DNA from: an uncultured Bacilli bacterium
GTDB taxonomy: Bacteria > Bacillota_I > Bacilli_A > RFN20 > CAG-826
NCBI GenBank assembly: GCA_944363535.1
Contig: CALVUG010000007.1
Coordinates: 1-41,071, forward strand
Reading direction: 5' to 3'
DNA length: 41,071 nucleotides
Part shown: positions 1 to 41,071 of the stretch, piece by piece
Numbering within the stretch: the stretch's first letter is position 1
Layout of the letters: each line of letters begins with the position of its first letter
Made by a program: the position numbers and the translations under genes
The notes under the pieces: model-generated
Seen by the model: the letters and a program-made list of their open reading frames with translations, nothing else
Told to the model about the DNA's origin: nothing
Databases searched by the model: none

Positions 1-230
1 CCTGGATCTCCTTGAGCGGAAATGCCTGTATCTTCATCTCCTATCCACCAATTACCATTGCTACCAATATAAGGGGTTTTTCCATCTTCTCCTGGATCTC
101 CTTGAGGACCCTGAGGACCTGTTTCGCCTTGCTCACCTTGTGGTCCTACAACTGGCTGCGAATTACAGCCGGTTAAGGCAAAAGCTCCAAAAAGAACGAG
201 AAACACACTTAATATTTTTTTACTTTTCAT
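1..230 (-). CDS. Collagen-like (Gly-X-Y) lipoprotein, C-terminal part outside window
   Basis: Partial gene: it starts at ATG 230 and runs off the left edge. The first 22 residues form a lipoprotein signal (basic MKSKK, hydrophobic core, lipobox LTGC with Cys22), so the protein should be anchored to the outer face of the membrane. From about residue 29 it carries Gly-X-Y triplets (GPQGEQGETGPQGPQGDPG), then a short Trp-rich spacer (NWWIGDEDTG) before triplets resume. This pattern is known from surface proteins of gut Firmicutes; the function is usually adhesion or surface structure, which is inference here. No good Shine-Dalgarno lies at the usual distance from ATG 230; GAGGG is about 15 nt away and would suit an in-frame ATT codon three codons upstream, so the exact start is uncertain. 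It lies 26 nt downstream of the nuclease gene on the same strand. Confidence 0.75.
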   Translation of the reverse strand, partial: MKSKKILSVFLVLFGAFALTGCNSQPVVGPQGEQGETGPQGPQGDPGEDGKTPYIGSNGNWWIGDEDTGISAQGDP

Positions 231-256
231 ACTGCTAATATTCGCTCCCTCTAAAT

Positions 257-1537
257 TTATAATCTCTTTGCAATCTCACGAAGAATTACATCTCTTATAT
301 ATTCAGGCTTTGTCTTTGAATGTGTATCTAAAGCTCTTGAAAATTCATCCATGTAAATAAATTTTGTAAGTCTATTGTTTGAGTACCCCGGTAAAGTCAT
401 AAATGTATTTACAATATCTTTTAGCTTTGAATAGTAGAGCGGTGACCATACTGACTTATTCCATAAACTAGAAGATCCAGCATATCCATATTTATCATAA
501 TAATCTGGACAAAGTAAGAATGATCTTATAGTTTTACTGTTACCTATTTCTTTTTTTACATTATTAATATATACATCTAATTGACTAATTATTGCCCCAT
601 TTATTTTAGATGTGTGAATATTTGAATGTATTTTATTTTCTATGAGAATAATTTCTTTATCAGTTTCAATGTAAATATCGATTCTTTTTTGATCACCAAC
701 ATCTTTTTCTCTGGTAATATTAAAGATTTTATAAACTGGTTGTAAACCTAATTTCTTAGCAAAATGATTATAGAACTCGACATTAGACAAATATTCAGCT
801 AACCAATCTGAAAAAGCATTTTCATTATTTTCTTGACCAATCATTTCAATAAAATAGCGCGAATACATTGCTTTAATGGCTGGACCAGATAATGGCTTAG
901 CTTTAGAAGCATAATACAGTAAACCTCTATTTAATAAATCATTAATTTGATTACTGATCGATTTTTGGCAATTTTTATCATCATAAAAGCTTCTTTGACT
1001 TTGACCGATTAACTTTTTTCTATCTTTTCCATAGCAAGCCCATGAATCATATATAAAGATTTCATCATCCGTACAATTATTATTATTATTGATTTTGCCT
1101 TTTGCTAAAGAAACGAAAAGATCAATGTTTGCATTAGGCATAAAAATATTTCCTTGTTTTTTTAATTTATAGCTCACAAAAAGAGTATTAGGTTGTGAGC
1201 CAAACCACCAATTTAGAGGTTTGCTAAAATAGCAAATTGAACCATGAGAAGAATTTTCTTTTAAAACTTCTTTTTTATCAGTGCTTGAATAACAATCTGA
1301 AGCATATTCTAATCCAGAAGCAATCCCGAGCAATCGATAGAATCCATTTATTGGTTCTACCATAATAAGATAATCAGGTTCATTGCCTTTTCCATATTCC
1401 TTTTTTACGCAACCATAAGATGGAACATAAAAATTCCAACAACCAGCATCACTAGGAAATAGATTTATGAATTCATGACCGATGTATTTTTTATTGTATC
1501 TACCACTAAAATTTGAGCAGATTAGAATTTTTGCCAT
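257..1537 (-). CDS. PD-(D/E)xK nuclease superfamily protein (PDDEXK_4-like), 426 aa
   Basis: The C-terminal half carries a PD-(D/E)xK nuclease core: R-I-D287 followed by E300-N-K302 and Q319 further on, the arrangement of the PDDEXK_4-type family. The N-terminal about 210 residues (MAKILICSNF onward, several Cys and aromatic residues) match no family I recognise and may be a sensor or targeting domain. The start at 1537 is chosen because AGGAGG sits six bases upstream of this ATG; an upstream in-frame ATG at 1555 would place the SD inside the gene. A promoter (1677-1705) and a long leader with a terminator-like hairpin precede it. The codon use is more AT-rich than in the redox genes to the right, consistent with acquired DNA. 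A role in restriction or defence is inference from the nuclease fold and the location beside a tRNA gene; no methylase partner is visible. Confidence 0.75.
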   Translation of the reverse strand: MAKILICSNFSGRYNKKYIGHEFINLFPSDAGCWNFYVPSYGCVKKEYGKGNEPDYLIMVEPINGFYRLLGIASGLEYASDCYSSTDKKEVLKENSSHGSICYFSKPLNWWFGSQPNTLFVSYKLKKQGNIFMPNANIDLFVSLAKGKINNNNNCTDDEIFIYDSWACYGKDRKKLIGQSQRSFYDDKNCQKSISNQINDLLNRGLLYYASKAKPLSGPAIKAMYSRYFIEMIGQENNENAFSDWLAEYLSNVEFYNHFAKKLGLQPVYKIFNITREKDVGDQKRIDIYIETDKEIILIENKIHSNIHTSKINGAIISQLDVYINNVKKEIGNSKTIRSFLLCPDYYDKYGYAGSSSLWNKSVWSPLYYSKLKDIVNTFMTLPGYSNNRLTKFIYMDEFSRALDTHSKTKPEYIRDVILREIAKRL

Positions 1538-1553
1538 TGTTATTCCTCCTAAC

Positions 1554-1586
1554 AAAAAACGGACCTAGTTTCTTTCACCTAGATCC
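1554..1586 (-). terminator. Terminator-like hairpin in the leader of the nuclease gene
   Basis: Read on the minus strand: GGATCTAG, a 10-nt loop, CTAGGTCC (8 bp with one G-T wobble), then G and six T. This is a textbook intrinsic terminator, but it sits about 115 nt downstream of the nuclease promoter and only a few nt before the ribosome binding site, as in transcription attenuators. No T-box sequence or recognised riboswitch core was found upstream. Two tiny overlapping reading frames (MLYP and MDLGERN) precede and enter the hairpin; whether they are translated is unknown. Confidence 0.6.
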
Positions 1587-1615
1587 ATTCAGGGATATAA
1601 CATTATCTAATATTA

Positions 1616-1625
1616 CCCCCCCCCC
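1616..1625. repeat. Homopolymer tract C10 (G10 in the nuclease transcript)
   Basis: A run of ten C on the plus strand, G10 in the leader RNA of the nuclease gene. The last G residues can pair with CCC about 25 nt downstream, closing a hairpin TAATATT/AATGTTA. Such tracts slip during replication, so length variation could alter the leader fold. Elsewhere in the window long G/C runs are absent. Confidence 0.6.
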
Positions 1626-1676
1626 GATGACTTTGCTTATCGAGAGAGAGGCAAGGTATTATTAACTAGCAAAAGT

Positions 1677-1705
1677 ATTCTAGCAACTAACTCTTGAAAT
1701 GACAA
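1677..1705 (-). promoter_or_regulatory. Sigma-A type promoter of the nuclease gene
   Basis: Minus strand TTGTCA (1700-1705), 17-bp spacer, TAGAAT (1677-1682). Transcription would begin near 1670, giving a leader of about 130 nt before ATG 1537. Confidence 0.6.
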
Positions 1706-1856
1706 GAAGAATATGCATTACTTCCTAGCCTTGTTAATTCTTAAACTAAATTCCGTTTTATACCAAAAAGTTGATTTTACTCTGATAAGTTATAATTAAA
1801 TCTCCTTTTCGTTTTACCCTATTTGGGCAAAATTTTGGGGGACATTTCATATAAGA

Positions 1857-1933
1857 TGGCGCGCCTAGAAGGACTTGAACCCTCAACACCTAGATTCGAA
1901 GTCTAGTACTCTATCCAGTTGAGCTATAGGCGC
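1857..1933 (-). tRNA. tRNA-Arg, anticodon UCG
   Basis: A full cloverleaf reads on the minus strand: acceptor GCGCCTA/TAGGCGC, D-arm GCTC..GAGT, anticodon stem CTAGA/TCTAG with loop CTTCGAA (anticodon TCG, decoding CGA), T-arm GAGGG TTCAAGT CCTTC, discriminator G and an encoded CCA (1857-1859). It separates the accessory strip (1-1860) from the redox cluster and its 3' end faces the nuclease gene, a usual orientation for islands integrated at tRNA genes. No second copy of the tRNA 3' end was found in the window. Confidence 0.95.
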
Positions 1934-1950
1934 AATTAAAGATGAATATT

Positions 1951-2496
1951 TCATTCACCTTTTAAAGATTTTAAAACTTGCGCTCTTTTTTCTTTGCCTA
2001 ATAGTTTTTCTATGATCGCTAGGGCAAAGTCGATCGAATAATACATCGATTTTGCGGTGATGAAACGCTCACTTGCGACCACTCCTTCATCTTTTAAGTA
2101 AGTTTCTTCATTACCGTTTTCAAAACCAGGGAAGCAAGTAAAAGGTACTCCCTTTAATAATCCAAGTTTAATCAATATTGATGGAGCAGCGCAGATAGCA
2201 AAAATTAATTTATGATGAGCGTTCATCTTTTCGATTAAACTAAGCGCTTCTTTAGAAGCTAAGATATTATTCACACCTTTTAATCCGCCTGGTAAGATGA
2301 TGAAATCGTAATCTAAATTGACAGCTTGTTTTAAATTTAAATCGCTCATGACCGCGAGGCCGTGCGAAGAGACGACGACTTTACTATCATCTAAAGAAGT
2401 TGTATAGACATTTATTTTAGCCCGCAATAAAACATCGCGTGTCGTCAAGGCTTCATTATCTTCAAAGCCGTGACCTAATAACATTAATCCTAACAT
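1951..2496 (-). CDS. DJ-1/PfpI family protein
   Basis: A 181-residue single-domain protein of the DJ-1/ThiJ/PfpI fold. Visible signs are the N-terminal strand ending in GFED (acidic residue E12, matching the conserved Glu of DJ-1), the LPGG turn (68-71) and the nucleophile-elbow Cys102 in the IFAICAAP motif. Family members act as glyoxalase/deglycase, redox-stress chaperone or amidase-like enzymes; the sequence does not decide among these. The length fits bacterial DJ-1 (180-190 aa), and the first ATG agrees with the usual family start. It is the last gene of a minus-strand group, 6 nt downstream of the membrane protein and probably translationally coupled to it. Confidence 0.85.
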   Translation of the reverse strand: MLGLMLLGHGFEDNEALTTRDVLLRAKINVYTTSLDDSKVVVSSHGLAVMSDLNLKQAVNLDYDFIILPGGLKGVNNILASKEALSLIEKMNAHHKLIFAICAAPSILIKLGLLKGVPFTCFPGFENGNEETYLKDEGVVASERFITAKSMYYSIDFALAIIEKLLGKEKRAQVLKSLKGE

Positions 2497-2502
2497 AACT
2501 AA

Positions 2503-2958
2503 TTACCTCTTAATGGCTGAACCGAAGAAGACTAAGATGAGACTTAAAGCCGCTAGAGCGATACCGCATACGACGCCTAAACCATTCGAATAATAAATGA
2601 TATCGCCCCCCATAGAAGATGAGATGATTTGAGCGTTCGCATAGAAAGCGGAAGTCGAAGCCAGCAAGCCAATAGAAACGCCACTGATGGCGACGACTGG
2701 CACTTCAAGAAGACGCGAAAGACGCGGAAAGAAAAATAAGAATAATAAGACGATGCCCACGACCACTAAAGCGATGAAAGCGATGAAAGGAACGTAAGTT
2801 CCGTTCCCATGTTCGGGAAAATAAACTTCGCCCCACGCAATTTCTTCAACGTGTTCACCGAGGTTAAAAGAAACTGGACTTAAAAAGAGCATGAAGCCAG
2901 CGACAAGAGAAGCTAGACTAGCGAATAAATAACAGATTTTTTTGACGAATTTAAGCAT
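2503..2958 (-). CDS. Small integral membrane protein, function unknown
   Basis: 151 residues with about four predicted transmembrane segments (roughly 8-28, 56-77, 86-106, 125-147) and a Gly/Pro/acidic loop after the first. No family is recognised. An SD (AAGAGGTGA) precedes ATG 2958. Its position between a TrxR-like flavoprotein and a DJ-1 protein suggests a stress or redox-related membrane role, but that is only context. Confidence 0.65.
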   Translation of the reverse strand: MLKFVKKICYLFASLASLVAGFMLFLSPVSFNLGEHVEEIAWGEVYFPEHGNGTYVPFIAFIALVVVGIVLLFLFFFPRLSRLLEVPVVAISGVSIGLLASTSAFYANAQIISSSMGGDIIYYSNGLGVVCGIALAALSLILVFFGSAIKR

Positions 2959-3006
2959 ATGTAATCACCTCTTAATAGCCTTATGATATATCAATATAAA
3001 AAGATA

Positions 3007-3873
3007 TTAAACACTATTTTTTAAATCTTGATGAATGTAAAAAGCCGCCTTCATCCCATCGTCCACCGCTTTAGCGATTTGTTTCATACCAGCAACCATA
3101 TCTCCACCCGCAAAGATGAATGGAACATTCGTCTGATAGCGTTCATTAATTTTAATTTGTTCTAATTCATCTAAGGCAAGGCCGATCTTCTTCGCTGATT
3201 TAAAAGTATCTAGCACTCCACTAGCGATGAATAGAGCGTCAACTTTTAAAGTTGAATTATCTTTGAAGACGATTTTTTCAATCGTATCTTTTCCTTCGAT
3301 GGAAGAAATTTCTTTATCTATCGCATTAGAATAATCAATCTTTACACCATTTGTTAAAACGAATAAATCTTTGGTGAAGTTTTTTAAGACGTCATATTCT
3401 TCTCTCATCAGTTCGCCACCTTCACCTAAGATAGCAATTCTTTTATTACGATATAAAAAGCCGTCGCACGTCGCACAATATGAGACACCTTTTCCTTCAA
3501 AGTTACGTAAGTTCTTGATATTAGGTCTTCTTCTATTTCTTCCTAAGGCAAGGAAAAGTTTTTTCCCGTGATAGATATCCTTATTTGTCTTAATAACGAC
3601 GTGATCTAAAATCTCAATATCCACTACTTCTTCAAATCGTAAAGGAATTTCGAGCGCTTTTGCTTGCTCGTAACCAAGTTTTAAAATATCTTCCCCACGC
3701 TGATGAAATAAGCCATAAAAATTATCGATGACATGTGCTTCTTTTAAAGAACCACCATCTAAGCCGATAGCGATCACATCATCCCCGTAACGTTTAAGGT
3801 AGAGAGAAGCGCTAATGCCCGCTGGGCCAAGCCCTAAAACAATACAATCGTAAAGATGATTATTTTCGTTCAT
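3007..3873 (-). CDS. Thioredoxin reductase-like FAD oxidoreductase
   Basis: A 288-residue two-dinucleotide-domain flavoprotein. The FAD site is visible as GLGPAG (14-19), the redox dithiol as C133-A-T-C136, and the C-terminal FAD motif as FAGGD. The second nucleotide-binding loop reads GEGGELMREE instead of the canonical GGGNSA-type motif of NADPH-dependent TrxB, so the cofactor or partner may differ. The start at 3873 is chosen because the protein then begins directly before the first FAD strand; the longer frame reaching 3930 would lie inside the preceding gene. The gene overlaps the end of the Fe-alcohol dehydrogenase gene by 14 nt, so the two are co-transcribed. No thioredoxin is encoded nearby; a thioredoxin, glutaredoxin-like or ferredoxin partner is possible. 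Confidence 0.8.
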   Translation of the reverse strand: MNENNHLYDCIVLGLGPAGISASLYLKRYGDDVIAIGLDGGSLKEAHVIDNFYGLFHQRGEDILKLGYEQAKALEIPLRFEEVVDIEILDHVVIKTNKDIYHGKKLFLALGRNRRRPNIKNLRNFEGKGVSYCATCDGFLYRNKRIAILGEGGELMREEYDVLKNFTKDLFVLTNGVKIDYSNAIDKEISSIEGKDTIEKIVFKDNSTLKVDALFIASGVLDTFKSAKKIGLALDELEQIKINERYQTNVPFIFAGGDMVAGMKQIAKAVDDGMKAAFYIHQDLKNSV

Positions 3874-5032
3874 AAGCGTTATATAAGATGGCGTAAACAT
3901 CTTCCCTCGTAAGTTTTTTATAGCCCCCACCTAAAGCCGCACTATCAGCGATCTTAGAAAGTAGTTCACGTGGGACCCCAAGTTTCTTTAACGAATTAGG
4001 CATAGCGTGCGTAACGATGAAATCTTCAAGAGCATCAATCCCTGCAAGAGCGAGTTCTTCATCGCTTTTTCCCTCCGCATCAATTTTAAAAACGTTCACC
4101 GCAAAACGTTTAAATTTATCGATTCCAAATGGATAAATATAGCGGTAATACGCCGGAGAAATAGCGGCTAAACCCATGCCATGCGCACAATCAGTGTAAG
4201 CACTTATTTGATGTTCGATAGCGTGCACTTCCCAATCTTGACTCTTACCTAAGCCAGTTAAAGTGTTAAGCGCTAAAGTGGAAATCCACATGATGTTCGA
4301 ACGGGCTTCATAATTATCTTTATCTTCAATGGCGACATCTGCCGCGTCGATTAAAGCCCGCATCAAAGATTCAAGTAAGTAATCGGTCACGCTATTATCG
4401 GTATCGGAAAAATATTGTTCCATGAGATGAGAGAAAGCATCGAAAATACCAGATAACATTTGATATCTTGGAACAGTTAAAGTGAAAAGAGGATTAAGGA
4501 TAGAAAATTTAGGATAATTATAAGAGCCAAAAACTCTTCCAACTTTTATTTTTCTATCTTCATCCGTGATGACCGAACCACCATTCATCTCACTTCCCGT
4601 TCCAGCCATAGTAAGAATTGCCCCAACTGGAACGCATTCGTTATCGACTGCTTCTTTATTTAACCAATATCTTTCAAAAGCATCCCCGCTTGCGTAAGTA
4701 GACACCGCTACCCCTTTTGCAAGGTCGATGACGGAACCACCGCCGACCGCTAAGATAAGATCGATATGATGTTTTTTCACTAATTCGACTCCTTCTAACA
4801 TCTTATTAAGCGTCGGATTAGGCATGATACCGCTAAATTCGATGATATTTTTATTCGTTTCTTTTAAAGCCTTGATCACTTCATCATAAATTCCATTTTT
4901 CTTGATGGAACCACCACCATAAGCAAGCAAGATATTTTCGCCATAATTTTCTAATTCATCTTTAAGATGCGTCATCGCGTGACGACCAAAATAAATTTTA
5001 GTCGGATTATGAAAGACAAAATCTTTTTCCAT
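3860..5032 (-). CDS. Iron-containing alcohol dehydrogenase (butanol dehydrogenase/YqhD-like)
   Basis: 390 residues, a normal length for group III metal-dependent alcohol dehydrogenases. The nucleotide-binding GGGS lies at 97-100, and metal ligands D198, H202, H270 and H284 have spacings 4/68/14, close to those of E. coli YqhD (4/69/14). The enzyme would reduce aldehydes to alcohols with NAD(P)H, an electron sink in fermentation; the substrate cannot be fixed from sequence. A good SD (AAGGAGG) lies 12 nt before ATG 5032. It heads the minus-strand group with the TrxR-like gene (14-nt overlap), the membrane protein and the DJ-1 gene. A TTTGAT-AA-ATCAAA palindrome lies about 50 nt upstream. Confidence 0.9.
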   Translation of the reverse strand: MEKDFVFHNPTKIYFGRHAMTHLKDELENYGENILLAYGGGSIKKNGIYDEVIKALKETNKNIIEFSGIMPNPTLNKMLEGVELVKKHHIDLILAVGGGSVIDLAKGVAVSTYASGDAFERYWLNKEAVDNECVPVGAILTMAGTGSEMNGGSVITDEDRKIKVGRVFGSYNYPKFSILNPLFTLTVPRYQMLSGIFDAFSHLMEQYFSDTDNSVTDYLLESLMRALIDAADVAIEDKDNYEARSNIMWISTLALNTLTGLGKSQDWEVHAIEHQISAYTDCAHGMGLAAISPAYYRYIYPFGIDKFKRFAVNVFKIDAEGKSDEELALAGIDALEDFIVTHAMPNSLKKLGVPRELLSKIADSAALGGGYKKLTREDVYAILYNAYERK

Positions 5033-5084
5033 AGAAATTAAATTCCTCCTTGAACGTTAATATTTTAGCAAATATTTACGTGAC

Positions 5085-5098
5085 TTTGATAAATCAAA
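5085..5098. promoter_or_regulatory. Palindrome in the divergent Fe-ADH / FakA-like promoter region
   Basis: TTTGATAAATCAAA is an inverted repeat (TTTGAT/ATCAAA, 2-nt centre) lying between the two divergent starts. It lies in the upstream promoter area of the Fe-alcohol dehydrogenase gene, whose likely -10 (TAAAAT, preceded by TGC) is downstream of it. It resembles FNR/CRP-type half-sites but with a shorter centre, so the factor is unknown. Confidence 0.35.
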
Positions 5099-5131
5099 TG
5101 ATGTTTTTATGAAAAATTGCAGAAATTTCGT

Positions 5132-5137
5132 TATAAT
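5132..5137 (+). promoter_or_regulatory. -10 box of the small FakA-like gene
   Basis: A perfect TATAAT; the -35 region is weak. Transcription would start near 5144, leaving a short leader with GTGAGG as ribosome binding site before ATG 5161. Confidence 0.45.
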
Positions 5138-5160
5138 TTAGACAAGTGAGGTATTGATTT

Positions 5161-5412
5161 ATGCTCGAATTCAAATTTGATACGCAACTACTCATCGAAG
5201 GAAAAGGCCTCGATGAAGATGCCATCAACGACTACATCACAAATAACATCGAAGGCGATTGTTTACTCGCCGTCGGCGATGATGAATTGATCAAAATTCA
5301 TTTTCACACGAACACTCCTTGGAAAGTGTTAGAATACGCCGCCAGTTTAGGAGAAATTTATGATGTCGTCGTCGAAAACATGGAAAGACAAGCTAACGGA
5401 TTAAAAGGTTAA
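5161..5412 (+). CDS. Stand-alone FakA/YloV middle-domain-like small protein
   Basis: 83 residues resembling the middle domain of the fatty-acid kinase FakA (YloV, formerly a dihydroxyacetone-kinase-like family). The pattern is GDDELIKIHFHTN (H47-x-H49), then WKVLEYA, ending VENMERQ. In full FakA this part sits between the DhaL-like kinase domain and the C-terminal domain, and a Cys plus the two His bind metal. Here the His pair is kept but the Cys at the domain start is not, although Cys34 is present. There is no kinase domain or FakB beside it. It is intact, with its own promoter, SD (GTGAGG) and terminator, so it looks like a dedicated small protein and not a fragment. The role is unknown; it may be a binding or regulatory module. 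Confidence 0.65.
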   Translation: MLEFKFDTQLLIEGKGLDEDAINDYITNNIEGDCLLAVGDDELIKIHFHTNTPWKVLEYAASLGEIYDVVVENMERQANGLKG

Positions 5413-5440
5413 CTTCATTTTTTCCCTATTTATCAACACA

Positions 5441-6403
5441 TCAAAGTCCGTCGATGAGACGGATTTTTTCTTTTAAGGTCGTAGATGATTTAATTAAAGC
5501 CTCTTTTTCTTCTTCATCAAATGGTGTATTGATGATACGGATGACCCCATTAGAGCCAACTTCTGAAGGCAAAGATAAATAGACGTCTTCAATCTTTCCG
5601 TCGAAGTAACGTTTCACGTAAGTTGATACCGTGAGAATACTATGCGTATCATCGACGATAGAAGCAATAATTTTAGCGACCGCTAGAGCGACTGCGTAAT
5701 ACGTCGCCCCTTTCTTATCGATAATTTCATAAGCAGCGTTCTTCACTTGATTTAACAAAAGGTTAAATTTAGATAAACCTTTGTATTTACATCTATTGCA
5801 ATTCGAGCAAAATTCTTTTAAAGGTAAGCCAGCGATCGAAGTCGAAGAAAATAACGCTACTTCGCTATCGCCATGTTCACCGACGACGAAAGTATGAACG
5901 TTACGTGGATCGATACCTGTATCTTCCGAGATGAAAGATTTTAAGCGAGATGTATCTAAAACTGTTCCGCTTCCGATGACACGATTAGAAGGAATGCCTA
6001 ATTTCTTATAGACGTAATAAGATAAAATATCGACCGGATTAGTGACGACCATTACAATCGCAGAATCGCTTAAATAAGGTTTCATCGAAGCGATGATAGA
6101 ATCGAAAACTTTTAAATTGCGATTTAATAAATCGATACGACTTTCCCCCTCTTTTTGTGCTACCCCGGCAGTGATGACGATGATATGAGCGTCTTTAATA
6201 TCGCTATAATCACCTGCTTTTATTTTCTTAGGGTTAAGGAAAGACATTCCATGAATCATATCTAAGACGTCCCCTTCCGCCTTCTTTTTATTTAAGTCGA
6301 CGATGACGATGTCATTGACTGAATCTTGAAGTAATAAAGTATAGGCTAAAGTCGAACCGACCGCACCATCGCCGATGATGACAACTTTTCTATTCATTAA
6401 CAT
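5441..6403 (-). CDS. ldh: L-lactate dehydrogenase
   Basis: 320 residues, the size of bacterial L-LDH. It reduces pyruvate to L-lactate with NADH. Visible features: Rossmann motif GDGAVGS (11-17), substrate-specificity Gln83 in AGVAQKEGESR (malate dehydrogenases have Arg there), Arg89, Arg153 and the catalytic His177 in GEHGD. Three closely spaced Cys (199, 202, 205) occupy a loop in the second half and might bind a metal or be redox-active. GGAGG lies 8 nt before ATG 6403. The gene stands alone, with a terminator of the upstream gene before it; an extended -10 (TGCGATAAT) is visible upstream. The opposite-strand gene's terminator lies inside its last codons. Confidence 0.93.
   Translation of the reverse strand: MLMNRKVVIIGDGAVGSTLAYTLLLQDSVNDIVIVDLNKKKAEGDVLDMIHGMSFLNPKKIKAGDYSDIKDAHIIVITAGVAQKEGESRIDLLNRNLKVFDSIIASMKPYLSDSAIVMVVTNPVDILSYYVYKKLGIPSNRVIGSGTVLDTSRLKSFISEDTGIDPRNVHTFVVGEHGDSEVALFSSTSIAGLPLKEFCSNCNRCKYKGLSKFNLLLNQVKNAAYEIIDKKGATYYAVALAVAKIIASIVDDTHSILTVSTYVKRYFDGKIEDVYLSLPSEVGSNGVIRIINTPFDEEEKEALIKSSTTLKEKIRLIDGL
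5447..5469 (+). terminator. Terminator of the FakA-like gene, inside the 3' end of ldh
   Basis: TCCGTC-GATGA-GACGGA followed by six T on the plus strand. It lies over the last codons of the convergent ldh gene (stop at 5441-5443), so the sequence is both coding and terminating. Confidence 0.7.
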
Positions 6404-6471
6404 AGTTTTTTTCCTCCTTTGCCTACATTATCGCACAACGCGAAGTAAAATTTATCTAAGATGCACTTTAA

Positions 6472-6499
6472 AATAGAAAAATGCTCTAGATAGAGCATT
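6472..6499 (-). terminator. Intrinsic terminator downstream of the OYE-type reductase
   Basis: Minus strand AATGCTCTA-TC-TAGAGCATT followed by TTTCTATTTT. It separates the OYE-type reductase transcript from ldh. Confidence 0.75.
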
Positions 6500-6531
6500 C
6501 TTCCTAAAGATAACATCTTTAAATAATTAGT

Positions 6532-8586
6532 TTAATTAATCTTACTACAAACGTCCCACGCACCCCAGATGACCGTCTTTAAATTGCCGACTTTATTCGC
6601 GTCACCGATGATGTGAACGTGAGCTTTTTTCTTCCTTAAAGGATTAGGATGATAACCGATACAAGAGATGACATCATCGCATGGAATTTTAATTTTCTTT
6701 CCATCTTTATCTAAAATATCGACGTAATCTTTTGCAATTTCGACGACTTTCGATTCTAGATAAACTGGTACTTCTTTCCATTTGAAATAATCTCTTAGAT
6801 AACTTGAATTCGCTAGGCAAAGCCCAGATTGCGCCATCAGATCATTTTTCATTTCGACGATGATTGGTTTCTTACCTTGTAAATGCAAATCGTAAGCGAT
6901 TTCACATCCCGTTAGACCCCCACCGATGATGACGACTTCTTTACCAACTTTCTTACCTTTTAGGTAAGTTAAAGCATCCATCGCTAATTCGCTTCCTGGA
7001 ACATGAAGATGATTAGCCTTCGCCCCAGTCGCGATGATGACTTCATCCGCTCCAAGATTTGTGACATCTTTTACTTCGTAATTAAGATGAACATCGATAT
7101 TATTCTTCTTAATTTCACGTAAGTACCAATCTAATAATTCACGGTCTTTTTCTTTGAAAGATGGTTTAGAAGCTTCCACCCACACACCACCAAGATGATC
7201 GCTCTTTTCATAGATGATAGGAGTATGGCCTTTCTTCTTTAACACTAAGGCGGCTTCCATACCACCGATACCGCCACCGACGATAGCGACGATCTTTGGA
7301 TGTTTCGATAATTTTAAATTGTAAGGTTTACGATTCATCGTCATCGGATTAAGAGCGCATCTTGACATGCTCTTCACTTCTTTCAACGATTCATCGTTTG
7401 CAACACCTTTATAATGTGCCATGGAAAAGCAGCCGTTATGGCAAAGAATACAAGGCTTAATATCTTTGATATTACCTTCTTTCATCTTAGAAATCCACGC
7501 ACCATCGGTAAGGAATTGACGAGCGACACCCATACCATCAATTTCATGATTTTTAATCGCTTCACTAGCGGTAAAAGGATCCATTCTACCAGCCGCTACG
7601 ACAGGAATATCGACGAATTTCTTAATATGTTTCACATCTTCTAAATTGCAATTCGTTGGCATGTATCCCGGTGGATGAGCCCAATACCAAGCATCGTAAG
7701 TCCCATTATCGGCATTGAGCATGTCGTAACCCGCATCTTGTAAATATTTCGCCGCTTTTTCTGATTCTTCCATGTCTCTTCCCACTTCTTTAAATTTCTC
7801 ACCAGGAAGAGCGCCGCTACAGAAGCCTTTCGTCTTCGAAGTGACTGAATATCTTAATGAGACAGGGAAATCTTTCCCGCAAGCTTCTTTGATGGCTTGT
7901 ACGACTTCGACAGCGAAGCGGTAACGATTTTCAAATGAACCACCGTAAGCATCTTTTCTAAAGTTCGTATACTTCGTCGTGAATTGATCTAATAAATAAC
8001 CTTCGTGCACAGCGTGAACTTCCACTCCATCCACACCTGCTTCTTTACATAACTTCGCCGTTTTAGCGTAAGCTTCGACTAGTTTATGAATTTCTTTTAC
8101 TTTCATCTCGCGACAAGTAATATCTTCCGCCCACCTAGAAGGTAATCTAGAAGGTGAAGCCGTAAGATAAGAAGCATTGATGAAAGGCTTACATAAAAAA
8201 CCTAATGGTTTACACTTTAAAAGTAACACTAATGGTTTATTAATAGCAAAAGACCTACCGAAACCAGCCGTTAACTGAACGAATAGTTTTGCTCCTTCCT
8301 TATGGATTTCATCCATAAATGGTTTAAGTTTTTTAAACATTTTCTTATTTTGATAAAGCCATCTTCCTAAGATTGGATCTTTCAAAGGAGCGATGCCAGG
8401 AATGATTAAACCAACATCATGTTTAGCTCTTTCTAAGAAAAAGTTCGCGGCTGTTTCATCGAAACTATTCGGTCTCATCCAGCCAAAAAGTGAAGTTCCG
8501 CCCATCGGACATAAAACGATACGATTTTTAATCTCGACGTTTCCAATTTTCCAAGGGGTAAATAGAGGTTTTAAATTTTCATCCAT
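6532..8586 (-). CDS. Old Yellow Enzyme family NADH:flavin oxidoreductase / enoate (dienoyl-CoA type) reductase
   Basis: 684 residues with three modules: an N-terminal FMN TIM barrel (1-370), a [4Fe-4S] segment with Cys379, 382, 386 and 410, and a C-terminal FAD/NAD(P)H domain (about 430-684; GGGIGG at 437 and GGGLTG at 555). The barrel motif HAVHEGYLLDQF (191-202) is typical of the enoate-reductase and BaiCD-like branch. The family transfers NADH hydride via FAD, Fe-S and FMN to activated C=C bonds (dienoyl-CoA, cinnamate, bile-acid enones, TMA); the substrate here is unknown. The spacing between the third and fourth cluster Cys (23 residues) is larger than in FadH. It is single, with a TATAAT and AGGTAGG upstream and its own terminator. 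It is likely a cytoplasmic electron sink. Confidence 0.88.
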   Translation of the reverse strand: MDENLKPLFTPWKIGNVEIKNRIVLCPMGGTSLFGWMRPNSFDETAANFFLERAKHDVGLIIPGIAPLKDPILGRWLYQNKKMFKKLKPFMDEIHKEGAKLFVQLTAGFGRSFAINKPLVLLLKCKPLGFLCKPFINASYLTASPSRLPSRWAEDITCREMKVKEIHKLVEAYAKTAKLCKEAGVDGVEVHAVHEGYLLDQFTTKYTNFRKDAYGGSFENRYRFAVEVVQAIKEACGKDFPVSLRYSVTSKTKGFCSGALPGEKFKEVGRDMEESEKAAKYLQDAGYDMLNADNGTYDAWYWAHPPGYMPTNCNLEDVKHIKKFVDIPVVAAGRMDPFTASEAIKNHEIDGMGVARQFLTDGAWISKMKEGNIKDIKPCILCHNGCFSMAHYKGVANDESLKEVKSMSRCALNPMTMNRKPYNLKLSKHPKIVAIVGGGIGGMEAALVLKKKGHTPIIYEKSDHLGGVWVEASKPSFKEKDRELLDWYLREIKKNNIDVHLNYEVKDVTNLGADEVIIATGAKANHLHVPGSELAMDALTYLKGKKVGKEVVIIGGGLTGCEIAYDLHLQGKKPIIVEMKNDLMAQSGLCLANSSYLRDYFKWKEVPVYLESKVVEIAKDYVDILDKDGKKIKIPCDDVISCIGYHPNPLRKKKAHVHIIGDANKVGNLKTVIWGAWDVCSKIN

Positions 8587-8631
8587 ACAACATACCTACC
8601 TGTTAATTTTATTATAGATGAAAACTTTTTC

Positions 8632-8655
8632 TTAATAATAGAAAAATATTATTAA
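8632..8655. repeat. AT-rich inverted repeat between the OYE-type and CoA-disulfide reductase genes
   Basis: TTAATAATA-GAAAAA-TATTATTAA, perfect 9-bp arms. It lies just downstream of the persulfide reductase stop and upstream of the OYE promoter, so it may be an operator or a weak terminator. Confidence 0.35.
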
Positions 8656-8683
8656 AAAGACTAAATTATTTATTCAATTATCT

Positions 8684-10315
8684 TCAATTTTTCATCAAAT
8701 TCATCAAAGATAAGTAAGTATGCCCACCTAAGACGTTCGTGCAATTAAAGCCATGATTCATCAAAATACGGCAAGAATTATATGACGATACACCTGTGTA
8801 ACAAATGACGTAAATCATCTTCGATTTATCTAATTTATCTAAGTTATTTCTAAGTTCATCAAATGGAATGTTAATCGCGTTTTTAAAATGGAATTTAGCG
8901 TAATCGCTTCTCGCCCTTACATCTAGGATGTAATATTCATCTTTATTTCGATAAAAACTTAATGGATCAATCACTTTTAAATCTAATCTTTTGATGTTAT
9001 CGAACATGAAACCTAACATATTTAAACCATCTTTTGCACTTCCAAAGGCTGGTGAATAAGATAAGTCGATATCCATTAAATCTTTATAAGTTCCACCTTT
9101 ACGCATGAGAGCACTTAAAGTATCGATCTTTCTTGCTACGTCGACATTAGAGATGATCGTCGCACCTAAGATGAGTCCATCATCTTTAAAAATAACTTTC
9201 ATCATCAATCGACTTGCGCCAGGATAATAAGAAACATGATTAAAAGGTAAAGAATATAATGCTTGGTATTTATAACCCAATTTCTTTATTTCATCTTCGC
9301 TTAGACCGACGCGACCCACCGCTAAATTAAAAAGTTTAAAGATACTAGTTCTAAGAACTTGCGGGCGACTTTCTTTTAAACCCATGATGTTATTAGCGAT
9401 TATTCTTGCATCTTTATTAGCGTAGCCCGCTAAAGGGACGTAAACATCACTATGAGAAAGTAAATCTTTTGATAAAATCAAATCTCCCCCAGCGAAGATA
9501 TGAGGAAGGGAAGTTTTTAAGTTTTCATCCACTTTGATAAATCGATCGTTTACAAGTTCTAAACCGCTATCTTTAATAGAATCGATATGAGGTCTAACAC
9601 CGGTGACAATAATTAAAGAATCAAATTTATCTTCTTGACCGTGATTATCTTTTAAAACTATCTTTTCATCTTCTTTTCTTACCGCTGAAGCAAAAGATTT
9701 TAAATGGAGATGAACGCCGCTAGAAATAAGCGCATTAGAAACGATTAAAGACATATCTTCATCCATATTAGCGATTCTATCGCTTGCTTCGAAAAGATGA
9801 ACTTCTTTTCTTCCATCGTAAATATTATCTAAAATTTCTAGGCCGATGAAACCTGCCCCCACGATAGCGATCTTATTTTTGCCTTTTAAATTTTCTTTTA
9901 ACTCGACCGCATCTTCGACGCTAGATAGAGCGAAGTATTCAACTTCTTCTAAGCCTTGGATAGGCGGAACATTATTTTTCGCCCCCATCGCTAAGACGAG
10001 TTCATCGTAATAAATTTCTTTTAATTGGCCAAAATGCGAGACGATTATTTTTTTCTCTTTTGCCTCTAAAGAAAGCATTTCACATTCCGTTAACACTTCT
10101 AAATTATATTTAATTTTTAATTCTTCGACCTGCGTAACAAAAAGTCTTTCTTTGCTTGGAATAATTTCACTTAAAAAGTAAGGCAACCCACAATTTGCGA
10201 AACTGACGTAATTTTTCTTTTCGACGATGGTAATTTGAACTTCTTCACTAAGTCTTCTAAGCCTAGCCGCTAAAGAAGCACCAAGAGCGTTCCCACCAAC
10301 GATGACAACATGCAT
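8684..10315 (-). CDS. CoA-disulfide / NADH-dependent persulfide reductase with C-terminal rhodanese domain
   Basis: 543 residues. Residues 1-445 form a pyridine nucleotide-disulfide oxidoreductase of the CoADR type with a single active Cys42 in SFANCGLPYFL, an FAD site GGNALG near the N-terminus, a GAGFIG nucleotide loop and an FAGGD motif. Residues about 455-543 are a rhodanese domain with active Cys505 in CYTGVSS. CoADR-Rhd (Npsr-type) enzymes reduce CoA-persulfides, disulfides or sulfane sulfur with NAD(P)H. The start at 10315 is chosen since GAGG overlaps the upstream ATG (10330) and lies at the correct distance for this one. It is divergent from csoR-copA, with about 110 nt between the starts, so the copper/sulfur responses may share control. 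Membrane segments are absent; the enzyme is cytoplasmic. Confidence 0.88.
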   Translation of the reverse strand: MHVVIVGGNALGASLAARLRRLSEEVQITIVEKKNYVSFANCGLPYFLSEIIPSKERLFVTQVEELKIKYNLEVLTECEMLSLEAKEKKIIVSHFGQLKEIYYDELVLAMGAKNNVPPIQGLEEVEYFALSSVEDAVELKENLKGKNKIAIVGAGFIGLEILDNIYDGRKEVHLFEASDRIANMDEDMSLIVSNALISSGVHLHLKSFASAVRKEDEKIVLKDNHGQEDKFDSLIIVTGVRPHIDSIKDSGLELVNDRFIKVDENLKTSLPHIFAGGDLILSKDLLSHSDVYVPLAGYANKDARIIANNIMGLKESRPQVLRTSIFKLFNLAVGRVGLSEDEIKKLGYKYQALYSLPFNHVSYYPGASRLMMKVIFKDDGLILGATIISNVDVARKIDTLSALMRKGGTYKDLMDIDLSYSPAFGSAKDGLNMLGFMFDNIKRLDLKVIDPLSFYRNKDEYYILDVRARSDYAKFHFKNAINIPFDELRNNLDKLDKSKMIYVICYTGVSSYNSCRILMNHGFNCTNVLGGHTYLSLMNLMKN

Positions 10316-10375
10316 TTTTGATTTCCTCATTTCTAATTAATATTAAATCACTTTTTTAAGAAAAAATCATCCGAC

Positions 10376-10402
10376 TTGCATCATACCGACTAGGGGTATA
10401 AT
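10376..10402 (+). promoter_or_regulatory. csoR-copA promoter with CsoR-type operator
   Basis: The operator ATACC-N7-GGTAT (10383-10399) overlaps the -10 TATAAT (10397-10402). It resembles the copper operators bound by CsoR, with GC-rich inner steps flanked by TA. The best -35 is TTGCAT at 10376, giving a shorter than usual 15-bp spacer. Apo-CsoR bound here would block polymerase, and Cu(I) would release it. Confidence 0.65.
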
Positions 10403-10428
10403 ATATAGGCAGAAAGAAGGTAAAGAAT

Positions 10429-10716
10429 ATGGAAAATAAAAAGACTATTCGTGACGAAGAAACGAAGACGACTTTAAAAAATCGACTCGCCCGTATCAAA
10501 GGTCAAATTAACGGCATCGAAACGATGATCGACGAAGATCGATATTGTGAAGATATCATCATCCAACTTCTCGCTTCCAGTAAAGCTTTAAGAAGTATCG
10601 CAAGTTTGATGTTAGAAAAGCATCTTCATTCTTGCATCAGCAAAGCTATTAAAGAAGGCGATACTTCCATCATCGATGAAATTCGAACGCTCATAGATAG
10701 GTATTCAAATCGATGA
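10429..10716 (+). CDS. csoR: CsoR/RcnR-family copper-sensing repressor
   Basis: 95 residues, an all-helical DUF156 protein. Cu(I) ligands Cys40, His65 and Cys69 have the spacing (25 and 4) of M. tuberculosis CsoR C36/H61/C65. The His argues for copper rather than persulfide sensing (CstR lacks it), although a persulfide reductase is divergently encoded. The DNA-binding surface is basic (LKNRLARIKGQ). An AGAAGG SD precedes ATG 10429. The last codons overlap the copA start (ATGA), so repressor and pump are co-translated, and the operator in front of csoR makes the operon self-regulated. Confidence 0.9.
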   Translation: MENKKTIRDEETKTTLKNRLARIKGQINGIETMIDEDRYCEDIIIQLLASSKALRSIASLMLEKHLHSCISKAIKEGDTSIIDEIRTLIDRYSNR

Positions 10717-13214
10717 AAAAACAATTCGATGTCATCGGGATGAGCTGCGCATCTTGCCAGGCTCACGTCGATCACGCGGTCAATAAACTAGATGGCGTTA
10801 CAAATTGTAACGTGAACTTACTCACCAATTCGATGGAAGTAGATTTTGATGAAACTAAACTGAGCGTTGAAGATATCATTAAAGCGGTCCAAAAAGTCGG
10901 TTACGATGCGAATTTAAAAGAAGAAAATAAGACGAATAAAGTAACGACTTCTTCTAAGAAGAAAAAAGATTATCAATTAGTGAAATTAATCATCGCTTTC
11001 ATCTTTATGATCGTTTTATTTTACTTTGCGATGGGCCCGATGTTCAATTGGCCTCAGCCCTTCTTTTTTGTAGGTGATGAAAACGCATTAATTCTCGCTT
11101 TTAGCCAACTTTTATTAACCTTACCTTCACTCATTTTCTATTCGCATTATTTTACGAGTGGTTTTAAAAAATTATTTAAATTACATCCTAACATGGATTC
11201 GCTCGTCGCCTTAGGAGCGAGTGCTTCTTTAATCTATGGTATCGTCGCTATCTTCATGATTGGCTACGGCTTAGGCCACGATGATTTAGAACTCGTTCAC
11301 ACCTACGTGCATAATTTATATTTCGATAGCGTAGCGATGATTCTTACTTTAGTAAGTCTAGGAAAATACTTCGAACACTTAGCGAAAAATAAGACCACTG
11401 ACGCTATTTCTAAACTCATCAATCTTTCCCCGAAAAAGGCTAGTGTTCTCGTCGATGGAAAAGAAGTATTAAAAGATGTAAATGAAGTTAATATTGGTGA
11501 CACTATCGTCATCAAACAAGGTGATATGGTGCCAATCGATGGAAAGATCATCAAAGGTAATGGCTCCTTTATGGAGGCTAATATCACTGGTGAATCATTA
11601 CCAGTCTATAAACAAAATGACGATGATGTTTACGCTTCTACGACGCTCGATGCAGGTTACGTTCAAATTCAAGCGACGAAAAGATATGAAGATACATCTT
11701 TCCAAACGATTGTAAAACTTGTCGAAGAAGCTTCGAACTCTAAAGCCCCTATTTCTAAACTTGTCGATAAGATTGCCTTATGGTTCGTTCCTATTATCTT
11801 ACTAATCGCCATAGCGACTTTTATCGGCTTCATCTCCGCTTCTTATCCCTTTGAAGATGCCTTTAATTTTGCTATCTCAACTTTAGTCATCGCTTGTCCC
11901 TGCGCCTTAGGCTTAGCGACCCCTGTCGCCATCATGGTAAGCGTCGGAAAAGGGGCAAAAGCCGGCTTAATTATCAAAAATGCGGAGATTTTAGAACATT
12001 CAAGTGCCATCAAAACTATTTTATTAGATAAGACTGGTACGATTACTAAAGGTCATCCAAGCGTCACAGATATCATCTATTTTGATGAAGATAAAGCACT
12101 AATCGATAGACTTATTTATTCTTTAGAAACTTATTCTAATCACCCCCTTGCCAAAGCCATTACAAGTCATTTTAAAGACGTTAAAACATTAGCGATCAAA
12201 AACTTTAAGATGATCGAAGGACAAGGACTAAACGCTACTTATTTAGATGAAGAAATCTACCTTGGTAATGACCGTGGCTTACTTTCTATCGATAGGAAGA
12301 AAAATGAAACTTACTCGCATTTACAAAGCCAAGGTAAGACTGTTCTATTCTTAGCAAAAAATAAAAATATCTTAGCGTTAATTGCTATTAAAGATGAAAT
12401 TAAAGAAGATGCAAAACAGGCTATCGCTGAATTTAAAAAACGCGGTATCGAAGTCATCATGCTCACCGGTGATAAAGAAAAAAGCGCACGCGCGATTGCA
12501 AAAGAAGTCGGCATCGAAAAAATCATCGCTGAAGTAAAGCCTGATGAAAAGAAAAAAATCGTCGATGAGACGAAAGCTAAACACCTAAATAAAGGTTTAG
12601 TGGCTATGGTTGGAGATGGCGTCAACGACGCCCCTGCCCTCATGAGTGCCGATATTGGTATCGCAATCGGTGGCGGAAGCGACGTCGCCATCGAATCGAG
12701 CGACATCATCTTAATTAAAGATTCTTTATTAGATGTCGCTAACGTCATTAGACTTTCTAGACGTACGATGATCACTATCGCTTTAAACTTGTTCTGGGCC
12801 TTTATTTATAACGTCGTCGGAGTCTTACTTGCGACCGGTGCATTCTATCCATCCTTCGGTATCAAATTAACGCCGATGATCGGTGCGCTTTGCATGTCCT
12901 TTTCAAGCGTCTTCGTCGTCTTGAATGCTTTAACTATCAATTTCTTTAAAATAAAGAAAGTTGAACATAAAAATAATGAAGAAATAACTTTAGAAAGAAA
13001 GGAGGAAACACCTATGGAAAAATTAACTCTTATCGTTACTGGTATGATGTGTGAACATTGTAAAATGCGCGTGGCTAAAGCTATTGAAGTTTTACCAGAA
13101 ATTACACATGTTGATATTTCTTTAACGGATGGAAAAACCACTATCGAAGGTAATAATCTTGATGAAGAAAAAATCAAAGCAGCCATCAAAGAAGCTGGAT
13201 ACGATGTAAAATAA
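10713..13214 (+). CDS. copA: Copper-exporting P1B-type ATPase CopA fused to a C-terminal CopZ-like domain
   Basis: 833 residues. The N-terminal heavy-metal domain has GMSCASC (Cys12, Cys15). After the membrane helices come the actuator TGES (292-295), the ion-binding C395-P-C397, phosphorylation site D439-KTGT, H477-P478 and the hinge GDGVNDAP (634-641), all P1B-1 copper ATPase marks. The protein does not end after the last helices: a charged linker (about 750-767) leads to a second heavy-metal domain with GMMCEHC (Cys780, Cys783). That domain is 66 residues and looks like a complete CopZ chaperone. An in-frame ATG at codon 768 has its own ribosome binding site. The usual arrangement is a separate copZ. 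Overlaps csoR by 4 nt; a terminator follows. Confidence 0.93.
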   Translation: MKKQFDVIGMSCASCQAHVDHAVNKLDGVTNCNVNLLTNSMEVDFDETKLSVEDIIKAVQKVGYDANLKEENKTNKVTTSSKKKKDYQLVKLIIAFIFMIVLFYFAMGPMFNWPQPFFFVGDENALILAFSQLLLTLPSLIFYSHYFTSGFKKLFKLHPNMDSLVALGASASLIYGIVAIFMIGYGLGHDDLELVHTYVHNLYFDSVAMILTLVSLGKYFEHLAKNKTTDAISKLINLSPKKASVLVDGKEVLKDVNEVNIGDTIVIKQGDMVPIDGKIIKGNGSFMEANITGESLPVYKQNDDDVYASTTLDAGYVQIQATKRYEDTSFQTIVKLVEEASNSKAPISKLVDKIALWFVPIILLIAIATFIGFISASYPFEDAFNFAISTLVIACPCALGLATPVAIMVSVGKGAKAGLIIKNAEILEHSSAIKTILLDKTGTITKGHPSVTDIIYFDEDKALIDRLIYSLETYSNHPLAKAITSHFKDVKTLAIKNFKMIEGQGLNATYLDEEIYLGNDRGLLSIDRKKNETYSHLQSQGKTVLFLAKNKNILALIAIKDEIKEDAKQAIAEFKKRGIEVIMLTGDKEKSARAIAKEVGIEKIIAEVKPDEKKKIVDETKAKHLNKGLVAMVGDGVNDAPALMSADIGIAIGGGSDVAIESSDIILIKDSLLDVANVIRLSRRTMITIALNLFWAFIYNVVGVLLATGAFYPSFGIKLTPMIGALCMSFSSVFVVLNALTINFFKIKKVEHKNNEEITLERKEETPMEKLTLIVTGMMCEHCKMRVAKAIEVLPEITHVDISLTDGKTTIEGNNLDEEKIKAAIKEAGYDVK
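12998..13016 (+). promoter_or_regulatory. Internal ribosome binding site inside copA
   Basis: AAAGGAGG (12998-13005) lies 8 nt before ATG 13014, a near-perfect Shine-Dalgarno in coding sequence. It is translated as part of the linker (R-K-E-E-T). It is positioned exactly at the border of the C-terminal CopZ-like domain. Confidence 0.7.
13014..13214 (+). CDS. copZ: CopZ-like copper chaperone, alternative internal product of copA
   Basis: Starting at the internal ATG, the same frame encodes a 66-residue protein of normal CopZ size with the ferredoxin-like heavy-metal fold. It has the Cu(I) site MMCEHC and a Lys after it (CKMRV), ending AGYDVK as many CopZ do. Independent synthesis is inferred from the strong internal SD. 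Alternatively, the fusion may be the only product and the SD a relic of an ancestral separate copZ whose upstream stop codon was lost. It would deliver Cu(I) to the pump and to CsoR. Confidence 0.6.
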   Translation: MEKLTLIVTGMMCEHCKMRVAKAIEVLPEITHVDISLTDGKTTIEGNNLDEEKIKAAIKEAGYDVK

Positions 13215-13233
13215 AAGAGTATTACGAGTAATT

Positions 13234-13261
13234 AAATCGCTTTTTTTCAAAGCGATTTTTT
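13234..13261 (+). terminator. Intrinsic terminator after copA
   Basis: AAATCGCTTT-ttttc-AAAGCGATTT with a T run. It closes the csoR-copA operon and separates it from cysK. Confidence 0.8.
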
Positions 13262-13290
13262 ACTACTTTTTTATTTAAAAGTCGTAATAA

Positions 13291-13319
13291 TTTAATAAGT
13301 TGCATAAAGAATGTATAAT
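13291..13319 (+). promoter_or_regulatory. cysK promoter, apparently leaderless
   Basis: TTTAAT (13291-13296), 17-bp spacer, TATAAT (13314-13319). The expected start of transcription (about 7 nt after the -10) coincides with ATG 13326. No Shine-Dalgarno precedes the gene. Confidence 0.5.
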
Positions 13320-13325
13320 CTAATT

Positions 13326-14252
13326 ATGAAAGAAATTAATTTAATTGAAAGCATAGGTCATACTCCTCTTGTTCGCTTAAAAAATATTGAAGAAATGTAT
13401 CATCTTCCTTATAAAATTTTTGCGAAATTGGAAAGAAATAATCCAAGTGGCAGTGTTAAAGATCGCCCTGCTCTTTACATAGTAAAAGATGGCATTAGGA
13501 AAGGTTTGATCGATAAAGATTCAACTATCATTGAAGCTACGAGCGGAAATATGGGTATTTCTCTTGCTATGATCGCTAGTGCTTTAAATCTAAAGTGTCT
13601 AATCGTCATGCCTGAAAATGCTTCTAAGGAAAGAAAGCAAATGATTGAAGCATATGGTGCGAAAGTTATGCTAACTAAAAAAGAGGATGGAATGGAAGGT
13701 AGCGTTAAGCTCGCTAATGAATTAGCTAAAAATGTTAAAAATTCTTTTTTAGCCTCACAATTTGATAACTCTAGCAATTTAAAAGCTCATTACGAGACTA
13801 CTTCAAAAGAAATATTAGAGGATTTAAATAACAATCTAGATGTCTTTATCGCTGGCATTGGTACAGGTGGAACGATAAGTGGATGTGCAAAGCGTTTTAA
13901 AGAGGTTTTAAAAAATGTAGAAATAATTGGTGTAGAACCAAAATCTTCCCCTCTTTTAAATAAAGGCTATGTCGCTAGTCATAAAATTCAAGGTCTAGGT
14001 CCTAATTTTATTCCAAATATTTTATCGATAAAATTAATTGATAGAATAATTGATGTAAGTGATGAAGATGCTTATGAATTTAGCCGCGTTTTAGCTAAAA
14101 AAGAAGGCATTTTAGCAGGCATTTCTAGCGGCGCGGCGCTTTTTGCTGCCACGACGTTAGATAAAAATTTATATAAAGATAAAAATATTTGTCTTATCTT
14201 ACCTGATAACGGAGAAAGATATTTAAGTGTGGAGGGATTATATGAATTCTAA
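13326..14252 (+). CDS. cysK: Cysteine synthase (O-acetylserine sulfhydrylase)
   Basis: 308 residues of the PLP fold-type II family. The PLP lysine is K45 in SGSVKDR, followed by the substrate loop TSGNMGIS and the phosphate-binding GTGGTISG. It makes cysteine from O-acetylserine and sulfide. The start at 13326 is preferred: the in-frame ATG at 13311 overlaps the -10 box TATAAT, and the protein begins [15 protein letters not shown] as in the family. Neither start has a Shine-Dalgarno; the transcript may be leaderless. The end overlaps cysE by 11 nt, so the two enzymes of the cysteine synthase complex are co-expressed. Codon use is more AT-rich than in copA. Confidence 0.92.
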
Positions 14253-15030
14253 AACAGTAGACGAACTTTTTAATTCGATGCAACAAAATGAAGAAAAACG
14301 AGAATGTTTAAAACTTGATAAAGATAAATTTTATATGTTTTTTACTCATCTATTAAAAGCTATGTTTCTTGATTTTTATCAAGAATATTATACAAAAAAC
14401 GACATCGATCGCCAAATTGATAAATCAATGTTATCTCTTAAAGAAGCTTTCAAAGAAAATTATGCAAGTTACGAAAATAAATTTAAAAAGATTTATGCAA
14501 AATTAAATGATTTAAGAAGCGATTTACTTCTAGATGTAAAAGAAATCTACGATTATGATCCAGCCGCGAATAGCTATACCGAAATTATTACTACCTATCC
14601 TGGCTTTTTTGCTATCGCTACTTATCGCATCGCTCATGAATTTTATCTTTTAGACTTAAAATTTCCTGCTCGTGCATTAACAGAACACGCTCATTCTTTA
14701 ACTGGAATTGATATTAATCCAGGCGCTCAAATTGGTAAATCATTTTTCATCGATCACGGCACTGGAGTCGTCATTGGTGAAACAACTATTATTGGAAATC
14801 ACGTTAAAATTTATCAAGGTGTCACCTTAGGAGCTTTATCTTTAAAAGATGGACATAAGTTAGAAGGACAAAAAAGGCATCCCACAATCGAAGATAATGT
14901 CACCATTTATAGCGGAGCCTCAATTCTTGGCGGAAAAACAATTATCGGGCACGATTCCACTATCGGCTCTAACGTTTTTATCGTAAAATCAGTTCCGCCA
15001 CACCAAACAATTAAGAAATCGATGTGTTAA
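14242..15030 (+). CDS. cysE: Serine O-acetyltransferase
   Basis: 262 residues. The N-terminal about 130 residues are helical, as in the long serine acetyltransferases of anaerobes. After that comes the left-handed beta-helix (hexapeptide repeats, from about [12 protein letters not shown]), with the catalytic motif [12 protein letters not shown] and YQGVTLGA. It acetylates serine with acetyl-CoA, the first step of cysteine synthesis, and usually binds CysK through its C-terminal Ile; here the protein ends SMC, so classical CysE-CysK docking by a terminal Ile is not obvious. The start at 14242 is chosen for the GGAGG 6-7 nt upstream. It overlaps the cysK stop codon. Confidence 0.9.
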
Positions 15031-15095
15031 TAAAAATACTTATTTAAATAACGCTAATCTAGATACGATAATTTTCTTAAGAATCATATGAATTT

Positions 15096-15121
15096 AAAAA
15101 AGTAGGCTCGTGAGAGCCTAC
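15096..15121 (-). terminator. Intrinsic terminator of the acidic lipoprotein gene
   Basis: Minus strand GTAGGCTC-TCAC-GAGCCTAC followed by TTTTTT. Perfect 8-bp stem. It may also slow plus-strand transcripts from cysE but lacks a T run in that direction. Confidence 0.8.
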
Positions 15122-15159
15122 CTTACTAATTCCGAAAGTCTACTTACTAAGAGTGGTAT

Positions 15160-16035
15160 TTAATTGGAAGTAGGGAGGTATTGTTGATAAGTAACTTGAC
15201 CTTCGGGCGATACAATCTTTTCGAAGTAGATGGTCGTATGATGATCATCATCATCGCCTAAGCGGCAACCGATGAGGTTTTTACCGTCGCGGTTTGTAAG
15301 GAAGAAAGTCATTTCGTATTCACTTCTTCCACTTTCCATCTCAAGCGAGACTTCACGACCTTCAATTTCTAAACTATATTCGTAAACTTTACGACCATTT
15401 TGAACGAGGGTGTAAGCAAATTCAGTTTCGCCACGTTCAATTTCTTGTTCGACTAAGATGTAAGAACTATCATCTAAGATGTAACGGAAGTTAACTTCGT
15501 ATTCATCGTCTTCTAATTCTTTTTCACCTCTCATGCGATAGGTGACACCATCAACGAGGATGACTCCTTCGATGAAAGATTCTTCTTCACGTTCATGACG
15601 GTCATCCCAATCATCATCATCGTCATCATCATCTACCTTGATCGTTTCGTTATAATACATCGTGATAGTTGAAGTTTGCATATTGATATCTGTATAAGTG
15701 ATAACTTGTTTTACTTCGTAATTAGGATCATCGCTCGTCATCACTTCGGTATTAGTGAGTAAGCTTTCCCCTTTGAGCGCACTTTCGATCGTCGGTAAGT
15801 AAGTATTTAACGAATCGATGAGGCTTTGATCAACTTGGATAGCTTTTCTTAATCCTTGTGGATTTGCGGTAGCGGTAGCTTCGCTTAATAAGCCAATGGA
15901 GGTGACAGCCTCGAAAGCGTATACAGATTCTTTAGCCGTATTCCCATTGATGAAATCAGTGCCACTAGGGGAACCACAGCCGACTAAGAAAGTCGCGGCT
16001 AATGCTGGTAAGATAAGAGTTTTAAGTTTTTTCAT
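15160..16035 (-). CDS. Acidic lipoprotein paralogous to the neighbouring anti-sigma ectodomain
   Basis: 291 residues with a lipoprotein signal (MKKLKTLILP..., lipobox LVGC, Cys20), thus surface-anchored. The mature part shares a domain order with the anti-sigma-like protein two positions upstream: a helical NPQGLRKAI...LDSLN.Y block, a YYNET strand, an Asp tract (eight Asp followed by WDD), then repeated acidic beta-strand motifs (EIERGETEFAYT, NGRKVYEYSLE). No known family is recognised. The length of the Asp tract, encoded by GAT repeats, could bind Ca2+ or other cations; this is inference. The start at 16035 is chosen because it begins the signal peptide and has AGGAAA before it; an upstream in-frame start is possible. 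It has its own promoter-like element (16062-16089) shared with the ECF sigma gene. Confidence 0.7.
   Translation of the reverse strand: MKKLKTLILPALAATFLVGCGSPSGTDFINGNTAKESVYAFEAVTSIGLLSEATATANPQGLRKAIQVDQSLIDSLNTYLPTIESALKGESLLTNTEVMTSDDPNYEVKQVITYTDINMQTSTITMYYNETIKVDDDDDDDDWDDRHEREEESFIEGVILVDGVTYRMRGEKELEDDEYEVNFRYILDDSSYILVEQEIERGETEFAYTLVQNGRKVYEYSLEIEGREVSLEMESGRSEYEMTFFLTNRDGKNLIGCRLGDDDDHHTTIYFEKIVSPEGQVTYQQYLPTSN
15611..15633. repeat. GAT/ATC trinucleotide tract encoding poly-Asp
   Basis: A run of ATC-type triplets (GAT on the coding strand, with one GAC) that encodes the eight-Asp stretch of the lipoprotein. Trinucleotide tracts can change length by slippage without breaking the frame. 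Confidence 0.6.
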
Positions 16036-16061
16036 ATTCAGTTTCCTGCCTTTCACCTATA

Positions 16062-16089
16062 TAACAATTGAACTTAGATGATTTATTGG
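16062..16089 (-). promoter_or_regulatory. Promoter-like element shared with the ECF sigma gene (copy 2)
   Basis: Minus strand CCAATAAA, 9 nt, TTCAATTGTTA, in the leader of the acidic lipoprotein gene. Upstream is TTTTT. An almost identical element lies before the ECF sigma gene (17864-17890). It may be the -35/-10 pair recognised by that sigma factor. Confidence 0.55.
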
Positions 16090-16190
16090 AAAAATTTTTA
16101 AAATTTAGAAAATATTTTATTTTTATTTACATAGTAAATAACTTTTTTTATAATTTTTAATATTTTTTTTATAAAGAGAATAAAAGTAAG

Positions 16191-16214
16191 AAAAAGATCA
16201 CCCGCAGGTGACCT
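16191..16214 (-). terminator. Intrinsic terminator of the sigma/anti-sigma operon
   Basis: Minus strand AGGTCACC-TGCG-GGTGATCT (8 bp, one wobble) followed by TTTTTC. It separates the ECF operon from the lipoprotein gene, which must therefore have its own promoter. The 16090-16190 stretch is very AT-rich and shows no gene. Confidence 0.75.
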
Positions 16215-16240
16215 TTCTTAATTTATTTTTTATTTATTAA

Positions 16241-17326
16241 TTATTTACGTGCGTATGTTTTATCGTAATTAACATTAGAGTCGACGTAATGATAGCTTGC
16301 CCCTTCATCTTCGATGCAAACTTGCATAGTGGATCTATCATTACTTAACGTATAATCGATTTCTAATTCAGAATTATTAAATTTTCTTACGAAGAAATCG
16401 CCATCCACATTAGAGGAATTACGATCAAAGGTTTCAATTTCGACGTAATCACCATCTTCTTCTTCAAAGCTTAGTTCGATTTCGCTCACTTCACGTCCAT
16501 TTTCGTAACGCGTATATTTATAAGATTCTTCGTATTCGTTACTTTCTTGTTCCACTTCTCTTTCCACTTCTAAGTAGTGCGAGCGATTTTCATCGAAATA
16601 AATTCTTAAATTTAAAGCATATTCTTGTTCGTCGCTTTCTTGCTCTAATTCGCGGCTTCCTATAACTTCGTAAGTAGAATTATCTTGAAGCAACATGAGA
16701 CCATCTAATCTAAATTCTTCTTCAATTTCATCTTCGTCCCAATCATTATCACCAGAAAGTTTTGATTCATTGAAATAGAAAATAGTCGACTTATCGTCGT
16801 AAATCATCTTATATTCATAAGATTCGTAGCCTGCATCTTCATTGTAATAAACTTCATATTTATCTTCTAAACGCATGTTCGCATCGAGCATCTCTTCTGC
16901 AGTGTACATGTAAGGATTGATCATCTGAACTTTTTCATCTAACGTATCGACATCGATGACTTTTAAAGACTTACGTAACCCTAAGGGGGAAGAATTATCG
17001 ATATGCGTGCTTAAATTCGCTGCACTTAAAACGCCAAATGCAATTTCATTTGAGCCCGCGAGTGTAACTGGACTAGGAGGAATAGGAGGAATGTTTGGAT
17101 CTTCTCCGTTCATGCCAAACTTAATTCCAACAGGAATGACAATAGCCGCTACAACGGCGAAAGATAAAGAAGGTATCAAACCTTTAAGTAGCTTAGAATG
17201 TTTCTTACTCTTCGCTTCTTTCTTTTCAAGATAAGAGGCTAAAATTTTTGACGATTGCACATTAGTGAGCTTCGTTTCGTCAATTTGCTGAAGAATATCT
17301 TCTCTTAATTTCTTTTCATCAAGCAT
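16241..17326 (-). CDS. Membrane-anchored anti-sigma-like protein with acidic ectodomain
   Basis: 361 residues. A short cytoplasmic N-terminus (1-46, helical, basic) is followed by one transmembrane helix (47-69) and a large, very acidic outside domain. The topology and the 8-nt overlap with the ECF sigma gene fit an anti-sigma factor, but the zinc motif HxxxCxxC of many anti-sigma factors is absent, so the sigma-binding segment is of another type. The ectodomain is homologous to the neighbouring lipoprotein: SPLGLRKSLKVIDVDTLDEK, FYFNES, an acidic DNDWDED stretch, then E-rich strands (EVEREVEQES, NGREVSEIELS). No known family is recognised. The ectodomain may sense cations or envelope stress; this is inference. 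Ends before a terminator. Confidence 0.7.
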   Translation of the reverse strand: MLDEKKLREDILQQIDETKLTNVQSSKILASYLEKKEAKSKKHSKLLKGLIPSLSFAVVAAIVIPVGIKFGMNGEDPNIPPIPPSPVTLAGSNEIAFGVLSAANLSTHIDNSSPLGLRKSLKVIDVDTLDEKVQMINPYMYTAEEMLDANMRLEDKYEVYYNEDAGYESYEYKMIYDDKSTIFYFNESKLSGDNDWDEDEIEEEFRLDGLMLLQDNSTYEVIGSRELEQESDEQEYALNLRIYFDENRSHYLEVEREVEQESNEYEESYKYTRYENGREVSEIELSFEEEDGDYVEIETFDRNSSNVDGDFFVRKFNNSELEIDYTLSNDRSTMQVCIEDEGASYHYVDSNVNYDKTYARK

Positions 17327-17882
17327 ATTGGCCTCCTAACTTCTTCTCTAACTTTTTCCTCGCTTCTTGATAGAGCCAGGTAAGCGTGCCGACAGGAATA
17401 TTTTTCATCTTAGAAATTTCTTTGAAGGAATAATCGCCTAACACTTTCAAAGTGAAGACCATATATTCCTTATCGTTTAATATTTCTTCGATTTGTTTCA
17501 GTAATATTCCTCCATCCGCTGGTAAGTCGAGATGATAACTAGAATCTTCTAACGTGCGATGGAATTCTTCTTCCCTCTTCATCTTCTTCAAATGGTTAAA
17601 GGAAAGATTTTTAGCCATCTCGGTCAGAAACGGTAAGATTTTCACCGAGTGATGAATCTTATCGATCTTTTCAAGTAGAGCGAGGTAAGTCTCTTGCATC
17701 AAGTCCTCAGCAATCATCTGGTCACGGAAGATGACGTAAATCGTGACGTAGATGCGCTTTTTCGTTAGATTGTAGATCGTATCGAAGCCACGCATATCGC
17801 CGGACTTGAGGGAGAGGAACGCTTGCTCTAAGATGAGGCTAGTTTCTTCATCTCTCACTTTATTAACAATTGAATCGGCCAT
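17319..17882 (-). CDS. ECF-type RNA polymerase sigma factor
   Basis: 187 residues with sigma region 2 (about 25-95, AEDLMQETYLALLEKI) and region 4 (about 125-185, LKVLGDYSFKEISKMKNIPVG, an HTH). Regions 1 and 3 are missing, as expected for extracytoplasmic-function sigma factors. It overlaps the anti-sigma-like gene (TATGCTTGA). The first ATG (17882) lies inside the promoter-like element shared with the lipoprotein gene, so translation may in fact begin at an in-frame GTG (17858) or another downstream codon; region 2 would still be complete. No SD supports 17882. The element suggests that the sigma factor drives its own operon and the lipoprotein. Confidence 0.85.
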   Translation of the reverse strand: MADSIVNKVRDEETSLILEQAFLSLKSGDMRGFDTIYNLTKKRIYVTIYVIFRDQMIAEDLMQETYLALLEKIDKIHHSVKILPFLTEMAKNLSFNHLKKMKREEEFHRTLEDSSYHLDLPADGGILLKQIEEILNDKEYMVFTLKVLGDYSFKEISKMKNIPVGTLTWLYQEARKKLEKKLGGQYA

Positions 17883-17890
17883 TTTGTTGG
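17864..17890 (-). promoter_or_regulatory. Promoter-like element shared with the lipoprotein gene (copy 1)
   Basis: Minus strand CCAACAAA, 8 nt, TTCAATTGTTA, preceded by TTTTTTT as in copy 2. It overlaps the annotated ATG of the ECF sigma gene at 17882. Confidence 0.55.
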
Positions 17891-17946
17891 AAAAAAATTA
17901 AAAAATTCTAAAAAATCTTACATTAGTTTTAATAAAAACTAAAAAA

Positions 17947-18108
17947 TTATTCTTTCAAGACAAAATTTTCTTTGGAAGCACCACACATTGGGCAAACCCA
18001 ATCTTCGGGAATATCTTCGAATTTGGTGCCTGGAGCAATACCGCCATCAGGATCGCCTTTGGTTTCATCATATTCGTAACCACAAAGTAAACAGACGTAG
18101 ATTTTCAT
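17947..18108 (-). CDS. Rubredoxin
   Basis: 53 residues. Two Cys knuckles CLLCGY (Cys6, Cys9) and CPMCGA (Cys39, Cys42) bind one iron; the spacing and the segment [20 protein letters not shown] between them are diagnostic. It is a small cytoplasmic electron carrier used with peroxide or superoxide reductases and other flavoenzymes. AAAGGAG precedes ATG 18108. It follows the hydrogenase gene on the same strand by 50 nt, and a TATAAT (18151-18156) could give it a promoter of its own. Confidence 0.95.
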
Positions 18109-18150
18109 AATTTTAATCTCCTTTTTTAAAATCTATTTTTACATATTTTT

Positions 18151-18156
18151 ATTATA
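18151..18156 (-). promoter_or_regulatory. Possible -10 box of the rubredoxin gene
   Basis: TATAAT on the minus strand just downstream of the hydrogenase stop. The -35 is weak. It would let rubredoxin be expressed apart from the long operon. Confidence 0.35.
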
Positions 18157-18158
18157 AA

Positions 18159-19592
18159 CTATTTTATCGGCGAAAAGATTTCAATTGCTTGTTCAATTGT
18201 TTTTTCTTTCGCTAGTTTTCCATATTTATCGACATCATTTTTATCGCGCATTTCATGCGTTAAGCAACATGGCCCACCGATACAGCCACCAATGCAGCCC
18301 ATACCTTCGACGAAATTGACATCTAATTGACCACGACTAACTTGATTTAAACCATTTTTTACATTTTCTAAACCGTCAAAATTGATAGGCTTCAATTCAA
18401 AATTAGCGTTTTGTTCTTTAAGCGCCTCGATGATAGCGTCTTTGACGCCACCAGCTCTTGCAAAAATTCTTCCAAAATAAGATGCATTATCTAAAGGACT
18501 TTCTTCTAATGTAGTCATATCGATACTGCGCGAATCAATTAAAGCTTGTAATTCTTCAAAAGTTAAGGTCACATCGACGTAATCACTAACTTTATCAATT
18601 GTTTCTTTCTTTTTAGAAACGCAAGGTCCAATGAACATAACTTTGGCATCAGGATGTTCTTCTTTCACCCATTTAGCGATCGTCGCCATCGGGGAAAGTT
18701 GATGGGAAATCTTATCAGCGTACTTTGGGAAATATTTTTGAACGTAAGTCACAAAAGTTGGACAACAAGACGTACAAACAAAGCCTTTATCGACTAGTTC
18801 TTTCGCTTCATGATATGCGACCATATCTGCACCTAAAGCCGCTTCGATGACATCCTGGAAGCCAAGTTTTTTAATGGCAGTAATAACTTGACCTAACGTC
18901 GCATATTTAAATTGTGATGAAATCGAAGGCGCCACGATAGCGAAAACCGGATATTTCGTCAAATTTTCAGAATTTTTTAAAATGTCGATAGCTTTCGTAA
19001 TATAACTTTTATCCATAATAGCCCCGAAAGGACATTGATAGACGCAGGCTCCGCATTGAACACATTTACTATCATCAATTTTAGCGGCGTAATCTTCACC
19101 CATCGAAATAGCTTTAACTTTACAAGATTGTTCACAAGGTCTTAAAAAATTTGCGATCGCATCATATTGACAAGCTCTCGCACACATCCCGCAATTGACA
19201 CATTTTGTTTTATCGATCCTTGCTTGTCTTGTTTTTTCATCAAAACTTATTGCATGTAGCCTACAAGCTTTTTCACAGCGATGAGCGATACAACCTCTAC
19301 ATCTATTAGTGACTTCATAGCCACCTAAAGGACATTCATCGCAAGCGATATTAATAACTTCGACGACATTATCGATATTCTTATTTCCGCCTAAGGCAAG
19401 TTTCATACGTTCCAAAACGATAGCCCTTTCTTTATAGATGCAGCAACGCATCGAAGGCTTTGGTCCTGGAACAATCTTCTTAGGAATTTCATTGTAGTCT
19501 TCAGTTAGAGTTCCATCCCAATAAGATCTCGCTACTTCTTTTAAAACTTTATATTTAAGTTCCTGAACATTCGTATCAAATTTAGGTTCCAT
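18159..19592 (-). CDS. Group B-type monomeric [FeFe] hydrogenase
   Basis: 477 residues. Several ferredoxin-type [4Fe-4S] clusters fill the first 200 residues (for example C131-x2-C-x2-C-x3-C and C177-x2-C-x2-C-x3-CP), then the H-cluster domain: L1 TSCCP (274-278), L2 IGPC324VSKK, L3 EGMGC433IGGC437IGGPC. The L3 form (GGC..GPC) and L1 without the Trp of group A point to the group B family. It likely exchanges electrons between ferredoxin and H2. It needs the HydEFG maturases, which are not in this window. It is the last gene of the rex-adhE operon, 27 nt after the phosphatase; SD AGAGGT. Confidence 0.85.
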   Translation of the reverse strand: MEPKFDTNVQELKYKVLKEVARSYWDGTLTEDYNEIPKKIVPGPKPSMRCCIYKERAIVLERMKLALGGNKNIDNVVEVINIACDECPLGGYEVTNRCRGCIAHRCEKACRLHAISFDEKTRQARIDKTKCVNCGMCARACQYDAIANFLRPCEQSCKVKAISMGEDYAAKIDDSKCVQCGACVYQCPFGAIMDKSYITKAIDILKNSENLTKYPVFAIVAPSISSQFKYATLGQVITAIKKLGFQDVIEAALGADMVAYHEAKELVDKGFVCTSCCPTFVTYVQKYFPKYADKISHQLSPMATIAKWVKEEHPDAKVMFIGPCVSKKKETIDKVSDYVDVTLTFEELQALIDSRSIDMTTLEESPLDNASYFGRIFARAGGVKDAIIEALKEQNANFELKPINFDGLENVKNGLNQVSRGQLDVNFVEGMGCIGGCIGGPCCLTHEMRDKNDVDKYGKLAKEKTIEQAIEIFSPIK

Positions 19593-19619
19593 ATTTTACA
19601 CCTCTTTATTTATTTTATA

Positions 19620-20798
19620 CTAAAAATAACTAACTTTTATCTTCTTTCCCATTTTTTCTAAACATTTCGCTAATTCTTCAATAAGGCGCATTTTAATTTT
19701 AATATTGATGTGCATATCTTCACTTTGATGAGCGGGATTAATCGCACAGCCGACGTAAAAATCGATATCAGTCGCATCTTCAAATAGATATCTAGCGATA
19801 CGCGAAGCCCCATCTTCATGGAAAGACCAATAAAAATATTTCTCATTTTTATCTAAGACATCTTTTGCGTATTCCAAAACCCTATTGATCGTGACGACAC
19901 CTTCGGTCACCAAATCGACACCTTCAATTTTTGCGATAGGCGGGATTTCTTTATCTAAATAATCTAAAGCATAATCTAATGGTTTATTTAAATATCTAGA
20001 AACAATACTAGAAGTCGTTCCTCCACTGACGATATGAACACCATCTTTAGCGAAAAATAACGATAGCATCATATTATCATCTTCTCTATTTGAAGCAGGT
20101 CCGATCATCAAAGAAACTTGTTTTCTTTCTCTTAGCCTTAATACCGCCGCGGTCGTATCATCGCCTGGTTTTCTTGCGTAAAGTTCATCACAGTGATCCA
20201 CTAACATCGTCGCAAGAGCCTTAGAAGAATATGACTTATCATAGAGAGTTGAAACGAATGATTTAACTTCATCCATACCCCAACCAAAATTTAATGTTTC
20301 ACCAATTCCAGCATGCATCACCCCATCACTCATTAAGACAATCGTGTCATAAGGCCTAAATTCAAATTTAGCTTTTTCAATTTTCTTTCCTTCGATGAGC
20401 GAAGTTTCCCACCAAATAGGAAAAATCTTTCCTTCTCTTAAAATGATAGGTGTCGGATTATCGTAATTATAAATTTCGACATTTTTAAAATCGCTAACTT
20501 TGACGATGGAAAATGTCGAATAAGCGACACCTCTTACTTTACAGACCGGTAAGGTCATCGCAATCGTTTGGACGCATTCTTCAATAGGAACGTTATTAGA
20601 CATCATCGTTGCAAGCATCTCGCTAGTCAGAGTCGATAAAATATTAGCTTTGACTCCACTTCCTAAACCGTCCGCTAAAACAAGGATAGAAGTTTTTTCA
20701 TCAGGCGAAAGAATTTGCACGTTGTCGCCACAAAGTTCTTCACCGACGTGATTTCTTGATAGACTAGCGATTTCTACGACGTAACGATTAGTGATCAT
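19620..20798 (-). CDS. SpoIIE/PP2C-type serine/threonine phosphatase with a C-terminal domain of unknown function
   Basis: 392 residues. The PP2C/SpoIIE metal sites are visible as LADGLGSG (D43-G44), MSDGV (D158-G159) and GDDTT (D213-D214). Residues about 225-392 form an extra domain with the motif VSGGTTSSIVSRYL that I cannot assign. The gene lies between the sensory and the group B hydrogenase and overlaps hydS, so it is the natural output enzyme of the H2 sensor; the target protein is unknown. The start at 20798 is chosen: AGAGG is 6 nt away, against 3 nt for the adjacent ATG at 20801. Confidence 0.8.
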   Translation of the reverse strand: MITNRYVVEIASLSRNHVGEELCGDNVQILSPDEKTSILVLADGLGSGVKANILSTLTSEMLATMMSNNVPIEECVQTIAMTLPVCKVRGVAYSTFSIVKVSDFKNVEIYNYDNPTPIILREGKIFPIWWETSLIEGKKIEKAKFEFRPYDTIVLMSDGVMHAGIGETLNFGWGMDEVKSFVSTLYDKSYSSKALATMLVDHCDELYARKPGDDTTAAVLRLRERKQVSLMIGPASNREDDNMMLSLFFAKDGVHIVSGGTTSSIVSRYLNKPLDYALDYLDKEIPPIAKIEGVDLVTEGVVTINRVLEYAKDVLDKNEKYFYWSFHEDGASRIARYLFEDATDIDFYVGCAINPAHQSEDMHINIKIKMRLIEELAKCLEKMGKKIKVSYF

Positions 20799-22476
20799 CA
20801 TCTTCCTCTAATGTCTCTTTTAAAGACGATAAAGCGACTTTAGTTTCAGCCGCACTTTCACCTAAAAGCGAAGCAATCTCTTGCACTGCGCGCATATTCT
20901 TTTTAATCACTTCATCGGTAATATCCACAGATTTTTGTACAATTTCTAATCTTTTTGCGTGTTCCATTTCACTCTTTGTTACATCTCTCATCAAAACGAT
21001 TAAGATATGATATTTTTCATCATAGTTAACCGATAAAGTAACATATTTATTATAAGCCGTAAGATACATCTTTCTTTCGTAAATCCTTTCGCCTCCTAAA
21101 GCTTCAGAGAACGGGGTAGGATCCAAAATCAAAGACACATCTTTTTGAATTAAATCACGAGGAGAATGCACTCCTAAAATTAAGCACATTGCGTGATTGA
21201 TAAGTTGAATTTTAAAATTTTCATCCAAGACCATTAAACCATTTGGTGAATTAGCAACAATCTTATCAGAAAATGATTGAGCTTTAGCCATAAGGAATGG
21301 TAAACACATTTCCACGACCGCTTTGCCTTGGATGATAGCGATAGCTTTTTCAAGACAAGAATCATAGCCACAAGAGCCGCAATTAAGTCGATTTTTAGGA
21401 TCAACTTTATCCATCTTTTTAAATGTAGCCTGAATTTCTTCTTCGCTTGGTCTTGCGTGTCTTACATTATATGGTTTATAGTCATGGAAAGCTTCTTCAC
21501 TAGTTAAAATTGGCTCTTTAAAATCAAGTCTACCAGCACTTTGTTTCACAAGTAATGAGGAAGCCACTAAGTTGTGCGATTTACCATCGATAATTGGTCC
21601 ATTCACGCATCCACCATGGCAAGCATTAACTTCGATAAAACAATGATGAATTTTACCAGCTATGACATCTTCTAGAACTCGTTTAACTTCTTCTACTCCA
21701 TCGACGAAAACGTAGGAATAAGCATCATTTTTCTTTTCCATCGTTTCTAAAATACCGCTGCTAATTGGAAAAAGGCGAGCTTTAGAATGTTCTTTAACTT
21801 CAATCTTCTCATCTTTTTCTAAACTGATTTCTTTCTTTACTAAAAGATGATCTAATTCAAGGAAAGTAATGGCTCCATCGATAAAATTTGCGTATACATC
21901 AGCTTCGTCTTTCTTAGCAATACATGGTCCGATAAATATTACTTTTTTATTTTCGCCTAATCTTTTCTTAATATCTTTCGCATGAGCGATCATCGGAGAA
22001 TCGATAGGCGCTAAATAAGGAAGAGCTTCTTTATAATGCTTTTGAATGAGTAAATTAATCGAATGGCAACAAGAAGAAATTAAAACATCGGGAGCGTTAG
22101 ATTCTAACATTTCATCGTAGGCTTTTTTCGTAATAGTTGCCCCGATGGCAGTTTCTTCCGCTTCTTTAAATCCAAGCGCTAATAAGGCTTTTCTTAGAGA
22201 AGAAAAATTCACCCCGTAATTAGCAATAAAGCTTGGGGCGACACTAGCGACACAATCATAATTTTTTAATAAATTTAAAACTTTTTCTTCATCATTTCTT
22301 ACTACTTTTAATTCTTGCGGACAAACGATGTAACATCTACCACAAAGAATACAATCTTCGTGGATGATGCTAGCTTTATTAGAAGCAAAAGAGATAGCTT
22401 TAATTGGACAATGTCTGATACATTTATAACAATTTTGGCAATCTTTCGTCCTCGATTCTAAGCAGGGAGAAGCCAT
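20788..22476 (-). CDS. hydS: Group C-type sensory [FeFe] hydrogenase with PAS domain (HydS-like)
   Basis: 562 residues. Order: two ferredoxin-type clusters (Cys13-Cys52), an H-cluster domain with L1 SSCCH (134-138), L2 IGPC185IAKK and L3 C286HGGC290VNGP, a [4Fe-4S] segment C366GSC369GYDSC374 with Cys391, a PAS domain (about 405-510), and a helical signalling tail. L1 ends in His rather than Pro, as in non-catalytic sensory enzymes. The protein has no kinase or methyl-accepting domain; the signal presumably passes to the co-translated SpoIIE phosphatase (14-nt overlap). SD AGGAGG before ATG 22476. H2-sensing function is established only for relatives by inference (HydS of Ruminococcus albus), so it is a prediction here. 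Confidence 0.85.
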   Translation of the reverse strand: MASPCLESRTKDCQNCYKCIRHCPIKAISFASNKASIIHEDCILCGRCYIVCPQELKVVRNDEEKVLNLLKNYDCVASVAPSFIANYGVNFSSLRKALLALGFKEAEETAIGATITKKAYDEMLESNAPDVLISSCCHSINLLIQKHYKEALPYLAPIDSPMIAHAKDIKKRLGENKKVIFIGPCIAKKDEADVYANFIDGAITFLELDHLLVKKEISLEKDEKIEVKEHSKARLFPISSGILETMEKKNDAYSYVFVDGVEEVKRVLEDVIAGKIHHCFIEVNACHGGCVNGPIIDGKSHNLVASSLLVKQSAGRLDFKEPILTSEEAFHDYKPYNVRHARPSEEEIQATFKKMDKVDPKNRLNCGSCGYDSCLEKAIAIIQGKAVVEMCLPFLMAKAQSFSDKIVANSPNGLMVLDENFKIQLINHAMCLILGVHSPRDLIQKDVSLILDPTPFSEALGGERIYERKMYLTAYNKYVTLSVNYDEKYHILIVLMRDVTKSEMEHAKRLEIVQKSVDITDEVIKKNMRAVQEIASLLGESAAETKVALSSLKETLEEDDDH

Positions 22477-22489
22477 AAATTATTCCTCC

Positions 22490-22735
22490 TTATAAACGTG
22501 ACAAAATATATTTGTTAAATACTTCATCAAAATTTTGTTTAGTCACACCAGTGATGACTTCGTCATCAACTTTAATTGAAACACCTGCTACGCCACAATT
22601 CTTGAGGCAGAAGGTGGCTTTTAATTCCACCTTCTCTTCAAGATGATTGTCTTTGATGTAGCGGCGCATAAGTTCGATGACATCATAACTGCCTTTTAAG
22701 TGACAGCTAGAACCAACACAAACCGCGATCGTCAT
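22490..22735 (-). CDS. Thioredoxin-like [2Fe-2S] ferredoxin (NuoE/HydC-like)
   Basis: 81 residues. Four Cys in the NuoE-type arrangement C6-x4-C11 and C43-x3-C47 bind a [2Fe-2S] cluster. Such stand-alone domains pass electrons within hydrogenase or NADH-dependent complexes. Located between adhE (5 nt) and hydS (13 nt), so it probably serves the hydrogenases or feeds the sensor. No NuoF-like diaphorase is nearby, so a bifurcating complex is not seen. Confidence 0.88.
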   Translation of the reverse strand: MTIAVCVGSSCHLKGSYDVIELMRRYIKDNHLEEKVELKATFCLKNCGVAGVSIKVDDEVITGVTKQNFDEVFNKYILSRL

Positions 22736-22740
22736 AGTAA

Positions 22741-25359
22741 TTAATTTCCTTTATAAGCTTTCTTCAAGATAGCGACCATATCTTCGACCATTGGCACGCG
22801 TGGATTAGCAGGTGAACATTGATCTTCGTAAGCAAGAACTGCGACTTGTTCAACTTTTTCATTCCATGCTTTTTCATCGATACCAAGATCAGCGAAGTTT
22901 GGGCTCAAACCAATTTCACGGATAAGTTTAGTGACAGCTTCCGCTAAAGAATTGACACCTTCTTCTGGCGTGCTAGCTTTCAAACCGAGAAGTTGAGCAA
23001 TTTGTTGATAACGCTTATCAGCGTGATAGGTATTATATTTTGGCCAGACGCTAAGTTTGGAAGGCACGCTTCCGTTATAACGGATAACATGTGGAAGTAA
23101 GATGGCGCAAGTATAACCATGCACTGTATGGAATTCCGCACCAACTTTATGTGCCATAGAGTGAACCATACCTAAGAAAGCATTAGCGAATGCCATACCA
23201 GCAATAGTAGCAGCATTATGCATCTTTTCTCTAGCTTCTAAATCGCTCTTTCCATTTTTAACTGCACGTGGTAAATATTCGAAGACAAGCTTGATAGCTT
23301 GTAAGCATAAACCATCAGTGTAATCGTTAGCAAGAACGGAAACGTAAGCTTCCATCGCATGAGTTAAAACGTCCATGCCCGTCATCGCGGTTGGGCGAGG
23401 TGGAAGATTAGTCGTAAATTCAGGATCGACAATTGCCACAGTTGGAGTAAGCGAATAATCGGTAAGAGGATATTTCTTATTATTCTTCTTATCGGAAATG
23501 ACAGCAAATGGTGTCACTTCACTACCAGTACCGGAAGTTGTTGGAATACAAATTAATTTAGTCTTTTTACCAAGTTCAGGATATTTAAATGCACGTTTAC
23601 GGATATCCATGAATTTTTGTTTTAAATCGTCGAAGTTAACTTCTGGATGTTCATAGAATAACCACATGCCTTTTGCGGCATCCATCGGTGAACCACCACC
23701 AAGAGCGATGATTGTATCTGGGCCGAAACTACGCATGAGTTCGACACCTTTTTTCACCGTTTCAATATCTGGATCAGGTTCGACGTCTAAGAATAGTTGA
23801 ACCGTAACTTCGTTACGTCTCAAACGTAATTGATCGATAATTTTGTTGACGAAACCAAATTCCATCATCGATTTATCAGCGACGATGAACACTTTATTAA
23901 CATCGCGGCAGCTAGCTAAATATTGGATAGAATTTCTTTCGAAATAAATTTTTGATGGGACTTTAAACCATTGCATAGTATTTCTCCTTTTGCCGACTTT
24001 CTTGATGTTTAATAAGTTGACTGCGCTGACGTTTCCACCGATGGAGTTATGACCATAGCTACCGCAGCCAAGTGTTAATGATGGAAGGAAAGAGTTATAA
24101 ACGTTACCGATACCACCAAATGTGGAAGGTGAATTCCAGATGATACGCATCGCTTTTACTTCTTCTCCAAAATCATCCGCCATAGCTTTTTCTTTGCAAT
24201 GGATGGCGGCACTATGACCTAAACCATTAAATTCGACCATCGCTTTAGCGAATTTGAAACCATCTTTTTCATCTTTAACTTCAAATAAAGCTAGAACTGG
24301 AGAAAGTTTTTCTCTTGATAATGGTTCTTTTGGACCAACTTCTTTACACCAACAAGCGATGATAGAAGTATCTTTTGGAACGCTGAAACCAGCTTGTTCG
24401 GCAATGTAATGAACACTCTTACCAGCCACATCACCATTAAGTCTAGCATTTTCAACACCTTCGTCACCGACGGCGTAGCCAAACATAAATCTTGATAATT
24501 TCTTCTTTTCATCTTCATTACAAATGTAGACGTGAAATTTTTTGAAGAAACCAATGACTTGATCACTAATTTCTTTATCAAAAATTGCCGCTTGTTCTGA
24601 AGCACAAACCATACCGTTATCAAATGCTTTTGATAAAACGATATCATTGACGGCTTGTTCCACATTAGCGGATTTATGAATGTAAGCAGGAACGTTACCC
24701 GCACCAACACCCATTGCAGGCTTTCCACAACTATAAGCTGCTTTAACCATCGCGTTTCCGCCAGTCGCTAAGATAGTAGCGACATCTGGATGATTCATTA
24801 AAGCGTTCGTCGCTTCCATGGATGTATGTTCAATCCATTGAATACAATTTTTTGGTGCACCAGCCGCTACGGCTGCGTCGAGCATAATTTTTGCTGCAGC
24901 AATTGAACATTGTTGTGCATTAGGATGGAAAGAGAAGATGATTGGATTACGAGTCTTCAAACAAATTAAAGATTTAAAAATGACAGTACTTGTCGGATTA
25001 GTGACAGGCACGATACCGCATACGACGCCAAGTGGGTCAGCGATTTCAGTAATACCAGTCACTGGATCATCTTTAATGACCCCTACTGTCTTAAGATGGC
25101 GCATGTTATTGACGACATATTCGCATGCGAATAAGTTCTTTGTGGCTTTGTCTTCAAAAACACCACGCTTAGTTTCATCAATTGCAAGTTTAGCAAGACT
25201 ACCATGATGGTCTAGACCAGCTACGGAACATTTTGCAACGATATAATCGATCTGTTCTTGATTAAGTTTTAAAAATTCATCAAGAGCTTTCTTCCCGTTT
25301 TGAACGAGGCGATCGACTTCCTCGTTAACTTTGTTAATATTGACGGGTTCTTTGGCCAT
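22741..25359 (-). CDS. adhE: Bifunctional acetaldehyde-CoA / alcohol dehydrogenase
   Basis: 872 residues, the size of AdhE. Residues 1-450 are the acetyl-CoA-reducing aldehyde dehydrogenase, with catalytic Cys252 in NGMVCASEQA. From about 463 (MQWFKVPSKIYFE) follows the Fe-dependent alcohol dehydrogenase with GGGSPMDAAK and the metal-binding His/Asp region (MTGMDVLTHAMEAY; HSMAHKVGAEFHTVHG). It converts acetyl-CoA to ethanol using two NADH and normally forms spirosomes. AAGGAGG lies in the end of rex, 12 nt before ATG 25359, so it is translated from the rex transcript. A Rex-controlled adhE is well known in Firmicutes. Confidence 0.96.
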   Translation of the reverse strand: MAKEPVNINKVNEEVDRLVQNGKKALDEFLKLNQEQIDYIVAKCSVAGLDHHGSLAKLAIDETKRGVFEDKATKNLFACEYVVNNMRHLKTVGVIKDDPVTGITEIADPLGVVCGIVPVTNPTSTVIFKSLICLKTRNPIIFSFHPNAQQCSIAAAKIMLDAAVAAGAPKNCIQWIEHTSMEATNALMNHPDVATILATGGNAMVKAAYSCGKPAMGVGAGNVPAYIHKSANVEQAVNDIVLSKAFDNGMVCASEQAAIFDKEISDQVIGFFKKFHVYICNEDEKKKLSRFMFGYAVGDEGVENARLNGDVAGKSVHYIAEQAGFSVPKDTSIIACWCKEVGPKEPLSREKLSPVLALFEVKDEKDGFKFAKAMVEFNGLGHSAAIHCKEKAMADDFGEEVKAMRIIWNSPSTFGGIGNVYNSFLPSLTLGCGSYGHNSIGGNVSAVNLLNIKKVGKRRNTMQWFKVPSKIYFERNSIQYLASCRDVNKVFIVADKSMMEFGFVNKIIDQLRLRRNEVTVQLFLDVEPDPDIETVKKGVELMRSFGPDTIIALGGGSPMDAAKGMWLFYEHPEVNFDDLKQKFMDIRKRAFKYPELGKKTKLICIPTTSGTGSEVTPFAVISDKKNNKKYPLTDYSLTPTVAIVDPEFTTNLPPRPTAMTGMDVLTHAMEAYVSVLANDYTDGLCLQAIKLVFEYLPRAVKNGKSDLEAREKMHNAATIAGMAFANAFLGMVHSMAHKVGAEFHTVHGYTCAILLPHVIRYNGSVPSKLSVWPKYNTYHADKRYQQIAQLLGLKASTPEEGVNSLAEAVTKLIREIGLSPNFADLGIDEKAWNEKVEQVAVLAYEDQCSPANPRVPMVEDMVAILKKAYKGN

Positions 25360-25363
25360 AAGT

Positions 25364-26017
25364 TTATTTAACCTCCTTAAACTTAGTTTCCAATTTGTAT
25401 GATAAAATGGCTAATGATGCTGAAAGATCAACATTTTCGATGACCACATCATCTGACGCATGCAAATGAATAGGAGCAAAATTCCAAATACCTTTGACAC
25501 CAGCGCGCGTAAGAAGATCCACCATCTTTTGTGCCACTTGAGCAGGACAGGTCAAAATAGCAATGCTAATGTTCAATTGTGAAACTAAATCATTCAGACG
25601 ATCGATGTGATAAATTGGCTTATCATTAATGTCATAACCGACTTTTTTATCATCTACATCAAATCCAGCAACGATATTCAATCCACGTTTACTAAAACCT
25701 TGATAATTTAGAAAAGCTTCACCGAGATGTCCGACACCAACAATAATGGCGTTCTCAGCGTCTAAATATCCTAAAAAATTTTCCAAATCTTTGATAAGAA
25801 GACTAATCTCACGACCGCGATGAGGCTTGCCTTGCCTACGACTAACCACTTGCAAATCTTTTCTAACCTTTTCTTCGGTTAGCCCTAAAGCTTTCGCTAA
25901 GGTAGAAGAAGATATGTAATGTTCACCTTGCCTGGCTATTTGTTTCAAATATCCAAGATAAATAGGAAATCGTTCCAATTGTCTTTTAGAAACACTACTT
26001 GAAATCATCTTTATCAC
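25364..26017 (-). CDS. rex: Redox-sensing transcriptional repressor Rex
   Basis: 217 residues: an N-terminal winged helix (1-85; ISSSTLAKALGLTEEKVRKDL) and a Rossmann domain with GVGHLG that binds NADH/NAD+, followed by the C-terminal domain-swap helix. High NADH releases Rex from DNA. GTG 26017 has AAGGA five nt upstream; an ATG three codons later is farther from the SD. It is the first gene of the operon with adhE, so it likely regulates itself and the fermentative genes. A palindrome ATCACAGAGTGAT lies 25 nt upstream of the start, but it is not the usual Rex-box orientation. Confidence 0.95.
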   Translation of the reverse strand: MIKMISSSVSKRQLERFPIYLGYLKQIARQGEHYISSSTLAKALGLTEEKVRKDLQVVSRRQGKPHRGREISLLIKDLENFLGYLDAENAIIVGVGHLGEAFLNYQGFSKRGLNIVAGFDVDDKKVGYDINDKPIYHIDRLNDLVSQLNISIAILTCPAQVAQKMVDLLTRAGVKGIWNFAPIHLHASDDVVIENVDLSASLAILSYKLETKFKEVK

Positions 26018-26041
26018 TATTTTCCTTTCCTTTTATATTAA

Positions 26042-26054
26042 ATCACAGAGTGAT
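26042..26054. promoter_or_regulatory. Palindrome in the rex promoter
   Basis: ATCAC-AGA-GTGAT, perfect 5-bp arms, lies upstream of the rex ATG/GTG, between a TTGATT-like -35 and an AT-rich -10 on the minus strand. The place is typical for a repressor. Canonical Rex boxes are GTGA-TCAC rather than TCAC-GTGA, so another factor or a divergent Rex site is possible. Confidence 0.4.
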
Positions 26055-26097
26055 AAACTAAATCAATATTTTTTTACTGAATTAACGTTAAACTTGG

Positions 26098-26117
26098 TTA
26101 AATATTGTTATATTTAA
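26098..26117. promoter_or_regulatory. Palindrome in the rex / peroxiredoxin intergenic region
   Basis: TTAAATA-TTGTTA-TATTTAA, perfect 7-bp arms, midway between the divergent rex and peroxiredoxin genes. Possible operator. The rest of the 227-bp gap holds the Prx promoter and no gene. Confidence 0.35.
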
Positions 26118-26182
26118 AAACATTTCTAATACATGTTATTCTCGCTATCTACTTATATTTTTTTATATCGTGAGCATCTTCT

Positions 26183-26212
26183 TTGACAACACTCTTTATT
26201 TTCTTGCATAAT
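26183..26212 (+). promoter_or_regulatory. Peroxiredoxin promoter
   Basis: TTGACA (26183-26188), 18-bp spacer, CATAAT (26207-26212). A strong sigma-A type promoter. Confidence 0.65.
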
Positions 26213-26244
26213 GGAGTCAACAAAAATTATAAGGAGGTTCTAAT

Positions 26245-26919
26245 ATGGAACAAACTATTTCATATCTCCCTTTAATTGGGGAAAAGGCTCCGGCTTTTAA
26301 AGCCACCACCACGCAAGGAAATATTTCATTTCCCGAAGATTACGCTGGCAAATGGGTAATTTTATTCTCTCATCCTGCGGACTTCACCCCTGTCTGTACA
26401 ACTGAATTCATGACTTTTGGTGCGATGATTGATGAATTTAAAGCTCTCAACGTAGAGCTAATTGGTCTTTCAGTTGATTCATTATATGCGCATATTGCAT
26501 GGTTAAGAAAAATTCAAGAATTAGAATGGAAAGATAAAAAACATATTGAAGTTACTTTCCCTTTAATTGAAGACATCAAAATGGATATCGCAAAAGCATA
26601 TGGAATGATTCAGCCAGGTGCATCTTCAACGCAAGCTGTACGCGCTGTTTTCATCATTGATCCTAATGGTGTCGTTCGTACGATTCTTTATTATCCACTA
26701 ACAACTGGTCGTAATTTTCAAGAAATTAAACGTATTATTCTCGCATTACAAAAAGCTGATAAGGATAATGTAGCTACTCCTGCTGATTGGATGCCTGGTG
26801 ATGATGTTATCATCCCGACAGCTGGAAGTTGCGGGACTGCTAAAGAAAGGATGGAAGATACTTCTAGCGATTGTTATTGTTTAGACTGGTTCATGTGTTT
26901 TAAAAAAGAGTCTAAATAA
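26245..26919 (+). CDS. Prx6-type peroxiredoxin
   Basis: 224 residues. The peroxidatic Cys51 lies in the motif DFTPVCTTEF, and the long C-terminal extension of the Prx6 family is present. C-terminal Cys residues (SCGTAKERMED and further Cys in DCYCLDW and MCF) resemble the resolving pair of archaeal Prx. It reduces H2O2 and organic peroxides, using an electron donor unknown here. A very good SD (AAGGAGG) precedes ATG 26245. Divergent from rex, single gene, followed by a terminator. The C-terminus has more Cys than usual (five in 30 residues), which may be worth noting. Confidence 0.92.
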   Translation: MEQTISYLPLIGEKAPAFKATTTQGNISFPEDYAGKWVILFSHPADFTPVCTTEFMTFGAMIDEFKALNVELIGLSVDSLYAHIAWLRKIQELEWKDKKHIEVTFPLIEDIKMDIAKAYGMIQPGASSTQAVRAVFIIDPNGVVRTILYYPLTTGRNFQEIKRIILALQKADKDNVATPADWMPGDDVIIPTAGSCGTAKERMEDTSSDCYCLDWFMCFKKESK

Positions 26920-26941
26920 CTATCATTTTTGCTTAAAAAGT

Positions 26942-26970
26942 AAATGCACTCAAGATGGGTGCATTTTTTT
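26942..26970 (+). terminator. Terminator after the peroxiredoxin gene, probably bidirectional
   Basis: AAATGCAC...GTGCATTT followed by TTTT on the plus strand; the minus strand also has a T-rich end (TTTACTTTTT), so it can end the ABC/kinase operon too. Confidence 0.75.
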
Positions 26971-26994
26971 AATAATAAATTTGATTTAATAAAA

Positions 26995-27127
26995 TTAACG
27001 CAAATAAATCGTAGAACTGCCAATTTGAGATAATGGACCTATAGTGTTATTTTCTAATACGTAGACGCGCATGTTTGCTTTGCCAATTGAAGGAGTAGAA
27101 GTTCTAATTACATTATAATCTCTTCTA
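26995..27127 (-). pseudogene. Possible C-terminal remnant of an unidentified protein
   Basis: The frame reads about 44 residues (...YNVIRTSTPSIGKANMRVYV... to ...IGSSTIYLR stop) without a start codon; upstream it is closed by a stop codon inside the kinase gene's last codons. The composition looks protein-like (a Ser/Thr-rich beta-strand tail), but no family is recognised. It may be a fragment left by a deletion, or chance. Confidence 0.3.
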
Positions 27128-27131
27128 TTTT

Positions 27132-27641
27132 CTAATTGCCTAAGAATTTATCAATTTCTTCGCGTGAATGTAACACGATAATTTCTTTATCTTGATACTT
27201 ATCAAGTAATTTTAAAATGGTCGGTTTACTTTCCACTTCGAAAAAGATGATGGAATGAACGAATTCATCGTCTAATTCTTCTTTTAAAAAAGGTGGAAAA
27301 TCGGTCCTTTTTTGTCCCATTCTTTGCTTCACTGCTTCTAAACATACTTCCTTTGGTAAATCTAAGAAGATGATAGTCGATGCTTTACTTATTCTTACTT
27401 CGATCGTAGATAAATAATTCCCATCGATGATGAATGCATCTTTTTTAAGTATTTCTTCTTGTAGAGCGATAAATTTATCTTGAGGAGTGTTGACCCAGTC
27501 TTCGTGCCAATAGATGCGGTCAAGATAATAGATAGGGATATTAAAATATTCATGCAATTTGGTGGAAACAAAAGACTTACCACTTCCTGGCGAACCGATG
27601 ACGATAATCTTCCTGTTTTTTAAATCCTTATATGATTTCAT
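27132..27641 (-). CDS. P-loop kinase of the adenylate kinase/FlaR-like (topology modulation) family
   Basis: 169 residues. Walker A GSPGSGKS (16-23), then LDRIYWHEDW and a lid region rich in Arg/Lys (KQRMGQKRTDFPP), as in the small NTPases annotated FlaR or DNA topology modulation protein. The true substrate of this family is not known to me; a small nucleoside or metabolite kinase is likely. Its ATG overlaps the stop of the ABC permease gene by 4 nt, so it is the third gene of that operon. Confidence 0.75.
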   Translation of the reverse strand: MKSYKDLKNRKIIVIGSPGSGKSFVSTKLHEYFNIPIYYLDRIYWHEDWVNTPQDKFIALQEEILKKDAFIIDGNYLSTIEVRISKASTIIFLDLPKEVCLEAVKQRMGQKRTDFPPFLKEELDDEFVHSIIFFEVESKPTILKLLDKYQDKEIIVLHSREEIDKFLGN

Positions 27642-28819
27642 TGACGCATGACGACACTTTCGCTCTTAAATAATTTTACATCGATAAAGATAAATATAAG
27701 AGAAAAGATAATATTAGAAAGTAAAGCGAACGCTAAATACATGATATCAACCGTTCCATAGACGATAGAAGACATAACGTAAGAAACATTTAAAACTGGA
27801 ACGAAAGCAAAACCGATATTAGAAACATCGATGAAACCCGGTAACATAGCGATGACCATGAAGACTACTAAAAGTGGTCCAAGATAAGAAGTTGCTTCTT
27901 TGATCGACTTTGCAAAGGTAGAAATGCACATCGCCACATTGACAAAAAACACCACTAAGGTAAGTAAAACTAAGAATAGAAGAATGTAAGAAGAAGGTGG
28001 CATACTAAAACTTCCCATACTTCCATATAACCTAGGCAAAGAAATAAGTAAACCCGCTCCTGTAATTGTTCCAGATACTAAAGAAACTAAAATTAAAGCT
28101 AAAATTTTTCCTAACGCAAATTCGCTTCGCTTGATAGGAGTCACTAAGATAGAAGATAAAGTACCTCTTTCTTTTTCCCCAGCAATCGCTTCAGGGCAAA
28201 CTTGTAAAGTTGAAGAAAAAATCATCGATATCGTAAGCATCGGCAAAATAATCGCCACCACTTGCATAATCGCATAATTTTGTTCACCAACATCAGGGTT
28301 AATTTGATAATTGATAGTAAAAGATTGATAAAGTTGTTCACTTATTGAAAGCACTAAAGAATAAATGTAAGCCGATTCCCCACTTGAAGAATTATAAAGA
28401 ATGTCAATATTAGGTTTAGAAACACTAATTTCATTAAAAATAATGTGTTCAAAATTATCGTCGAAAACGACCATTAAATCGATTTCTTTCTTCACTAATT
28501 TATCTTTAATTTGACTTTCTTCTTCTAAAGCAAATTCAACAATATTAGGAGGAGCATAATCGAAATTTTCAAAGACGGAAAGAATTGCCCCTTCAAGTAA
28601 AGAAGATTGTTCATTATTCTCATCGTAATTATCGCTCATAGCGATATTAGCGATGTAATCTTCACTTAAATTTGGCGATAGAGAAGTTGCATATAAATCT
28701 GGTAAAAAATAATAGATTAAAAAGACGAGTAAGCCTGGCAAAATTAAAGCCATAAGCATACGTTTATCGCTAAAAAATCTTCGTAGTTCTTTTTTAAAAA
28801 CTGCAAGCGTCTTACGCAT
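27638..28819 (-). CDS. ABC-2 type exporter permease (NatB-like)
   Basis: About 393 residues: one N-terminal membrane helix (about 22-45), a large outside domain (45-180), then five helices from about residue 185 to the end, the topology of NatB/YhaP permeases. It pairs with the ATPase encoded just upstream. Start 28819 is preferred because GAGGG lies 9 nt before it; an in-frame ATG at 28828 is too close to the SD. It overlaps the ATPase gene by 8 nt. NatAB in Bacillus exports Na+, but other relatives export peptides or drugs; the substrate is unknown here. Confidence 0.82.
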   Translation of the reverse strand: MRKTLAVFKKELRRFFSDKRMLMALILPGLLVFLIYYFLPDLYATSLSPNLSEDYIANIAMSDNYDENNEQSSLLEGAILSVFENFDYAPPNIVEFALEEESQIKDKLVKKEIDLMVVFDDNFEHIIFNEISVSKPNIDILYNSSSGESAYIYSLVLSISEQLYQSFTINYQINPDVGEQNYAIMQVVAIILPMLTISMIFSSTLQVCPEAIAGEKERGTLSSILVTPIKRSEFALGKILALILVSLVSGTITGAGLLISLPRLYGSMGSFSMPPSSYILLFLVLLTLVVFFVNVAMCISTFAKSIKEATSYLGPLLVVFMVIAMLPGFIDVSNIGFAFVPVLNVSYVMSSIVYGTVDIMYLAFALLSNIIFSLIFIFIDVKLFKSESVVMRQ

Positions 28820-29606
28820 CTTCTTCATCCCTCACTTTTTGATAGATATCGAAGAATAACTTCTCTAAACCACCTAAATTACTTACTTCTTTTCTATTCC
28901 CTTCGAATTGCATCTTGCCAGCGATGATGATACCGATACGGTCACTTAACTTTTCGACAAGAGGTAATATGTGCGTCGAAATAATAATCGATTTATTTTC
29001 TTCTTTAAGTTTTAAAAGGTAATCTTCCACCGCCTTAGAGGCGATAATATCTAAGCCGTTCGTAGGTTCATCATAAATGATGATTTTAGGATCATGAATT
29101 AAAGAAATCGCTAAAGAAACTTTTTGTTTCATCCCACTAGAAAGTTCACCAATTTTCTTATAACGATATTCATCGATACCAAATTGATAAAATAATATTT
29201 CTTTTCGGCGCATTCTTTGCGTTTTATCTAAACCGTACAATTCAGCAAAGAAGTCGAATGTATAATCAGGGGTAAAGAAATTATCAAGTTTTAGTTCGCT
29301 CGTAAGAAAACCTATGTTTCTTCTCGTCTCTTCTAAATTCTTTTGAATGTCTTTATCATCTAAATAGATATTTCCGCTTGAAGGAGTTAATAACGTTGCA
29401 AGCATTCTTAAAGTTGTCGTTTTACCCGCCCCATTTGGGCCAAGTAAGCCATAGATTTCTCCTTCATATAATGAAAAAGATAAATCATCTACTGCTTTTA
29501 AATATTTATCGTCAGTCTTATTTTCTTTTCTTTGTTTGTAAGAAAGACGAAATGTTTTACTTAGTTTAGTGACTTTAACAATTTCTTTTTGGCTATTATT
29601 ATCCAT
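28812..29606 (-). CDS. ABC transporter ATP-binding protein (NatA-like)
   Basis: 264 residues. Walker A GPNGAGKT (56-63), ABC signature LSSGMKQK (155-162), Walker B IIIYDEP (175-181) and the switch His in ISTHIL. It energises the permease next to it. No Shine-Dalgarno is present, and a TATAAT lies only 10 nt before the ATG, so the transcript has almost no leader. First gene of the three-gene operon. Confidence 0.9.
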   Translation of the reverse strand: MDNNSQKEIVKVTKLSKTFRLSYKQRKENKTDDKYLKAVDDLSFSLYEGEIYGLLGPNGAGKTTTLRMLATLLTPSSGNIYLDDKDIQKNLEETRRNIGFLTSELKLDNFFTPDYTFDFFAELYGLDKTQRMRRKEILFYQFGIDEYRYKKIGELSSGMKQKVSLAISLIHDPKIIIYDEPTNGLDIIASKAVEDYLLKLKEENKSIIISTHILPLVEKLSDRIGIIIAGKMQFEGNRKEVSNLGGLEKLFFDIYQKVRDEEDA

Positions 29607-29611
29607 AGACG

Positions 29612-29622
29612 TTTATATTATA
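29612..29622 (-). promoter_or_regulatory. -10 region of the ABC operon, nearly leaderless
   Basis: TATAAT (29617-29622), or the overlapping TATAAA (29612-29617), 10 or 5 nt before ATG 29606. No SD is seen between. Confidence 0.45.
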
Positions 29623-29654
29623 TTAATACGCTTTAACTATGACTAGATGGAATA

Positions 29655-32600
29655 TCAATCTTCAAATAAGGTTATTTGCTCATCATCTTCAAAATCTTTA
29701 ATATTGCTTACTACTTGCATAAAAAGTTTGATGATGAGTTCATAATCTTTTACTTGATCATTAGATATTCTAATGAGTTTGACACCATTCCTAGCGCATA
29801 TAGCTTCTTTATCTCTGTCTCGTTTAATACGATTGATGTCACCAATATGCTCTCCGCCATCGATTTCAAAAACGACAATAGGAAACGGTTTAGCAAATAA
29901 ACTATTCTTAACTTTAACAACTAAATCGAATTCCATGTAACGGAAAAATTTTTGAATCGATTCATCTTCTAAAGGTAAAGCTTTCAATAAAGGAACATTA
30001 CGCTCGATATAAAATTTCGTTCTTTTCCTCATAAAAAACGGTTTAATTGTCATGAAGAACTCTTCTTCCGATTTCGAATCATTCGATAAATTAGTAATTT
30101 TTAGATGTGGCGAAGAAGTTAATTTCATCTTACCATTTTCATAGACGTAATCAGAAAGAGCTCTTACATCGCTATTTTGTTTATCTTTAGTTTTGATATC
30201 AATCGCACTTTTATCACCCACAAAAATAAAATGTTGTTTAGCGCGTGACACTGCGACGTTAATTAGTTCAGCATTTTCAGCTATCCAATCCATCGTTTTC
30301 TTCGCTGTTTTTAAAGATATCGCACTCGACATGATGATAGTGTTTTTTTCTGAACCTTGCAAAGTATGAATCGTTCCCGCTCTTGCGACATCTTCACTTA
30401 TACCCGCATCTTTTAATAGGCTATTAATAAGACGCGCCTGGTGAACGAATGGAGTGATAATTGCCACATCTTCATAATGATTATTTTTGATTAAATCAAC
30501 TATCGACGAAGCTTCGTCAAGATAAGCATTAGATTGACGCATTGGGCGATTTTTGACATCGACGTAGACGAGTGAGCCTTCGTTATCATTTAATATTTTA
30601 AGTTTTTCTTCATAAAATCTTTGGTTGACAAAATTAGCGATCTTTTTTGCACACCGATAATGATAATGCAACATGATTCTTTTTGAATTCGCATCTAAGG
30701 AAAGTAAGGATGAAAGAATCGAATTTTCGACGTAATTATATTCCTTTTTAATACTATATTTTTCCATCAAGTAATCATTTAAATCTAATTCGATGACGCT
30801 TACGGGTTGTAATTGGTTCGTGTCTCCTACTAAAAGTAAAGCCTTCGACCTCGCTAAAGGGATTAAAGCACTTGCGATATTAGCCTGCCCTGCTTCGTCC
30901 ATGATGCATAAATCAAAACTTGAAGAGTAAGCGCTACCGAGCTTTTCACTCGATAAATTCGTCGATAAGACGATCGGAAAAACATCTAAAAGATGTTCGA
31001 GGTTCTTTTCATTCCTTAAATAACGATTGAACTTCGTCACCGCATCTACATCATCTAATATCGCTTCTAATTCTTCATACATTGGCTTATTTAACTTTTT
31101 GATGTTGAAATAATATAAGTCTTTAAAATAAGTGAACAATTGTTCATTTTCATTGATGGAAATTAAAGAAGCAGTCAAAGCTTCAGGTTCCACTACTTGA
31201 AGTGACATAAGGCTAGTTTCAAGTGATTTAATTTCGTCTTCCGCTCTTCTAATTAAAGGTTCAGCAAGAGCGATATCTTTAATCTTCTTTAAAATCTTGA
31301 TTTTATCTTCAATTTCAATCTTTTCTTCGTAAAGCGATAAGGAAGCTTTTAAATCGTGAAAGTAGGAAAGTAAATTTCTCTTTTCTTTTCTTATCGAAAT
31401 ATCGCTATCTTTTAATGACCTTGCTAAAGCAAAATAATTTTTTAAAAGTTTTAAAGTCGCTTCGATTTCATCGTTATTGCCAAGCCTTAGAAAGGGAGTA
31501 ATAATTTCTTCATTTTTTTCATCTTTAAAACAATCCATTAACTTATGATAAATATCATCGACAGGATGATTGTTATTCGCACACACTAAAACTTTTTTAT
31601 CATTTAAAAGTGCGGATAATAAAGTATTAAAAATTGTTTCCGTCTTTCCAGTGCCAGGAGGCCCCTGCACGTAAGTAATTTTTGCATTCATCGCATTAAA
31701 GATGACTCTTAATTGATCGATATTTACTTTATTTTTATCAAAGATGACAATATTTGCTTCTTTTTTTAGATAAGGTGAATTTCTACTCACGCCAAAGAAA
31801 GCTTTTAGTGGTGTATTAAGTTGACCTTTTTGCACCCGTTCATAGATAGCTCCTAAAGTCTCTTCTACCCCGAACGTCAATTGCTTTTTAAGTAAGAAAA
31901 ATGATGGTCTAGTGTTGATCATTTCCCCTTCTTTTTTATTTGCTTCGATAAGGCGAGTAAATTCTTCTTTTCTTGCATCGAAATCTCTAACAAATTCATC
32001 TGGATCCATATCGAGATACATCGATAAATTATATTTTCTTTCGTTGATGAGAAATGACTTATTAATATTTGATTTATTAGCGATACGTAATGTCTTATTT
32101 TTAAAATTCAAATCGACTTCGCGGTAAGCGATAACGTATTGTTTATCATTGATATCTATAGATAAGATGTTGAACGCTAATGTCGAATAGCGATATAGCT
32201 TTTCCGCTTCATTTTTCGATTTGACGAACACTTTCTCTAAAAAATAAATGAATTCTTCATCGTTTAATTGATAAGTTCCCGCCTCCAATATTTTCAAATC
32301 GATACCGTCGAACATCGAAGCATCTTCGACGAATGGATCAGCGTCATTTTTATAGCAATCGTAAAAGTAAGTTAAGACGTTATTATAAGCAAAGGAAGTA
32401 TCGAGCATCGTATTTAAAGCGATATCTTTGCTGAGCCTAGCGAACAAATCATCGCTCGTCGGATAATAGGAATTATCTATGAGCCGTGCGTCGATGATAT
32501 TATCTAATTTCAACCAAACTTTTTTATCGAGACATTCGATACCAAATTTAGGAAAATTGAAGATGTCGACGAGCAAAGTTCTTTTCGATGTATCAACATC

Positions 32601-32717
32601 TATGACTCCAATAGAAAAATAAGTTTGTTCCTTATTCGCATTTAGATAAGTAATATTTAGCCACTTCTCCTGACGAATCGCTTCGCTTATAAGATAGGGA
32701 ACATTTTTAAAAGCCAT
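29655..32717 (-). CDS. SF1 helicase (Dna2/Upf1-like) with N-terminal WYL-like and C-terminal PD-(D/E)xK domain
   Basis: 1020 residues. N-terminus (1-84) resembles a WYL domain (SEAIRQEKWLNITYL ... WLKLDNIIDARLIDNSYY). Helicase motifs: Walker A GPPGTGKT (about 353), DEAG (about 604), GDTNQLQPV, TIHTLQGSE and VAVSRAKQHF, an SF1 COG1112 type. The C-terminal 140 residues carry SEEEFF (883-888), FDLVV (D931) and FEIDGGEH (E951, D953), a Vsr/DUF2726-like nuclease fold. The combination could unwind and cut DNA or RNA and is found in defence and repair contexts; a role here is inference. Single-gene unit; the promoter (32724-32751) puts the transcription start on the ATG. Confidence 0.8.
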   Translation of the reverse strand: MAFKNVPYLISEAIRQEKWLNITYLNANKEQTYFSIGVIDVDTSKRTLLVDIFNFPKFGIECLDKKVWLKLDNIIDARLIDNSYYPTSDDLFARLSKDIALNTMLDTSFAYNNVLTYFYDCYKNDADPFVEDASMFDGIDLKILEAGTYQLNDEEFIYFLEKVFVKSKNEAEKLYRYSTLAFNILSIDINDKQYVIAYREVDLNFKNKTLRIANKSNINKSFLINERKYNLSMYLDMDPDEFVRDFDARKEEFTRLIEANKKEGEMINTRPSFFLLKKQLTFGVEETLGAIYERVQKGQLNTPLKAFFGVSRNSPYLKKEANIVIFDKNKVNIDQLRVIFNAMNAKITYVQGPPGTGKTETIFNTLLSALLNDKKVLVCANNNHPVDDIYHKLMDCFKDEKNEEIITPFLRLGNNDEIEATLKLLKNYFALARSLKDSDISIRKEKRNLLSYFHDLKASLSLYEEKIEIEDKIKILKKIKDIALAEPLIRRAEDEIKSLETSLMSLQVVEPEALTASLISINENEQLFTYFKDLYYFNIKKLNKPMYEELEAILDDVDAVTKFNRYLRNEKNLEHLLDVFPIVLSTNLSSEKLGSAYSSSFDLCIMDEAGQANIASALIPLARSKALLLVGDTNQLQPVSVIELDLNDYLMEKYSIKKEYNYVENSILSSLLSLDANSKRIMLHYHYRCAKKIANFVNQRFYEEKLKILNDNEGSLVYVDVKNRPMRQSNAYLDEASSIVDLIKNNHYEDVAIITPFVHQARLINSLLKDAGISEDVARAGTIHTLQGSEKNTIIMSSAISLKTAKKTMDWIAENAELINVAVSRAKQHFIFVGDKSAIDIKTKDKQNSDVRALSDYVYENGKMKLTSSPHLKITNLSNDSKSEEEFFMTIKPFFMRKRTKFYIERNVPLLKALPLEDESIQKFFRYMEFDLVVKVKNSLFAKPFPIVVFEIDGGEHIGDINRIKRDRDKEAICARNGVKLIRISNDQVKDYELIIKLFMQVVSNIKDFEDDEQITLFED

Positions 32718-32723
32718 ATATTA

Positions 32724-32751
32724 ATTATACGTGTAGACGAAAGGAATTAAA
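32724..32751 (-). promoter_or_regulatory. Helicase promoter, leaderless
   Basis: TTTAAT (32746-32751), 16-bp spacer, TATAAT (32724-32729), then six nt to ATG 32717. No SD is possible in six nt. Confidence 0.6.
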
Positions 32752-32784
32752 TTATTAGATAATTAAATTAAGGAAAACCAGGTT

Positions 32785-33969
32785 ATGAAAATTAATATCT
32801 ATCCCATCTCTTCTTCGTTACACACTAAAGCAAGTTTAGACGCTCATACGAAAACTTTATTGGAAGAACTTAAGGAAAGAAACATCGAATATCATTTATT
32901 AAATGATATCACTAATTTTTATCAAGATGCAGATATAAGTGTTATTCTCGTCCAATCTGGGGGAAGCGAAAACGTTTTTAAACAAATCTATACTTCCTTA
33001 AAAGAACCATATTATCTTCTCACTTACGGCACGAATAATTCGCTCGCGGCATCATTAGAAATTTTATCTTTCTTACATAATAACCACTTAGAAGGCGAAG
33101 TCTTACATGGTTCGAGCGATTATCTAGCGAAGCGCTTAGAAATAATAAATCAAAAGGCACATAAAAAATTGGATACAAGTCTTGGTCTCATCGGCCACCC
33201 ATCCGATTGGCTCATCGGCTTTGAGATGGATACGATCGATAAAGCGAAAAAATTCGGGATGAATTTTACTTTCATTCCAATCGAAGAAGTCGAAAGAACT
33301 TATCAAGCGATAGAAGATGTTAAAATCTTCACCCACTTAGATTTTGATAAAGAGGCGTTAAAAGATGCAAATAAACTTTATCAAGCTATCAAAAAAATAA
33401 AAGATGAATATCATCTCGACGCGCTTACTATTCGTTGCTTCGATTTACTTAAATCTTTACGTACGACCGCCTGTCTTGCCTTAGCGAAGTTAAATGATGA
33501 ATCTACGACCGCGGCTTGTGAAGGTGACGTTCCTTCTTTAATTGCTATGCACATCGTAAGGAAAGTTTTAGGCTTAACTTCTTTCCAGGCTAATCCTTCA
33601 AAAATTGATGTCACAAATAGTATCATCACTCTCGCACACTGCACCATTCCTTTTTCGATGTGCGAAAAGATATCTTTAGATACACATTTTGAATCGGGTA
33701 TTGGAGTAGGAATCCACGGCGAAATTAAACCTCAAAACGCTACTATTTTCCGTTTGAACGCTAATCTAGATCAATGTTATATTGAAGAAGGAGAAATTTT
33801 ATCTAATCAATACGAAATAGATTTATGTCGCACGCAAATTAATTGTCGTTTCCCTCATCTAGATAAAATATTAACTCATCCATTAGGTAATCATGAAATC
33901 ATCATCTTAGGTCATCATAAGAGAACGTTACTCTCTTATTTAAAACAATTTAATATCGAAGAAATTTAG
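32785..33969 (+). CDS. L-fucose isomerase C-terminal-like protein
   Basis: 394 residues. The C-terminal half resembles the fucose/arabinose isomerase fold (DALTIRCFDLL, ACEGDVPSLIAMHI, SGIGVGIHGEIKP); the N-terminal half is diverged. Some relatives are sugar isomerases, but many annotated proteins of this type have no tested function. The pairing with a ferredoxin-type aldo/keto reductase (9 nt downstream) suggests carbohydrate metabolism. SD AAGGAAAACCAGG is weak. Confidence 0.6.
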   Translation: MKINIYPISSSLHTKASLDAHTKTLLEELKERNIEYHLLNDITNFYQDADISVILVQSGGSENVFKQIYTSLKEPYYLLTYGTNNSLAASLEILSFLHNNHLEGEVLHGSSDYLAKRLEIINQKAHKKLDTSLGLIGHPSDWLIGFEMDTIDKAKKFGMNFTFIPIEEVERTYQAIEDVKIFTHLDFDKEALKDANKLYQAIKKIKDEYHLDALTIRCFDLLKSLRTTACLALAKLNDESTTAACEGDVPSLIAMHIVRKVLGLTSFQANPSKIDVTNSIITLAHCTIPFSMCEKISLDTHFESGIGVGIHGEIKPQNATIFRLNANLDQCYIEEGEILSNQYEIDLCRTQINCRFPHLDKILTHPLGNHEIIILGHHKRTLLSYLKQFNIEEI

Positions 33970-33978
33970 GAGGAAAAA

Positions 33979-35088
33979 ATGATGTTCGAAAAAATTAAAG
34001 GTCGCCTCGGTTTTGGCATCATGCGTCTAAAACAAGATGCAGAGCAAAATATCGATTTTAATTGCTTTCAAGAAATGGTCGATTACTTCATGCAAAATGG
34101 TTTCAATTACTTTGATACGGCGCAAGTATATTTAAATGGTTTAAGTGAAGTAGCGTTAAGAGAATGTCTCGTCAAAAAATATCCACGTGAATCTTTTAGC
34201 ATCACCGATAAGCTTTCTCCGAGCAGCTTTAGAAAAGAAGAAGATATCATCCCCTTCTTCAACCGCCAGTTAGAAACTGTCGGGGTCGATTATTTCGATT
34301 TTTATTTGATGCACGCTCAGCAACAAAATAATTACGAGCAATATAAACGCTGCCACGCTTACGAAATAGCAAAGAAATTAAAGGATGAAGGAAAGATTAA
34401 ACATATCGGTATTTCATTTCATGACACCCCGGAATTTTTAGATAAGATTTTAAGCGAACAAAAAGATATCGAAGTCGTCCAATTACAATTCAATTATTTA
34501 GATTATGAAAGTAATGATATAAGAGCGAAAGAATGTTTCGAAGTCGCGGCCAAAAAACATCGTAAACCTATCATCGTCATGGAACCGGTCCGTGGAGGAA
34601 CGCTTGCAAATCTTCCGCTCGGGGCAAAAGCACTCCTATCGAAAGAACGAAGCGAAGCAAGTTACGCCTTCCGTTTCGTCATGTCTTTTGAAGAAATTTT
34701 TATGATTTTAAGCGGGATGAATGAGATGTCACAACTTATCGATAACGTTGAAACATTTAAATATTCTAAACCCTTAACGCGACAAGAATTAGAAAATTTA
34801 AAAGAAGTCGCACAGATCATTAGAACTTATAAAGATATCGGCTGCACTGCGTGTGGCTATTGTTTAAAAGGCTGCCCAAAGCATATTAATATCCCATCTT
34901 TATTTAAAGCCCACAATGCTTTTAATAAGAGCGAAGAAAAAGAAGCGCATGGACTTTATCTTCTAGCGATAAAAGAGCATAATTTAGCCTCATCTTGTAT
35001 ACGTTGTGGAAAATGCGAAAACATTTGCCCACAACATCTAAAAATTAGAGATTTACTTATAAAAGTAAAAGAAGCTTTCGAACGTTAA
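33979..35088 (+). CDS. Aldo/keto reductase with C-terminal 2x[4Fe-4S] ferredoxin domain
   Basis: 369 residues. An AKR barrel (about 1-270; GFGIMRL, catalytic region FDTAQVY with Asp and Tyr, LMHAQ) is followed by two ferredoxin-like motifs, CTACGYCLKGCP and CIRCGKCENICP. Such fusions are frequent in gut anaerobes and may take electrons from ferredoxin as well as NADPH. GGAGG lies just before ATG 33979, 9 nt after the isomerase-like gene, giving a two-gene operon. Confidence 0.9.
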   Translation: MMFEKIKGRLGFGIMRLKQDAEQNIDFNCFQEMVDYFMQNGFNYFDTAQVYLNGLSEVALRECLVKKYPRESFSITDKLSPSSFRKEEDIIPFFNRQLETVGVDYFDFYLMHAQQQNNYEQYKRCHAYEIAKKLKDEGKIKHIGISFHDTPEFLDKILSEQKDIEVVQLQFNYLDYESNDIRAKECFEVAAKKHRKPIIVMEPVRGGTLANLPLGAKALLSKERSEASYAFRFVMSFEEIFMILSGMNEMSQLIDNVETFKYSKPLTRQELENLKEVAQIIRTYKDIGCTACGYCLKGCPKHINIPSLFKAHNAFNKSEEKEAHGLYLLAIKEHNLASSCIRCGKCENICPQHLKIRDLLIKVKEAFER

Positions 35089-35125
35089 TCTTCCACAAAT
35101 TTATCATCATTTAACGTTAACATCA

Positions 35126-35295
35126 TCATCCCAGCGATAAAATAGCAATTTTATCTAATATTTCACGCTTGGCGTAGTCGTACCATTTTCAATGTCCATC
35201 AACGCTTTCGGACTAATTTTTAAATATTCCGCCACTTGGGAAATATGATGATTATTCTCTGCTCTTAAATATTGAATTTTTCTTCCTACATGCAT
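35126..35295 (-). pseudogene. Frameshifted small Xre-type HTH protein
   Basis: From ATG 35295 the frame encodes an HTH_3 fold (MHVGRKIQYLRAENNHHISQ..., ...IENGTTTPSVKY) and ends early at TAG 35155 after 46 residues. Restoring one T in TATTAG gives SVKYLDKIAILSLG and a later stop (35126), the usual end of helix 5. A single-base deletion is likely. The inverted repeat GATAAAAT-AGCA-ATTTTATC (35136-35155) lies across the break. It follows the HD gene by 13 nt on the same strand. Confidence 0.5.
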
Positions 35296-35308
35296 AATTT
35301 TACTCTTT

Positions 35309-35965
35309 CTAATTTAGATAAGATTCGATATGAAAATCTTTAAATTCTAATAGTTTATGAAGCATGTTAAATTTCACCGTGAAGTGAAAATATTCATCGA
35401 TCTTCTTCGCATAGTATTGATATTTATTAAGTCGCTTCAAATCGATTTCGCTATACGTACCCTTTAAGGTACATAGTAAAGAATTATCTTGCATATCAAG
35501 AAACTTCACTAAGGAAGCTATTTCATCTTGCATGACAATTTGAATATATTTTTTATAACCTTGTCTTTTATCGTGCGTGATAAGTCTTAAAGGCTTTTCG
35601 ATATGATTAGTGAAATAATCACCAAAGTGATTTTCTACAAAAATGTTTCTAACATCTTCCATAGAAAAAGCGCTATCTTCGATGACGTCATGAAGTAAAC
35701 ATACTTCTTCTACTCCTAAATAAGGAATTTGATATTTTTCTAAAATTTTTTCATCTTTAATTCGGCACGTTAAACGTCTATATAAATTTAAGACGCTAAG
35801 AGGATGGATGAGATATGGCTCATCGTTAAATCTTCTTTGCTTAAGATGAGCGAAGAACGCAATAACAAAAGAAACTTCAACACTATTTAAATTTTCTTTT
35901 CTTAAATCATCATTATCTAATAATCTCGCCGCTTCTTCTTTCATCTCTAGAAATGATTTTTTCAT
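35309..35965 (-). CDS. HD-domain protein resembling small alarmone hydrolase / RelA-SpoT hydrolase domain
   Basis: 218 residues. Residues 36-97 hold the metal-binding pattern of the SpoT/Mesh1 HD superfamily: H40, YLIHP (H54), LLHD (H92-D93) and E96-D97, then a later FLDMQDN where SpoT has its DRLHN-type motif. Hydrolysis of (p)ppGpp is therefore possible but not proved, as related HD_4 proteins act on other phosphates. No synthetase domain is present. SD GAAAGGAAG lies before ATG 35965. The adjacent broken Xre gene suggests a former small-regulator pair. Confidence 0.65.
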   Translation of the reverse strand: MKKSFLEMKEEAARLLDNDDLRKENLNSVEVSFVIAFFAHLKQRRFNDEPYLIHPLSVLNLYRRLTCRIKDEKILEKYQIPYLGVEEVCLLHDVIEDSAFSMEDVRNIFVENHFGDYFTNHIEKPLRLITHDKRQGYKKYIQIVMQDEIASLVKFLDMQDNSLLCTLKGTYSEIDLKRLNKYQYYAKKIDEYFHFTVKFNMLHKLLEFKDFHIESYLN

Positions 35966-36049
35966 CTTCGTTTCACTTCCTTTCTAGCTATAATTTAGCA
36001 AAGTAAAAAGGAGAAAAGGTCAATTGTTAATTTACTTTCTAAAAAATGC

Positions 36050-36055
36050 TAAAAT
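36050..36055 (+). promoter_or_regulatory. Extended -10 of the Xre-like gene, leaderless
   Basis: TGC-TAAAAT (36047-36055). Expected transcription start about 36062, an in-frame ATG. No SD precedes it. Confidence 0.4.
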
Positions 36056-36061
36056 ATGAGC

Positions 36062-36448
36062 ATGACTTTAGATGAATATATTCGTTTACATCGTAAAGAA
36101 AGTGTCAAGTCTTCTGACTTCGTCACTTACCTTTATAAACTCATGGATGAAAAAAAGATGGACGCGCCGACGTTATATAAAATAGCAAACATTACGAAAC
36201 AAGCTTATTCTTCCATCATCTCCAATAAATCGATTCCAACACTCAATACTTTGATAAAAATTATTTTTGCGTTAAGACTTAATAACCGCCAATGCAAATA
36301 TTTATTGAAGAAAGTTGGTTACACCTTAGCGAGTTCATCAATCTACGCCTTAATTATTCGTTACTGCATCGAAAATGAAATTTATGACCTAGCGACTTTA
36401 AATCAATATCTAACCGCTTATGGTTTTAGCGATGCTCTCATCATCTAA
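36062..36448 (+). CDS. Small helix-turn-helix protein of the Xre/Cro type
   Basis: 128 residues (130 if read from ATG 36056). The middle holds an HTH (DAPTLYKIANITKQAYSSII, SNKSIPTLNTLIKIIFAL), followed by an alpha-helical tail (LLKKVGYTLASSSIYALIIRYCIEN) of a family often found beside small nucleic-acid-related proteins in Firmicutes. The precise function is unknown. The start at 36062 agrees with a -10 at 36050; ATG 36056 overlaps the promoter end. It ends 2 nt before the YjbR/EVE-like gene, with which it must be co-transcribed. Confidence 0.7.
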   Translation: MTLDEYIRLHRKESVKSSDFVTYLYKLMDEKKMDAPTLYKIANITKQAYSSIISNKSIPTLNTLIKIIFALRLNNRQCKYLLKKVGYTLASSSIYALIIRYCIENEIYDLATLNQYLTAYGFSDALII

Positions 36449-36450
36449 TT

Positions 36451-37200
36451 ATGCGTATCGAAGAAGAAATTTTTAAACGAAAGCAGCTACAAGAAGATAA
36501 ACTTTTAGCCTATGGTTTTAAAAAAGAAAATGATGACTTAGTGTTTTCTAAAAACATCTTAAACGATACTTTAAAAGTCGTTTTAATAATTGATAAAAAC
36601 TTAACTTTAGAAGCCAAAATTTACGATTTAGAATTCGGCGATGAATATCAAAATTTTCGCTTCGCTAATCAAGCGGGTGGCTACATCTACGAAGTGAAAG
36701 AAAAACTTAAAGAAATCTTAATCGACATCAAAGATAAATGTTCCGTTCCAGTTTTATTTACAACTCATCAAGCTAATAAAATTGATCGCTACATCGTTTC
36801 CAAATATGAAGATGAAGCAATCTTCCCTTGGGAAAAATATGAAGGTTATGGTGTTTATAAAAATAAAAATAATGCGAAATGGTACGCTCTTATCATGCAA
36901 GTAAATGCAAGTAAATTAGGTTTAAAGCAAGATGAGATGATCGAAATTATTAACCTGAAATTAGAGCCATCTCTCATCGCTTCTTTAATCGATAATAAAC
37001 ATTTCTTTCCGGCTTATCATATGAATAAAATCAATTGGGTAAGCATCCGATTAGACGATACTTTAAAAGATGAAATAATCTACGATTTAATCGATAAATC
37101 TTACTTATTTACTGCGGAAAATAATACGTGGCTAACGCCCGCAAATCCCACTTATTTTGATATCGTCCACGCCTTTGATCATCAAGATGAAATCATCTAG
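36451..37200 (+). CDS. MmcQ/YjbR-like protein, N-terminal part of an amber-split gene
   Basis: 249 residues. The N-terminal 120 residues are diverged; residues about 135-230 match the MmcQ/YjbR fold (PWEKYEGYGVYKNKN, EIINLKLEPSLIASLI, FFPAYHMNKINWVSI). It ends at TAG 37198-37200 after ...HQDEII. The reading frame continues directly into a second conserved domain, so the stop is probably a nonsense change of TGG (Trp) to TAG in a once-longer protein. MmcQ/YjbR proteins may bind nucleic acids; the exact role is unknown. No SD; 2 nt after the HTH gene, so translation is coupled. Confidence 0.75.
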   Translation: MRIEEEIFKRKQLQEDKLLAYGFKKENDDLVFSKNILNDTLKVVLIIDKNLTLEAKIYDLEFGDEYQNFRFANQAGGYIYEVKEKLKEILIDIKDKCSVPVLFTTHQANKIDRYIVSKYEDEAIFPWEKYEGYGVYKNKNNAKWYALIMQVNASKLGLKQDEMIEIINLKLEPSLIASLIDNKHFFPAYHMNKINWVSIRLDDTLKDEIIYDLIDKSYLFTAENNTWLTPANPTYFDIVHAFDHQDEII

Positions 37201-37479
37201 AAACAATCGACCCACATCGAAGTAGGTGACATCGTTTACATGTACGTCGCTAGCCCTTATTCTTACATCATGTACGAGACGGAAGTCACCCAAATTAATA
37301 TACCTTATCACTTTAAAGACAAGAAACTTCGCATCGATAAACTGATGAAAATAAAATTGATAAAAAGACTTGAGCCTCATCTATTTGATTTAAATAAACT
37401 AAAACAATATGGTGTTGCTTACATTCGCGGTCCTTTAAAAATTAATAAGAAATTAAAAGAAGCTTTAGATAATGTTTAA
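37201..37479 (+). pseudogene. EVE-like C-terminal domain detached by an in-frame TAG
   Basis: Directly after the stop the same frame reads KQSTHIEVGDIVYMYVASPY..., an EVE/PUA-like fold in which the early segment VGDIVYMYVASPYSYI and the tail RGPLKI are typical. The piece after ATG 37240 (79 aa) is the longest open stretch, but it begins in the middle of the first strand, so independent folding is unlikely. EVE domains bind modified bases in DNA or RNA. It ends at 37477-37479, overlapping the convergent lipoprotein stop by 4 nt. Confidence 0.6.
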
Positions 37480-38531
37480 TCGTTAATCACTAATGGAACG
37501 TCGATGCCAGAAGTTTCCACTTTAAGAATATATAAACCATTAATAGAAGAATCTTCTTCAATACTATTAACGACACCGCCAGTATTTGTTCCTACCCATT
37601 CATTTAAATATAAGGTGACATAATTATTATTTTCGTCCCTTGCTCCAAGTGTCAAACGATACGTATGGCCGATACGATAATCAAACGCTAATAAGCCATC
37701 TTGTGCTTCACTTAAAAAATATGAATTAATTTCATCGTCGATCGTATCAGTTAAATTGATGAATATTTCTTCTAAACTATAATTTGTATTGTTATCGATT
37801 TCAAAATTGATTGGCATCGTTTCATACAATTCTTCTTCTGGTGAAATGACTTTAAATTTTCGTATAAGAGTGCCTAAAGAAGCATTGTTAGGATCAAGAT
37901 GAACGTAGATATAAGTTTCACCAATATTTACTTGGTTTAAATGAATATTTAAATATCCTCCAATAATCGCACTAGAGGTCGAAGCTTTTGTCGGAACGAA
38001 AGTGATAGCCTCATCTGGAATAACTTCTTGATGAGAAGAATAAACTTCAACTTCGATGGAACTGATCCAATTACCAGAACTTATCCCATCGAACACTAAA
38101 GGTAGTCTTTGATAGTGATCGGAACCATCATTTTTTTCTTCCTCGGTTAAAGAAATAATTTTCCCATTAACGGAATCACCCCAACTTAGATGATCATCTA
38201 AATCATCATATTCCCCTACTTCGCTAGTGGTAGCCTTCAAATAAACATCTTCGCTAGGCATGACAAAAGAATAGCCTAAACTTCCTAACTTTACTTCATC
38301 TTCATTCGCGTAAACTTTGTCGACATCATAAAACACTGAAGTACTTCTTACATCGAAGAAGACCGTTTCCCCTTCATGAGCAGTTTTTTGAATATTATAA
38401 ATTTCGTAAATTTCACTTACTTCAACATCTATTTGATAAGTTTTAGGATCATCATTTCCATCTTCTCCACAAGCGCTTAATAAAGGCGTAATTAAGCTTA
38501 AAGCCACGAGTGTTACGCATATTTTTTTCAT
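37476..38531 (-). CDS. Lipoprotein of unknown function
   Basis: 351 residues. Lipoprotein signal MKKICVTLVALSL with lipobox LSAC (Cys21), then an acidic start (GEDGNDD). Residues about 35-105 resemble a beta-sandwich repeat (EGETVFFDVRS ... GYSFVMPSEDVYL) seen in surface proteins; the rest is beta-rich with no known family. AGGGG before ATG 38531. The 3' end overlaps the EVE-like fragment by 4 nt. A 16-bp palindrome lies in its promoter. Confidence 0.65.
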   Translation of the reverse strand: MKKICVTLVALSLITPLLSACGEDGNDDPKTYQIDVEVSEIYEIYNIQKTAHEGETVFFDVRSTSVFYDVDKVYANEDEVKLGSLGYSFVMPSEDVYLKATTSEVGEYDDLDDHLSWGDSVNGKIISLTEEEKNDGSDHYQRLPLVFDGISSGNWISSIEVEVYSSHQEVIPDEAITFVPTKASTSSAIIGGYLNIHLNQVNIGETYIYVHLDPNNASLGTLIRKFKVISPEEELYETMPINFEIDNNTNYSLEEIFINLTDTIDDEINSYFLSEAQDGLLAFDYRIGHTYRLTLGARDENNNYVTLYLNEWVGTNTGGVVNSIEEDSSINGLYILKVETSGIDVPLVIND

Positions 38532-38555
38532 AAGTTAAATCCCCTTCTTCTAATT

Positions 38556-38571
38556 TTATTTTATAAAATAA
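38556..38571. promoter_or_regulatory. 16-bp palindrome in the lipoprotein promoter
   Basis: TTATTTTATAAAATAA, perfectly self-complementary, overlaps likely -10 sequence (TATAAA/TAAAAT) upstream of the minus-strand lipoprotein and lies about 80 bp before the transporter start. Possible operator; AT-rich, so chance is not excluded. Confidence 0.35.
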
Positions 38572-38614
38572 ATAAGGTGATGTCGAACGATAAAATATCA
38601 TTCTAATTTAGTTC

Positions 38615-38642
38615 TTTAATTTAACTAAGATAAGCGTATAAT
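38615..38642 (+). promoter_or_regulatory. Transporter promoter, nearly leaderless
   Basis: TTTAAT (38615-38620), 16-bp spacer, TATAAT (38637-38642), then eight nt to GTG 38651. No SD is seen. Confidence 0.55.
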
Positions 38643-38650
38643 TAGCACTT

Positions 38651-39955
38651 GTGATTTGGGCCTTAGTGATTGCACTTACATCGATCGTTGGGATGATTGT
38701 ATCCGTCTTAGCTTTTCCTACCATCAAAATTAAAAAAATTTCTTTTCAAACCTTTTGGATCACACCTTTGATTGGAGCTATCTTACTTTTAGCCACCGGC
38801 TTAGTGGACGCAAGCGTAGTCTTTGAAGCGATGGTGTCCGCTACGAGCATCAATCCTTTACAAATACTCGTCTTATTTATCTCGATGGTCTTTTTAAGCG
38901 TCGTCTTAGATGAAGTTGGTTTCTTTAAATATTTAGCCACTCTCGCGGTAAGAAAAGCAAAAAATTCGCAGTTTAGCATGTTTCTTTTTCTTTACATCAT
39001 CGTCTCCATCCTTACCATCTTTACATCTAACGATATTATCGTCATCACTTTCACTCCTTTCATTATCTTCTTTTGTAAACACGCAAAAATTAGCCCACTT
39101 CCCTATTTAATCGAAGAATTTGTCGCAGCGAATACGTGGTCGATGTTACTACTCATCGGTAATCCAACAAACATTTATCTAGCCACTTCTTTTCAAATTG
39201 ATTTCTTCACCTATATAAAATATATGTTCATCCCGACGATATTTGGTGGCTTAGTGTCATTTTTCATCATCTATTTCATCTTTAGAAAGCAACTTAAAGC
39301 TCCTTTAACTAATTCCTTTGAGGAAGAAAAAATCTTAGATGTTCCAACTTTTATCATCTCTTTAACCTTACTTATCATTTGCGTCATCTTATTAGCGATT
39401 TCTTCCTTAATCAATCTTCCCATGTGGATTATCGCTTTATCTTGTGCTTCTTTGTTGCTCATCTTCTTAATAATTTACGTCATCATCAAAAAAGATAAAT
39501 TTTTCATCTTAAAAGAAGCGTTATTCCGTCTTCCTTTCAATCTTATTCCCCTATTACTTTCGATGTTCGTCATCGCCTTAACGTTACATAGTTACGATGT
39601 CACGACTGAAATTTTTAATTTGTTAAATACAAGTCAACCCATCTTAACTTACGGCTTATCTTCATTTGTCGTCGCTAATCTCACTAATAACATTCCTATG
39701 TCCATCCTTTACGTCGATATCATCGCCAATTATGAGGCTATTTCTTATCAAGCTATCTTTGCTTCCATCATCTCTTCTAACATCGCCGCTTATTTTACCC
39801 CCATCGGGGCTCTTGCGGGTATGATGTGGATGTCCATCTTAAAGAAAAATGACGTCAAATTATCATTTTTAAAATTTTCGATGTATGGTTGTTTCATCGC
39901 TATTCCTACTTTACTAGCAAGCCTTGGTGGTCTTTACATCAGCGGGCTATTTTAA
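38651..39955 (+). CDS. SLC13/ArsB-type anion permease
   Basis: 434 residues with about 11-12 membrane helices. Two short conserved motifs mark the ion transporter superfamily: IGNPTNIYLA in the first half and NLTNNIPMS in the second, the helix hairpins of SLC13/ArsB/NhaD carriers. The substrate is not determined; arsenite, Na+/H+ or dicarboxylate are known for relatives. The GTG start follows the promoter by 8 nt and has no SD. No arsR or arsC gene is adjacent, which weakens an arsenite role. Confidence 0.8.
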   Translation: MIWALVIALTSIVGMIVSVLAFPTIKIKKISFQTFWITPLIGAILLLATGLVDASVVFEAMVSATSINPLQILVLFISMVFLSVVLDEVGFFKYLATLAVRKAKNSQFSMFLFLYIIVSILTIFTSNDIIVITFTPFIIFFCKHAKISPLPYLIEEFVAANTWSMLLLIGNPTNIYLATSFQIDFFTYIKYMFIPTIFGGLVSFFIIYFIFRKQLKAPLTNSFEEEKILDVPTFIISLTLLIICVILLAISSLINLPMWIIALSCASLLLIFLIIYVIIKKDKFFILKEALFRLPFNLIPLLLSMFVIALTLHSYDVTTEIFNLLNTSQPILTYGLSSFVVANLTNNIPMSILYVDIIANYEAISYQAIFASIISSNIAAYFTPIGALAGMMWMSILKKNDVKLSFLKFSMYGCFIAIPTLLASLGGLYISGLF

Positions 39956-40083
39956 AAATTTTGAAGTACACCACCGCACGAAAGATGAGGAAATCATTAA
40001 TGAATCACTTTATCCTATAAAACAATTACTGCTCCAAATTGTCTTTATGCTATCGCATTGATACAAAACGATACCCCTACTAG

Positions 40084-40099
40084 CGAAATGATATCATTT
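40084..40099. repeat. Palindrome downstream of the mini-kinase
   Basis: AAATGATATCATTT, perfect, in the 150-bp gap between the transporter and the kinase. No gene or clear terminator is seen in this gap (39956-40105). Confidence 0.3.
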
Positions 40100-40105
40100 T
40101 CATTC

Positions 40106-40636
40106 TTAAATTAGTTTTTCGTCACCATTCCAGTATTTTATTCCCCAATTATCAAAATCCCATTTTGTATCATATAAATTACATTCATAGTCAATGTAAT
40201 AAATTAAATTATCATTCTTATTGATAATAAAATTTGTTGGATAATAATCAATATTAAGACCTGCACTATAAATATTAGGAAGCATGTCTTTCATTTGCTT
40301 AATATAAATTGTTATATCTTTATTTGATTTAATTAGGTCAGATAAGACTGGTCCTTCAATATATTCTTTAATGATTATTTCTTTATCTTTATCAAACGCG
40401 ATCAATTTAGGAATTCTAATTCCTGTTTTAAGAAGTCGCTCATAATCATGTAATTCGGCTTCGATTTTGTTACCAAATTGGTAATAAGAACAAGGCTCGT
40501 GATGGATTTGTTTTAATACATATTTTTTATTATCAGTTGTTGCTAGATATGAATATCCACCTTTACCATGTCCTAAAAGTTTTACTATTGTGTATGATAT
40601 ATCAAATATATTAACTAAATCGCCGATATTTAACAT
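40106..40636 (-). CDS. Small atypical protein kinase
   Basis: 176 residues, about half a normal kinase. A glycine loop GHGKGGYSYLA, the ATP Lys in YVLKQI, a catalytic loop LNIDYYPTNFIIN (Asp and Asn), and YYIDYE as a DFG-like segment are all present, so it may be active; the C-terminal lobe is minimal, as in RIO/APH-like mini-kinases. Target unknown. SD AAGGAG before ATG 40636, 9 nt after the regulator gene, so both form an operon. The base composition is more AT-rich than in the redox region. Confidence 0.75.
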   Translation of the reverse strand: MLNIGDLVNIFDISYTIVKLLGHGKGGYSYLATTDNKKYVLKQIHHEPCSYYQFGNKIEAELHDYERLLKTGIRIPKLIAFDKDKEIIIKEYIEGPVLSDLIKSNKDITIYIKQMKDMLPNIYSAGLNIDYYPTNFIINKNDNLIYYIDYECNLYDTKWDFDNWGIKYWNGDEKLI

Positions 40637-40645
40637 ATTAACTCC

Positions 40646-41071
40646 TTATTTTTTAATAACTTCCCAATATCCATATTGATTGCTGCCAACTCTTATTAGC
40701 ATCTTTTTATCAACAAGCTTATCAGCAATTCTTTGAACAGTTCTTATCGTTTTGTTTATTTTTATAGCAATTTCTTTTCTAGTAATCTTCGGATTATTTT
40801 CTATTAAATCAAACACTTCTTGTTCAATTTTATTAAGTAAAGAAAAAGGAGTGATATCAGCAGTGACAAATGCAGTGACATTCGTTTTTCTGTTAAAAGT
40901 AAAATAAAAACCATAGGCAGTATTTTCGCTAGACCAACTAATATTCTTTTCAGGACATGAATCATTCATTCTTTTGAAACCGGTTCCGGATTTTTCAACA
41001 TCTTTACATCTATATAAAACATCTAAAATAATTGGGTTTCTTTTAATCGAGGAAAGATCTTTCTCAATAAA
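40646..41071 (-). CDS. AlbA_2/HATPase_c_4-type DNA-binding regulator, N-terminal part outside window
   Basis: The frame is open through the right edge: 34 codons upstream of the first internal ATG (40969) read ...RNPIILDVLYRC..VEKSGTGFKRM..., the end of the HATPase_c_4 domain found in AlbA_2 proteins. The last about 70 residues are a winged helix (LLNKIEQEVFDLIENNPKIT, RTVQRIADKLVDKKMLIRVG). These proteins are common transcription factors in Firmicutes, often next to accessory genes. It sits upstream of the mini-kinase (9 nt). Confidence 0.8.
   Translation of the reverse strand, partial: FIEKDLSSIKRNPIILDVLYRCKDVEKSGTGFKRMNDSCPEKNISWSSENTAYGFYFTFNRKTNVTAFVTADITPFSLLNKIEQEVFDLIENNPKITRKEIAIKINKTIRTVQRIADKLVDKKMLIRVGSNQYGYWEVIKK

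Follow-up and report, generated by a model that had tools for sequence, protein, structure and literature searches.

An ECF sigma factor module with a lipoprotein paralogue of the putative anti-sigma ectodomain suggests a self-limiting stress switch in an uncultured Bacilli bacterium

Among described anti-sigma systems, RsiV shows that the ectodomain of an anti-sigma factor can itself be the receptor, with the helices that follow the membrane span controlling site-1 cleavage (PMC4183432, PMC6066255). RsgI_M is a self-cleaving periplasmic domain, known from SigI-RsgI of Clostridium thermocellum (PMC12203970). A separate protein can also guard the sensor, as RseB does in E. coli, where its presence on RseA blocks cleavage by DegS (PMC8103513). 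The locus considered here lies in an uncultured Bacilli bacterium (assembly GCA_944363535.1, contig CALVUG010000007.1, positions 1 to 41,071; this whole stretch of 41,071 nucleotides is referred to as the window) and encodes an ECF sigma factor, a candidate membrane anti-sigma factor and a lipoprotein that resembles the anti-sigma ectodomain. The arrangement suggests a self-limiting stress switch of a kind not yet described; a search of largely open-access papers found no prior description of the module.

The three genes are read on the minus strand from 17882 to 15160 in the order sigma factor, membrane protein and lipoprotein. The lipoprotein gene is separated from the membrane-protein gene by a gap that holds its own promoter-like element. 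The features are as follows:

17319..17882, minus strand: ECF sigma factor gene, open reading frame from ATG 17882, 187 aa
16241..17326, minus strand: candidate anti-sigma factor, single-pass membrane protein of 361 aa, assigned from gene order and an 8-base overlap with the sigma gene
17192..17326, minus strand: cytoplasmic N-terminal helical domain (aa 1-45), putatively sigma-binding, from the model and an N-terminal profile
17117..17191, minus strand: transmembrane segment (aa about 46-70), hydrophobic stretch LKGLIPSLSFAVVAAIVIPVGIKFG, topology inferred from sequence
16244..17074, minus strand: ectodomain (aa 85-361) with a post-anchor helix, a second helix and an antiparallel beta-meander as predicted by AlphaFold2
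15160..16035, minus strand: lipoprotein gene from ATG 16035, mature domain a well-supported paralogue of the ectodomain
17864..17890, minus strand: promoter-like element of the sigma/anti-sigma operon, CCAACAAA-N13-TTGTTA, kept in relatives
16062..16089, minus strand: promoter-like element of the lipoprotein gene, CCAATAAA-N14-TTGTTA, kept in relatives

Some other genes of the window may be recorded here. The sigma gene has a short rubredoxin-like open reading frame (17949-18108, minus strand, read by eye) immediately upstream, which was seen at this position in the genus only and which adjoins a group B [FeFe] hydrogenase (TIGR04105, 549 bits) in the region 18159-22476 (minus strand), with a second hydrogenase-like protein at 20788-22476 (minus strand). 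The 1020-aa helicase-like protein encoded at 29655-32717 (minus strand) has a weak, sub-cut-off likeness to the anti-phage ProA/Hhe and PLuB helicases. A flavoenzyme encoded at 6532-8586 (minus strand) resembles BaiCD and the long-form bilirubin reductase, scoring well below both cut-offs, and its substrate may be a related one.

The sigma factor matches Sigma70_r2 (33.1 bits, cut-off 24) and the ECF superfamily model TIGR02937 (56.7 bits, cut-off 42.9), and its Sigma70_r4_2 score of 25.4 bits lies 0.3 below the cut-off of 25.7. Its best PDB match is SigW (5wuq), and it is a short protein with sigma-70 regions 2 and 4 only, as expected of an ECF (group IV) sigma factor. Translation probably starts at GTG 17858 and not at ATG 17882, because the latter sits between the two boxes of the promoter-like element; the starts of the relatives L005/L006 agree with GTG 17858, which is kept across the genus. 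As this codon begins about 6 bases past the -10 box, the message may be leaderless.

The membrane protein has the layout of a membrane anti-sigma factor: its gene is directly downstream of the sigma gene (and beside it in relatives too), and it has one hydrophobic stretch followed by an extracytoplasmic domain, a topology inferred from sequence. Its N-terminus was modelled as two helices with moderate to low confidence. A profile of this region matches the anti-sigma factors of L022 and L029 (E-values: 8e-8 and 1e-6) despite their differing ectodomains, and others weakly. The first-pass annotation had proposed an ECF sigma factor with a membrane anti-sigma factor that lacks the usual zinc motif. 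The family matches, the 8-base overlap and the gene order kept in relatives support a module of this type, and the H-x3-C-x2-C motif of ZAS factors was indeed absent from each of the 25 N-termini examined. The ectodomain is acidic and 277 aa in length. By sequence, the membrane protein matched no PDB chain and had no Pfam match to DUF3298/DUF4163 (the RsiV family) at E-values up to 1. None of the window proteins matched RsgI_M (PF23750), for which relatives that carry this domain score 43-87 bits.

The lipoprotein has a signal peptide, KKLKTLILPALAATFLVGC, read from the sequence, and a lipobox, LVGC, with the cysteine codon at 15976-15978; a lipobox is also present in the lipoproteins of relatives. 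Its start is probably ATG 16035, and GTG 16056, which falls within the likely ribosome-binding stretch, is probably not the real start. No Pfam match to MucB/RseB was found for the lipoprotein, and neither was among the listed Foldseek PDB matches of its model.

When the ectodomain and the lipoprotein were compared with BLASTP, they aligned over about 240 residues with 31% identity (E-value: 2e-11). The score of 53.1 bits was reached by none of 4000 shuffles, the best of which gave 25.8 bits (composition shuffles, n=2000) and 32.0 bits (local 20-residue shuffles, n=2000), and the reversed sequence gave 18.9 bits. Because the shuffled and reversed scores are far lower, acidic composition is not the cause of the likeness, although both proteins are very acidic (pI about 4.1, net charges of -46 and -38, Asp+Glu above 20% in each). 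That the two are true paralogues is therefore well supported, which agrees with the first-pass annotation on both their kinship and their acidity. The ordered set of motifs that it listed (GLRK, YYNE/FYFNE, a D-rich stretch with WD, and E-rich strands with NGR) is present in both proteins, but GLRK and WD turn out to be local to the genus. The elements common to both proteins across lineages are the post-anchor helix AFxAxSxxxLL, NxYLxxxExxL, YYN, a Gx4-5DGxxYxxxG strand pair and VExExExxExxFxY.

AlphaFold2 models were built from an 18-row alignment for the lipoprotein (m6b97330a74d9, pLDDT 74.3 with values near 90 in many strand blocks, pTM 0.70) and the anti-sigma factor (m4947a9288251, pLDDT 70.3, pTM 0.66). 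In each model, two helices lead into a meander made up of 12-14 antiparallel strands. Based on this order of elements and on homology, the two proteins are predicted to have the same fold, where the first-pass annotation had named unrelated predicted folds as the result that would speak against it. It had also assigned the ectodomain to no recognized family, and we reached the same result: neither the single proteins nor the 18-row profile had a match above cut-off in Pfam or NCBIfam or a significant match in PDB sequence searches. Foldseek gave no PDB match at E-values ≤ 0.001 for either model, the best being 7q1u_B for the lipoprotein (E-value: 0.07) and 4ghb_B for the anti-sigma factor (E-value: 0.012); TM-scores normalized by query length were 0.13-0.16. 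At these thresholds, neither a known fold nor a known ectodomain family was found and, judged by sequence, the family is undescribed.

A common element, CCAAYAAA-N13/14-TTGTTA, is found with small variations upstream of the sigma and lipoprotein genes in six related loci. In the 906 kb genome to which the window belongs, CCAAYAAA-N13/14-TTGTT occurs exactly twice, at the sigma operon and at the lipoprotein gene, and the reversed control does not occur at all. The element is present twice each in G001 and G003, while G002 has the two and one more, and it sits at the same two places across the genus. In other lineages the first box is retained and the second varies (TTGTATA, CGTATA). A composite pattern precedes 19 of 21 sigma genes and 18 of 25 lipoprotein genes, and none of the 126 other genes of the same loci; as this pattern was drawn up after the loci had been seen, the background count and not the hit count serves as the control. 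In L032 and L036, no element precedes the sigma gene, and there the lipoprotein gene precedes it in the same direction. The shared promoter element is thus well supported, and the sigma factor would be predicted to use both copies. The lipoprotein had been proposed as a likely regulon member, and this stands, given that its gene carries the element of the sigma operon and that the element is found nowhere else in the genome at the strict setting.

With one mismatch allowed, 8 sites were found in this genome (7 beyond the exact one), compared with 3 in the reversed control. Further targets were sought with the -10 variant YGTWT and rejected, as both of its matches were inside open reading frames and had no suitable gene downstream. 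Relatives whose genomes are larger also have the element before genes for subtilisin-like (S8) proteases (L135, L139, L154), a trypsin-like lipoprotein in Acholeplasma granularum (L133), DUF2202 proteins (L148, L154/L156) and a second RsgI_M lipoprotein (L141). The proteases of L135, L139, L154 and L133 are candidate regulon members and perhaps site-1 proteases, and these extra targets indicate an envelope or protein-damage response. Two sigma-70 genes in all, one of them that of the ECF sigma factor, and one M50 site-2 protease of the RseP/RasP type were found in the genome of the window. No penicillin-binding transpeptidase was found in it, and the cell is therefore probably wall-less, with an exposed membrane. 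As the genome is 96.6% complete, absences from it are provisional. Loss of peptidoglycan has been described in several related lineages of uncultured Bacilli (PMC10868615).

Within the family and order, a single-sequence search detected relatives in 20 of 58 genomes, and within the phylum the domain profile matched 53 of the 295 genomes sampled. When named genomes were searched for the sigma factor, the module was also found in Izemoplasma-type genomes (L030, L031 and L034, including Izemoplasma zrk2) and in a Clostridiales MAG (L028). The order sigma factor, anti-sigma factor and lipoprotein was read directly in many relatives (e.g., L001-L006, L009 and L015), and is rearranged in a Clostridia MAG (L024), UBA5603 (L032) and HGW (L036). 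As in the window, sensor and lipoprotein resemble each other pairwise within the loci L024, L028, L030, L031, L032, L034 and L036. The arrangement thus recurs among wall-less Bacilli, Izemoplasma included, and in some Clostridia. In a tree of sensors and lipoproteins, the sequences are grouped by type inside two large groups and not overall. One ancient duplication splitting all sensors from all lipoproteins was rejected (forcing the sensors into one group costs 44.6 log-likelihood units, p-AU 0.00013), to be read with the caution that some rows of this tree are long-branched. The pair therefore arose, or was homogenized, more than once, as would be expected if the two were functionally linked. 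A. granularum (L023) and a relative (L027) combine a sensor of the new domain with an RsgI_M lipoprotein, and no further copy of the new domain was detected when these two genomes were searched with the profile. The ECF promoter element is also present at the genes of the RsgI_M lipoproteins (L023, L027 and L141; E-values: 2e-24 to 6e-19), and in other ECF systems related to this one (L021, L022, L025, L026, L033 and L035) RsgI_M serves as the sensor domain. The lipoprotein slot therefore takes sensor-type domains and not only the partner's own.

The best explanation for these observations, to which we give an even chance, is a self-limiting envelope-stress circuit in which the lipoprotein competes for the stimulus or partner of the sensor. 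The ECF sigma factor would be kept at the membrane by the adjoining single-pass protein until a stimulus from outside the cell reached the acidic ectodomain and the anti-sigma factor was inactivated, probably by regulated proteolysis involving the single RseP/RasP-type site-2 protease of the genome. The freed sigma factor would then transcribe from two promoters, those of its own operon and of the lipoprotein gene. The lipoprotein, which has no tail for binding sigma, would place a paralogue of the sensing domain on the membrane that also carries the sensor, and would take up the stimulus or a shared partner; it would thereby be both the response and the brake, returning the sensor to rest. 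The sequence supports the three genes, the paralogy, the restriction of the element to two places at the strict setting and the recurrent pairing; sigma binding, proteolysis, use of the promoters and competition by the lipoprotein are the predicted steps. The first-pass annotation had suggested that the two proteins may bind the same ligand or each other, with the lipoprotein as competitor or decoy. A decoy for the same ligand cannot hold everywhere, because A. granularum and its relative have an RsgI_M lipoprotein. The additional candidate targets in some relatives (S8 or trypsin-like proteases, DUF2202 proteins) and the one-mismatch sites of this genome also count against the explanation. 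Family lipoproteins are also found in L007 and L008, where the stretch read contains no sigma or anti-sigma gene and no CCAAYAA box lies upstream, and these likewise count against it. More tentatively, and with some doubt, the whole regulon of the sigma factor may be itself and a lipid-anchored copy of its sensor domain, the sole product being a competitor, and the pairing may have been repeatedly rebuilt or homogenized in wall-less Bacilli and some Clostridia, with exchange of sensor domains (the new fold or RsgI_M) in the lipoprotein slot.

The lipoprotein might also be a co-regulator that putatively binds the ectodomain and shields the anti-sigma factor from the first protease in the manner of RseB and RseA, in which case its sigma-driven induction would restore the guarded state. 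Paralogous domains often pair, and the post-anchor helix, which lies near the usual place of site-1 cleavage, is recognizable in both proteins; the block of DegS by RseB offers a precedent, and the RsgI_M swap in the lipoprotein slot is easier to reconcile with a partner role than with a shared ligand. Against this reading, the sequence of the lipoprotein is not that of an RseB/MucB protein (Pfam gave no such match), and RseB is not known to be a paralogue of the ectodomain of RseA. We regard such a co-regulator as unlikely, though worth serious attention.

It is rather improbable that the lipoprotein is a protective output only, such as an acidic coat on the cell surface that would capture cationic peptides or ions or cover the naked membrane, with a kinship to the sensor that is historical and involves no feedback. 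Repeated pairing or homogenization together with a shared promoter element would not be expected from history alone, and the sensor of A. granularum is far less acidic (pI 5.9). Such a role would suit the very acidic character of every lipoprotein of the family (pI 4.05-4.45), the probable lack of a wall in a genome without a detected penicillin-binding transpeptidase, and the lipoproteins of L007 and L008 with neither sigma nor anti-sigma gene nearby. Shared low-complexity composition, with the promoter element as a chance match in AT-rich DNA, can hardly account for the data: Asp and Glu do exceed 20% in both proteins and the genome is AT-rich, but a composition artefact was ruled out by the shuffles, the domain profile finds matches across genomes down to an E-value of 1e-69, and the promoter background is zero both in the 126 other genes and for the reversed pattern in this genome.

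Wall-less, genome-reduced Bacilli keep very few regulators, and here one alternative sigma factor was found, with two detected target promoters. If confirmed, this would be a minimal natural feedback circuit with a sensor whose own copy tunes it. Envelope-stress sensing in uncultured gut Bacilli and Izemoplasma would also become approachable for the first time, with a named promoter and protein family that are testable in the cultured A. granularum.

Like the locus in the window, SigV-RsiV of Bacillus subtilis and Clostridioides difficile has an ECF sigma factor and a membrane anti-sigma factor with helices after the membrane segment and an ectodomain, which is the receptor in RsiV and the putative one here. 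The ectodomain of RsiV is DUF4163/DUF3298, to which the window protein has no match, and SigV-RsiV does not have a lipoprotein paralogue of the sensor as its one detected co-regulated gene. SigI-RsgI is related through RsgI_M, which is the anti-sigma ectodomain in several related ECF systems and the lipoprotein domain in Acholeplasma. It differs in that the window ectodomain has no RsgI_M match, the window sigma factor is of the ECF type and the N-terminus of the membrane protein is predicted to be helical and is not the RsgI N-terminal domain. RpoE-RseA-RseB of E. coli shares an ECF sigma factor, a single-pass anti-sigma factor and a separate extracytoplasmic regulator with the window, whose genome also encodes an RseP-type protease. 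In contrast to the locus described here, where two promoters were found at the strict setting and the RseB family is unmatched, the regulon of RpoE is large.
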